Assembly (NCBI RefSeq): GCF_001634885.1
Contig: NZ_LWEX01000168.1
Location: forward strand, 1-39,465
Direction of reading: 5' to 3'
DNA length: 39,465 bases
DNA from: Sulfitobacter sp. HI0040
Lineage (GTDB): Bacteria > Pseudomonadota > Alphaproteobacteria > Rhodobacterales > Rhodobacteraceae
Of the stretch, positions 1 through 39,465 are shown piece after piece (positions within the stretch are counted from its first letter, which is position 1; every line of letters starts with the position of its first letter). Made by a program: the position numbers and the translations under genes. The notes beneath the pieces are model-generated. The model saw nothing but the letters and a program-made list of their open reading frames with translations. It made no database searches and had not been told where the DNA came from.

Positions 1-1167
1 GTCGATACCATCACCAACATCAAGACGGTCAAGCTGTTCGCCCACGCCGACCACGAAGACCGGGCCGCACTGGGCGCGATGCGGACGTTTCGCGGCAAGG
101 CGCTGGAGTTCGGCTATCTCGCCGCCGGGTTCCGGCTTGCCCTGATGAGCCTCGCGGGGCTGTTGCCTGTGCTGCTGCTGGGCGGCACGCTCGTGCTGTG
201 GCAGCGGGGTATGGCGACGGAGGGCGACATCGTGGCCGCAGGTGCCATCGCGATTCGGATCGCGCAGATGACCGGCTGGGTCAGTTTCACGCTGATGCAG
301 ATCTATGCCAACGTGGGCGAGGTCGAGGACGGGATGCGCACCCTCACCCCGCGCGTCCGGATGGAGGACGGCGCAGAAGCCGTCGATCTGCAGCTGGCCG
401 CCGCGCGGATCGAGTTCGACGGCGTCACCTTTGCCTATGGGCGCGAAACCGGCGGGATCGACGATGTGACCCTGACGGTGGAGCCGGGCGAAAAGCTCGG
501 GATCGTCGGTGCCTCCGGGGCGGGGAAATCGACGCTCGTGGCGCTGCTGCTGCGGCTCTACGATACGGAATCAGGACAGGTGAGGATCGGTGGCACCGAC
601 GTGCGCGCCGTCACGCAGGAGAGCCTGCGCCGTCACATCGGCATGGTCACGCAGGAAACGGCGATGTTCAACCGCTCCGCCCATGACAACATCCTCTACG
701 GTCGCCCCGATGCCACGCGCGAGGAGGTCATCGCCGCGGCAAAACGGGCGGAGGCGCATGATTTCATCCTCGACCTTCGCGACCACATGGGCCGCCGCGG
801 ATACGATGCGCATCTTGGCGAACGCGGCGTGAAACTGTCGGGCGGGCAGCGGCAGCGGATCGCACTGGCCCGCGCTATCCTGAAAGACGCGCCCATCCTC
901 GTGCTGGATGAGGCCACCAGCGCCCTCGACAGCGAGGTCGAAGCCGCGATTCAGGCCGCGCTCGATCGGGTAATGGCGGGGAAAACCGTGCTGGCCATCG
1001 CCCACCGCCTGTCCACCCTGACGGAGATGGACCGGATCGTGGTGATGGACGCCGGGCGCATCGTCGAAGAGGGCAGCCACGAGGACCTGCTCGCCAGAGA
1101 GGGACTTTATGCCCGCTACTGGGAACGCCAGTCCGGCGGCTTTCTCAACGTCCGCGCGGCGGAGTGA
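1..1167 (+). CDS. ABC exporter, fused permease and ATPase (5' end outside window)
   Basis: This is the C-terminal part (388 codons) of an ABC half-transporter; the reading frame is open from base 1, so the true start lies upstream. The visible part begins in the transmembrane domain (coupling-helix type text ITNIKTVKLFAHADHE near residue 4) and has two hydrophobic membrane segments around residues 50-95. The ATPase domain follows with Walker A GASGAGKST, signature LSGGQRQR, Walker B ILVLDEATSALD and the H-loop AHRLST. This order is typical of lipid or drug exporters of the MsbA/multidrug type (ABCB-like), acting as an inner-membrane dimer. Substrate cannot be read from the sequence. It ends in TGA with about 100 bases to the next gene, a tRNA on the other strand. 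Identity as an ABC exporter is secure; the substrate is unknown. Confidence 0.93.
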   Translation, partial: VDTITNIKTVKLFAHADHEDRAALGAMRTFRGKALEFGYLAAGFRLALMSLAGLLPVLLLGGTLVLWQRGMATEGDIVAAGAIAIRIAQMTGWVSFTLMQIYANVGEVEDGMRTLTPRVRMEDGAEAVDLQLAAARIEFDGVTFAYGRETGGIDDVTLTVEPGEKLGIVGASGAGKSTLVALLLRLYDTESGQVRIGGTDVRAVTQESLRRHIGMVTQETAMFNRSAHDNILYGRPDATREEVIAAAKRAEAHDFILDLRDHMGRRGYDAHLGERGVKLSGGQRQRIALARAILKDAPILVLDEATSALDSEVEAAIQAALDRVMAGKTVLAIAHRLSTLTEMDRIVVMDAGRIVEEGSHEDLLAREGLYARYWERQSGGFLNVRAAE

Positions 1168-1274
1168 GGGCGTTGGGGGCCTGATTCCTGCGGGGACTGC
1201 GCACCCGCTGCGCTACGCCCTTCTGAAGGGAAGGGTCACCTTCAAGGGCAAGGCTATCGTAGCTAGCGAAGAAA

Positions 1275-1350
1275 TGGTGCCTCAAGAGGGACTCGAACCC
1301 CCGACCTTGTCCTTACGAAGGACCTGCTCTACCAGCTGAGCTATTGAGGC
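1275..1350 (-). tRNA. tRNA-Thr (anticodon CGU)
   Basis: Read on the minus strand, a full cloverleaf folds. The acceptor stem GCCTCAA pairs with TTGAGGC. The D arm is GCTC...GAGC, the seven-base anticodon loop is TTCGTAA (anticodon CGT), and the T arm carries TTCGAGT. The gene is 76 nt including an encoded CCA after discriminator A. The first anticodon-stem pair (27-43) is a G-A mismatch; all other stems pair well. It reads threonine ACG codons. Confidence 0.96.
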
Positions 1351-1363
1351 GGACCGGGGCTGT

Positions 1364-1391
1364 GTTTAAACGCAGTGGGCGGGCCGTTCAA
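1364..1391 (-). promoter_or_regulatory. Candidate sigma-70 promoter of tRNA-Thr
   Basis: On the minus strand TTGAAC (1391-1386) and TTAAAC (1369-1364) are separated by 16 bases, placing the start point about 7 bases before the tRNA 5' end at 1350. The -10 box lies in the palindrome GTTTAAAC. The match is moderate. Confidence 0.4.
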
Positions 1392-1464
1392 GCGGCAGCG
1401 TGACGCCTTGGTTCTTATTCCTGCACGCAGCGGGGCGGGCGGCGCCGGGAACAGGCAGGAACGG

Positions 1465-2703
1465 ATGGATCAGTACACGGTAGAAAGGCTGGGCCTTCAC
1501 GGGGACGGGGTGGTCGAGGGACCGCTTTTCGCACCGATGACCCTGCCGGGGGAGACGATCACCGGCTTGCCCGACGGCCAGCGGCTGACGGAGGTTCGGA
1601 TCGTCACCCCTTCGCCCGAGCGGGTGGCGGCACCTTGCCGTCATTTCCGGTCCTGCGGGGGATGCCAGTTGCAGCACGCCGCCGATGATTTCGTCGCGGA
1701 CTGGAAGATGCAGGTGCTGCACACCGCATTGGCCGCGCAGGGGCTGGAGACGGAGATCCGGCCCATCGTGACATCGCCGCCCGGATCGCGCCGCCGCGCG
1801 ACTTTTGGCGCCCGGCGCACCAAGAAGGGCGCCATGGCCGGGTTCCACGCCATGGGCTCCGACGTGCTGATCGAAATACCGGGTTGCCTGATTCTCGAGC
1901 CGGAGGTGATGGAAGGTATGGAGGTTGCCCGTCATCTCGCCATCGCGGGCGGCAGCCGAAAGGCGGCGCTTGCGGTCACGGTGACGGCCTCCGACACCGG
2001 GTTGGACATTGCCGCGACGGGAGGAAAGCCGCTTGACGCGCCAGCGCGGCAGCAGCTTGCGGCCTTTTGCGATCAGGCGAATGTCGCCCGGCTGACATGG
2101 GACGGTGAGGTTATCGCGACCCTGTCCCCGCCCTATCAGACATTCGGGGCGGCCCGTGTTGTACCGCCGCCCGGTGCGTTTCTGCAGGCCACCCGGCATG
2201 GCGAGGCGGCGCTGCTCGATGCCGTGCGGGAGGCGATCGGTGCCCCCCGGCGGGTTGCTGACCTTTTCGCCGGTTGCGGCACCTTTGCCTTGCCGCTGTC
2301 TTCGGAGGCCGAGGTGCACGCGGTGGAGGGCGAAGGCGAGATGTTGGAGGCGCTGGAAGCGGGCTGGCGCAAGACGAGCGGCCTTAGCCCGGTAAGCACG
2401 CAGACACGGGATCTGTTCCGCCGCCCCTTGCTTGTCGATGAACTGGCGCGGTTCGACGCCGTCGTGATCGACCCGCCCCGGGCCGGTGCCGAAGCGCAGA
2501 CGGCGGAACTGGTCCGCGCCCGGCCTGCGCGCATCGCCTATGTCTCGTGCAACCCCGTCACCTTCGCCCGGGATGCAGCCGTGCTGGTGGCGGGGGGCTA
2601 CAGGCTCGACTGGGCGCAGCCGGTCGATCAGTTCCGGTGGTCGTCGCATCTGGAGCTTGCAGCGTGCTTTTCGATAGATGAAAATTCGCCACGTCCGCGA
2701 TAA
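1465..2703 (+). CDS. Class I SAM-dependent RNA methyltransferase, RlmD/TrmA (RumA) family
   Basis: 412-residue enzyme of the TrmA/RlmC/RlmD family, which methylates C5 of uridine in 23S rRNA or tRNA using S-adenosylmethionine. The N-terminal part is short and TRAM-like (residues 1-50). An iron-sulfur cysteine set CRHFRSCGGCQLQH follows near residue 58. The Rossmann methyltransferase domain contains VADLFAGCGTFALPL (motif I), VVIDPPRAGAE and the catalytic region YVSCNPVTFARD. I chose ATG 1465 because AGGAACGG lies just upstream and homologues begin close to this point; a longer frame back to GTG 1375 would run into the tRNA promoter. The exact target base (m5U1939, m5U747 or m5U54 type) is not decided here. 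It stands alone, with a lipoprotein L,D-transpeptidase 80 bases downstream. Confidence 0.9.
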   Translation: MDQYTVERLGLHGDGVVEGPLFAPMTLPGETITGLPDGQRLTEVRIVTPSPERVAAPCRHFRSCGGCQLQHAADDFVADWKMQVLHTALAAQGLETEIRPIVTSPPGSRRRATFGARRTKKGAMAGFHAMGSDVLIEIPGCLILEPEVMEGMEVARHLAIAGGSRKAALAVTVTASDTGLDIAATGGKPLDAPARQQLAAFCDQANVARLTWDGEVIATLSPPYQTFGAARVVPPPGAFLQATRHGEAALLDAVREAIGAPRRVADLFAGCGTFALPLSSEAEVHAVEGEGEMLEALEAGWRKTSGLSPVSTQTRDLFRRPLLVDELARFDAVVIDPPRAGAEAQTAELVRARPARIAYVSCNPVTFARDAAVLVAGGYRLDWAQPVDQFRWSSHLELAACFSIDENSPRPR

Positions 2704-2783
2704 CTTCTGCGTTTGACGGCTATGCGATTCCGCCGTTTTCGGGTATTCAGAAACAAATCAACAAAAGACAGAGGCATTGGCAG

Positions 2784-3290
2784 ATGCAACGCAGGCAACT
2801 TCTCATGGGAGCGACCGCAGCTATTACGCTGGGCGCTTGCAGCAGCACCAACAACACCAAGTTCAAGCGGTACGACGGGCCGGAGGTGACGCAGGTCGTC
2901 GTGTCCAAACAGTCCCGGCTGATGTACCTGATGCACAAGGGCGAGATCCTTGAGCAATACAACATCCGGCTGGGCTTTGCCCCGATCGGCCACAAGATGT
3001 TCGAGGGTGACGGGCGCACGCCCGAAGGGCGCTACTACATCGATCGCCGCAACCCGAACAGCAAGTACCATCTGTCCATCGGCATTTCCTATCCCAACGC
3101 CGAAGATCTGGCGATGGCGGAATCCATGGGCAAGAAACCGGGTGGCGATATCTTCATCCACGGCCAGCGCAACCCCTTCAAGCCCGAGACATCGGACTGG
3201 ACCTGGGGCTGTATCGCGGTCACGAACGCCGAGATCGAGGATATCTATTCGATGGTGCGGGACGGCACCCCCATCGTCATCGGCCGCTAG
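2784..3290 (+). CDS. L,D-transpeptidase lipoprotein (YkuD domain)
   Basis: 168-residue lipoprotein. The N terminus MQRRQLLMGATAAITLGACS has arginines, a hydrophobic stretch and a lipobox (LGAC, Cys19), so it should be lipid-anchored in the periplasm. The YkuD domain covers roughly residues 35-167. Its active site is FIHGQRNPF followed by TWGCIAV, where the Cys is the nucleophile; the usual SHGC is TWGC here. Such enzymes form 3-3 peptidoglycan cross-links, attach proteins to peptidoglycan, or cut such links. The start ATG 2784 is the only one that gives an intact lipobox signal. A second transpeptidase of the same family lies 700 bases downstream, with a CAP-domain lipoprotein between them on the other strand. 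The family call is strong; cross-linking versus protein attachment is open. Confidence 0.9.
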   Translation: MQRRQLLMGATAAITLGACSSTNNTKFKRYDGPEVTQVVVSKQSRLMYLMHKGEILEQYNIRLGFAPIGHKMFEGDGRTPEGRYYIDRRNPNSKYHLSIGISYPNAEDLAMAESMGKKPGGDIFIHGQRNPFKPETSDWTWGCIAVTNAEIEDIYSMVRDGTPIVIGR

Positions 3291-3309
3291 GACCGACCTG
3301 GCAGGGGCG

Positions 3310-3327
3310 CTGACCCTTCGGGGTCAG
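3310..3327. terminator. UUCG-capped hairpin between convergent genes
   Basis: CTGACCC, loop TTCG, GGGTCAG: a seven-pair stem closed by a C(UUCG)G tetraloop, which is exceptionally stable. It lies 20 bases after the L,D-transpeptidase stop and covers the stop codon of the convergent CAP gene (3324-3326). There is no T-run, so it may be a 3' end-protecting hairpin rather than a classical intrinsic terminator. Confidence 0.5.
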
Positions 3328-3821
3328 TTGCCCAGAACCATCGTCCACCAGATCTTGCCGTTGGATTCCTGATGCCAGGAGAAGCCCATGTTGCGCGCTT
3401 CGGGGGCGAGGATGATGCGCCGCGTGTCGGGCGAGTCCATCCATGCGGTCAGCGTTTCGAGTTCCGTTTCGTAGGTTTCAGAAATGACCTCTCCGACCAG
3501 GCCGCCGGTGTAGCCCACGCGCTGGATACGATCGACGGGGGAGGACCCGTCAGACCCGAAGTGCCATGGCCGCGCTTGAACCGCCATGTCCCGCGCATGG
3601 GTGGCCGCCGCCGCGTTGAGCTTTGCGTCGAGCTGAAGCTGGCCCGCGCCAGCCGCGCTGCGCAGGGCATTGACGGCGTCCAGCATCCGGAACTGAATCT
3701 CGCCTTCCTCGCTGGAACTGATCCGGTAGCCCGCGGAGCCGTCGGGCGTCGTCGGGTAGGAAGACGCGCAGGCGGACAGGACAACAGAGGCGGCAAACAG
3801 CAGGGAGATCAGTCTGATCAT
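3324..3821 (-). CDS. CAP (SCP/PR-1-like) domain lipoprotein
   Basis: 165 residues. The N terminus MIRLISLLFAASVVLSACAS is a lipoprotein signal with lipobox LSAC, so the protein should be anchored to a membrane facing the periplasm. The remainder is a CAP domain: LDAVNALRSAAGAGQLQLD (start helix), AAATHARDMAVQARPWHFG (metal-type His plus conserved stretch) and a C-terminal NGKIWWTMVLGN strand. Bacterial CAP proteins are extracytoplasmic and of mostly unknown activity. The start at 3821 is preferred over the upstream Met at 3854 because it gives a proper signal peptide and has GGAG nine bases ahead. It is convergent with the upstream L,D-transpeptidase and diverges from the second one, which hints at a cell-envelope role; that link is inference. 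Confidence 0.85.
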   Translation of the reverse strand: MIRLISLLFAASVVLSACASSYPTTPDGSAGYRISSSEEGEIQFRMLDAVNALRSAAGAGQLQLDAKLNAAAATHARDMAVQARPWHFGSDGSSPVDRIQRVGYTGGLVGEVISETYETELETLTAWMDSPDTRRIILAPEARNMGFSWHQESNGKIWWTMVLGN

Positions 3822-3992
3822 TGGAGGCTCCACGAGATAATACTTTCCGATCACTTACCGCGCCGGGCGTGGCAGGGCAAACGCACATCGGCGTTACTCT
3901 GCCAAATGACGCTTGATTGATTTGAAACTGCGTCTTTGCGCCCATATAAGGGACCGGATTGCACAAGTTCGTTCATCCAGCGGAGTCTCACG

Positions 3993-4604
3993 ATGTCTGA
4001 CGCACGTAATCCCCTTTCATCACGCCGGGCCTTTATTGCAGGGAGCGCCGCTTTGCTGGCGACACCGGCGCTGGCACAGAGCACGACAGGCGTGAACAGC
4101 GCCGCGACCACCGAAGCGGACGTAACCGTTGGCGGCAGCGCGCAGCGAAACATCTCCAGCTTCCGGCAACTGGATTGGCGCCCCTATTTCAAGGACACCC
4201 GCAATGGCGCCGTGCTCGTGGATATCGACACCCGCGCGGTGCATTTCTGGTCCCACGATCAGAGCGTCTACAAACTCTATCCCTCCAGCGTTCCGCTGAC
4301 CGAGGATCTGACCCGCCGCGGTCGTACCCGCGTGATCAAGAAGGTGGAGGGCCCCAGCTGGCGCCCGACCCCGTCGATGCTAAAGCGTAACCCCGACTGG
4401 CCCGCCTATGTCGGCCCCGGTCCGGACAACCCGCTCGGTTCCCATGCGCTCTACCTCAGCTGGACGTATTACCGCATCCACGGTACGCACGACACGCGCA
4501 AGATCGGCCGCCGGTCGTCGAACGGTTGCATCGGGCTTTATAATGAGCATATCGCCGAACTGTTCGCGCTGACCACGGTCGGCACGCAAGTGTTGCTTAT
4601 TTGA
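3993..4604 (+). CDS. L,D-transpeptidase with Tat-type signal (ErfK/YbiS/YkuD family)
   Basis: 203 residues. The N terminus has SSRRAFIAGSAALLATPALA, a twin-arginine signal with a clear Ala-x-Ala cleavage site near residue 28, so the enzyme should be exported folded. The YkuD domain carries YRIHGTHDTRKIG and SSNGCIGLYNEHI, the conserved His and the Ser-x-Gly-Cys nucleophile. It should act on peptidoglycan in the periplasm, making meso-DAP to meso-DAP cross-links or attaching proteins. ATG 3993 is preferred over 3936 because the latter adds 19 non-signal residues. It is the closer match to the standard family of the two transpeptidases here; the first one is a lipoprotein with an altered active-site neighbourhood. 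Confidence 0.92.
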   Translation: MSDARNPLSSRRAFIAGSAALLATPALAQSTTGVNSAATTEADVTVGGSAQRNISSFRQLDWRPYFKDTRNGAVLVDIDTRAVHFWSHDQSVYKLYPSSVPLTEDLTRRGRTRVIKKVEGPSWRPTPSMLKRNPDWPAYVGPGPDNPLGSHALYLSWTYYRIHGTHDTRKIGRRSSNGCIGLYNEHIAELFALTTVGTQVLLI

Positions 4605-4738
4605 CGACAATCCCTTGGGTTGTGCTGGGTGAATGCGAAAACCTGTTTTCTCGGGCTGCATCATGCTGTTTAGAAAGAGCATGAGGTAAGTTCGTAAGCG
4701 TATCCACATGAGTGGGCGCAACTACAGGAGGATTCACT

Positions 4739-4930
4739 ATGAAAAAACTCGTTCTGGCGGCTGCTTTCGCTGCAACCGCATCCATGGCATCCGCAGGGTC
4801 TCTCGCCGATCCGGTTGTTGAGCCCGTCGTCGAAGCGCCGGTTGTCATCGTTGAAGAGCCAACAGGTTCCTCGGGCGGCATCCTGCTGCCGCTGTTCCTG
4901 CTGGCCGTTCTGGTCGCGGCAACTTCCTGA
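4739..4930 (+). CDS. Small exported membrane protein, 63 residues, unknown function
   Basis: The start is strong: ATG 4739 follows AGGAGG with a seven-base gap. Residues 1-19 form a clean signal peptide (MKKLVLAAAFAATASMASAG). Residues 20-42 are acidic and rich in Val, Pro and Glu. Residues 43-63 begin with a GSSGG turn and form one hydrophobic helix (ILLPLFLLAVLVAATS) with no basic tail. The mature protein is therefore about 44 residues with a C-terminal membrane helix. A strong terminator follows, so it is a single-gene transcript. Similar small proteins occur next to hemH in related bacteria as far as I recall, but I know of no established function. The Gly-Gly plus helix resembles sorting tails, but the basic end those need is absent. 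Confidence 0.8.
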   Translation: MKKLVLAAAFAATASMASAGSLADPVVEPVVEAPVVIVEEPTGSSGGILLPLFLLAVLVAATS

Positions 4931-4954
4931 GTTTCAGGCAGATTCAGAATTTGG

Positions 4955-4982
4955 AAAAGGCGGTGCTTGCACCGCCTTTTTT
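4955..4982. terminator. Bidirectional intrinsic terminator between small protein gene and hemH
   Basis: AAAAGGCGGTG and CACCGCCTTTT pair over eleven bases around the loop CTTG, followed by a run of six T on the plus strand. The minus strand also reads into TTTT, so it can serve both the small gene (plus) and hemH (minus). Confidence 0.9.
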
Positions 4983-5010
4983 CATGCCCGCTCCCCGTTG
5001 AACCAAAAGC

Positions 5011-6057
5011 CTAGTCTACCCAGCCCTGCAGGTTTTCCTCGATCACCTCGACCAGTGCTGAGACATGGGCGGCGTCATCGTTCAGACAGGGTATATAGGT
5101 AAATCGCTCGCCGCCCGCTTCCTCGAAGCTTTCGCGAATCTCTTCATTGATCTCTTCGAGCGTTTCAATGCAGTCGGCGGAAAAGGCGGGCGCGCAGACG
5201 GCGATGTTGCGATTGCCGGCCTTCGCCTGCCGCGCGACCTCCTCCACCGTATAGGGCTGGAGCCATTCTTCGGGGCCGAAGCGGGACTGGAACGTCGTGA
5301 TGATCTGCGTGTCGTCCCATCCCAGCCGTTCTTTCAGCAGTCGCGTCGTTTTCTGGCACTGGCAATGGTAGGGATCGCCCTCCATCAGATAACGGGTCGG
5401 CACGCCGTGATAGGAGCAGACCAGCAACTGCGGCTTTTCGGCGGCGGCCGCATAGGCACATTCGATGGATTGGGCGAGCGCCTCGATATAGCTTGGTCTG
5501 TCGAAATAGGGGGCGACCGTACGGCTCGCCGGTTGCCATTTTTCCTTGCTGAGCGCTGCAAAGAACGCGTCATTCGCCGTGGCGGAGGTGGCTCCGGCGT
5601 ATTGCGGGTAGAGCGGGAAGAAGAGGAGTTTCTGGCATCCCGCCTCGATCATCTGTTGTACTTTTGACCGGGTGGAGGGGTTTCCGTAGCGCATGCAGAA
5701 ATCGACGATCACGTCATCGCCGTAGCGCGCTTTGACTTCGGCCTCGATCGCCGCGGTCTGCGCCTTGGTGATCGTCATCAGCGGGCTTTCGTTCTGCTCT
5801 TCGTTCCAGATCGATTTATAGGCGGCCCCGCTGGTAAAGGGGCGTTTGGACAGGATGACGAGTTGCAGCAAAGGCTGCCATTTCCACGGGCTGTAATCGA
5901 TCACCCGGCGGTCGGAGAGGAATTCGTTCAGGTAGCGGCGCATGGACCAGTAATCGTAGTGGTCCGGCGTTCCGAGGTTCGCCAACAAAACGCCCACACG
6001 GGCTTGGGGCACCGCCGGGTGGTCGGACGGTGCGTGTGCCGGGCGGGATTTTGTCAT
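5011..6057 (-). CDS. hemH: Ferrochelatase
   Basis: 348-residue ferrochelatase, which inserts Fe2+ into protoporphyrin IX as the last step of heme synthesis. Visible family marks are VGVLLANLGTPDHYDYWSMR at the N terminus, EFLSDRRVID, LFFPLYPQYAGATSA, the active-site His region LLVCSYHGVPTRY and the Glu region TFQSRFGPEEWLQPYT. Length fits the bacterial family. I chose ATG 6057, preceded by AGGAGAG, over the frame start at 6087, which lacks such a site. C-terminal cysteines (CQCQK, CIETL, CLND) are present, but I cannot decide whether a 2Fe-2S cluster forms. It converges on the small membrane protein gene across a shared terminator, and the next upstream gene on the same strand starts 52 bases away. 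Confidence 0.96.
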   Translation of the reverse strand: MTKSRPAHAPSDHPAVPQARVGVLLANLGTPDHYDYWSMRRYLNEFLSDRRVIDYSPWKWQPLLQLVILSKRPFTSGAAYKSIWNEEQNESPLMTITKAQTAAIEAEVKARYGDDVIVDFCMRYGNPSTRSKVQQMIEAGCQKLLFFPLYPQYAGATSATANDAFFAALSKEKWQPASRTVAPYFDRPSYIEALAQSIECAYAAAAEKPQLLVCSYHGVPTRYLMEGDPYHCQCQKTTRLLKERLGWDDTQIITTFQSRFGPEEWLQPYTVEEVARQAKAGNRNIAVCAPAFSADCIETLEEINEEIRESFEEAGGERFTYIPCLNDDAAHVSALVEVIEENLQGWVD

Positions 6058-6108
6058 GGTCTCTCCTGTTCTTGTAACGCCGATCACATAGCGGAGCGGT
6101 GACTTCGG

Positions 6109-6927
6109 TCAATCCGACAATGGTTTTTCCTGCGTGCCGAGCGCATCGGCGAGCCGTTGTTGTGCCGACCCGGGGCGCAGGGGTTTCGGCTGGGTGGCAT
6201 CAGGGGCCCAACCGGCAAGAAATACCATTTCAAAGGTGGCGGTGATCGCCTTGTGCTGGCCCGGGAAATGGGTGGCGTAAAGCTCTGCCGCGCGATCCAT
6301 CACGGCCCGGCGCGTGGGTCGGCGCAGCCGAGCGGCGAGCGCGTTGGTCTCCCCCATCGCGCGGAGATCGCGCATCAGGGCGTGCAGGTCATCGTATTCC
6401 ACCCGTGTTGTCACGCTGTCGGCCACGGGCAGGGCCAGCCCCGCGCGCTGGAGCAGCCCGCCCCAGTCGCGCAGGTCCGCCATGGGGGCCACGCGGGGCG
6501 ACAGCCCGCCTGAGATAGCGGCTTCGGCTTCGCCGAGACATCTGCGCAATTCATTGAGCGTCTGCCCTGCGTAGCACACCCCGAGGAACAGCCCATCGGG
6601 GCGCAGCGCCCGGCGGCTCTGGATCAACTGGCCCACGGGGTCGTTCGCCCAGTGCAGGCTCATGGCGTGGATCAGCAGATCATGCTGGTCGACCTCCAGT
6701 TGCAAAGTCTCGTCGTCCGCAACGATGCGCGCGGTCGGAAGCACATCGCGCCAGATCTCCGGCCAGCCGGTGACCACCGCGGGCGCGGTAAAGGACTTGT
6801 TAACGCTTTCAAGCCGATCCTCGATCTCGTCGATGGCGAGACGGTGCAGAAAATCGCCCGCTTCCGTTGCCCGACGGCGGCGGCTCTGAAGGGCGATGGG
6901 ATCTGTCAGGATATTGGGTGGCGGCAT
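6109..6927 (-). CDS. SAM-dependent methyltransferase, BioC/NDUFAF5-like
   Basis: 272 residues. The protein starts MPPPNILTDPIALQSRRRR, a proline-rich opening seen in the alphaproteobacterial relatives of mitochondrial NDUFAF5. The methyltransferase core includes a strand-rich middle (DLLIHAMSLHWANDPVGQLI, then LRPDGLFLGVCYAGQTLNEL) typical of class I methyltransferases of the BioC type. A classical GxGxG motif I is weak or absent in the expected place (VVTGWPEIWRDVLP), so it may be degenerate. NDUFAF5 in eukaryotes modifies a complex I subunit; a similar role here is inference. The start at 6927 is only 14 bases from the start of comF on the other strand. Confidence 0.8.
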   Translation of the reverse strand: MPPPNILTDPIALQSRRRRATEAGDFLHRLAIDEIEDRLESVNKSFTAPAVVTGWPEIWRDVLPTARIVADDETLQLEVDQHDLLIHAMSLHWANDPVGQLIQSRRALRPDGLFLGVCYAGQTLNELRRCLGEAEAAISGGLSPRVAPMADLRDWGGLLQRAGLALPVADSVTTRVEYDDLHALMRDLRAMGETNALAARLRRPTRRAVMDRAAELYATHFPGQHKAITATFEMVFLAGWAPDATQPKPLRPGSAQQRLADALGTQEKPLSD

Positions 6928-6941
6928 GGAGCGACAATAAG

Positions 6942-7673
6942 GTGCAGGCGCGGGGACTTCAAACGGCACTGGCTGCGATATATCCGCCCAGGTGCCTTGG
7001 CTGCGGCATGACGGTCGGATCGGAATTCGGGCTTTGCGGGCCTTGTTGGCGCGATACGCCATTCATCGCGGGGGCCATCTGCGACAGTTGCTCCGTACCG
7101 CTGCCGGGTCCGGGCGAAGACGGGTTGACCTGTGATGCCTGCATGGCGGCGCCCCCGCCGTGGCGGTGGGCGCGGTCCGCGCTTATCTACGACGGGACGG
7201 GGCGAAAGCTCGTACTGGCGCTCAAGCACGGCGACCGGCAGGAGATCGCGCAACCTGCGGGCCGGTGGATGGTGCACGCCATGGGGGACAGGACATTGGC
7301 GGCCGATACCCTTGTCGCCCCCGTTCCGCTGCATTGGACGCGGACCATAAAGCGGCGATACAACCAGTCGGCACTGCTTGCGCGTTCGGTGGCGCGCCAG
7401 CTTGGTCTTTCGTGGTGTCCGAACCTCCTTCAACGGGTCCGGCGAACGGAGTCCCTCGACGGCCTGGGGCGGGAGGAACGATTCGCGCTCCTGCAGGGCA
7501 GCATGCGCATCCATTCGCGCCACGCGGCGTCTCTGGCGGGGCGGCCCGTTCTGCTGGTGGACGACGTGCTGACCTCCGGCGCGACCCTTTCGACCGCCGC
7601 GCAGTGCTGCCGTCACGCAGGATCGGGAGAGATTGCGGTGGCGACACTGGCGCGGGTGGCCAAAGAGACCTAA
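6942..7673 (+). CDS. comF: ComF family phosphoribosyltransferase-like protein
   Basis: About 243 residues with a GTG start. The N-terminal part holds paired cysteines (CLGCG, CGPCW, CDSC, CDAC) that should form zinc sites. The C-terminal part is a type I phosphoribosyltransferase fold with VLLVDDVLTSGATLSTAA, the PRPP-binding loop, near residue 200, and YNQSALLARSVARQLGL before it. ComF proteins act in DNA uptake in competent bacteria; in Rhodobacterales the role is undetermined. GTG 6942 gives an N terminus like that of homologues (QTALAAIYPPRCLGCG), although ribosome binding signals are poor; ATG 6867 in the same frame would overlap the divergent methyltransferase gene. It leads a grxC, nitrilase and marR series downstream. 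Confidence 0.85.
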   Translation: MQARGLQTALAAIYPPRCLGCGMTVGSEFGLCGPCWRDTPFIAGAICDSCSVPLPGPGEDGLTCDACMAAPPPWRWARSALIYDGTGRKLVLALKHGDRQEIAQPAGRWMVHAMGDRTLAADTLVAPVPLHWTRTIKRRYNQSALLARSVARQLGLSWCPNLLQRVRRTESLDGLGREERFALLQGSMRIHSRHAASLAGRPVLLVDDVLTSGATLSTAAQCCRHAGSGEIAVATLARVAKET

Positions 7674-7709
7674 GTCCTGTGCAACACCTGATGCAGAAAG
7701 GATGAGGTC

Positions 7710-7967
7710 ATGAAGCCTGTCGAGATCTACACATCGCCGCTGTGCGGCTTTTGCCACGCCGCGAAACGCCTGTTGAACCAGAAGGGCGTCAACTTCACGG
7801 AAATCGACGTGCTGTCGAATCCTGATCGCAAGGCCGAGATGGTGCAGCGCGCCAACGGGGGCCGCACCGTGCCGCAGATATTCATCGGCGACCAACATGT
7901 CGGCGGATCGGACGACCTGCATGCACTGGAGCGCGCGGGCAAACTCGACCCCCTGTTGGCGGACTGA
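7710..7967 (+). CDS. grxC: Glutaredoxin 3
   Basis: 85-residue glutaredoxin, using glutathione to reduce disulfides in the cytoplasm. The dithiol active site is CGFC at residues 12-15 following MKPVEIYTSPL. The family's glutathione-binding stretch is GRTVPQIFIGDQHVGGSDDL, giving the TVP cis-proline and the GG-D turn. The length is that of a standalone class I glutaredoxin. It follows comF by 36 bases and its TGA overlaps the ATG of the next gene, so these are very likely one transcript with coupled translation. Confidence 0.95.
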   Translation: MKPVEIYTSPLCGFCHAAKRLLNQKGVNFTEIDVLSNPDRKAEMVQRANGGRTVPQIFIGDQHVGGSDDLHALERAGKLDPLLAD

Positions 7968-8797
7968 TGCGCGGCGCGCTTCTGCAACTGAACGCGAGCG
8001 ACGATCCAGCGGAAAACCTGCCCCGGACGGTGGATTATCTTCGCGATGCGGCGGCGCAGGGCGCTCAGTTCGTGCTGACGCCGGAGGTGACGAACTGTGT
8101 CTCCACCAGCCGCGCGCAACAGGCAAAGGTCCTGCGGGCCGAAAGCGAGGACGAAACACTCGCCGCGTTGAGGGAAGAGGCCAACGCCCATGGGATCTGG
8201 CTGCTGATCGGATCGCTCGGATTGCAGACGGAGGATCCGGACGGGCGCTTTGCCAACCGGTCCTTCCTGATCGATCCCGACGGGGCGGTTCAGGCGCGCT
8301 ATGACAAGATCCACATGTTCGACGTGGAAATCGACGAAACCGAAACCTACCGCGAATCGGCGGGCTACCGCCCCGGCACGCAGGCGGTGGTGGCGCAGAC
8401 GCCTTGGGGCACGCTGGGGATGTCCATCTGCTATGACCTGCGCTTTCCGCAACTTTATCAGGCGCTCGTCGATGCTGGCGCCCAAATCCTGACAGTGCCG
8501 GCGGCGTTTTCGCCCGTTACCGGCGCGGCTCACTGGCATGCCCTGCTGCGCGCGCGGGCCATTGAAACGGGGTGCTTCGTCCTGGCGCCCGCGCAGACCG
8601 GCACGCATCAAAGCGCCGCCAACAAAACCCGCGACACCTATGGTCATAGCCTTGTCGTGGCCCCCTGGGGAGAGGTTGTGCTTGACGCGGGCGAAGCGCC
8701 CGGGGTCTACATGTTTGAAATCGACCCCAAGGAAGTGGAGACAGCGCGCCGACGGGTGCCCAGCATGGCGAACCGTCGATCTTTTGCGCAGCCATGA
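7967..8797 (+). CDS. Carbon-nitrogen hydrolase (nitrilase superfamily, Nit1/Nit2-like)
   Basis: 276-residue amidase of the nitrilase superfamily. The catalytic triad is visible as Glu40 (LTPEVTN), Lys114 (YDKIHMFDV) and Cys155 (MSICYDLRFPQLYQ). Length and the YDKIHMFDV and CYDLRFP signatures place it near Nit1/Nit2, which hydrolyse deaminated glutathione or omega-amides of dicarboxylic acids. Placement next to glutaredoxin fits a glutathione-repair role, but this is inference. ATG 7967 overlaps the stop of grxC by one base, and its own stop overlaps the start of the marR gene by four bases, so the three genes are translationally coupled. Confidence 0.93.
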   Translation: MRGALLQLNASDDPAENLPRTVDYLRDAAAQGAQFVLTPEVTNCVSTSRAQQAKVLRAESEDETLAALREEANAHGIWLLIGSLGLQTEDPDGRFANRSFLIDPDGAVQARYDKIHMFDVEIDETETYRESAGYRPGTQAVVAQTPWGTLGMSICYDLRFPQLYQALVDAGAQILTVPAAFSPVTGAAHWHALLRARAIETGCFVLAPAQTGTHQSAANKTRDTYGHSLVVAPWGEVVLDAGEAPGVYMFEIDPKEVETARRRVPSMANRRSFAQP

Positions 8798-9228
8798 GCG
8801 AAGACCGCAACATATTCGCGATCCAGTTGTTCAGTGAACTGCTGGCTGCCGATCAGTCCGTTCGGCACCGATTGTCGCGCGTTCTGCCCAAGGGCATGGA
8901 GATTTCGCATTTTTCCGTTCTGAACGCGCTCGCCTTTCATGGGGAGGAACGCTCCCCCGCGAAACTGGCGGCGACCTTCAATGTCACGCGCGGCGCGATG
9001 ACCAACACGTTGTCCAAGCTGGAATGGGCCGGCTATATCCATGTTCGGCCCGACTGGGACGATGCCCGCCGGAAGATGGTCGCCATCAGCCCGGCAGGCC
9101 GACAGGCCCGCGACGCGGCGGTCGACGCGATCACGCCGATGATCAATCAGGTGGTCGACGATCTGGGCGAGGACCGGGTGCGGGATGCCCTGCCGATCCT
9201 GCGCGAAATTCGCCGCCGTCTGGCCTAG
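8794..9228 (+). CDS. MarR-family transcriptional regulator
   Basis: 144 residues with a winged helix-turn-helix. Helix 1 and linker are [22 protein letters not shown]. The DNA-reading segment is [20 protein letters not shown] followed by the wing ([20 protein letters not shown]) and a C-terminal dimer helix. The DxRxK element in the wing is typical of MarR proteins. Ligand unknown. Its start overlaps the nitrilase stop (ATGA). The stop TAG shares the palindrome CTAG (9225-9228) with the stop of ubiG on the other strand. It may control its own operon, but no operator is obvious. Confidence 0.9.
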
Positions 9229-9977
9229 CCGGTTTCGGGGCGCGTGCTGGCCGTCACGTAGTTCACGCTGAGATCGCGCGACGACAGCCGCCATGACCAT
9301 GTGACTGGGTTGAACACGAATCCCTTGCGATCGACGGGGGTGAGACCGGCGCGCCGCAGCAGATCGAAGAGTTCATCGGGGGTGATGAACTTGGACCATT
9401 CGTGGGTGCCCTTGGGCAGCCAGCGCATCACATGCTCCGCCCCGATGATTGCCATCACATAGGATTTCGGATTGCGGTTCAGGGTCGAGCAGATGTGCAG
9501 CCCGCCGGGTTTCAACAGATCATGACAGGCTGTCAGGTAGTCGATGGGGGAGGCGACATGTTCCACGACCTCCATGTTGAGCACGACATCGAAGGTTTCC
9601 CCGGCCTGGGCCAGCGCCTCGGCGGTAGTGTGGCGATAATCCACCTCCAGCTCCGATTGCTCTGCATGGATCCGCGCCACGGAAATGTTCCCTTCGGCGG
9701 CGTCCGCGCCGACGACGTCCGCGCCCAGCCGCGCCATGGGTTCTGCAAGCAGCCCGCCCCCGCAGCCGATATCGAGGATGCGCAGCCCCTCGAAGGGGCG
9801 CTGCGCTGACAGGTCGCGCCCGAACTCGCCTGCGATCTGACTGGTGATGTAGTCCAGCCGGCAGGGGTTCAGCATATGCAGCGGCTTGAATTTCCCTTCC
9901 GGATCCCACCACTCCGCTGCCATGGCTTCGAACTTGGCGATTTCCGCCGGATCCACAGTTGTCTGATGCGCTTGCAT
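9225..9977 (-). CDS. ubiG: Bifunctional 2-polyprenyl-6-hydroxyphenol methylase / 3-demethylubiquinol 3-O-methyltransferase
   Basis: 250-residue O-methyltransferase of ubiquinone synthesis, doing both O-methylation steps with S-adenosylmethionine. The opening [20 protein letters not shown] is the family's N-terminal signature. Motif I is [20 protein letters not shown] near residue 69, with the following acidic strand end [11 protein letters not shown]. Later marks are [16 protein letters not shown] and [20 protein letters not shown], plus a membrane-associated C-terminal region ([16 protein letters not shown]). The length is usual. It diverges from the prolyl iminopeptidase gene with 48 bases between starts and ends within four bases of the marR stop. 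Confidence 0.96.
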
Positions 9978-10025
9978 TCCGGATTCCCTATGCTCTTCTG
10001 GGTCGCGACACTATATAGGGCGGAC

Positions 10026-10997
10026 ATGGACAAAATTCCCGATCAAAAGCGCGCGGCACAGCATCTGTACCCACCGATCGATCCCTACGACCAGCGCACA
10101 CTGGCCGTGGGGCAGGGGCATCACATCTATGTCGAACAATGCGGCAACCCCGATGGCATTCCCGTTGTGGTGTTGCACGGCGGGCCGGGTGGCGGGTGCA
10201 GCCCGTCCATGCGGCGCTATTTCGATCCCTCGCGGTATCGTGTCATCCTGTTCGATCAGCGTGGTTGCGGACGGTCGCGGCCCCATGCCTCGGTCACTGA
10301 CAATACGACGTGGCATCTGGTCGCCGATATCGAGTTGATCCGCAAGACGCTGGGCATCGAGGAGTGGATCGTCTTCGGCGGTTCTTGGGGCGCGACGCTG
10401 GCGCTGATCTATGCCGAAACCCATCCCGAGCCGGTGCGGAACCTCGTTCTACGGGGGGTCTTCCTGATGACCAAGGGAGAGCTGGACTGGTTCTACGGCG
10501 GCGGGGCGGGCAAATTCTGGCCCGAGGTCTGGCAGCGATTCGTGTCGCTCGTGCCGGAGGAGGAGCGCCACGACATGATAGGCGCTTACCACAAGCGCCT
10601 ATTCAGCGGAAACCTCGCCGAGGAGCAGCGCTTTGGCCGCGCGTGGGCGGCGTGGGAAAATGCGCTGGCGTCCATCCATTCCTCCGGCGCGGGGCACGAA
10701 GGACCGAGCGACTATTCGCGGGCCTTCGCCCGGTTGGAGAATCATTATTTCACCCATGCGGGTTTCCTGGAGTTCGATGGCCAGATCCTCGCCCATGCGA
10801 GCCGCATTGCGGATATTCCGGGTGTGATCGTTCAGGGCCGGTATGACATGATCTGCCCGCCCACCAGCGCCTATGCGCTGGCCCAGAAGTGGGACAAATG
10901 CGAACTCAAGATGGTGCGCAACGCCGGGCACGCCCTGTCGGAGCCGGGGATCAGTGCCGAACTGGTTCGCACGATGGACAGGATCGCAGTGTCATGA
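10026..10997 (+). CDS. pip: Prolyl iminopeptidase (alpha/beta hydrolase, family S33)
   Basis: 323-residue cytoplasmic peptidase that releases N-terminal proline. Family signatures are HGGPGGGCSP (oxyanion region), DQRGCGRS, and the nucleophile elbow GGSWGATLAL with Ser120. The acid and His are in GRYDMICPP and NAGHALSEPG. Length and the N-terminal YPPIDPYDQRTLAVG fit the proline iminopeptidases of Gram-negative bacteria. ATG 10026 is chosen because longer in-frame starts lie in the divergent ubiG promoter space. Its TGA overlaps the ATG of the solute-binding protein (four bases), so both are probably co-translated. Confidence 0.93.
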   Translation: MDKIPDQKRAAQHLYPPIDPYDQRTLAVGQGHHIYVEQCGNPDGIPVVVLHGGPGGGCSPSMRRYFDPSRYRVILFDQRGCGRSRPHASVTDNTTWHLVADIELIRKTLGIEEWIVFGGSWGATLALIYAETHPEPVRNLVLRGVFLMTKGELDWFYGGGAGKFWPEVWQRFVSLVPEEERHDMIGAYHKRLFSGNLAEEQRFGRAWAAWENALASIHSSGAGHEGPSDYSRAFARLENHYFTHAGFLEFDGQILAHASRIADIPGVIVQGRYDMICPPTSAYALAQKWDKCELKMVRNAGHALSEPGISAELVRTMDRIAVS

Positions 10998-11857
10998 CCC
11001 GTCGTCCCGCACTCGACCGCCGGGCCCTTTTCGGGATGGGTGCCGCCGCCGCCTTGCTGGCGGTTTCCGGCGTTTCGGCCGCCGGAATGGCGCGGCGGGG
11101 CGGGCGGTTGCGGCTAGCGGTGTCGGGCGGCCGCCGGGACGATATATGGGCCACGGGTGGCGGGCTTTTCATGCAGCTTGCCCGCGTGGGACTTGTCCAC
11201 GATACACTGACGGAGGTCGCGGCGGACGGTACGCTGCGCGGGGATCTCGCGCAGGGGTGGCGCAGTGCAGACAACGGCCAGACCTGGCGGTTCGACCTGC
11301 GGCAGGACGTGGCATTCCATGATGGTCATCTCATGACGGCAGAAGACGTGGCCGACAGCCTGCGCAGGGGCTTGGGTGAACCGGATACGGTGAAGGCGCT
11401 GGGCAAGTCCGGCGTTGAAATAACCCTCTCCCGCCCGGATGCGGGTCTCCCCTTCCGGCTGGCGGGGCCGGGTTTCGCGATCGGCAGGCCGGGTGCCGAT
11501 GCGGCGGGAATCGGGACCGGGCCTTACCGGCTGGTGGAATTCAGCCCGGGGCGGCGGGTGGTGGCGGAGCGCGTCCCCGGCCACCGGACGGAGGGGGCTT
11601 CGGCGTGGTTCGATACCGTCGAACTGGTTTCGATCCCAAGTGCCGCGGTGCGGCTGCAGGCCTTCGACGAACATCTCGTGGATGCGCTCGATCTGGCCGA
11701 GGGGGACGCATGCGAACCCAGTCGCGAACATGCGGTTCTGCCCACCGACGAGGGCTGTCGCCAGATCGTCAGCCGCGAACTGGCGCTGGGCGCACGGCAA
11801 GGCGCAGAGCTGCCCTTCGATGACCTGCGCGCCCCCCGCCGGTGGTGGTTCGCCTGA
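10994..11857 (+). CDS. Short ABC-transporter solute-binding protein, family 5 (N-terminal half only)
   Basis: 287 residues. The N terminus has a twin-arginine-like signal (DRRALFGMGAAAALLAVS). The body matches family 5 (oligopeptide/dipeptide) binding proteins: VGLVHDTLTEVAADGTLRGD, LAQGWRSADNGQTWRFDLRQ, VAFHDGHLMTAEDVADSLRR and GTGPYRLVEF. It then stops where full-length proteins (about 500 residues) continue into the second lobe. No permease or ATPase gene is near. The frame is clean with family-like codon use and no evident frameshift, so the short length looks real rather than broken, although a decayed gene remains possible. Start ATG 10994 overlaps the pip stop. It lies directly before the rimP operon promoter. 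Confidence 0.78.
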   Translation: MTRRPALDRRALFGMGAAAALLAVSGVSAAGMARRGGRLRLAVSGGRRDDIWATGGGLFMQLARVGLVHDTLTEVAADGTLRGDLAQGWRSADNGQTWRFDLRQDVAFHDGHLMTAEDVADSLRRGLGEPDTVKALGKSGVEITLSRPDAGLPFRLAGPGFAIGRPGADAAGIGTGPYRLVEFSPGRRVVAERVPGHRTEGASAWFDTVELVSIPSAAVRLQAFDEHLVDALDLAEGDACEPSREHAVLPTDEGCRQIVSRELALGARQGAELPFDDLRAPRRWWFA

Positions 11858-11863
11858 CGGGGG

Positions 11864-11892
11864 TTGCAGACGGGGCGGATCGGGCGTATATC
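11864..11892 (+). promoter_or_regulatory. Sigma-70 promoter of the rimP-nusA-infB operon
   Basis: TTGCAG (11864-11869) and TATATC (11887-11892) have an ideal 17-base spacing. It lies just after the solute-binding protein gene and about 100 bases before rimP. Confidence 0.6.
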
Positions 11893-11945
11893 CCCTTCAA
11901 CAGCGGCGCGATCGGGTCCAAACCAATCGCTCCACCGATCTTGAT

Positions 11946-11969
11946 AACGGGCCGCGCGCCCGTTTTTTT
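11946..11969 (+). terminator. Intrinsic terminator or attenuator in the rimP leader
   Basis: AACGGGC and GCCCGTT pair around a CGCGC loop, then a run of seven T (11963-11969). It lies downstream of the predicted rimP promoter and 25 bases before the rimP start, so it would stop part of the operon's transcripts. Attenuator-like rimP leaders are known from other proteobacteria. Confidence 0.75.
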
Positions 11970-11994
11970 GTGCCCGCAGTAACGTGGAAACCTG

Positions 11995-12573
11995 ATGTCG
12001 AACGACCTGATTGCCAAAGCAGCCATGGACCGACGCCTGGCCGAGATCATCACCCCGGTGATCGAGGATCTGGGCTTTGAGCTCGTGCGCGTCCGGCTGA
12101 TGAGCGGCAAGTCGATCACGCTTCAGGTGATGGCCGACCGGCCCGAGGGCGGCATCGAGGTCGATGAGTTGGCGTTGATCAGCCAGTCCATCAGCGCGGT
12201 TCTCGATGTGGAGGATCCGATCCTCGATGAATACACGCTGGAGGTTTCCAGCCCCGGTATCGACCGGCCCCTGACCCGGCTCAAGGATTTCGAAGCGTTC
12301 GAAGGCTACGAGGCCAAGCTGGAAACGGTGGACCTGATCGATGGCCGCCGCCGCTTCAAGGGCGAGCTGGCGGGCACGGAAGGCGACGAGGTGCTGATCA
12401 ACGTGGAAGAAGGCACCATCGGGCTGAAGTTCGATTGGCTGTCGGATGCCAAGCTGGTGCTGACTGACGAGCTGATCAAGGAAATGCTGCGCCAGCGCAA
12501 AGCGTCCGGTGCGATTGACGAAACCAAGTTTGACGACATTGAGACTGAACAGTCTGCCGAGGGAGACGACTGA
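11995..12573 (+). CDS. rimP: Ribosome maturation factor RimP
   Basis: 192-residue factor needed for 30S subunit maturation. N-terminal text [20 protein letters not shown], the [18 protein letters not shown] segment and [20 protein letters not shown] are family signatures. The C-terminal SH3-like part includes [20 protein letters not shown]. There is an acidic tail (residues 175-192). First gene of rimP-nusA-ylxR-infB; its stop overlaps the ATG of nusA by one base. Confidence 0.95.
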
Positions 12574-14192
12574 TGGCCATTACATCCGCCAACCAGCTTG
12601 AACTGCTGCAAACCGCCGAGGCGGTCGCCCGTGAAAAGATGATCGACCCCGGTCTGGTGGTCGAGGCGATGGAAGAATCGCTCGCCCGGGCGGCGAAGTC
12701 CCGCTACGGCGCCGAGATGGACATTCGCGTTTCCATCGACCGCAAGACGGGCCGCGCGACCTTTACCCGTGTCCGCACCGTGGTGGAGGACGAGGAGCTG
12801 GAGAACTACCAGTCCGAGTTCACCGTCGAGCAGGCGAAGCAGTACATGGATGATCCCAAGGTGGGTGACACCTATGTGGAGGAAGTGCCCCCCGTGGAAA
12901 TGGGCCGCATCGCGGCGCAATCCGCAAAGCAGGTGATTCTGCAGAAGGTCCGCGAAGCCGAGCGTGACCGCCAGTTCGAAGAGTTCAAGGATCGTGCGGG
13001 CACCATCATCAACGGGCTCGTCAAGCGCGAGGAATACGGCAACATCATCGTCGACGTGGGTGCCGGTGAAGCGATCCTGCGCCGGAACGAAAAGATCGGC
13101 CGCGAAAGCTATCGCCCGAACGACCGTATCCGCGTCTATATCAAGGATGTGCGCCGCGAGCAGCGCGGCCCGCAGATCTTCCTCAGCCGCACCGCGCCCG
13201 AATTCATGGCGGAACTGTTCAAGATGGAAGTGCCGGAAATCTACGACGGCATCATCGAGATCAAGGCAGTGGCCCGCGACCCCGGTTCGCGCGCCAAGAT
13301 CGCCGTGATCAGCTATGACAATTCCATTGATCCCGTCGGCGCCTGTGTGGGTATGCGCGGCAGCCGCGTTCAGGCAGTGGTGAACGAGCTTCAGGGTGAA
13401 AAGATCGACATCATCCCGTGGAACGAAGACCAGCCGACATTCCTCGTGAACGCGCTTCAGCCTGCCGAGGTATCCAAGGTGGTTCTGGACGAGGAAGCCG
13501 GGAAGATCGAAGTGGTGGTGCCCGAAGAGCAGCTTTCGCTCGCCATCGGTCGCCGGGGCCAGAACGTGCGGCTGGCAAGCCAGCTTACCGGTCTTGATAT
13601 CGATATCATGACCGAAGAACAGGAAAGCCAGCGTCGTCAGGCGGAATTCGAACTGCGCACCAAGCTGTTCATGGACAACCTCGATCTGGACGAATTCTTT
13701 GCCCAGCTTCTGGTTTCCGAAGGGTTCACCAATCTGGAAGAAGTCGCCTATGTCGAGGTCGACGAACTGCTGGTGATCGATGGTGTGGACGAGGACACGG
13801 CGAACGAACTGCAGGCGCGTGCCCGCGATGTGCTGGAAGCGCAGAACAAGGCCGCACTGGAATCCGCCCGGGCGCTGGGTGCCGAAGATAGCCTCATTGA
13901 ATTCGAAGGGCTGACGCCCCAGATGATAGAGGCGCTCGCCAAGGACGACGTGAAAACGCTCGAAGATTTCGCGACCTGCGCCGACTGGGAACTGGCCGGT
14001 GGCTGGACGACGGTCGACGGTGAGCGCGTGAAGGACGACGGCACGCTGGAAACCTTCGGCATCAGCCTTGAGGAAGCGCAGGATATGATCATGACCGCGC
14101 GGGTGATGCTGGGTTGGGTCGATCCCGCCGACCTCGAAACCGAAGAGGGCGAGGAAGAAGGCGAAGACGAAACCGAGGAGGCCGGGGCCTGA
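12573..14192 (+). CDS. nusA: Transcription termination/antitermination factor NusA
   Basis: 539 residues. Domains in order: N-terminal RNA polymerase binding domain (1-130), S1 domain (about 138-203, starting [20 protein letters not shown]), two KH domains ([15 protein letters not shown] near 254 and [18 protein letters not shown] near 325) and helix-hairpin-helix repeats (about 365-510). The last 20 residues are almost all Glu with Asp, Thr and Gly. It controls pausing, termination and antitermination, including rRNA operons. Start ATG 12573 overlaps the rimP stop; the next gene begins 22 bases after its stop. No odd residues seen. Confidence 0.96.
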
Positions 14193-14214
14193 TCGCAGGC
14201 CTCGGGGGCTCTGA

Positions 14215-14835
14215 ATGGGACGCGGTGGCGCCTCGCATGACCGGACGGACGGTCCCGAACGCAAGTGCATTGCCACGGGAGAGGTGCAGCCGAAATACGG
14301 GCTGATCCGCTTCGTGGTCGGTCCCGAAGGTCAGGTGGTGCCGGATATCATGGGCAAGCTGCCCGGGCGCGGCATCTACGTGGCGGCGGACCGCAAGGCA
14401 CTGGAACTGGCGGTGCGGAAGAACCTGTTCTCCCGCTCCGCAAAACAACAGGTCAGGCTGCCGGAGGATCTGGTGGCCGAGATCGAGACCCAACTGGCGC
14501 GCCGCGTGGTCGATCTGATCTCGCTGCAGCGCAAGGCGGGCAAGGCGGTCGCCGGTTACGAGAAGGTAAAGAACTGGCTGCAGACCGAAGAAGCCGAAGT
14601 GCTGATCCAGGCGGTGGACGGATCGGGGCGCGGAAAATCGAAGTTGAGCACACCGCATTTCGGTCACTACATCGGGTGGTTGACCGCAGATGAATTGGGT
14701 TTGGCATTCGGTCGTCAAACTGTGATACATGGGGCGCTCGCCTCTGGTGGACTCACGCAGCGTGTTGTAGAGGAAGCCCAAAGACTTAAAGGCGTGCGCG
14801 TAAACGAGGCTGGCAAGGGCCAGCCGAAAGGATAG
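14215..14835 (+). CDS. ylxR: RNA-binding protein: YlxR (DUF448) domain fused to L7Ae-like domain
   Basis: 206 residues. The N-terminal part is a YlxR/DUF448 domain with RKCIATGE, LIRFVVGPEGQVVPD and LPGRGIYVAADRKALE. The second part (about residues 95-190) resembles the L7Ae/YlxQ RNA-binding fold (LISLQRKAGKAVAGYEKVKN, EAEVLIQAVDGSGRGKSKL, FGRQTVIHGALASGGLTQRV). In Bacillus these are two neighbouring genes, ylxR and ylxQ, between nusA and infB; in alphaproteobacteria they appear as one protein. The function is likely RNA binding in the nusA-infB context, with YlxR reported in other bacteria to influence transcription or nucleoid and tRNA processing. ATG 14215 is 22 bases after nusA. Confidence 0.88.
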   Translation: MGRGGASHDRTDGPERKCIATGEVQPKYGLIRFVVGPEGQVVPDIMGKLPGRGIYVAADRKALELAVRKNLFSRSAKQQVRLPEDLVAEIETQLARRVVDLISLQRKAGKAVAGYEKVKNWLQTEEAEVLIQAVDGSGRGKSKLSTPHFGHYIGWLTADELGLAFGRQTVIHGALASGGLTQRVVEEAQRLKGVRVNEAGKGQPKG

Positions 14836-14844
14836 ACGAGCTTC

Positions 14845-17319
14845 ATGAGCGATACTGACGGCAAGAAAACATTGGGTCTGCGCGGCGGTGGCGCGCGTCC
14901 GGGCAACGTAAAGCAAAGCTTTAGCCACGGACGGACCAAGAACGTCGTGGTCGAAACCAAGCGCAAGCGTGTCGTGGTGCCGAAGCCGGGCGCCGCCAAA
15001 CCCGCTGCGGGCGGCAAGTCGCTGGGTGATCCATCAAAGCGTCCGGCAGGCATTACCGATGCCGAAATGGAACGCCGCCTGAAGGCCGTGCAGGCCGCCA
15101 AGGCGCGGGAGGCGGAAGAAGCCGCCGAGCGCGAAGCCGAGGAAAAGGCCCGCGCCGAGGAGCGTGAGCGTCGCCGGGCCGAACAGGAAGCCAAGGAAGC
15201 CGAAGAGCGCGAGCGCGAAGAAAGCCTCAAGGCCAAGGCCGAGGAAGACGAGCGCCGCAAGCGTGAAGCCGAAGCCGCCGCACAGGCTGCATCCGCCCCG
15301 CCGGCGGAACCCGTCGTATCGCGCGGACCCAGCCCGAAATCCTCTTCCGGTGCGCCGGCGCGCAAGACGGAGCGGGATCGGGAAGACACCAACAAGAAGA
15401 ACCGCGGTGGCGACAACCGCCGTTCCGGCAAGCTGACGCTGAACCAAGCGCTGTCCGGCGGCGAAGGCGGCCGCCAGCGTTCCATGGCGCAGATGAAGCG
15501 CAAGCAGGAGCGCGCGCGCCAGAAGGCGATGGGCGGCAGTGTCGAGCGCGAAAAGGTCGTGCGTGACGTTCAGCTTCCCCCGGCGATCGTGGTTTCCGAA
15601 CTGGCGAACCGCATGGCCGAACGGGTGGGTGAAGTGGTCAAGGCGCTGATGAACAACGGCATGATGGTGACGCAGAACGAAACCATCGACGCCGATACAG
15701 CCGAACTCATCATCGAGGAATTCGGCCACAAGGTCGTGCGCGTTTCCGACGCCGACGTCGAAGACGTCATCAAGGAAGTCGAGGACGATCCCAAAGAGCT
15801 GCGCGACCGCCCGCCCGTCATTACCATCATGGGCCACGTGGACCACGGCAAGACCTCGCTGCTGGACGCGATCCGGAATGCCAAGGTTGTCGCGGGCGAA
15901 GCCGGCGGCATCACGCAGCATATCGGTGCCTATCAGGTAACGACCGATGGCGGCACCACGCTGTCGTTCCTCGATACGCCGGGCCACGCTGCCTTTACCT
16001 CCATGCGGTCACGCGGGGCACAGGTGACGGATATTGTGGTTCTGGTGGTTGCGGCGGATGACGCCGTGATGCCCCAGACGATCGAGGCCATCAACCACGC
16101 CAAGGCGGCCAAAGTGCCGATGATCGTGGCGATCAACAAGATCGACAAGCCCGCGGCCAATCCTGACAAGGTGCGCACCGACCTGCTGCAACACGAAGTC
16201 ATCGTGGAAAAGCTCTCTGGCGACGTACAGGATGTGGAGGTTTCGGCCACCACCGGTCAAGGGCTCGACAACCTGCTGGAAGCCATCGCGCTTCAGGCCG
16301 AGATTCTGGAACTGAAGGCGAACCCGAACCGCGCCGCCGTCGGCGCCGTGATCGAAGCGCAGCTTGACGTGGGCCGCGGCCCGGTCGCGACCGTTCTCAT
16401 CCAGAACGGCACATTGCGGCAGGGCGATATCTTCGTCGTGGGTGAGCAATACGGTAAGGTCCGTGCGCTGATCAACGATCAGGGTGAGCGCGTGAAAGAA
16501 GCTGGTCCGTCGGTTCCGGTGGAGGTTCTGGGCCTCAACGGTACGCCCGAAGCCGGTGACGTTCTGAACGTGACCGACACCGAAGCGCAGGCGCGTGAAA
16601 TCGCCGAATACCGGGCCAATGCCGCGAAGGACAAGCGCGCCGCTGCCGGTGCAGCCACCACGCTGGAACAGCTGATGGCGAACGCCAAGGCGGACGAAAA
16701 CGTCAGCGAATTGCCCATTCTGGTCAAGGCCGATGTGCAGGGCTCTGCCGAAGCGATCGTTCAGGCGATGGAAAAGATCGGCAACGACGAGGTGCGCGTG
16801 CGCGTGCTGCATTCAGGCGTCGGCGCGATTACCGAAACCGATGTCGGCCTTGCGGAAGCGTCCAATGCGCCGATCATGGGTTTCAACGTCCGTGCGAACG
16901 CATCTGCCCGCAATACCGCGAACCAGAAGGGCGTGGAAATCCGCTATTATTCGGTCATCTACGATCTCGTGGATGATGTGAAAGCGGCGGCCTCGGGCCT
17001 GCTGTCGGCGGAGATCAAGGAAAACTTCATCGGTTACGCGACCATCAAGGAAGTCTTCAAGGTCACGGGCGTGGGCAAGGTTGCCGGTTGCCTCGTTACC
17101 GAAGGTGTCGCACGCCGCAGCGCGGGTGTCCGTCTGCTGCGCGACAACGTGGTGATCCACGAAGGCACGCTGAAGACCCTGAAGCGCTTCAAGGACGAAG
17201 TACCCGAAGTCCAGTCCGGTCAGGAATGCGGCATGGCCTTCGAGAACTACGACGATATCCGCCCCGACGACGTGATCGAAATTTTCGAGCGTGAGGAAGT
17301 GACCCGCACCCTTAAATAA
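14845..17319 (+). CDS. infB: Translation initiation factor IF-2
   Basis: 824-residue GTPase that brings initiator tRNA to the 30S subunit. The N-terminal segment (residues 60-150) is a charged Glu/Arg/Lys/Ala coiled region, as usual for proteobacterial IF-2. An IF2-associated N-terminal domain (about 245-310) follows. The GTPase core shows GHVDHGKTS (about 329-337), DTPGH (375-379) and NKID (430-433). The C-terminal domains II-IV include a conserved [20 protein letters not shown]. Last gene of the rimP operon. Its TAA abuts the TGA of the convergent metallophosphoesterase (17319/17320) with no space between, so there is no separate terminator. Confidence 0.97.
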
Positions 17320-18126
17320 TCAGTCCGTCGCTGGCTGCACTGTCTGAGAGACCCGGTCGAAGTGCCGGGTCTCTGTCGTTTCAAAGGTCCTGGTTTCATC
17401 GGCATAGGCGATGCGCGAGATCTCGAAGTAGTCGGGACTGATGTCGATCAGGTTGAAGTCATTCGGCTCCCCCCGCAGGCGAGAGGACAGGCTGGTCCCG
17501 GCATGAAGCTGAACCGCCGCACCCCCTTCTTCGCCGCGGGCGAATTCCCCCACGTGCCAAGTATGAAGATGGCCTGACAGCACCAGATCGGCCCCACAGG
17601 CCAGCAGCTTGTTCAGCGCGCGATCCGCCCCCGGGATCGGTCGCTTCTTCGTCTCCTGCGGATGATTGAGCGGGTGGTGGGCCACAAGTATGCGGGCCTT
17701 GTGGTCATCCACACCTTCCAGCGCCCGGCAGGCCTTGCGGATTCGCCTGTCGCTCATCCTGCCTGTTTGCCAGCTGAGCGGGTCGACGGTGTTAACCCCG
17801 ATCACGGTATAATCTTCGCCTTCGTGGATCGGGGTGAGATCCCGTGCGATGAATTTCTTGAAATAGCGCCATGGCAGGAAGAAGCGGGTCAGCGGGCGGT
17901 GGATCGGTACGTCATGGTTCCCCGGCACGCAGAGAACGGGTGCCTCCACGCGATCGATGAACCGCCGGGCAGAGGCAAATTCGGTCGCCCGGGCGCGCTG
18001 GGTCAGGTCCCCCGAGATCGCGACCATATCGGCAGAGAGACGGTTTACCGCATCCAACAGCGGTTCGAGGAGATCGGGCCTGTCCTTTCCGAAATGCAGG
18101 TCGGACAGGTGAACGATACGGCTCAT
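17320..18126 (-). CDS. Metallophosphoesterase (calcineurin-like, CpdA-like)
   Basis: 268 residues. The five calcineurin-type metal motifs are all seen: DLHFG (D-x-H), AISGDLTQ (GD), VPGNHDVP (GNHD), LVAHHP (H) and SGHLHTWH (GH-x-H). This class includes cyclic nucleotide phosphodiesterases (CpdA) and UDP-sugar or other phosphohydrolases. The start ATG 18126 overlaps the stop of the lipid kinase gene by four bases, so it is the second gene of a pair. Its stop is directly against infB. A lipid kinase partner suggests a lipid-related phosphatase; that is inference. Confidence 0.88.
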   Translation of the reverse strand: MSRIVHLSDLHFGKDRPDLLEPLLDAVNRLSADMVAISGDLTQRARATEFASARRFIDRVEAPVLCVPGNHDVPIHRPLTRFFLPWRYFKKFIARDLTPIHEGEDYTVIGVNTVDPLSWQTGRMSDRRIRKACRALEGVDDHKARILVAHHPLNHPQETKKRPIPGADRALNKLLACGADLVLSGHLHTWHVGEFARGEEGGAAVQLHAGTSLSSRLRGEPNDFNLIDISPDYFEISRIAYADETRTFETTETRHFDRVSQTVQPATD

Positions 18127-19040
18127 CTTGTTTGCTCCTTTCGCCCAGACGGCACCAGCACGTCGAGCTTGTCTTGCGATAACGTCAGGCGGAAGGGGCC
18201 GCGCATCTTGTCCAGCTCTCCGTCCCGCGCCACGTGCCGGCGCTTGCGCGCCATTTCGATCCTGATGTCCTTGCCGCAGTGGAGTTCATAATCCACCTTT
18301 TTACGGGCCATTCCCACGGCAAGGGCGAGTGCCAGCTTCAACATGCCCCAGCGATCGGTGTCCGGGGCGACGAGTAGCACCATTTCGCCTGCAGCGATGC
18401 AATCGGCGCCGCCCAGTGCCATCTGCTCAAGCTGGAAGGCGTTGTTGACGGCGAAGATCAGCGGTGTGCGGTAGCGATGTTTCGTGCCGTCCACCGTCAC
18501 GGTCAGCCGCATGGGGGCCCGCAGGGTGGCGAGCGCCTTGATCACCGACCAATAGGCGGCGACACGGCTTCGCCCCCAACGATGATAGATGCCTTCCCGG
18601 GTTTGCAGGATTGCGGGATAGGCGCCCAGGCTGGCATTGTTGAGGAATACGCGGTCGTTGATCCGCGCGACCTTGGTCAGTTCGGTTTCCCCGGACAGGA
18701 TAACCTGAACGGCGGCGTCGATGTCTTCGGGTATGTCGAGCGACCGGGCGAAATAGTTGAAGGTGCCGGAGGGGATGATCCCCATCTTGCGCCCCGTCCC
18801 GACGACCAGTTCGGATACACCGCAAACCGTCCCGTCACCGCCCGCGACGACGATGGTGGCATCTTCGGTCTGCAGGGCTTTGCGCGTCACTTCTGCGAGG
18901 CTGTTTTCCTTGCCGAATTCCAACACCTCCAGCGTGGCGCCGTGTTGGGCAAACAACCGACGGATACGATCCACCCGGCTCTCCGCATCCTGCTTGCCGG
19001 AGCGGCGATTGATGATCAGGATATAGGTGTCCGCTTGCAT
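18123..19040 (-). CDS. Diacylglycerol kinase-family lipid kinase (YegS/LCB5-like)
   Basis: 305 residues. DAGK catalytic features: N-terminal LIINRRSGKQDAESRVDRIR, the GGDGTV motif (VVAGGDGTVCGVSELVVG) and IPSGTFNYFARSLDIP, then a C-terminal sandwich domain (NNAFQLEQMALGGADCIAAG). The usual IPLGT is IPSGT here, as in YegS-type enzymes. It would phosphorylate diacylglycerol, phosphatidylglycerol or a sphingoid-type lipid in the membrane. The first gene of the pair with the metallophosphoesterase. The start 19040 is well placed, with 99 bases to the next upstream gene, mutT. Confidence 0.9.
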   Translation of the reverse strand: MQADTYILIINRRSGKQDAESRVDRIRRLFAQHGATLEVLEFGKENSLAEVTRKALQTEDATIVVAGGDGTVCGVSELVVGTGRKMGIIPSGTFNYFARSLDIPEDIDAAVQVILSGETELTKVARINDRVFLNNASLGAYPAILQTREGIYHRWGRSRVAAYWSVIKALATLRAPMRLTVTVDGTKHRYRTPLIFAVNNAFQLEQMALGGADCIAAGEMVLLVAPDTDRWGMLKLALALAVGMARKKVDYELHCGKDIRIEMARKRRHVARDGELDKMRGPFRLTLSQDKLDVLVPSGRKEQTR

Positions 19041-19139
19041 CGAATGTTCTGCCCCATGCTTCGATCCTCAACGCTGCAGACGCAGAATGGTTCAGGAACG
19101 ATAGGGCGGAAAGGGAAGACCGTGCGGCCCGTGAAACCG

Positions 19140-19538
19140 TCAGAGCCAGTCGCGCAGGATGGGGATAAGCGGCAGGTCGGCGGGGGGCATCGGGTAGGAT
19201 CTAAGGTCCAGCGGCCGCACCCATTTCAGCGCCTGCCCTTCAAGGCCGCGCGGAATGCCTTCCCATTTTCGGCAGGCAAAAAGCGGCATGAGCAGATGAA
19301 AGCTTTCGTAGCTGTGGCTCGCAAAGGTCAACGGGGCAAGACAGGACGCCCAGGTACCGATGCCCAGCTCTTCCTGCAATTCACGGATCAGCGCCGCTTC
19401 GGGCGTTTCGCCGGGTTCGATCTTTCCACCCGGGAATTCCCAAAGGCCCGCCATGGACTTGCCTTCGGGCCTTTGGGTCAGCAATACGCGGCCGTCAGGA
19501 TCGATGAGCGCGACGGCCGCGACCGTGACAGTTTTCAC
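19140..19538 (-). CDS. mutT: 8-oxo-dGTP diphosphatase, Nudix family
   Basis: 132 residues. The Nudix box is GGKIEPGETPEAALIRELQE plus EL (about residues 36-58), matching GX5EX7REUXEE. N-terminal TVTVAAVALIDPDGRVLLTQ and the substrate-like PEGKSMAGLWEFPGG match MutT, which hydrolyses oxidised dGTP to stop mutations. The third gene of a run on the minus strand: its ATG (19538) overlaps the argJ stop (19535) by four bases. An older view would call it a general Nudix hydrolase, but the length and GLWEFPGG favour MutT. Confidence 0.92.
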   Translation of the reverse strand: MKTVTVAAVALIDPDGRVLLTQRPEGKSMAGLWEFPGGKIEPGETPEAALIRELQEELGIGTWASCLAPLTFASHSYESFHLLMPLFACRKWEGIPRGLEGQALKWVRPLDLRSYPMPPADLPLIPILRDWL

Positions 19539-20761
19539 GAGCGGTAATCGGCGTTGATGTCGATATAGCCGTGCGTGAGATCGCAGGTCCAGACGGTGGC
19601 CGTCCCATCGCCTAGGCCGAGGTCTACGCCGATGTTGATCTCTTCGCCCTTCATATGCCTGGCCGCCGCCTCTTCGGAATAGTCGGGGCTGCGCCAGCCT
19701 TCCTTTGCGACTTCGACATCACCGAACCGGATCGCGATGCGATCCCGGTCGGCGGCTGCGCCCGATTTGCCGATGGCCATGACAACCCGCCCCCAGTTGG
19801 GATCCTGACCGGCGATTGCTGTCTTGATCAGTGGCGAATTGGCGATGGACAGGGCATGGACCTTTGCATCGGAATCGCTGGCTGCGCCGGATACGGTGAT
19901 CTCGACGAACTTGGTCGCACCCTCGCCGTCGCGCACCACCTGATGCGCCAGATCCCGCATGATCCGGTGAACCGCCTGATCGAAGGCGTCGCTTTCGCTC
20001 ACATCGACGCCCGAGGCGCCCGTGGCGGCCATCAGCAGCGTGTCCGAGGTGGAGGTGTCGCTGTCGACCGTGATGCAGTTGAAGGTCCGTTCCGTATGTT
20101 CCGAAACGATGTGCTGCAGATCGGCCAGGCCGATTTTCGCATCCGTGAAGATATAGACCAGCATCGTCGCCATATCGGGCGCGATCATGCCCGAACCCTT
20201 GGCGATACCGGCGATGCGCACTTCCTTGCCGTCGACCTCGATGGTTTCCCGGGCACCCTTGGGGAAGGTATCGGTGGTCATGATGGCCTTCGCGGCTTCG
20301 GCGATGCCGCCCGCGTCCTGATCCGCCTTGAGGCTATCGAGAGCGGCGATGACCCTGTCGTGGGGCAGCGGTTCACCGATCACCCCGGTCGAAGAGGTAA
20401 AGACCCGCGCCTGCGGGATGCCACAGGTTTCCGCGACGGCGGCGGTGATCGCCTCCACCGAGGTGACACCGCTGCGGCCCGTGAAGGCATTGGCATTGCC
20501 CGAATTCACGAGGATGGCGGCACCTTCATCAGAGGTGCCGCCGATCTTGGCCTGACAATCCAGTACCGGGGCGGCCCGCGTGGCGGAGCGGGTGAAAGCC
20601 CCCGCCACCACACTTCCGGGGGCGAGCAGGGCCAGCATCACGTCGGTACGGTCCTTGTAGCGCACGCCTGCAGCGGCGGTCGCAAAGGTCACCCCTTCGA
20701 TGACGGGAAGATCGGGAAAGCTGGCCGGGGCCAGCGGCGATACGGCCAGCTTCTTTCCCAT
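19535..20761 (-). CDS. argJ: Bifunctional glutamate N-acetyltransferase / amino-acid N-acetyltransferase
   Basis: 408-residue arginine biosynthesis enzyme. It transfers acetyl from acetylornithine to glutamate, or uses acetyl-CoA in bifunctional types. The self-cleavage site is IAPDMATMLVYIFTD, where the protein is cut between Ala198 and Thr199 and Thr199 becomes the nucleophile. Other marks are ILVNSGNANAFTGRSG, ITVDSDTSTSDTLLMAATG and NWGRVVMAIGKSGA. Length is standard. It is the middle gene between ppiC (3-base gap) and mutT (4-base overlap), one operon. Whether it is mono- or bifunctional cannot be told from the sequence. Confidence 0.96.
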   Translation of the reverse strand: MGKKLAVSPLAPASFPDLPVIEGVTFATAAAGVRYKDRTDVMLALLAPGSVVAGAFTRSATRAAPVLDCQAKIGGTSDEGAAILVNSGNANAFTGRSGVTSVEAITAAVAETCGIPQARVFTSSTGVIGEPLPHDRVIAALDSLKADQDAGGIAEAAKAIMTTDTFPKGARETIEVDGKEVRIAGIAKGSGMIAPDMATMLVYIFTDAKIGLADLQHIVSEHTERTFNCITVDSDTSTSDTLLMAATGASGVDVSESDAFDQAVHRIMRDLAHQVVRDGEGATKFVEITVSGAASDSDAKVHALSIANSPLIKTAIAGQDPNWGRVVMAIGKSGAAADRDRIAIRFGDVEVAKEGWRSPDYSEEAAARHMKGEEINIGVDLGLGDGTATVWTCDLTHGYIDINADYRS

Positions 20762-20764
20762 GGA

Positions 20765-21619
20765 TTACTCCAGCAATTCGGTCTGCTTCAGGACCGCGGG
20801 ATCGATGCTTTCGACATCCTTGCGGTCGACATCCGCAGCCTCTGCCAGACGCTCGATCTCGGCCTGAAGGGTCTCTTGGCGCAACTGGTTTTCGATATCG
20901 GTGCGCACGTCCTCCAGCGCGGGGGCCTCGGCGGTGCGGGTTTCGTTCAGCTTGATCACATGCCAGCCGAACTGGGTTTGGACCGGCTCGGAAACCTCGC
21001 CGGGTTCAAGCTCCACCACCGCTGCTTCGAAGGCAGGAACCATCGCGCCCTTGCCGAACCAGCCCAGCGAGCCGCCACCGGGGCCGGATGGGCCGGTCGA
21101 CTTTTCCTTTGCGGTCTCGACGAAATCGGCACCGCCCTTGACGGTTTCCATGATCTCGCGCGCCTCTTCCTCGGTTTCCACGAGGATATGGGAGGCGTTG
21201 AATTCCTGCTCAGGCTCGGCGCTTCCGAACTGTTCGTCATAGGCGGCCTGAACATCGGCCTCGGGCAGGGGATCGGCCATCATCTTTTCGATCACTTCGC
21301 CTGCGGTGAGCGAACGCTTCTCGTTCTCCAGCGACAGTGTGACGCGGGCGGGCAGGTCGCCCTCAAACGTATCGGCCAGCGCGGCCTGCTGAATGAGCTG
21401 GTCGAGGATGCCGGTAAACAGCACGTCGTCCGGCAGTTCCTGATACTGCGGAGGCAGCGCGGCACGGGCCACGATCATGTGGCCCACGGTGATGTCCGTT
21501 CCGTTAACGGTGGCGACGACGGTATCGGCCTTTGGGCCTGCGTCATCCTGCGCGGCGAGCGGCAGTGCGAGTACGGTAGCGACAGCAGCTGTCGCCAGAA
21601 GTTTGAAAGGTTTGTGCAT
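20765..21619 (-). CDS. Parvulin-type peptidyl-prolyl cis-trans isomerase, exported
   Basis: 284 residues. A signal peptide runs MHKPFKLLATAAVATVLALP with an Ala-x-Ala cleavage near residue 24. The N-terminal helical chaperone part (residues 30-135) precedes a parvulin domain with SHILVETEEEAREIMETVKG, DFVETAKEKSTGPSGPGGG and FGKGAMVPAFEAAVVELEPG ending QFGWHVIKLNE. It should fold periplasmic or outer-membrane proteins, as SurA/PrsA do. I chose ATG 21619 over 21655: the shorter form starts directly with the signal peptide. It heads the operon with argJ and mutT and lies divergent from secA, which fits a link between export and folding. Confidence 0.92.
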   Translation of the reverse strand: MHKPFKLLATAAVATVLALPLAAQDDAGPKADTVVATVNGTDITVGHMIVARAALPPQYQELPDDVLFTGILDQLIQQAALADTFEGDLPARVTLSLENEKRSLTAGEVIEKMMADPLPEADVQAAYDEQFGSAEPEQEFNASHILVETEEEAREIMETVKGGADFVETAKEKSTGPSGPGGGSLGWFGKGAMVPAFEAAVVELEPGEVSEPVQTQFGWHVIKLNETRTAEAPALEDVRTDIENQLRQETLQAEIERLAEAADVDRKDVESIDPAVLKQTELLE

Positions 21620-21657
21620 GAAGAGTCCTATCGGTTCGATCGTTACGGGCTGCAACG

Positions 21658-21686
21658 TTGACAGTGTTTATCGCGCCCCTTACATC
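21658..21686 (+). promoter_or_regulatory. Sigma-70 promoter of secA
   Basis: A perfect TTGACA (21658-21663) and TACATC (21681-21686) are separated by 17 bases. The start point would be near 21693, leaving a leader of about 100 bases. An inverted repeat CGCCC-TAT-GGGCG (21686-21698) covers the predicted start point. Confidence 0.6.
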
Positions 21687-21792
21687 GCCCTATGGGCGCG
21701 GCCCGGGGGGCGGTTCCCCTTCTACTTAGGGACCGAAACGCCGCTGGGCAAGCGGATCACCGCAAGACATCAGAAGTTCGTCTGGAGAGTAC

Positions 21793-24504
21793 ATGCTGGG
21801 TATCGGAACAATCGCCAAAAAGGTCTTCGGGACGCCGAATGATCGCAAAATCAAGGCGACGCGCCCGCTGGTCGAACGGATCAACGCGCTGGAACCTGAG
21901 TTCGAGAAGCTCAGCGACGATCAGATCAAGGAAAAGACGCAGGAATTCGCCCGCCGCGCCGAAGAGGGCGAAAGCCTTGATGATCTGCTGCCCGAAGCCT
22001 TCGCCAACTGCCGCGAAGCCGCCCGGCGTACGCTGGGCCTGCGGGCGTTCGACACACAGCTCATGGGCGGGATTTTCCTGCATCAGGGCAATATCGCCGA
22101 GCAGAAGACCGGCGAAGGCAAGACGCTGACCGCGACATTCGCCGCCTATCTCAACGCGCTTACCGGCAAGGGCGTGCATATTGTTACGGTGAACGAATAC
22201 CTCGCAAAGCGCGATGCCGAATGGATGGGCAAGGTTTTCGGTGCGCTGGGGCTGACCACCGGCGTCGCATGGTCCGGCATGTCCGAAGACGACAAGCGCG
22301 CGGCCTATGCCTCCGATATCACCTATGCGACGAACAATGAGCTTGGCTTCGATTACCTGCGGGACAACATGAAGCCCGAGCTGAGCCAGATTTTCCAGAA
22401 GCATCACAATTTCGCCATCGTGGACGAGGTCGACAGCATCCTGATTGACGAAGCGCGGACACCGCTGATCATTTCCGGCCCCTCGCAGGACCGGTCAGAG
22501 ATGTACAGCATCATCGACAAGCTGATTCCGTCGCTCCAGCCCGAGCACTACGAGCTGGACGAAAAGACCCGCAACGTGACCTTTACCGACGAGGGTAACG
22601 AGTTTCTGGAAGAGAAGCTGCGGGCCCACGAGCTGATCGAGGAAGGCCAGAGCCTGTACGATCCCGAAAGCACCACGATCGTTCATCACGTCAATCAGGG
22701 TCTGCGGGCCCACAAGCTGTTCCAGCGGGACAAGGACTACATCGTCCGCGACGGCGAAGTCATGCTGATCGATGAATTCACCGGCCGCATGATGCAGGGC
22801 CGCCGCCTGTCCGACGGATTGCATCAGGCGATCGAGGCCAAGGAAGGCGTCAAGATCCAGCCCGAGAACGTGACCCTCGCCAGTGTGACGTTCCAGAACT
22901 ACTTCCGCCTTTACGACAAGCTCGCCGGGATGACCGGGACGGCCCTGACCGAAGCGGACGAGTTCATGGAAATCTACGGGCTCGGCGTTGTCGAAGTGCC
23001 GACCAACGTGCCCGTGGCGCGCGAGGACGAAGACGATCAGGTCTACCGCACCGCGCGCGAGAAATACGAGGCGATGATCGAAAAGGTGAAGGAGGCCAAT
23101 GAAAAGGGTCAACCCGCGCTGGTGGGAACGACCTCTATCGAGAAATCCGAGATGCTGAGCAATCTGCTGAAGGAGGCGGGGATTCCGCACAATGTCCTGA
23201 ACGCGCGCCAGCACGAACAGGAAGCCCAGATCGTGGCCGATGCCGGCAAGCTGGGGGCGGTCACCATCGCCACCAACATGGCCGGTCGGGGCACCGACAT
23301 CCAGCTTGGCGGCAACGTCGAGATGAAGGTGCTGGAAGCGCTTGCCGCCGATCCTGAGGCGGACCCCGTCGAGGTGCGTAACCGGATCGAGGCGGAACAT
23401 GCGGACGAAAAACAGAAGGTGATCGAGGCGGGCGGCCTCTATGTGCTGGCCTCCGAACGGCATGAAAGCCGTCGGATCGATAACCAGCTGCGCGGTCGGT
23501 CGGGTCGTCAGGGGGACCCGGGGCGGTCGTCCTTCTTCCTGTCGCTCGAAGACGACCTGATGCGCATCTTCGGCTCTGAACGGCTGGAAAAGGTGCTGAC
23601 GACCCTTGGCCTGAAAGAGGGTGAGGCGATCGTTCACCCTTGGGTCAACAAGTCGCTGGAGCGGGCGCAGGCCAAGGTCGAAGGCCGTAACTTCGACATC
23701 CGCAAGCAACTGCTGAAGTTCGACGACGTGATGAACGAACAGCGCAAGGTCATCTTCGGCCAGCGTCGTGACATCATGGAAGCCGCCGATCTGAACGAGA
23801 TCGTCACCGATATGCGGGAGCAGGTCATCGACGACCTGATCGACACCTACATGCCGCCCCGGACCTATGCCGACCAGTGGGACGGCGAAGGGTTCCAGCA
23901 GGCCGTGGTCGAGAAACTGAACATCAACCTGCCCGTGGCCGAATGGTGCGACGAGGACGGTGTCGATGACGAGGTCATCCGCGAGCGCCTGACAGAGGCA
24001 ACATCGCGGATGATGTCCGAAAAGGCGGAAGCCTTCGGCGCGGAAAACATGCGCAACATCGAAAAGCAAATTCTGCTTCAGGCCATCGACAGCAAGTGGC
24101 GCGAACACCTGCTGACGCTGGAGCATCTGCGGTCTGTCGTGGGCTTCCGCGGCTACGCCCAGCGGGATCCGCTGAACGAATACAAGAACGAATCCTTCCA
24201 GCTCTTCGAGACCATGCTGGACAGTCTTCGCGAAGAAGTAACGCAGAAGCTGTGCCGTGTGCGCCCCATGTCCGCCGACGAACAGCGCGAGATGATGGAA
24301 GAGATGGCCGCCCGGCAAGCCGCGGTTCAGGCCGCCGCGAAGGCGGCGGGCCAGCCCGAAGATTCTGCGGGGGCGACCGATGGTTCCGCCCGCGAAGGCT
24401 TTGACGAGAACGATCCCACGACTTGGGGAAACCCCGGGCGGAACGATGAATGCCCATGCGGATCGGGGAAGAAATTCAAGCATTGCCACGGCAAGGTCGC
24501 CTGA
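21793..24504 (+). CDS. secA: Preprotein translocase ATPase SecA
   Basis: 903-residue motor that pushes unfolded preproteins through SecYEG. Walker A is GEGKT (residues 107-111), Walker B-type DEVDS at 211-215, with the GMTGTA and [14 protein letters not shown] helicase motifs and [20 protein letters not shown]. The C-terminal zinc motif is [13 protein letters not shown] (Cys887, Cys889, Cys898, His899), which binds SecB and lipid. Length is normal. ATG 21793 follows GGAGAG. It has its own strong promoter and is divergent from the periplasmic chaperone gene. The following gene pair may be regulated with it, but a terminator separates them. Confidence 0.98.
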
Positions 24505-24508
24505 CACA

Positions 24509-24546
24509 GGGCGCCTTTCTGTCGCCCGACGCCGGGCGCCTTTCTT
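24509..24546 (+). terminator. secA terminator with 12-base direct repeat
   Basis: The stem CGCCCG (24523-24528) pairs with CGGGCG (24533-24538) around ACGC, followed by CCTTTCTTTC. The sequence GGGCGCCTTTCT occurs twice, starting at 24509 and 24534, so the region looks like a partly duplicated terminator. Confidence 0.7.
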
Positions 24547-24590
24547 TCGTCAAAGACTCCTCATACGGCGGCCATCATCGTCGGCGATAA

Positions 24591-24617
24591 CCTATCGTTA
24601 ACACTTTTGTTGATAGG
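24591..24617 (+). promoter_or_regulatory. Inverted repeat over the ribosome binding site of the secA-adjacent gene
   Basis: CCTATC (24591-24596) pairs with GATAGG (24612-24617). Allowing a three-base bulge, AAC and GTT extend it. The right arm includes part of the AGGGA ribosome binding sequence that precedes ATG 24629, so the hairpin could hide it. Confidence 0.4.
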
Positions 24618-24628
24618 GAATTCGCCCC

Positions 24629-25615
24629 ATGCCAAATCAAAAGGAAATTCTGACCACCGTCGGTGCCTTGGTCGTTGCGGCCGGTATCGGCTTTGCGATG
24701 CAAAGCTCTGCCACGGCTGATCGGTTCTATGGCCCCGGAGAGCAGGCGCAGATACCCTCCTCCGCCGGGTTCGCCAATTCCAGCGATGCCCTGCTGGAGG
24801 TAGAGGGGATCACCCTCACCTCTGCCGAATTCGACGCGATCGTCGCCTCCCCCGCTGCTGAATCGCAGGTCATCCCCGCAGCCGCGCCCCAGGCCCTGCC
24901 GGAACCCACGCCGCCCGCAACACTGCCGGGGCTGGACTGCACCGTAACCGCCGATGCGCGGGCGAAGGCAGCCGCGATGGTTCAGCTGAGCATGTCCGCC
25001 CCTTGCCTGCCGAACGAACGGCTGACGATCCATCACAACGGAATGATCTTCACCCAGACCACCTCCGCCGAGGGAGAACTTGATATCACGGTCCCGGCGC
25101 TCGCCCGGGATGCGGTTTTCATCCTTGCCTTTTCCAGCGGTGATGGCGCCGTCGCACAGGCCACCGTGGAGGATCTGGAAGACTTCAACCGCGTCGTCGT
25201 GCAATGGCGCGGGGACATGGGGTTTCAGATCCATGCACGCGAATTCGGCGCGGCCTATGGGAGCGAAGGCCATGTCTGGTCCGGCGCGCCGCGCGATCTG
25301 ACCGCGGCGATCACCGGGGCAGGCGGCTACATGACGATGAATGGCGACACCCGCGCCGCCGATCCCCTGCTGGCGGAGGTCTATACCTTCCCCAAGATCG
25401 GCACCGGGCGTGACGGGCAGGTTGCCCTGAGCGTCGAAGCGGAAGTGGCCCCTGCCAACTGCGGAACCGAGATCGAGGCGCAATCGCTGGAAATCGGCGG
25501 TGACGGAAAGATCAAATCGCAGGACCTGACGCTGGCGGTGCCGGGTTGTGATGCGCAGGGCAACTTTCTTGTGTTGAATAATCTGCTACAAAACCTGAAA
25601 GTCGCGCAATACTGA
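24629..25615 (+). CDS. Uncharacterised membrane-anchored periplasmic protein (secA-adjacent)
   Basis: 328 residues, not a family whose function I recognise. The N terminus (residues 7-26, LTTVGALVVAAGIGFAMQSS) is a membrane anchor or uncleaved signal with a short cytoplasmic start. After a proline/alanine-rich linker (residues 75-105) comes a mostly beta-predicted body with cysteines at about 111, 130, 274 and 310 that could form two disulfides. Text such as DCTVTADARAKAAAMVQLSM and NRVVVQWRGDMGFQIHAREF is conserved-looking, and codon use matches neighbours. It is 17 bases ahead of an OmpA-domain protein gene, so the pair likely acts together at the cell envelope. An operon role is inferred. 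The SD (GGGA) sits in an inverted repeat. Confidence 0.75.
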   Translation: MPNQKEILTTVGALVVAAGIGFAMQSSATADRFYGPGEQAQIPSSAGFANSSDALLEVEGITLTSAEFDAIVASPAAESQVIPAAAPQALPEPTPPATLPGLDCTVTADARAKAAAMVQLSMSAPCLPNERLTIHHNGMIFTQTTSAEGELDITVPALARDAVFILAFSSGDGAVAQATVEDLEDFNRVVVQWRGDMGFQIHAREFGAAYGSEGHVWSGAPRDLTAAITGAGGYMTMNGDTRAADPLLAEVYTFPKIGTGRDGQVALSVEAEVAPANCGTEIEAQSLEIGGDGKIKSQDLTLAVPGCDAQGNFLVLNNLLQNLKVAQY

Positions 25616-25632
25616 CGCAACGCCGGGGCACC

Positions 25633-27195
25633 ATGTACCTCTTGAAACGTGCGGCGGCTTTCGCCGCACTTTTTCTGTTCTGTTCCACAGTCATTGCCGC
25701 CGCGCAGGATGTCATGCTGACGTCGCGCGACGGCAAGATCGAGGTTGCAGGTACGCTGCTGGGATTCGATGGTGAATTCTACCGGGTGCAGACCGACTTC
25801 GGCGAGTTGACCTTCGACGGGAGCGGTGTGCTCTGCACGGGGCCGGGCTGCCCCAATCTCGACAATTATGTCGCCGAGCTGCAAATTTCCGGCTCTGCCA
25901 CGATGGGGGCGGTCCTGATGCCCGCTTTGTTGGAAGCTTTCGGTCAGCGTGCGGGATTCACCACCACCCGCGAGGATCTCGAAGCCGGGAGCTTCGTCTA
26001 TCATCTGTACGGCGAACGGGACGGCGAGCTTGCCGCCAACTTTTCCTTTCGCGCGACCAATACGAATGAAGGGTTCGCCGATCTGTTGGCGGATGAAGCC
26101 GATGTGGTGATGGCCCTGCGGGAAATTCGCCTGCAGGAGCGTATCAATGCACGCGAGGCCGGTATGGGAGACCTGACCGGGGCCAACCGCAGCCGCGTGC
26201 TGGCGCTGGACGCCATCGTGCCGGTGGTGGCACCGTCGAACCCGGTGGATCGGATTTCGGTGCTCGACCTGGCACGGATCTATTCAGGCCGAATTGTCAG
26301 CTGGAAGGATCTCGGCGGGCCGGATGCGCCCATAGAGATGCATCTGCCGGATGAAGGGAACGGTCTGGCGCAGGCTATCGTGGATCAGATCATGACCCCG
26401 GCAAAGCTGGAACTGGCGGAGGGTATTATCCGCCACCGGTTTCCCGCCGATTTGTCGGACGCCGTGGCAAAGGACAGCTTCGCCATCGGGCTGACCAGTT
26501 TCGCCGAACAGCGCAATACCAAGATGCTGGCGCTCGCCGGGACCTGCGACTTCGCGCTCTCGGCGTCCCGCCGGACGATAAAGACCGAAGATTACCCGCT
26601 CACCGCGCCCATGTTCCTTTATTTTCCGGCACGGCGCCTGCCGCAGATCGCGCGGGAGTTTCTGGCCTTCACCCGCAGCCCGGCGGCGCAGGTCGTCATC
26701 CGCCGTAGCGGGTTCGTGGATCAGGGGCCGGAAGAGATACCGGTGGACGAACAGGGCAACCGCTTTACCAACGCGATCGCGACAGCGGGTTTCGAGACGT
26801 CGCTGGACGAGCTGCAGCGCATGGTGACGACATTGGCCCCCATGCAGCGGCTGACGGTCTCCTTCCGGTTCGAAGCCGGGTCGATCAGGCTGGATGCGCA
26901 ATCCCGCTCCAACATCCAGCAACTGGCCCGCGCGATGGAGCAGGGGCAATACGATGCGCGGCAGATACTTTTCGTCGGGTTCAGCGATGGCGAAGGCCCG
27001 GCAGCGGCAAACCGTGACATCGCGCTTCAGCGTGCCCAGGCCGTATCCCGCGCCGTGCTTGCCGCTGCGGTGACGGCAAACCCCGAAAGGATCGACATCG
27101 GGGTGGAAGCCTTCGGAGAGGCCCTGCCCATGGCCTGTGACGACAGCGCCTGGGGCCGGCAGGCAAACCGCCGAGTGGAGGTCTGGGTGCGCTGA
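25633..27195 (+). CDS. Periplasmic-binding-like domain fused to OmpA C-terminal domain
   Basis: 520 residues. Signal peptide MYLLKRAAAFAALFLFCSTV then AQD. A short beta-rich segment (about residues 30-80, with a CTGPGC pair) precedes a phosphate-binding-type (PBP-like) domain (residues 86-375, starting ISGSATMGAVLMPALLEAFG, with the DLARIYSGRIVSWKDLGG signature of PstS relatives). The C-terminal OmpA domain (about 406-518) has the peptidoglycan-binding pair in FSDGEG (Asp) and LQRAQAV (Arg). It would be exported and hold peptidoglycan while binding a small ligand. It lacks a transporter neighbour, so sensing or anchoring is more likely than uptake. It is 17 bases after the unknown gene; downstream it converges on radC with seven bases between stops. 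Confidence 0.85.
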   Translation: MYLLKRAAAFAALFLFCSTVIAAAQDVMLTSRDGKIEVAGTLLGFDGEFYRVQTDFGELTFDGSGVLCTGPGCPNLDNYVAELQISGSATMGAVLMPALLEAFGQRAGFTTTREDLEAGSFVYHLYGERDGELAANFSFRATNTNEGFADLLADEADVVMALREIRLQERINAREAGMGDLTGANRSRVLALDAIVPVVAPSNPVDRISVLDLARIYSGRIVSWKDLGGPDAPIEMHLPDEGNGLAQAIVDQIMTPAKLELAEGIIRHRFPADLSDAVAKDSFAIGLTSFAEQRNTKMLALAGTCDFALSASRRTIKTEDYPLTAPMFLYFPARRLPQIAREFLAFTRSPAAQVVIRRSGFVDQGPEEIPVDEQGNRFTNAIATAGFETSLDELQRMVTTLAPMQRLTVSFRFEAGSIRLDAQSRSNIQQLARAMEQGQYDARQILFVGFSDGEGPAAANRDIALQRAQAVSRAVLAAAVTANPERIDIGVEAFGEALPMACDDSAWGRQANRRVEVWVR

Positions 27196-27202
27196 GCGCT
27201 TG

Positions 27203-28000
27203 TCAGACCAAGCCTTCTGCCCTGAAGCTCAGCTCCTGCGACTTGCCGATGATGAGGTGATCGTGCAACGCGATCCCGAGCACATCGCAGGCGGAGATGA
27301 TCCGCTTCGTCATCTCGATGTCCATCTGTGACGGTGTCGGGTCCCCCGAAGGATGATTATGCACGAGGATCAGGGCAGAGGCGTTCAGCTCAAGCGCGCG
27401 CTTGGCGACCTCCCTCGGGTAGACGGGAACGTGATCGACCGTGCCTTCGCCTTCCTGTTCGTCGGCGATCAAAGTGTTCTTCCGGTCGAGGTAGAGGACG
27501 CGAAACTGCTCCGTCTCCCGGTGGGCCATGGCGGTATGGCAGTAATCGAGCAGCGCATCCCAGCTCGAGACGACGGGCCGCCTGATCACCTTTGAGCGCA
27601 TCAACCGGTGCGACGCCGCTTCGATGATCTTCAACTCCACCACGACCGCTTCGCCCACCCCATGGACGGAGAGGAGCCGTGCCTTGGGAGCGGTGATGAC
27701 CCGGTTGAAGTCACCGAAGGTTTCCAGAAGCTCCCGCGCCAACGGCTTCACGTCCTTCCGGCCCAATGCGCGGAAGAGGATGAGTTCAAGCAATTCGTAG
27801 TCGGGGACGGCATCGGCCCCGCCCGCCATGAAGCGCGCGCGCAGGCGAACCCGGTGGTCCCTGAGGTAGGAGGGCACCTTTGCCGTTTGGTCCTGTGAGT
27901 TGCGGCTGGCGCCGACCTCCTCCGGCAGCAGAAAGAGTTGCCCACTTTCACGCAGGCTCTGATCGCCGGGAGGGTGCGTTTTGTCTTCTGGCCGTCGCAT
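27203..28000 (-). CDS. radC: RadC family JAB1/MPN-domain protein
   Basis: 265 residues. N-terminal helix-hairpin-helix-like region (LLELILFRALGRKDVKPLAR, VITAPKARLLSVHGVGEAVV) and C-terminal JAB domain with EQFRVLYLDRKNTLIADEQ and the metal motif ILVHNHPSGDPTPSQMDIEM. The name DNA repair protein is historical; activity is unproven and a role in replication or competence is discussed. The start ATG 28000 begins a Pro-rich linker (MRRPEDKTHPPGDQ). It is preceded by the dnaJ terminator and shares the minus strand with it; it may not be in the same transcript. Confidence 0.9.
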   Translation of the reverse strand: MRRPEDKTHPPGDQSLRESGQLFLLPEEVGASRNSQDQTAKVPSYLRDHRVRLRARFMAGGADAVPDYELLELILFRALGRKDVKPLARELLETFGDFNRVITAPKARLLSVHGVGEAVVVELKIIEAASHRLMRSKVIRRPVVSSWDALLDYCHTAMAHRETEQFRVLYLDRKNTLIADEQEGEGTVDHVPVYPREVAKRALELNASALILVHNHPSGDPTPSQMDIEMTKRIISACDVLGIALHDHLIIGKSQELSFRAEGLV

Positions 28001-28041
28001 CGGGCCAGAGTGACCCTCGAATGGTTGCCAAGTGGTAAACG

Positions 28042-28067
28042 AAAAAGGCCGGGCGATGCCCGGCCTT
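28042..28067 (-). terminator. dnaJ terminator
   Basis: AAGGCCGGGC pairs with GCCCGGCCTT around a three-base loop. Read on the minus strand the stem is followed by TTTTT, so it ends dnaJ transcription 20 bases past its stop. Confidence 0.9.
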
Positions 28068-28089
28068 GCTACGACAGATATCAGCTTGG

Positions 28090-29250
28090 TCAGCCTTTCA
28101 TCGAATCCCAGAAGGATTTCACGCTGCTGAAAAAGGTGGAGCTTTCCGGGTTGTTCTTGTCCGAAAGCTCTTCGAATTTCCGCAGCAGGTCCTTCTGCTC
28201 CGACGTCAGGTTCACCGGCGTTTCGACCGCCAGTTCGATGATCATGTCACCGGCCCCGCCGCCCCGCAGCGGGGGCATGCCCTTGCCGCGCAGACGCATC
28301 TGGCGACCGGACTGGCTGCCCGCCGGCACCTGCACCCGCCCGCGACCACCGTCGATGGTGGGGACTTCGATGCTGCCGCCCAGGGCAGCCGTGCTCATCG
28401 AGACGGGAACGCGGCAGAACAGGTTCGGCCCGTCCCGTTCGAACAGATCGTGTTCGGCGACCTCGATGAAAATATAGAGATCACCCGAAGGCCCGCCGCG
28501 CAGTCCTGCTTCGCCTTCACCGGCGAGACGGATGCGTGTGCCTGTTTCCACCCCCGCGGGGATATTGACCGAAAGCTGCCTGTTCTTTTCGACCCGCCCC
28601 GCGCCCCGGCAGGTGTTGCAGGGATTCTTGACGATCTGGCCGAGGCCCGAACAGGTGGGGCAGGTGCGTTCGACGGTGAAAAAGCCCTGCTGCGCCCTTA
28701 CCTTGCCCATGCCGGAACAGGTGGGGCATGTGGTGGGCTCCGCCCCGCCTTCGGCACCCGATCCGTCACATGCCGAACATTGTACCGATGTCGGCACGTT
28801 GATCGACTTCTGCAAACCGGAGAAGGCGTCCTCCAGCGAGATCCTGAGGTTGTAGCGCAGGTCCGCACCACGGGCCGCACGCCGACCGCCGGCCTGGCCG
28901 CCGCCGCGTTGGCCCATGAAATCGCCGAACAAGTCGTCGAAGACATCGGAGAAGGCGCTGCTGAAATCACCCTGCTGCCCGCCGCCGAAGCCGCCGCCAC
29001 CGGGGCGTCCACCGCCCATGCCACCTTCGAAGGCGGCATGACCGTAGCGGTCGTATGCGGCTTTCTTGTCGGCGTCTTTCAGAACCTCGTAGGCCTCGTT
29101 GGCCTCCTTGAACTGCGCTTCGGCCTTGGGGTTGTCGGTATTGCGGTCGGGGTGCAATTCCTTGGCCTTGGTGCGGTAGCCTTTCTTGATCTCTTCGGCA
29201 GAGGCCCCTTTGGCAACGCCAAGCACCTCGTAGTAGTCACGTTTTGCCAT
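28090..29250 (-). CDS. dnaJ: Chaperone DnaJ
   Basis: 386-residue Hsp40. J-domain with HPD at residues 33-35 ([10 protein letters not shown] context), a Gly/Phe-rich stretch (about 75-115), four zinc repeats ([32 protein letters not shown]) and C-terminal substrate-binding domains. It delivers clients to DnaK and stimulates its ATPase. Gene follows dnaK by 80 bases with a GC hairpin between. Normal length, all zinc cysteines present. Confidence 0.97.
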
Positions 29251-29281
29251 GGGTCATAAGCTCCTGCTGTTGATACATGAC

Positions 29282-29308
29282 GGGCCGGCCCGCCTGACGG
29301 ACCGGCCC
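29282..29308 (-). promoter_or_regulatory. GC-rich hairpin between dnaK and dnaJ
   Basis: GGGCCGG (29282-29288) pairs with CCGGCCC (29302-29308); inside, CCG pairs with CGG around a CCTGA loop. There is no T-run, so it may protect mRNA ends or lower dnaJ relative to dnaK rather than terminate. Confidence 0.55.
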
Positions 29309-29330
29309 TCATCATGCAGTCAAACCGCGA

Positions 29331-31250
<1,920 letters not shown>

Positions 31251-31361
31251 GTTTTCGATCCCTCTTTTACTCAGGCGATGAAACGAGGCGTGGACCCGTT
31301 TCGGCATCCTGCCCCGATCTGTGGACGCGTCGGACAGGTGGTCCTTCGCGGTTCGGAGGGT

Positions 31362-31389
31362 ATATAAGGAGGCGATTTCGGCCCTGCAA
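31362..31389 (-). promoter_or_regulatory. Heat-shock type promoter of dnaK (alphaproteobacterial)
   Basis: On the minus strand TTGCAG (31389-31384) precedes CTTATAT (31368-31362); the gap between TTG and CTTATAT is 18 bases. This fits the TTG-N17/18-CYTATNT heat-shock consensus reported for alphaproteobacteria apart from G in place of the leading C. The start point would be near 31355, giving a leader of about 105 bases. Confidence 0.65.
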
Positions 31390-31455
31390 CCGTTGCGAAG
31401 AGGCGGATGCAGTATTTTCCAACCTTTTCCGATGCTCAGCGCAGGAGGGTCACAG

Positions 31456-32058
31456 ATGGCACCAGTCATGGTCAGGGACTTCGCGATTTACGACGGCTAT
31501 CTCGATCTGACGGCCCAGCGTGAACTGGTCGAGGCCGTGCAGGATGTGGCCCGGCAGGCGCCGTTCTTTCGCCCGCAGACCCCGTACGGCAAACCGATGT
31601 CCGTACGCATCACGGCGGCGGGGAAATACGGCTGGTTTTCGGATCGAAGCGGCTATCGCTATGTGCCTACCCATCCCGACGGTCAGCCCTGGCCGTCGAT
31701 TCCGGCCCCGGTCCTGCGGATATGGGATGCGCTCACGGGGTTGGAGCGGAGGCCAGAGTGCTGCCTCATCAATCATTACGACGCGCAGGCCAAACTGGGC
31801 ATGCACCGCGACGCGGACGAAGCGGATTTCGCCTGGCCGGTGGTCTCCGTTTCGCTTGGCGATGACGCGCTTTTCCGGATGGGCAACCCCACGCGGGGCG
31901 GCAAGACACAGTCGGTCTGGCTTCGGTCCGGGGATGTGGTCGTCATGGGCGGGGCGGCCCGGCTCACCTATCACGGGGTGGACCGTATCCGCCCGGGTTC
32001 ATCGCCGCTGCTGCCGGGCGGCGGACGGATCAACCTGACGCTGCGCGTGGTCGACTGA
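31456..32058 (+). CDS. alkB: Alkylated DNA repair dioxygenase AlkB
   Basis: 200-residue Fe(II)/2-oxoglutarate enzyme that removes methyl groups from N1-methyladenine and N3-methylcytosine in DNA. The iron ligands are visible: HRD at His117 and Asp119, and His173 (LTYHGVDRI). The 2-oxoglutarate-binding arginines are in [10 protein letters not shown] and [31 protein letters not shown] is the family signature. ATG 31456 is selected because AGGAGGG lies ten bases ahead; the longer frame to 31321 reads through the dnaK promoter. Divergent from dnaK and convergent with the export permease gene (five bases between stops). Confidence 0.93.
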
Positions 32059-32062
32059 TCCG

Positions 32063-32887
32063 TCAGCGCCGTGCGCTCCAACTGAGCGAGGCATGTTTGC
32101 GGGTGTAGAATTCGCCCATCATCCCGATCATCAGCAGGACCAGCCCGACCCAGATCGGATACTCCCAATTGCTGTAGCGGGGGTAGTAATTGATGAACGC
32201 GAAGCCCCGGCTTTGATCGATGGCGTGAAACAGCGGGTTCCAGTCGAACATCGCCAGCATGAAACCGGGCAGCGTGTTGGCAAGGAACATCTTGCCCGAT
32301 GCGATCATGTTCGCGCGCTGATAGACGGTGGTGAAGATCTGCACGAAGGTCGGAAACCACGGCTTGATCGCCAGCAGCACCACGCCGAGCGCGCCCCCTG
32401 TGAACCACGCGATGAGCAGCATCCCGAAGGCCGGGATCGGTTGCTCGATCTCCAGCGGGGTCATGACCACGTGATAGGCAAAGAGAATGACGAAGAGCGA
32501 CAGCACCTGAATATAGAGCGCGCCGAAGGCCGCCGAGGCGATCGAGATGACGGTCGTCATCGGGGCGTGCTGCATCATCGGGCTCGCCGGTCCTTCGGAG
32601 GCGACAACGGCGCCGAGCGTCTTGGTGTGCGTGAGGAAGAGGAAGATGCCGGTCATCACGTAGATGAGGAAATCACCACGCACCGCCGCCCCGCGCAGCC
32701 CGAGGATGGTGAACATCACGTAGAAGGCCGCGACGAACAGGACCGCCTGCAGCATGTTCGTGAAAATCGCCATGATGGCGTTGTTATGCGTCTTGCGGAT
32801 CGACCGGACGATCGAGTGATAGATCAGTTCGAGCATCGAAACCGCGCTCGACAAGCGGCCGGTCGGCTTTCGGGTGGACTGGAACAT
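32063..32887 (-). CDS. ABC-2 type polysaccharide export permease (KpsM/Wzm-like)
   Basis: 274 residues. After a basic N terminus (MFQSTRKPTGRLSSA) there are about six hydrophobic segments, among them MAIFTNMLQAVLFVAAFYVM, FLIYVMTGIFLFLTHTK, AFGALYIQVLSLFVILFAYH and FGMLLIAWFTGGALGVVLLA. This is the ABC-2 permease fold used to export capsule or O-antigen chains, with an ATPase partner (KpsT/Wzt) not present in the window. The start 32887 fits a basic membrane-insertion end; the frame start 32977 would overlap the promoter of cysQ. It diverges from cysQ and kdsB. The family is clear; the exported polymer is not. Confidence 0.85.
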   Translation of the reverse strand: MFQSTRKPTGRLSSAVSMLELIYHSIVRSIRKTHNNAIMAIFTNMLQAVLFVAAFYVMFTILGLRGAAVRGDFLIYVMTGIFLFLTHTKTLGAVVASEGPASPMMQHAPMTTVISIASAAFGALYIQVLSLFVILFAYHVVMTPLEIEQPIPAFGMLLIAWFTGGALGVVLLAIKPWFPTFVQIFTTVYQRANMIASGKMFLANTLPGFMLAMFDWNPLFHAIDQSRGFAFINYYPRYSNWEYPIWVGLVLLMIGMMGEFYTRKHASLSWSARR

Positions 32888-32996
32888 CTGCCTGCGCCTC
32901 TGACTGAGCGGGAGTATACACGGAATTCTTGCCGTTCCGTAGTCAGCGCAGCATAAGAGGTTTGAAAAGAATATCAACGAAAGCGGGGCGCAGAGA

Positions 32997-33794
32997 ATGG
33001 ATTACGAAGAGTTGGTGACTGTGATGCGTCGCCTTGCCCTGCAGGCGGGGGAACGCATCATGGAGATATATGGACAGGACGATTTCGACGTCCGGTCGAA
33101 GTCCGACGAAAGCCCCGTCACGGCTGCGGACGAAGCAGCCGACGCCCTGATTTCCGAAGGGCTGCGGGCGGCCTTTCCCGACCTTATGCTCGTGACCGAA
33201 GAACAGGCGGAGACTCATTCGGCCCGGGGGGATACCTTTCTTATCGTTGATCCGCTGGACGGCACCAAGGAGTTCGTCCATCGACGGGGGGAGTTCACAG
33301 TGAACATCGCGTTGGTGGAGGGCGCGGTGCCGACCCGCGGTGTGGTCTATGCCCCAGCGAAGGGACGCCTTTTCTATACCGATGCAGAGGGGCGTTCGGT
33401 GGAGGAAACCGGTGCGCTCGATCCCGACCGGGCGGGTGAGACGATGCCGCTGAATGCGAAGGACCCGGAGGGCAGCGGCCTCATGGTGGTGGCGTCGAAA
33501 TCGCACCGGGATCAGGCGACGGACGACTACATCGCCCGTTACGACCTGCGGGATATGACCAGCGCCGGTTCATCGCTCAAGTTCTGCCTTGTCGCCAGTG
33601 GTGAGGCCGACCTTTATCCCCGGCTGGGCCGTACGATGGAATGGGATACTGCCGCAGGTGATGCCGTCGTGCGCGGCGCGGGGGGCTTCGTTGTGCGTTT
33701 CGATGATCACAGCCCGCTGACCTATGGCAAGCCGGGGTTCGAAAACCCGCATTTCATCGTCCATGCGCCGGGCGTCGCGCTGAAGGAGGCATGA
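32997..33794 (+). CDS. cysQ: 3'(2'),5'-bisphosphate nucleotidase
   Basis: 265-residue inositol-monophosphatase superfamily enzyme. The metal sites are visible: Glu68/Glu69 (VTEEQAE) and DPLDGTKEF (Asp85, Asp88) with the later WDTAAGDAVVRGAGG. CysQ removes 3'-phosphate from PAP or PAPS, made when sulfate is activated or used in sulfotransfer. The location before kdsB and glycosyltransferase genes may point to sulfated polysaccharide or only to chance; no sulfotransferase is seen here. Its stop overlaps the kdsB start by four bases (ATGA), so cysQ, kdsB and the GT2 gene form one translated chain. Confidence 0.93.
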   Translation: MDYEELVTVMRRLALQAGERIMEIYGQDDFDVRSKSDESPVTAADEAADALISEGLRAAFPDLMLVTEEQAETHSARGDTFLIVDPLDGTKEFVHRRGEFTVNIALVEGAVPTRGVVYAPAKGRLFYTDAEGRSVEETGALDPDRAGETMPLNAKDPEGSGLMVVASKSHRDQATDDYIARYDLRDMTSAGSSLKFCLVASGEADLYPRLGRTMEWDTAAGDAVVRGAGGFVVRFDDHSPLTYGKPGFENPHFIVHAPGVALKEA

Positions 33795-34594
33795 TGTCCG
33801 TTCTGGTGGTAATTCCCGCGCGCTATGCCTCGACCCGCTATCCGGGCAAGCCACTGGTCGCGCTGAAGGGGGCGGGTGGCGAAAGCCGCAGCCTGATCGA
33901 ACGCAGCTGGCGGGCGGCCCGCTCGGTGTCCGGGGTGGACCGCGTCGTCGTCGCCACCGACGACGCCCGCATTCGCACTGCTGCCGAAGCGTTCGGCGCA
34001 GAGGTCGTTATGACGTCGACGGAATGCGCCAACGGGACGGAGCGGTGCGCCGAAGCGCACAAGGCGCTGGGCGGGGGCTATGATATCGTGGTGAACCTTC
34101 AGGGCGATGCCCCGTTGACGCCCCCATGGTTCGTCGAGGGGCTGATTGAGGGGCTGCGCGCGAACCCCGGTGCCGCCATTGCCACCCCCGTCTTGCGCTG
34201 CGAGGGGGCGACCCTGTCGGCGCTGCTGGACGACCGGAAGGCCGGGCGCGTGGGCGGCACTACGGCGGTCTTTGCGGCCGACAACGCGGCGCTCTATTTC
34301 TCCAAGGAAGTCATTCCCTATACTGCGACCCGCTATGATCCGTCGGAACCCACGCCGGTTTTCCACCACGTCGGGGTCTATGCCTATCGCCCGGACGCGC
34401 TCGCTGCCTATCCGTCTTGGGAGGTGGGGCCGTTGGAACGGCTCGAAGGGTTGGAGCAGCTTCGGTTTCTGGAAAACAACCGCCCGGTTCTCTGTGTCGA
34501 GGTCGAGGCGCGGGGCCGGTCCTTCTGGGAATTGAACAACCCCGAAGACGTGCCCCGGCTTGAAGCCATGATGGAAGAGATGGGGTTGGAGTGA
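33791..34594 (+). CDS. kdsB: 3-deoxy-manno-octulosonate cytidylyltransferase (CMP-Kdo synthetase)
   Basis: 267 residues. It activates Kdo with CTP for lipopolysaccharide or capsule linker. Family marks are VVIPARYASTRYPGKPL at the N terminus, VVVATDDARI, TSTECANGTERCAEA, VVNLQGDAPL and the C-terminal EQLRFLENNRPVLCVEV. Start can be ATG 33791 or the neighbouring Met 33794. It overlaps cysQ by four bases and the next gene by four. Being beside the export permease, it may serve capsule as well as lipopolysaccharide. Confidence 0.94.
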   Translation: MMSVLVVIPARYASTRYPGKPLVALKGAGGESRSLIERSWRAARSVSGVDRVVVATDDARIRTAAEAFGAEVVMTSTECANGTERCAEAHKALGGGYDIVVNLQGDAPLTPPWFVEGLIEGLRANPGAAIATPVLRCEGATLSALLDDRKAGRVGGTTAVFAADNAALYFSKEVIPYTATRYDPSEPTPVFHHVGVYAYRPDALAAYPSWEVGPLERLEGLEQLRFLENNRPVLCVEVEARGRSFWELNNPEDVPRLEAMMEEMGLE

Positions 34595-35829
34595 GCGAGA
34601 CGACGGTCAGCGTCGTCGTTGTCAGCCGAAACCGTCCTTCGGCTTTGCGCCGGTGCCTCGTCGGGCTTTCGCAACTTCGCTATCCCGCGTTCGAGATCGT
34701 CGTGGTCGCGGATCCGGCTGGGATCGCGGCGGCCCGGGACGGCGGGTTCGGCGAAACCGTCAAGCTGCTGGAATACGATGTTCCCAATATCTCCGCGGCG
34801 CGCAACATGGGCATCACCCATGCCGCTGGCGATATCGTTGCGTTCATCGATGACGATGCGGTGCCCGAACCCCTGTGGCTGCATCACCTGACAGCACCCG
34901 CATCGCGCGACGAAGTCGCTGCCATGGGCGGCTATGTTCGGGGGCGCAACGGGATCTCCTTCCAATGGAAGGCGCGCGGCCTCGACAGGCATGGCAGTAC
35001 CTATCCACTTTCCCTCGACGATGCCCATGCCACGGTTCTTACCCCGGCGCACGGCCATGCAGTGAAGACCGAAGGCACGAATATGGCTTTCCGCCGGGAT
35101 GCGCTGATCGCCCTCGACGGGTTCGATCCGGCCTTTCACTACTATCTGGATGAAACAGACCTGAACATGCGGCTTGCGCGTACGGGGCAGGCCACGGCGA
35201 TCGTGCCCCGCGCCGAGGTCCACCACGGGTTCGAGGAAAACCGCGTACGGAGTGCGGACCGCGTGCCACGGGACCTGTTCGACATCGGTGCCAGCTGGGC
35301 GGTTTTCGCACGCAAGCATATCCACGAGGCGGACCGGGCCACCCACTGGAAGGCGGTGCAGGGGGCAGAGCGGCGCAGATTGTTGCGGCACATGGTTTCC
35401 GGCGCACTTGAGCCGCGAAGCCTGCGCAGACTGATGGCGCGGCTTGAGGAAGGCCATTCGGAAGGTCTCGCACGTGCCATCGGGACTGCCCGCTTGCCCC
35501 GGCGCGCGGCGAGCCCTTTCTTGCGGTTCGTATCTTCGACCAAACCCCATGTATGGATCACAACCCGCCCGGCCCGCCGGAAACGGGATGAGACCCGCGC
35601 GCGGAAACTCGTCGGGCAGGGGCATGTCGTGACGCTTCTGTCGCTTTCGCCCAGTGCTTTTTATCACCGCGTGGCGTTTACGGAGGAGGGGGTCTGGCGT
35701 CAGACAGGAGGCCTCTTCGGACGGTCGGAGCGGGACCAGCCATTGGTCAGCTTCCACCGCAGGAAGGTTCGGAGCCGAACCGAAAGGGAAAGAGTGACGT
35801 TTACGCGGGGAGATGCTATTGACCGCTGA
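34591..35829 (+). CDS. Glycosyltransferase, family 2 (GT-A)
   Basis: 412 residues with a GTG start that overlaps the kdsB stop. The N-terminal GT-A domain (residues 1-215) shows VSVVVVSRNRPSALRRCLVG, NISAARNMGITHAAGDIVAF and the metal-binding FIDDDAVPEP. Further on are GTNMAFRRDALIALDGFDPA and HYYLDETDLNMRLA, standard acceptor-side text. A long C-terminal half (residues 230-412), basic and Arg-rich, ends near SRTERERVTFTRGDAIDR and has no match I recognise. Sugar and acceptor are unknown; surface polysaccharide is the likely product. Confidence 0.88.
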   Translation: MSETTVSVVVVSRNRPSALRRCLVGLSQLRYPAFEIVVVADPAGIAAARDGGFGETVKLLEYDVPNISAARNMGITHAAGDIVAFIDDDAVPEPLWLHHLTAPASRDEVAAMGGYVRGRNGISFQWKARGLDRHGSTYPLSLDDAHATVLTPAHGHAVKTEGTNMAFRRDALIALDGFDPAFHYYLDETDLNMRLARTGQATAIVPRAEVHHGFEENRVRSADRVPRDLFDIGASWAVFARKHIHEADRATHWKAVQGAERRRLLRHMVSGALEPRSLRRLMARLEEGHSEGLARAIGTARLPRRAASPFLRFVSSTKPHVWITTRPARRKRDETRARKLVGQGHVVTLLSLSPSAFYHRVAFTEEGVWRQTGGLFGRSERDQPLVSFHRRKVRSRTERERVTFTRGDAIDR

Positions 35830-35862
35830 AGTATCGATTTACTTTAAATTCATTAAGCGGTC
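35819..35862 (+). promoter_or_regulatory. Candidate galU promoter framed by an inverted repeat
   Basis: TTGACC (35819-35824) is followed by an AT-rich stretch (CTTTAA at 35842-35847, 17-base gap) inside otherwise GC-rich DNA. GACCGCT (35821-35827) and AGCGGTC (35856-35862) form a seven-base inverted repeat around it, like operator arms at the -35 box and near the start point. Confidence 0.42.
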
Positions 35863-35933
35863 AGAACTACTTTGGGCTGCCTATCGGCAGGCGATGGAGT
35901 AGAAGACCAATAAGAAACGAGCCGAGGTTTGAG

Positions 35934-36827
35934 ATGCCGAAGAAAGTGACAAAGGCGATTTTCCCCGTTGCAGGTCTGGGAACGCGCTTTTTGCCCGCAA
36001 CCAAGTCTGTTCCCAAAGAAATCATGACGTTGGTCGATCGGCCACTGATCCAGTACGCGATCGACGAGGCGCGGGCCGCCGGCATCAGGGAGTTCATCTT
36101 TGTCACCTCGCGCGGCAAGGGCGCGCTGGAGGATTACTTCGATCACGCCCCGGTGCTGGAGCAGGAATTGCGCTCCAAGGACAAGAAAGAGCTTCTGAGC
36201 ATCCTCAAGCAAACCAACATGGAAAGTGGCGCCATTGCCTATATCCGTCAGCACAAGGCGCTGGGTCTGGGCCATGCCGTGTGGTGCGCGCGGCGCCTGA
36301 TGGCGGATGAGCCTTTCGCAGTCATCCTGCCGGACGATGTCATCGCGGCCGAAAAGCCCTGCCTTCAGCAGATGGTGGAAGCCTATGCCGAAACAGGTGG
36401 CAATATGGTCGCCGCGATGGAAGTCGAACCTGAACGGACATCCGCCTACGGTATCCTCGATCTCGCGGAAGATATGGGGAAGATGGTTCAGGTGAAAGGC
36501 ATGGTCGAAAAACCGAAGACTGAGAATGCGCCCTCGAACCTTGCCGTGATCGGGCGTTATATTCTTGCGCCGACTGTCCTTCAGAACCTGAACAAGATCA
36601 AATCTGGTTCTGGGGGGGAGATTCAGCTTACCGACGCAATCGCGGCGGAGATTGCTCAAGACCGGAACGTCTATGGCTATCGCTTTGACGGTCAGCGGTT
36701 CGATTGCGGCTCGAAATCCGGCTTCTTGCGTGCCACGGTGGCCTTCGGGCTCGCGCGGGACGAGTTGCGCGAAGATCTGACGCAATACCTGCATGAGATC
36801 GTTCAAAGCGACAAGGCCGCGCAATAG
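35934..36827 (+). CDS. galU: UTP-glucose-1-phosphate uridylyltransferase
   Basis: 297-residue enzyme that makes UDP-glucose. The N-terminal FPVAGLGTRFLPATKSVPKE is the nucleotide-binding signature, followed by PLIQYAIDEARAAGIREFIF, the DPxEKP-like stretch VKGMVEKPKTENAPSNLAV and the C-terminal FDCGSKSGFLRATVAFGLAR. UDP-glucose feeds galE next door and the glycosyltransferases. ATG 35934 is 104 bases after the GT2 gene, with a candidate promoter of its own. galE begins 23 bases after its stop. Confidence 0.96.
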   Translation: MPKKVTKAIFPVAGLGTRFLPATKSVPKEIMTLVDRPLIQYAIDEARAAGIREFIFVTSRGKGALEDYFDHAPVLEQELRSKDKKELLSILKQTNMESGAIAYIRQHKALGLGHAVWCARRLMADEPFAVILPDDVIAAEKPCLQQMVEAYAETGGNMVAAMEVEPERTSAYGILDLAEDMGKMVQVKGMVEKPKTENAPSNLAVIGRYILAPTVLQNLNKIKSGSGGEIQLTDAIAAEIAQDRNVYGYRFDGQRFDCGSKSGFLRATVAFGLARDELREDLTQYLHEIVQSDKAAQ

Positions 36828-36850
36828 CGCTGGTACGGCAAGGAAGACCA

Positions 36851-37834
36851 ATGGCCAATGTTCTGGTGACCGGGGGTGCGGGATATATCGGATCGCACGC
36901 CTGCAAGGCGCTTGCGGCGGCGGGCCATACGCCCGTGACCTTCGACAATCTGGTGACCGGCTGGCGGGAGGCGGTGAAGTTCGGACCTTTCATCAAGGGT
37001 GACCTGATGAACCGGGCCGAGGTCGACGCGGCTTTTGCAGACTATGAACCCGTCGCCGTCATGCATTTCGCCGCCCTTAGCCAGGTGGGTGAAAGCATGA
37101 AGGAGCCGGGCCTTTACTGGCGCAACAACGTGCTTGGCTCACTGAACCTGATCGAGGCGGCCGCCGGGGCGGGGTGCCGGAACTTCGTCTTCTCTTCGAC
37201 CTGCGCGACCTATGGCGATCAGGATAATGTTGTGCTGGATGAATCCTCGGCCCAGCTTCCGATCAATGCCTATGGCGCATCGAAGCGGGCGATCGAGGAT
37301 ATATTGCGCGATTTCGAAAAGGCGCATGGGCTGAACCACGTCATTTTCCGCTATTTCAATGTGGCGGGCGCGGACCCGGAGGGCGAGGTGGGCGAATTCC
37401 ATCAGCCGGAAACGCACCTCGTGCCGCTTATGCTGGATGCGATCGAAGGGAAACGCGACGCGCTGACGATATTCGGAACCGACTACGACACGCCGGACGG
37501 CACCTGCATTCGGGATTACGTTCATGTCTGCGATCTGGTGGACGCCCACGTTCTGGGCCTCGACTGGTTGTTGCAGGGGCGCGGCAGCCGGGTGTTCAAC
37601 CTTGGCACGGGGTCCGGGTTTTCGGTCAAAGAGGTTCTTGCCCACAGCCGTTCGGTCACGAACCGTGAAGTGCCCCATGTTATAGGGCCCCGCCGCCCGG
37701 GAGATTGCACCAAACTGGTTTCGGGTTCGACCCGCGCGGAAAAAGAACTGGGCTGGCGTCCGCGCCGCTCAACGCTGGAGCAGATGATCACAGATGCCTG
37801 GAGATGGCACCAGACCGGGCATTACGACGCCTGA
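36851..37834 (+). CDS. galE: UDP-glucose 4-epimerase
   Basis: 327-residue short-chain dehydrogenase/reductase that interconverts UDP-glucose and UDP-galactose with bound NAD. TGGAGYIGSHACKAL (residues 6-20) is the NAD-binding glycine motif. The catalytic pair is Tyr141 and Lys145 (YGASKRAIE), with SSTCATYG as the serine/threonine region. GEFHQPETHLVPLMLDAIEG and TPDGTCIRDYVHVCDLVDAH are family signatures. The product galactose would be a building block of the surface polymer here. The last 41 bases overlap the start of the next glycosyltransferase. Confidence 0.95.
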   Translation: MANVLVTGGAGYIGSHACKALAAAGHTPVTFDNLVTGWREAVKFGPFIKGDLMNRAEVDAAFADYEPVAVMHFAALSQVGESMKEPGLYWRNNVLGSLNLIEAAAGAGCRNFVFSSTCATYGDQDNVVLDESSAQLPINAYGASKRAIEDILRDFEKAHGLNHVIFRYFNVAGADPEGEVGEFHQPETHLVPLMLDAIEGKRDALTIFGTDYDTPDGTCIRDYVHVCDLVDAHVLGLDWLLQGRGSRVFNLGTGSGFSVKEVLAHSRSVTNREVPHVIGPRRPGDCTKLVSGSTRAEKELGWRPRRSTLEQMITDAWRWHQTGHYDA

Positions 37835-39035
37835 ACGCCCGACTGCGCGGTTGCTTGACCTGACGCGCAGCCTGCGCCGCGCCGGTCGCGTGGCGACGGG
37901 TGTGGATCGGGTGGAGCTCGCCTATGGCGATGCGTTGCTTTCCGATGAAAGCGTTCCCGTGTTCGGGCTGGCGCGGACAGCATTCGGTTACGTTTTGCTC
38001 GACGCAAGCGGCGTACGGAAGTTCATCGAACGTCTTACGGGGCGCGAGGAGTGGGGCGCGCCCGATCTGTTATCGCGGTTGCCACGCGGTCGCTCGAACC
38101 TCCAGCGCCGGGCGGAGGCAGACCTGCGCAGGCTGGCCCTCGCGCGGGCGGTTCCGGGCCGGTTGGCACGGATGTTGAGCCGTAACCTGCCGCAGGATTA
38201 CGCCTATCTGAATGTCGGCCATAGCAATATCACCGACCGCGTGTTTGGCGCGGTTCACGCCTCTGCCGGGCGGATTGCGGTGCTGGTGCATGATGTGATC
38301 CCGCTCGAACACCCGGATTTTCAGCGCCCCGGCACGGTCAGCCCCTTTCGGGACAAGGTGCAACGCGTAGCGCAGGACGCCGATCTGGTGATCTATAATT
38401 CGGCGGATACCCGGAAACGCGCGGAAACCTTCATGCGGGGTTGGGGGCGGGTGCCGCCCGCCCTTGTCGCGTATCTGGGCGTCGTGCGGCCCATACCCGT
38501 GCCTGTCGATCTGCCCCCACATTTGCCCCCCGAACAGCCCTATTTCGTCACTGTGGGGACGATAGAGCCACGGAAGAACCACGCCTTTCTCCTGGATTTG
38601 TGGGAGCAGATGGGGCCTTCGGCGCCGCGCCTCGTCATCTGTGGAAACCGGGGGTGGAACAACGCGGCGGTCTTTGCGCGTCTGGATGCCCTGCGGGCCG
38701 ATGACAGGGTGATCGAGGCTCAGGGATTGTCCGACGGGGCAGTTGCCGCCTTGGTTCAGGGGGCGGCGGGAACCCTGTTTCCGAGCCTGAGCGAGGGCTT
38801 TGGTCTACCCCCGGTAGAGTCGGCGGCTCTGGGAACGCGTGTTTTATGCAACGATCTCGAAGTTTTGAAGGAAGTACTTGGCGTCAAAGCGCATTTCCTG
38901 TCTGTCGCTGAACCCCGGTTGTGGATAAATACCATCGAGAATTGGGCCAGTAACCCTCCGGAGACGCATCAGCCTGCTGTTTACGACGATCTGAAATGGG
39001 ACTCCCACTTCAAAACCGTCTTAAGGTTGACCTGA
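37794..39035 (+). CDS. Glycosyltransferase, GT4/GT1-like (GT-B)
   Basis: 413 residues. The N-terminal half (RLLDLTRSLRRAGRVATGVD, VELAYGDALLSD) matches a class of polysaccharide glycosyltransferases; the C-terminal half is a standard GT-B donor domain with FVTVGTIEPRKNHAFLLDLW and PSLSEGFGLPPVESAALGTR, whose Glu residues bind the nucleotide-sugar phosphate. ATG 37794 overlaps galE by 41 bases; I accept it because no other start keeps the conserved LDLTR region. The end (WDSHFKTVLRLT) looks complete. The IS256 relic starts soon after it, within 150 bases, so promoter or 3' context may be altered. Donor sugar unknown. Confidence 0.85.
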   Translation: MPGDGTRPGITTPERPTARLLDLTRSLRRAGRVATGVDRVELAYGDALLSDESVPVFGLARTAFGYVLLDASGVRKFIERLTGREEWGAPDLLSRLPRGRSNLQRRAEADLRRLALARAVPGRLARMLSRNLPQDYAYLNVGHSNITDRVFGAVHASAGRIAVLVHDVIPLEHPDFQRPGTVSPFRDKVQRVAQDADLVIYNSADTRKRAETFMRGWGRVPPALVAYLGVVRPIPVPVDLPPHLPPEQPYFVTVGTIEPRKNHAFLLDLWEQMGPSAPRLVICGNRGWNNAAVFARLDALRADDRVIEAQGLSDGAVAALVQGAAGTLFPSLSEGFGLPPVESAALGTRVLCNDLEVLKEVLGVKAHFLSVAEPRLWINTIENWASNPPETHQPAVYDDLKWDSHFKTVLRLT

Positions 39036-39465
39036 TAGCGGAATGAGAGAGCGGTGCGACCCGAGAGCAGGGGACGGTAAGTGAGCGTGTGGCAGTCATA
39101 CAGGCTGAGGCTTCAGGATCATGCCCCATAGCGTGGTGTAACTCGCGGCTGGCCGGGCGCTTTCGACGGCCGAGCTGATCAGTCCGTCTGCGTTGCAGGC
39201 AGGCTGATGATGGGATCATCGCAGACCGGTGCCAAGGTTTCCAGCGTCATGTATCGCGCACGCTGCACAGTCCATTCTTCGGTCTGCTCCATGAGGATGG
39301 CGCCGACGAGGCGTCGTATGGCAGCCTCATTTGGAAAGATCCCGACGACGTCTGTCCTGCGCTTGATCTCGCCGTTCAAACGTTCAATCGGATTCGTCGA
39401 ATGCAACTTCGTCCGATGCTGTTGGGGAAAGGTCATGTAGGCGAGCACGTCTTCCTCGGCATCAT
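39036..39465 (-). mobile_element. IS256-family insertion sequence, one end in window, other end outside
   Basis: The 3' end of a transposase gene of this family enters from the right window edge. The IS boundary should lie in 39036-39178, just after the glycosyltransferase stop. I see no convincing terminal inverted repeat because only one end is present, so the left limit given is the maximum. Confidence 0.6.
39179..39465 (-). CDS. IS256-family (mutator-type) transposase, C-terminal part
   Basis: 95 codons of the C terminus; the 5' part lies beyond the window and the frame stays open to the last base. Visible text DAEEDVLAYMTFPQQHRTKL, HSTNPIERLNGEIKRRTDVV and GIFPNEAAIRRLVGAILMEQ is the IS256 signature, including the conserved Asn-x-Ile-Glu-Arg-x-Asn segment near the last catalytic acid. 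The tail ending TLETLAPVCDDPIISLPATQ appears normal, so this end is not obviously degraded. Insertion next to a glycosyltransferase gene is common in polysaccharide loci. Confidence 0.9.
   Translation of the reverse strand, partial: DAEEDVLAYMTFPQQHRTKLHSTNPIERLNGEIKRRTDVVGIFPNEAAIRRLVGAILMEQTEEWTVQRARYMTLETLAPVCDDPIISLPATQTD

Follow-up and report, generated by a model that had tools for sequence, protein, structure and literature searches.

The locus raises the question of whether two adjacent genes behind secA, one encoding a protein of a family without a name and the other an exported protein with two recognisable domains, act together at the cell envelope, and if so how. They lie in a 39,465-nucleotide stretch of contig NZ_LWEX01000168.1 from Sulfitobacter sp. 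HI0040, referred to below as the window. A first-pass annotation had singled them out as a possible undescribed two-protein unit, perhaps an envelope sensor or scaffold with a ligand such as phosphate. Its overall interpretation is partly supported by the data presented here. Among open-access literature searched by title or abstract start, no article concerning the pair was found, and passages of PMC4809877 do not concern it.

Architecture of the two proteins

Both open reading frames lie where they were annotated, and their coordinates confirm an intergenic gap of 17 nt on the same strand.

24629..25615, + strand: gene A, 328 aa, after secA; family without a name
25633..27195, + strand: gene B, 520 aa; encodes an exported protein with PBP-like and OmpA parts
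25705..25875, + strand: B residues 25-81, N-terminal stretch in which Cys68 and Cys73 are conserved
25876..26679, + strand: B residues 82-349, PBP_like_2 domain (Pfam)
26317..26373, + strand: B residues 229-247, aligning with the R..SGT loop of PstS-type proteins; P239, N243, G244, L245
26866..27171, + strand: B residues 412-513, OmpA domain with Asp452 and Arg467 conserved

Protein B does combine a ligand-binding-type domain with an OmpA domain, as had been proposed: both PBP_like_2 (65.8 bits over residues 82-349; cut-off 27) and OmpA (PF00691; 44.9 bits over residues 412-513; cut-off 27.2) exceed their Pfam thresholds. The N-terminus resembles a signal peptide, in agreement with the predicted export. 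Asp452 and Arg467 are each kept in 77 of 81 aligned sequences, and presumably correspond to the Asp and Arg of the OmpA-type diaminopimelate site. Pal, YiaD and YfiB share the PF00691 domain, and their Asp452, Asn460 and Arg467 equivalents are conserved in B too, but B differs from these proteins in lacking a lipobox and in having a PBP domain attached. A lipobox is absent from the window's B and a lipobox-like motif occurs in 1 of 82 B sequences, so B is probably soluble. A named protein that can be aligned with B is a Pseudoalteromonas plasmid product, ‘phosphate ABC transporter substrate-binding/OmpA family protein’, with 28.4% identity over 84% of B; its name covers both parts of B and is silent on A and on the hairpin described below. 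The annotation's remark that no transporter lies nearby also holds, as Pfam named none among the 25 window ORFs scanned, where the only transport-named match was a weak FeoB_N hit to the GTPase domain of IF-2.

24647..24697, + strand: A residues 7-23, hydrophobic helix, in a stretch ending GxGFxMQ-like in most homologs
24698..24934, + strand: A residues 24-102, linker, ~40 to 600 aa in relatives
24935..25174, + strand: A residues 103-182, probable Ig-like beta-sandwich with invariant Cys104 and Cys126
25175..25612, + strand: A residues 183-328, second beta domain, in which HAxE, GH, Cys278 and Cys307 are conserved
25559..25606, + strand: A residues 311-326, C-terminal tail, kept beside B and degenerate without B; candidate docking tail

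Protein A gave no Pfam or PDB match. About 6 residues precede its hydrophobic helix and a cytoplasmic domain is absent; we infer that the helix is an uncleaved membrane anchor and not a cleaved signal, and A would thus cross the membrane once, in the manner of a signal-anchor protein, and continue as a linker and two beta domains. In long-form relatives the linker carries a Big_9-like Ig domain. Structure models of both proteins were built from shallow alignments (a scan of genome contigs with one protein, 6 loci). That of B was too poor for use (mean pLDDT 42.9). That of A had a mean pLDDT of 57.1, and residues 103-182 filled its structure match list. The top rows for this region were mostly Ig domains, the best with a Z of 8.3 (2.5 Å over 72 residues), a value near the Z of 8 that the tool itself rates as common, and an Ig-type fold is probable from the model. 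For residues 183-328 there was no PDB match among the listed matches, which residues 103-182 had filled. DUF2135 (PF09906, YfaP type) was considered for this second domain, whose VVxxW...L.LH pattern is similar and whose hhalign path is co-linear. The comparison drew on nine DUF2135 places (L116-L124), present in 7 genomes out of 100, from which 6 proteins were chosen by motif for alignment; its hhalign E-values of 0.027 one way and 0.68 the other are not significant, there is no Pfam match, and DUF2135 is retained as a lead only.

The pair is conserved in one order across the family

Co-occurrence was assessed in a panel of 80 genomes of the host's family, about one per genus. The genes are not apart in most genomes: A is present in 55, and in 47 of these B follows directly, with the matched stretches 21-322 bp apart. 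Of the 55 genomes with A, 7 have it at the locus without B, and 9 panel genomes have B without A (one of them, G045, classed by its dnaJ neighbour only). In a 196-genome order sample, B lies directly behind A in at least 116 of the 150 A places listed. A class sample comprised 285 further genomes, in which no A was detected. The two genes are thus kept adjacent across genera, in one order and on one strand.

The full order secA-A-B-radC-dnaJ is seen in 29 of 49 loci, some of the remainder ending early. The pair is also intact where secA is apart or not seen nearby (L134-L137, L031, L035, L131, L212). Clean absence of A is seen in L202-L206, including G147, whose congeners carry A, while G035 (secA-B-radC-dnaJ) and G045 (B-dnaJ) are B-only. 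In G039 there is a paralogous pair, a B-like gene (792 aa) followed by an A-like gene (426 aa). Profile E-values for this pair were 1.8e-11 and 3.4e-12, and the hhalign E was 6.6e-7. Searched against 295 genomes, the A-like protein found matches in 6, G039 itself included; those in G043, G215, G698 and G774 are ordinary A genes adjoining B, and that in G782 is a long-form A adjoining B, so the second pair rests on one genome.

24523..24538, + strand: terminator-like hairpin between secA and A, accompanied by a weaker one at 24498-24513

A secretion role linked to secA was not adopted, because these hairpins intervene between secA and A and because the pair also occurs without secA. No sigma-70-like promoter was found upstream of A. 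By eye, the secA-A gap of several Sulfitobacter-type relatives contains a GC-rich inverted repeat and T's.

A terminator-like hairpin lies in the signal-peptide codons of B

25649..25669, + strand: conserved hairpin, 9-bp stem and 3-nt loop, inside B codons 6-13
25670..25679, + strand: T-tract after the hairpin, encoding signal-peptide Leu/Phe

The start codon of B lies 16 nt upstream of this hairpin. Its GC-rich stem, short loop, U-tract and conserved pairing match those of an intrinsic terminator, and in form it appears terminator-like. Attenuators of the intrinsic-terminator type likewise have a GC stem, a short loop and a U-tract at an operon junction, but the A-B hairpin differs from them in lying after the start codon, within signal-peptide codons, and in having an almost invariant sequence.

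Under one fixed criterion, the hairpin was found in 72 of 81 paired loci versus 3 of 14 B-only loci, none of the latter in exact form; these classes comprise one locus per genome with duplicates removed by hand, count G774 and G698 (two loci each) as A-B pairs and G035 and G045 as B-only, and are without L210 (split B match) and L057, L059 and L125 (match start too far inside). It is missing in nine paired loci, and in L170, L211 and L133 it is present with a different stem sequence. It occurs in none of the 6 partners of long-form A and in 1 of 20 other B-like genes, and the A-only loci show the exact hairpin in 0 of 27 and any hairpin in 4 of 27. Background rates were 5 of 389 interior windows of the same genes and 65 of 1580 shuffles. 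In G155 the hairpin is kept though B is eroded.

Across 64 distinct rows, 96.4% of stem cells are paired. We see 14 double changes, against a mean of 3.7 in shuffles that ignore relatedness, none of 500 of which scored as high; pair 9, where 17 of 64 rows are unpaired, accounts for half of the 14. Six of 71 rows (L015, L021, L026, L170, L173 and L211) were not part of the count, although L015 and L021 have good hairpins, of even length. Codon usage points the same way. At B residues 7, 8, 11 and 12, the four Ala codons vary least among 37 Ala positions, with entropies of 0.12-0.49 (the next value is 1.10 and the median 1.53), and GCA, 11.8% of Ala codons, is used in 58 of 63 rows at a hairpin Ala codon. 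The first stem codon is CGT, TGT or GGT (Arg, Cys or Gly) in 37, 9 and 2 of 49 rows, respectively, so the bases are kept under a change of residue. The window's genome has a single match to the exact pattern, and 30 of 80 genomes contain it, many of them at the A-B junction, which led us to reject a general terminator family.

The cleft of B lacks the full phosphate motif

PstS proteins (TIGR02136, PF12849) share the PBP-type middle domain of B by sequence profile, but B has a changed cleft motif and an added OmpA domain, and no pst genes were named beside it among the 25 window ORFs scanned. The R..SGT stretch is what we take to be the phosphate-binding loop of PstS-type proteins, and at its R, S and T positions the window's B has P239, N243 and L245. 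The annotation's suggestion of a ligand including phosphate is weakened by this loss of the full SGT motif, which is also missing in 70 of 73 orthologs and complete in 3, mainly because Thr245 is replaced by Leu in 49. Parts of the motif persist, with Arg239 in 21 of 73 and Ser243 in 52 of 73 orthologs, and SGT is kept in 7 of 23 paralogs (paired rows L128, L129 and L131-L133 were left out of these counts). Against the curated PstS model TIGR02136, B scores 72.3, versus a cut-off of 206.6. A separate contig encodes a second PBP_like_2 protein with a stronger match (203.6 bits), probably PstS, whose gene is flanked by those for a PstC-type permease and a histidine kinase. The Pseudoalteromonas product name implies phosphate, but B is without the full motif and without a nearby transporter; the cleft sequence here gives no support for the word ‘phosphate’ where B-like proteins are named automatically.

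Changes in each protein where its partner is lost

Asn318 of A, chosen after inspection of the alignment, is found in 55 of 57 paired and 3 of 27 unpaired loci, counts that left out L064, L105, L125, L126, L131 and L141. The tail run ranks first of 58 for decay where B is absent. Single A columns outside the tail decay equally (His135, from 0.90 to 0.07, and also Gly173 and Gln285), and the starred branches of the tail tree, which left out 11 of 95 rows short of secA and counted L191 (B remnant only) as paired, offer just 3 independent comparisons of paired with solo loci, a number that does not permit a sign test.

Protein B is barely altered where A is lost, with a mean drop of 0.08 over 169 conserved columns and the largest drop, 0.25, in the 6 signal-peptide columns. 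This suggests that B has a job independent of A. Apart from the signal peptide, cleft loop 229-247 is the run that changes most in the 12 copies without A. Thr245 is found in four B genes, three of which adjoin a long-form A with an aberrant tail.

The residual A-B co-divergence correlation was 0.49 (0 of 2000 permutations) before control genes were included. With controls, the residual r after secA was 0.47 for A-B versus 0.63 for A-dnaJ, and mirror-tree co-divergence was rejected as proof of A-B contact.

Discussion

The linkage of A and B and the junction hairpin are well supported. The idea of a unit stands, on synteny, secA-independent pairs, the G039 pair and the hairpin; what falls is any notion that the two are mutually obligatory. 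Nor does a sensor fit well, as neither protein has a cytoplasmic output domain, while a scaffold role remains plausible from the sequences. The adjacency, the pairs independent of secA or radC, the loss of the hairpin from most loci that lack either partner and the decay of the tail lead us to favour, with confidence evenly divided between this and all else, a two-gene envelope module particular to one alphaproteobacterial family, with A in the inner membrane, B on peptidoglycan and B output set through an intragenic attenuator.

In such a module, A and B would be co-transcribed from a promoter behind secA, and the hairpin would terminate some transcripts after A. A ribosome entering at the B start codon would block hairpin formation, so that B output would be gated by translation and the A:B ratio thereby set. 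The OmpA domain of B would bind peptidoglycan; A, anchored in the inner membrane, would reach B via its linker and contact it through the C-terminal tail. We infer attenuation, contact and tethering alike. The outcome may be a scaffold or tether that joins membrane and wall, comparable to TolA/Pal in its logic but no further, and not a phosphate sensor. TolA-Pal and YfiR-YfiB each combine a periplasmic partner with a wall-binding OmpA-type protein, an arrangement to which A-B can be likened, but A is without a Pfam family and no cytoplasmic enzyme or energy source lies beside the pair.

The strongest alternative, less probable than the module but a real contender, is that A and B are co-regulated operon partners in the same process that make no contact, the hairpin merely lowering B relative to A. 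The survival of each gene alone in several lineages, the small change in B without A and the lack of specific co-divergence all agree with this, but the tail is the most-decayed conserved run of A where B is gone, and an A-like gene again lies beside a B-like gene in G039. A more specific version of the tether is offered tentatively, as somewhat less probable again: the PBP cleft, without its anion site, could be a socket for the A tail, in a family-specific tether whose stoichiometry would be set by the translation-gated terminator. Tail decay, the change in cleft loop 229-247 and Thr245 beside aberrant-tail A proteins support this socket, and the position of the terminator would mean that the signal-peptide sequence is dictated by RNA structure and not by export.

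It is unlikely that the hairpin is a processing site or sRNA 3' end, giving a stable end to an A-derived RNA. The terminator-like shape adjoins the A stop codon, G155 retains it with an eroded B, and the best Rfam match is STnc390, yet far below threshold (18.8 bits against a gathering score of 50); a 3' end serving A should persist in A-only loci, where the exact form was never seen. More doubtful still is an envelope phosphate or anion sensor, in which the PBP domain of B binds an anion and signals via A. PBP_like_2 matches B, the PstS model does so below its cut-off, and motif fragments persist, but the cleft residues, the low PstS score, the roughly 6 residues that A has before its helix in place of a cytoplasmic domain, and the separate PstS-like protein with its own permease and histidine kinase speak against it. 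Positional hitchhiking in a conserved secA-radC-dnaJ block with no functional link, although secA and radC do flank most pairs, is highly improbable given the pairs without adjoining secA and/or radC, the second pair elsewhere in G039, and a conserved junction hairpin mostly lost with either partner. Least credible of all is that the hairpin is a coding by-product, folding by chance where GC-rich genomes encode signal peptides with Ala-Ala and many Leu/Phe residues. Chance folding in shuffles and one other B-like start might suggest this, but the hairpin is present in most paired loci, its synonymous codons, the rare GCA among them, are nearly fixed, Arg, Cys and Gly replace one another while the stem stays constant, double changes occur, and 11 of 14 B-only loci with the same signal-peptide task are without it.

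The analysis turns what were vaguely two unknown neighbours into a testable unit. Protein A is widespread in one large family, without a Pfam match and with a usual fixed place behind secA. The junction hairpin is a candidate attenuator that ribosomes at the start codon would read, and in it selection on the nucleic acid would clearly have overridden the choice of signal-peptide codons.

Gene A is regularly followed by gene B

The window comes from an alphaproteobacterium of the Rhodobacteraceae type. The gene order around the pair is argJ and a PPIase gene (reverse), secA, A, B, and then radC, dnaJ and dnaK (all three reverse), with a stem-loop at the A-B junction.

24629-25615, forward strand: gene A (unnamed family), 17 nt before B
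25633-27195, forward strand: gene B (exported PBP_like_2 and OmpA protein), 17 nt behind A
25649-25669, forward strand: hairpin with T-tract, 9-bp stem, flagged by the terminator scan

The first-pass annotation had put the two genes forward as its best candidate for an undescribed two-protein unit, and their co-occurrence bears out the pairing: the A profile matched 55 genomes of an 80-genome family panel, and B lies directly behind A in 47 of these. In G021, broken pieces of B adjoin A. We see A as the only partner at the locus in G010, G012, G037, G040, G046, G063 and G074, the second-last and last of which carry B-like genes elsewhere. B stands without A in G019, G041, G051, G056, G058, G066, G077, G035 (order secA-B-radC-dnaJ) and G045 (order B-dnaJ). 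One-sided Fisher tests gave p = 6.6e-6 for counts of 48/7/9/16 (G021 taken as paired) and p = 8e-7 for 47/8/7/18, in both cases with genera as non-independent events.

The A profile also matched 166 of 196 genomes in an order sample, all 186 matches listed being within the window's family, and B was found behind A at at least 116 of the 150 A places listed. Only 4 of 289 class-sample genomes were matched, all from that same family; the other 285 were without A, and the 20 of them listed belong to other families. Across the panel and order sample, no pair has more than 322 bp between its matched stretches, and the adjacency persists where secA is separated or unseen nearby (loci L134-L137, L031, L035, L131 and L212). 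Two genomes that share the window's genus (L136 and L137) carry Wzz/tyrosine-kinase-like and MlaD-domain genes, by Pfam on L136, ahead of A in the usual place of secA, and a short ORF sits between B and radC, with A-B intact. Among the genomes searched, G039 alone carries a second, paralogous pair in reversed order, B-like then A-like (L064:3741-7418), whose B has about 260 aa ahead of the B homology.

Architecture of the two proteins

No family was matched by A in Pfam up to E 1, nor any PDB sequence up to E 5, and the single NCBIfam match, a 'bluetail' domain at 15.7 bits, falls under the cut-off of 21. A genome scan with A placed its closest named relatives in Sulfitobacter (56-60% identity). 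The N-terminus is hydrophobic, in most homologs closing with a GxGFxMQ-like motif, and from its sequence we infer an uncleaved anchor. The linker spans about 65 aa in the window and can reach about 600 aa in relatives, the long form opening with a Big_9-like Ig domain. Long-form A proteins at L031, L032, L033, L034, L035 and L131 are encoded by ORFs of 660-1053 aa with a very long Ala/Pro-rich linker; Pfam finds the Big_9-like domain near the N-terminus in the first five. Two beta domains make up the C-terminal part, of which the modelled residues 103-182 are probably Ig-like and residues 183-328 were modelled less well. Four Cys residues are invariant in all the A proteins compared (68 paired, 27 unpaired).

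B scores above the curated cut-offs for PBP_like_2 and OmpA, and comprises a signal peptide, a stretch with conserved Cys68 and Cys73, the PBP domain, and an OmpA domain that keeps Asp452, Asn460 and Arg467. An automatic name for this layout is already on a public record. In the loop that bears R..SGT in phosphate-binding proteins, the window's B has P239, N243, G244 and L245. The full SGT is found in 3/73 B orthologs compared to 7/23 paralogs; Leu replaces Thr245 in 49 of the 73 orthologs, while Arg239 is kept in 21 and Ser243 in 52. A second, stronger PBP_like_2 protein is encoded in the same genome, with a histidine kinase and a PstC-type permease gene as its neighbours. In other genomes, neighbours of some B paralogs are PilJ-domain, TctC-type, DctP-like (DctP by eye) or LysM genes. 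At L051, L054, L056 and L058, PBP-OmpA paralogs adjoin exported-looking PilJ-domain (type IV pili MCP N-terminal) proteins, twice in a row at L058, which suggests other units of PBP-OmpA and sensor-domain proteins.

A hairpin within the signal-peptide codons of B

The terminator scan gave 6 such sites in 2851 bp, compared to 2.2 in shuffles. The hairpin depends on the junction. By one fixed criterion it is present in 72/81 paired loci, compared to 3/14 B-only loci, 0/6 partners of long-form A and 1/20 other B-like genes; as controls, the criterion is passed by 5/389 windows from the interior of these B genes and by 65/1580 shuffles. The same bases recur at the junction in relatives from other genera. 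Of 81 rows classed as paired, wrongly so for L125, 49 carry the exact arms, which all 14 B-only loci lack. None of 27 A-only loci has the exact form, and 4 have some hairpin of any kind. The window's genome (4.18 Mb) has a single match to the exact pattern, and 30/80 panel genomes have it, some matches lying away from the junction. No Rfam family matches the site at threshold. Elsewhere in the window, Rfam matches Cis2_sRNA (RF02645, Ruegeria cis2 sRNA) at 32168-32320 on the forward strand (131.8 bits, gathering 50), enclosed by an ORF at 32093-32956 with no Pfam match at E 1e-4.

Both sequence and structure are constrained. Stem cells pair in 96.4%, and half of the 14 double changes sit in the loop-side pair 9. 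The four stem Ala codons are the least variable among 37 Ala positions of B, with the rare GCA used in 58/63, and the first stem codon switches among Arg, Cys and Gly with GT unchanged. The RNA fold has a z of -3.18. At L191 (genome G155, 2217-2405), only the first and last codons of B remain, probably through recent loss, with A intact and the hairpin kept. In G009 (L018, ~2370-2420), the frame of B shifts directly behind a retained stem, which may be a real frameshift or a sequencing error.

Changes after partner loss

On the best secA tree (84 rows), pairing switches 9 times, and well supported branches require 3 of these switches. Paired rows have Asn318 in A in 55/57 cases, unpaired rows in 3/27; no random pairing went the reverse way, with supported contrasts numbering only 3. 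The tail of A decays in unpaired rows: its nine columns from residue 311 show a mean drop of 0.47 compared to 0.23 elsewhere (66 conserved columns), ranking first of 58 runs for loss. Single columns outside the tail (His135, Gly173 and Gln285) also fall steeply. The Cys and HAxE/GH residues mostly stay. Without B, A thus apparently retains a core function while shedding the part that depends on B. In the 12 rows that lack A, B changes little (mean drop 0.08 across 169 columns), with most change in the signal peptide (0.25 over 6 columns), and its largest nine-column run of change is the cleft loop 229-247.

Proposed mechanism

A and B would be co-transcribed, with attenuation at the hairpin gated by translation of B. 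B would bind peptidoglycan and A would be anchored in the membrane, where its tail may mediate contact with B, the unit perhaps serving as a tether or scaffold. An envelope sensor had also been suggested, but such a role, in its classic form, is unlikely, since neither protein puts a domain into the cytoplasm. Searches of the open-access literature listed no publication on the A family, the A-B unit or the hairpin. In short, we read A and B as partner genes of the envelope whose junction bears an attenuator-like element, the unusual part of which is a nearly invariant hairpin inside signal-peptide codons.
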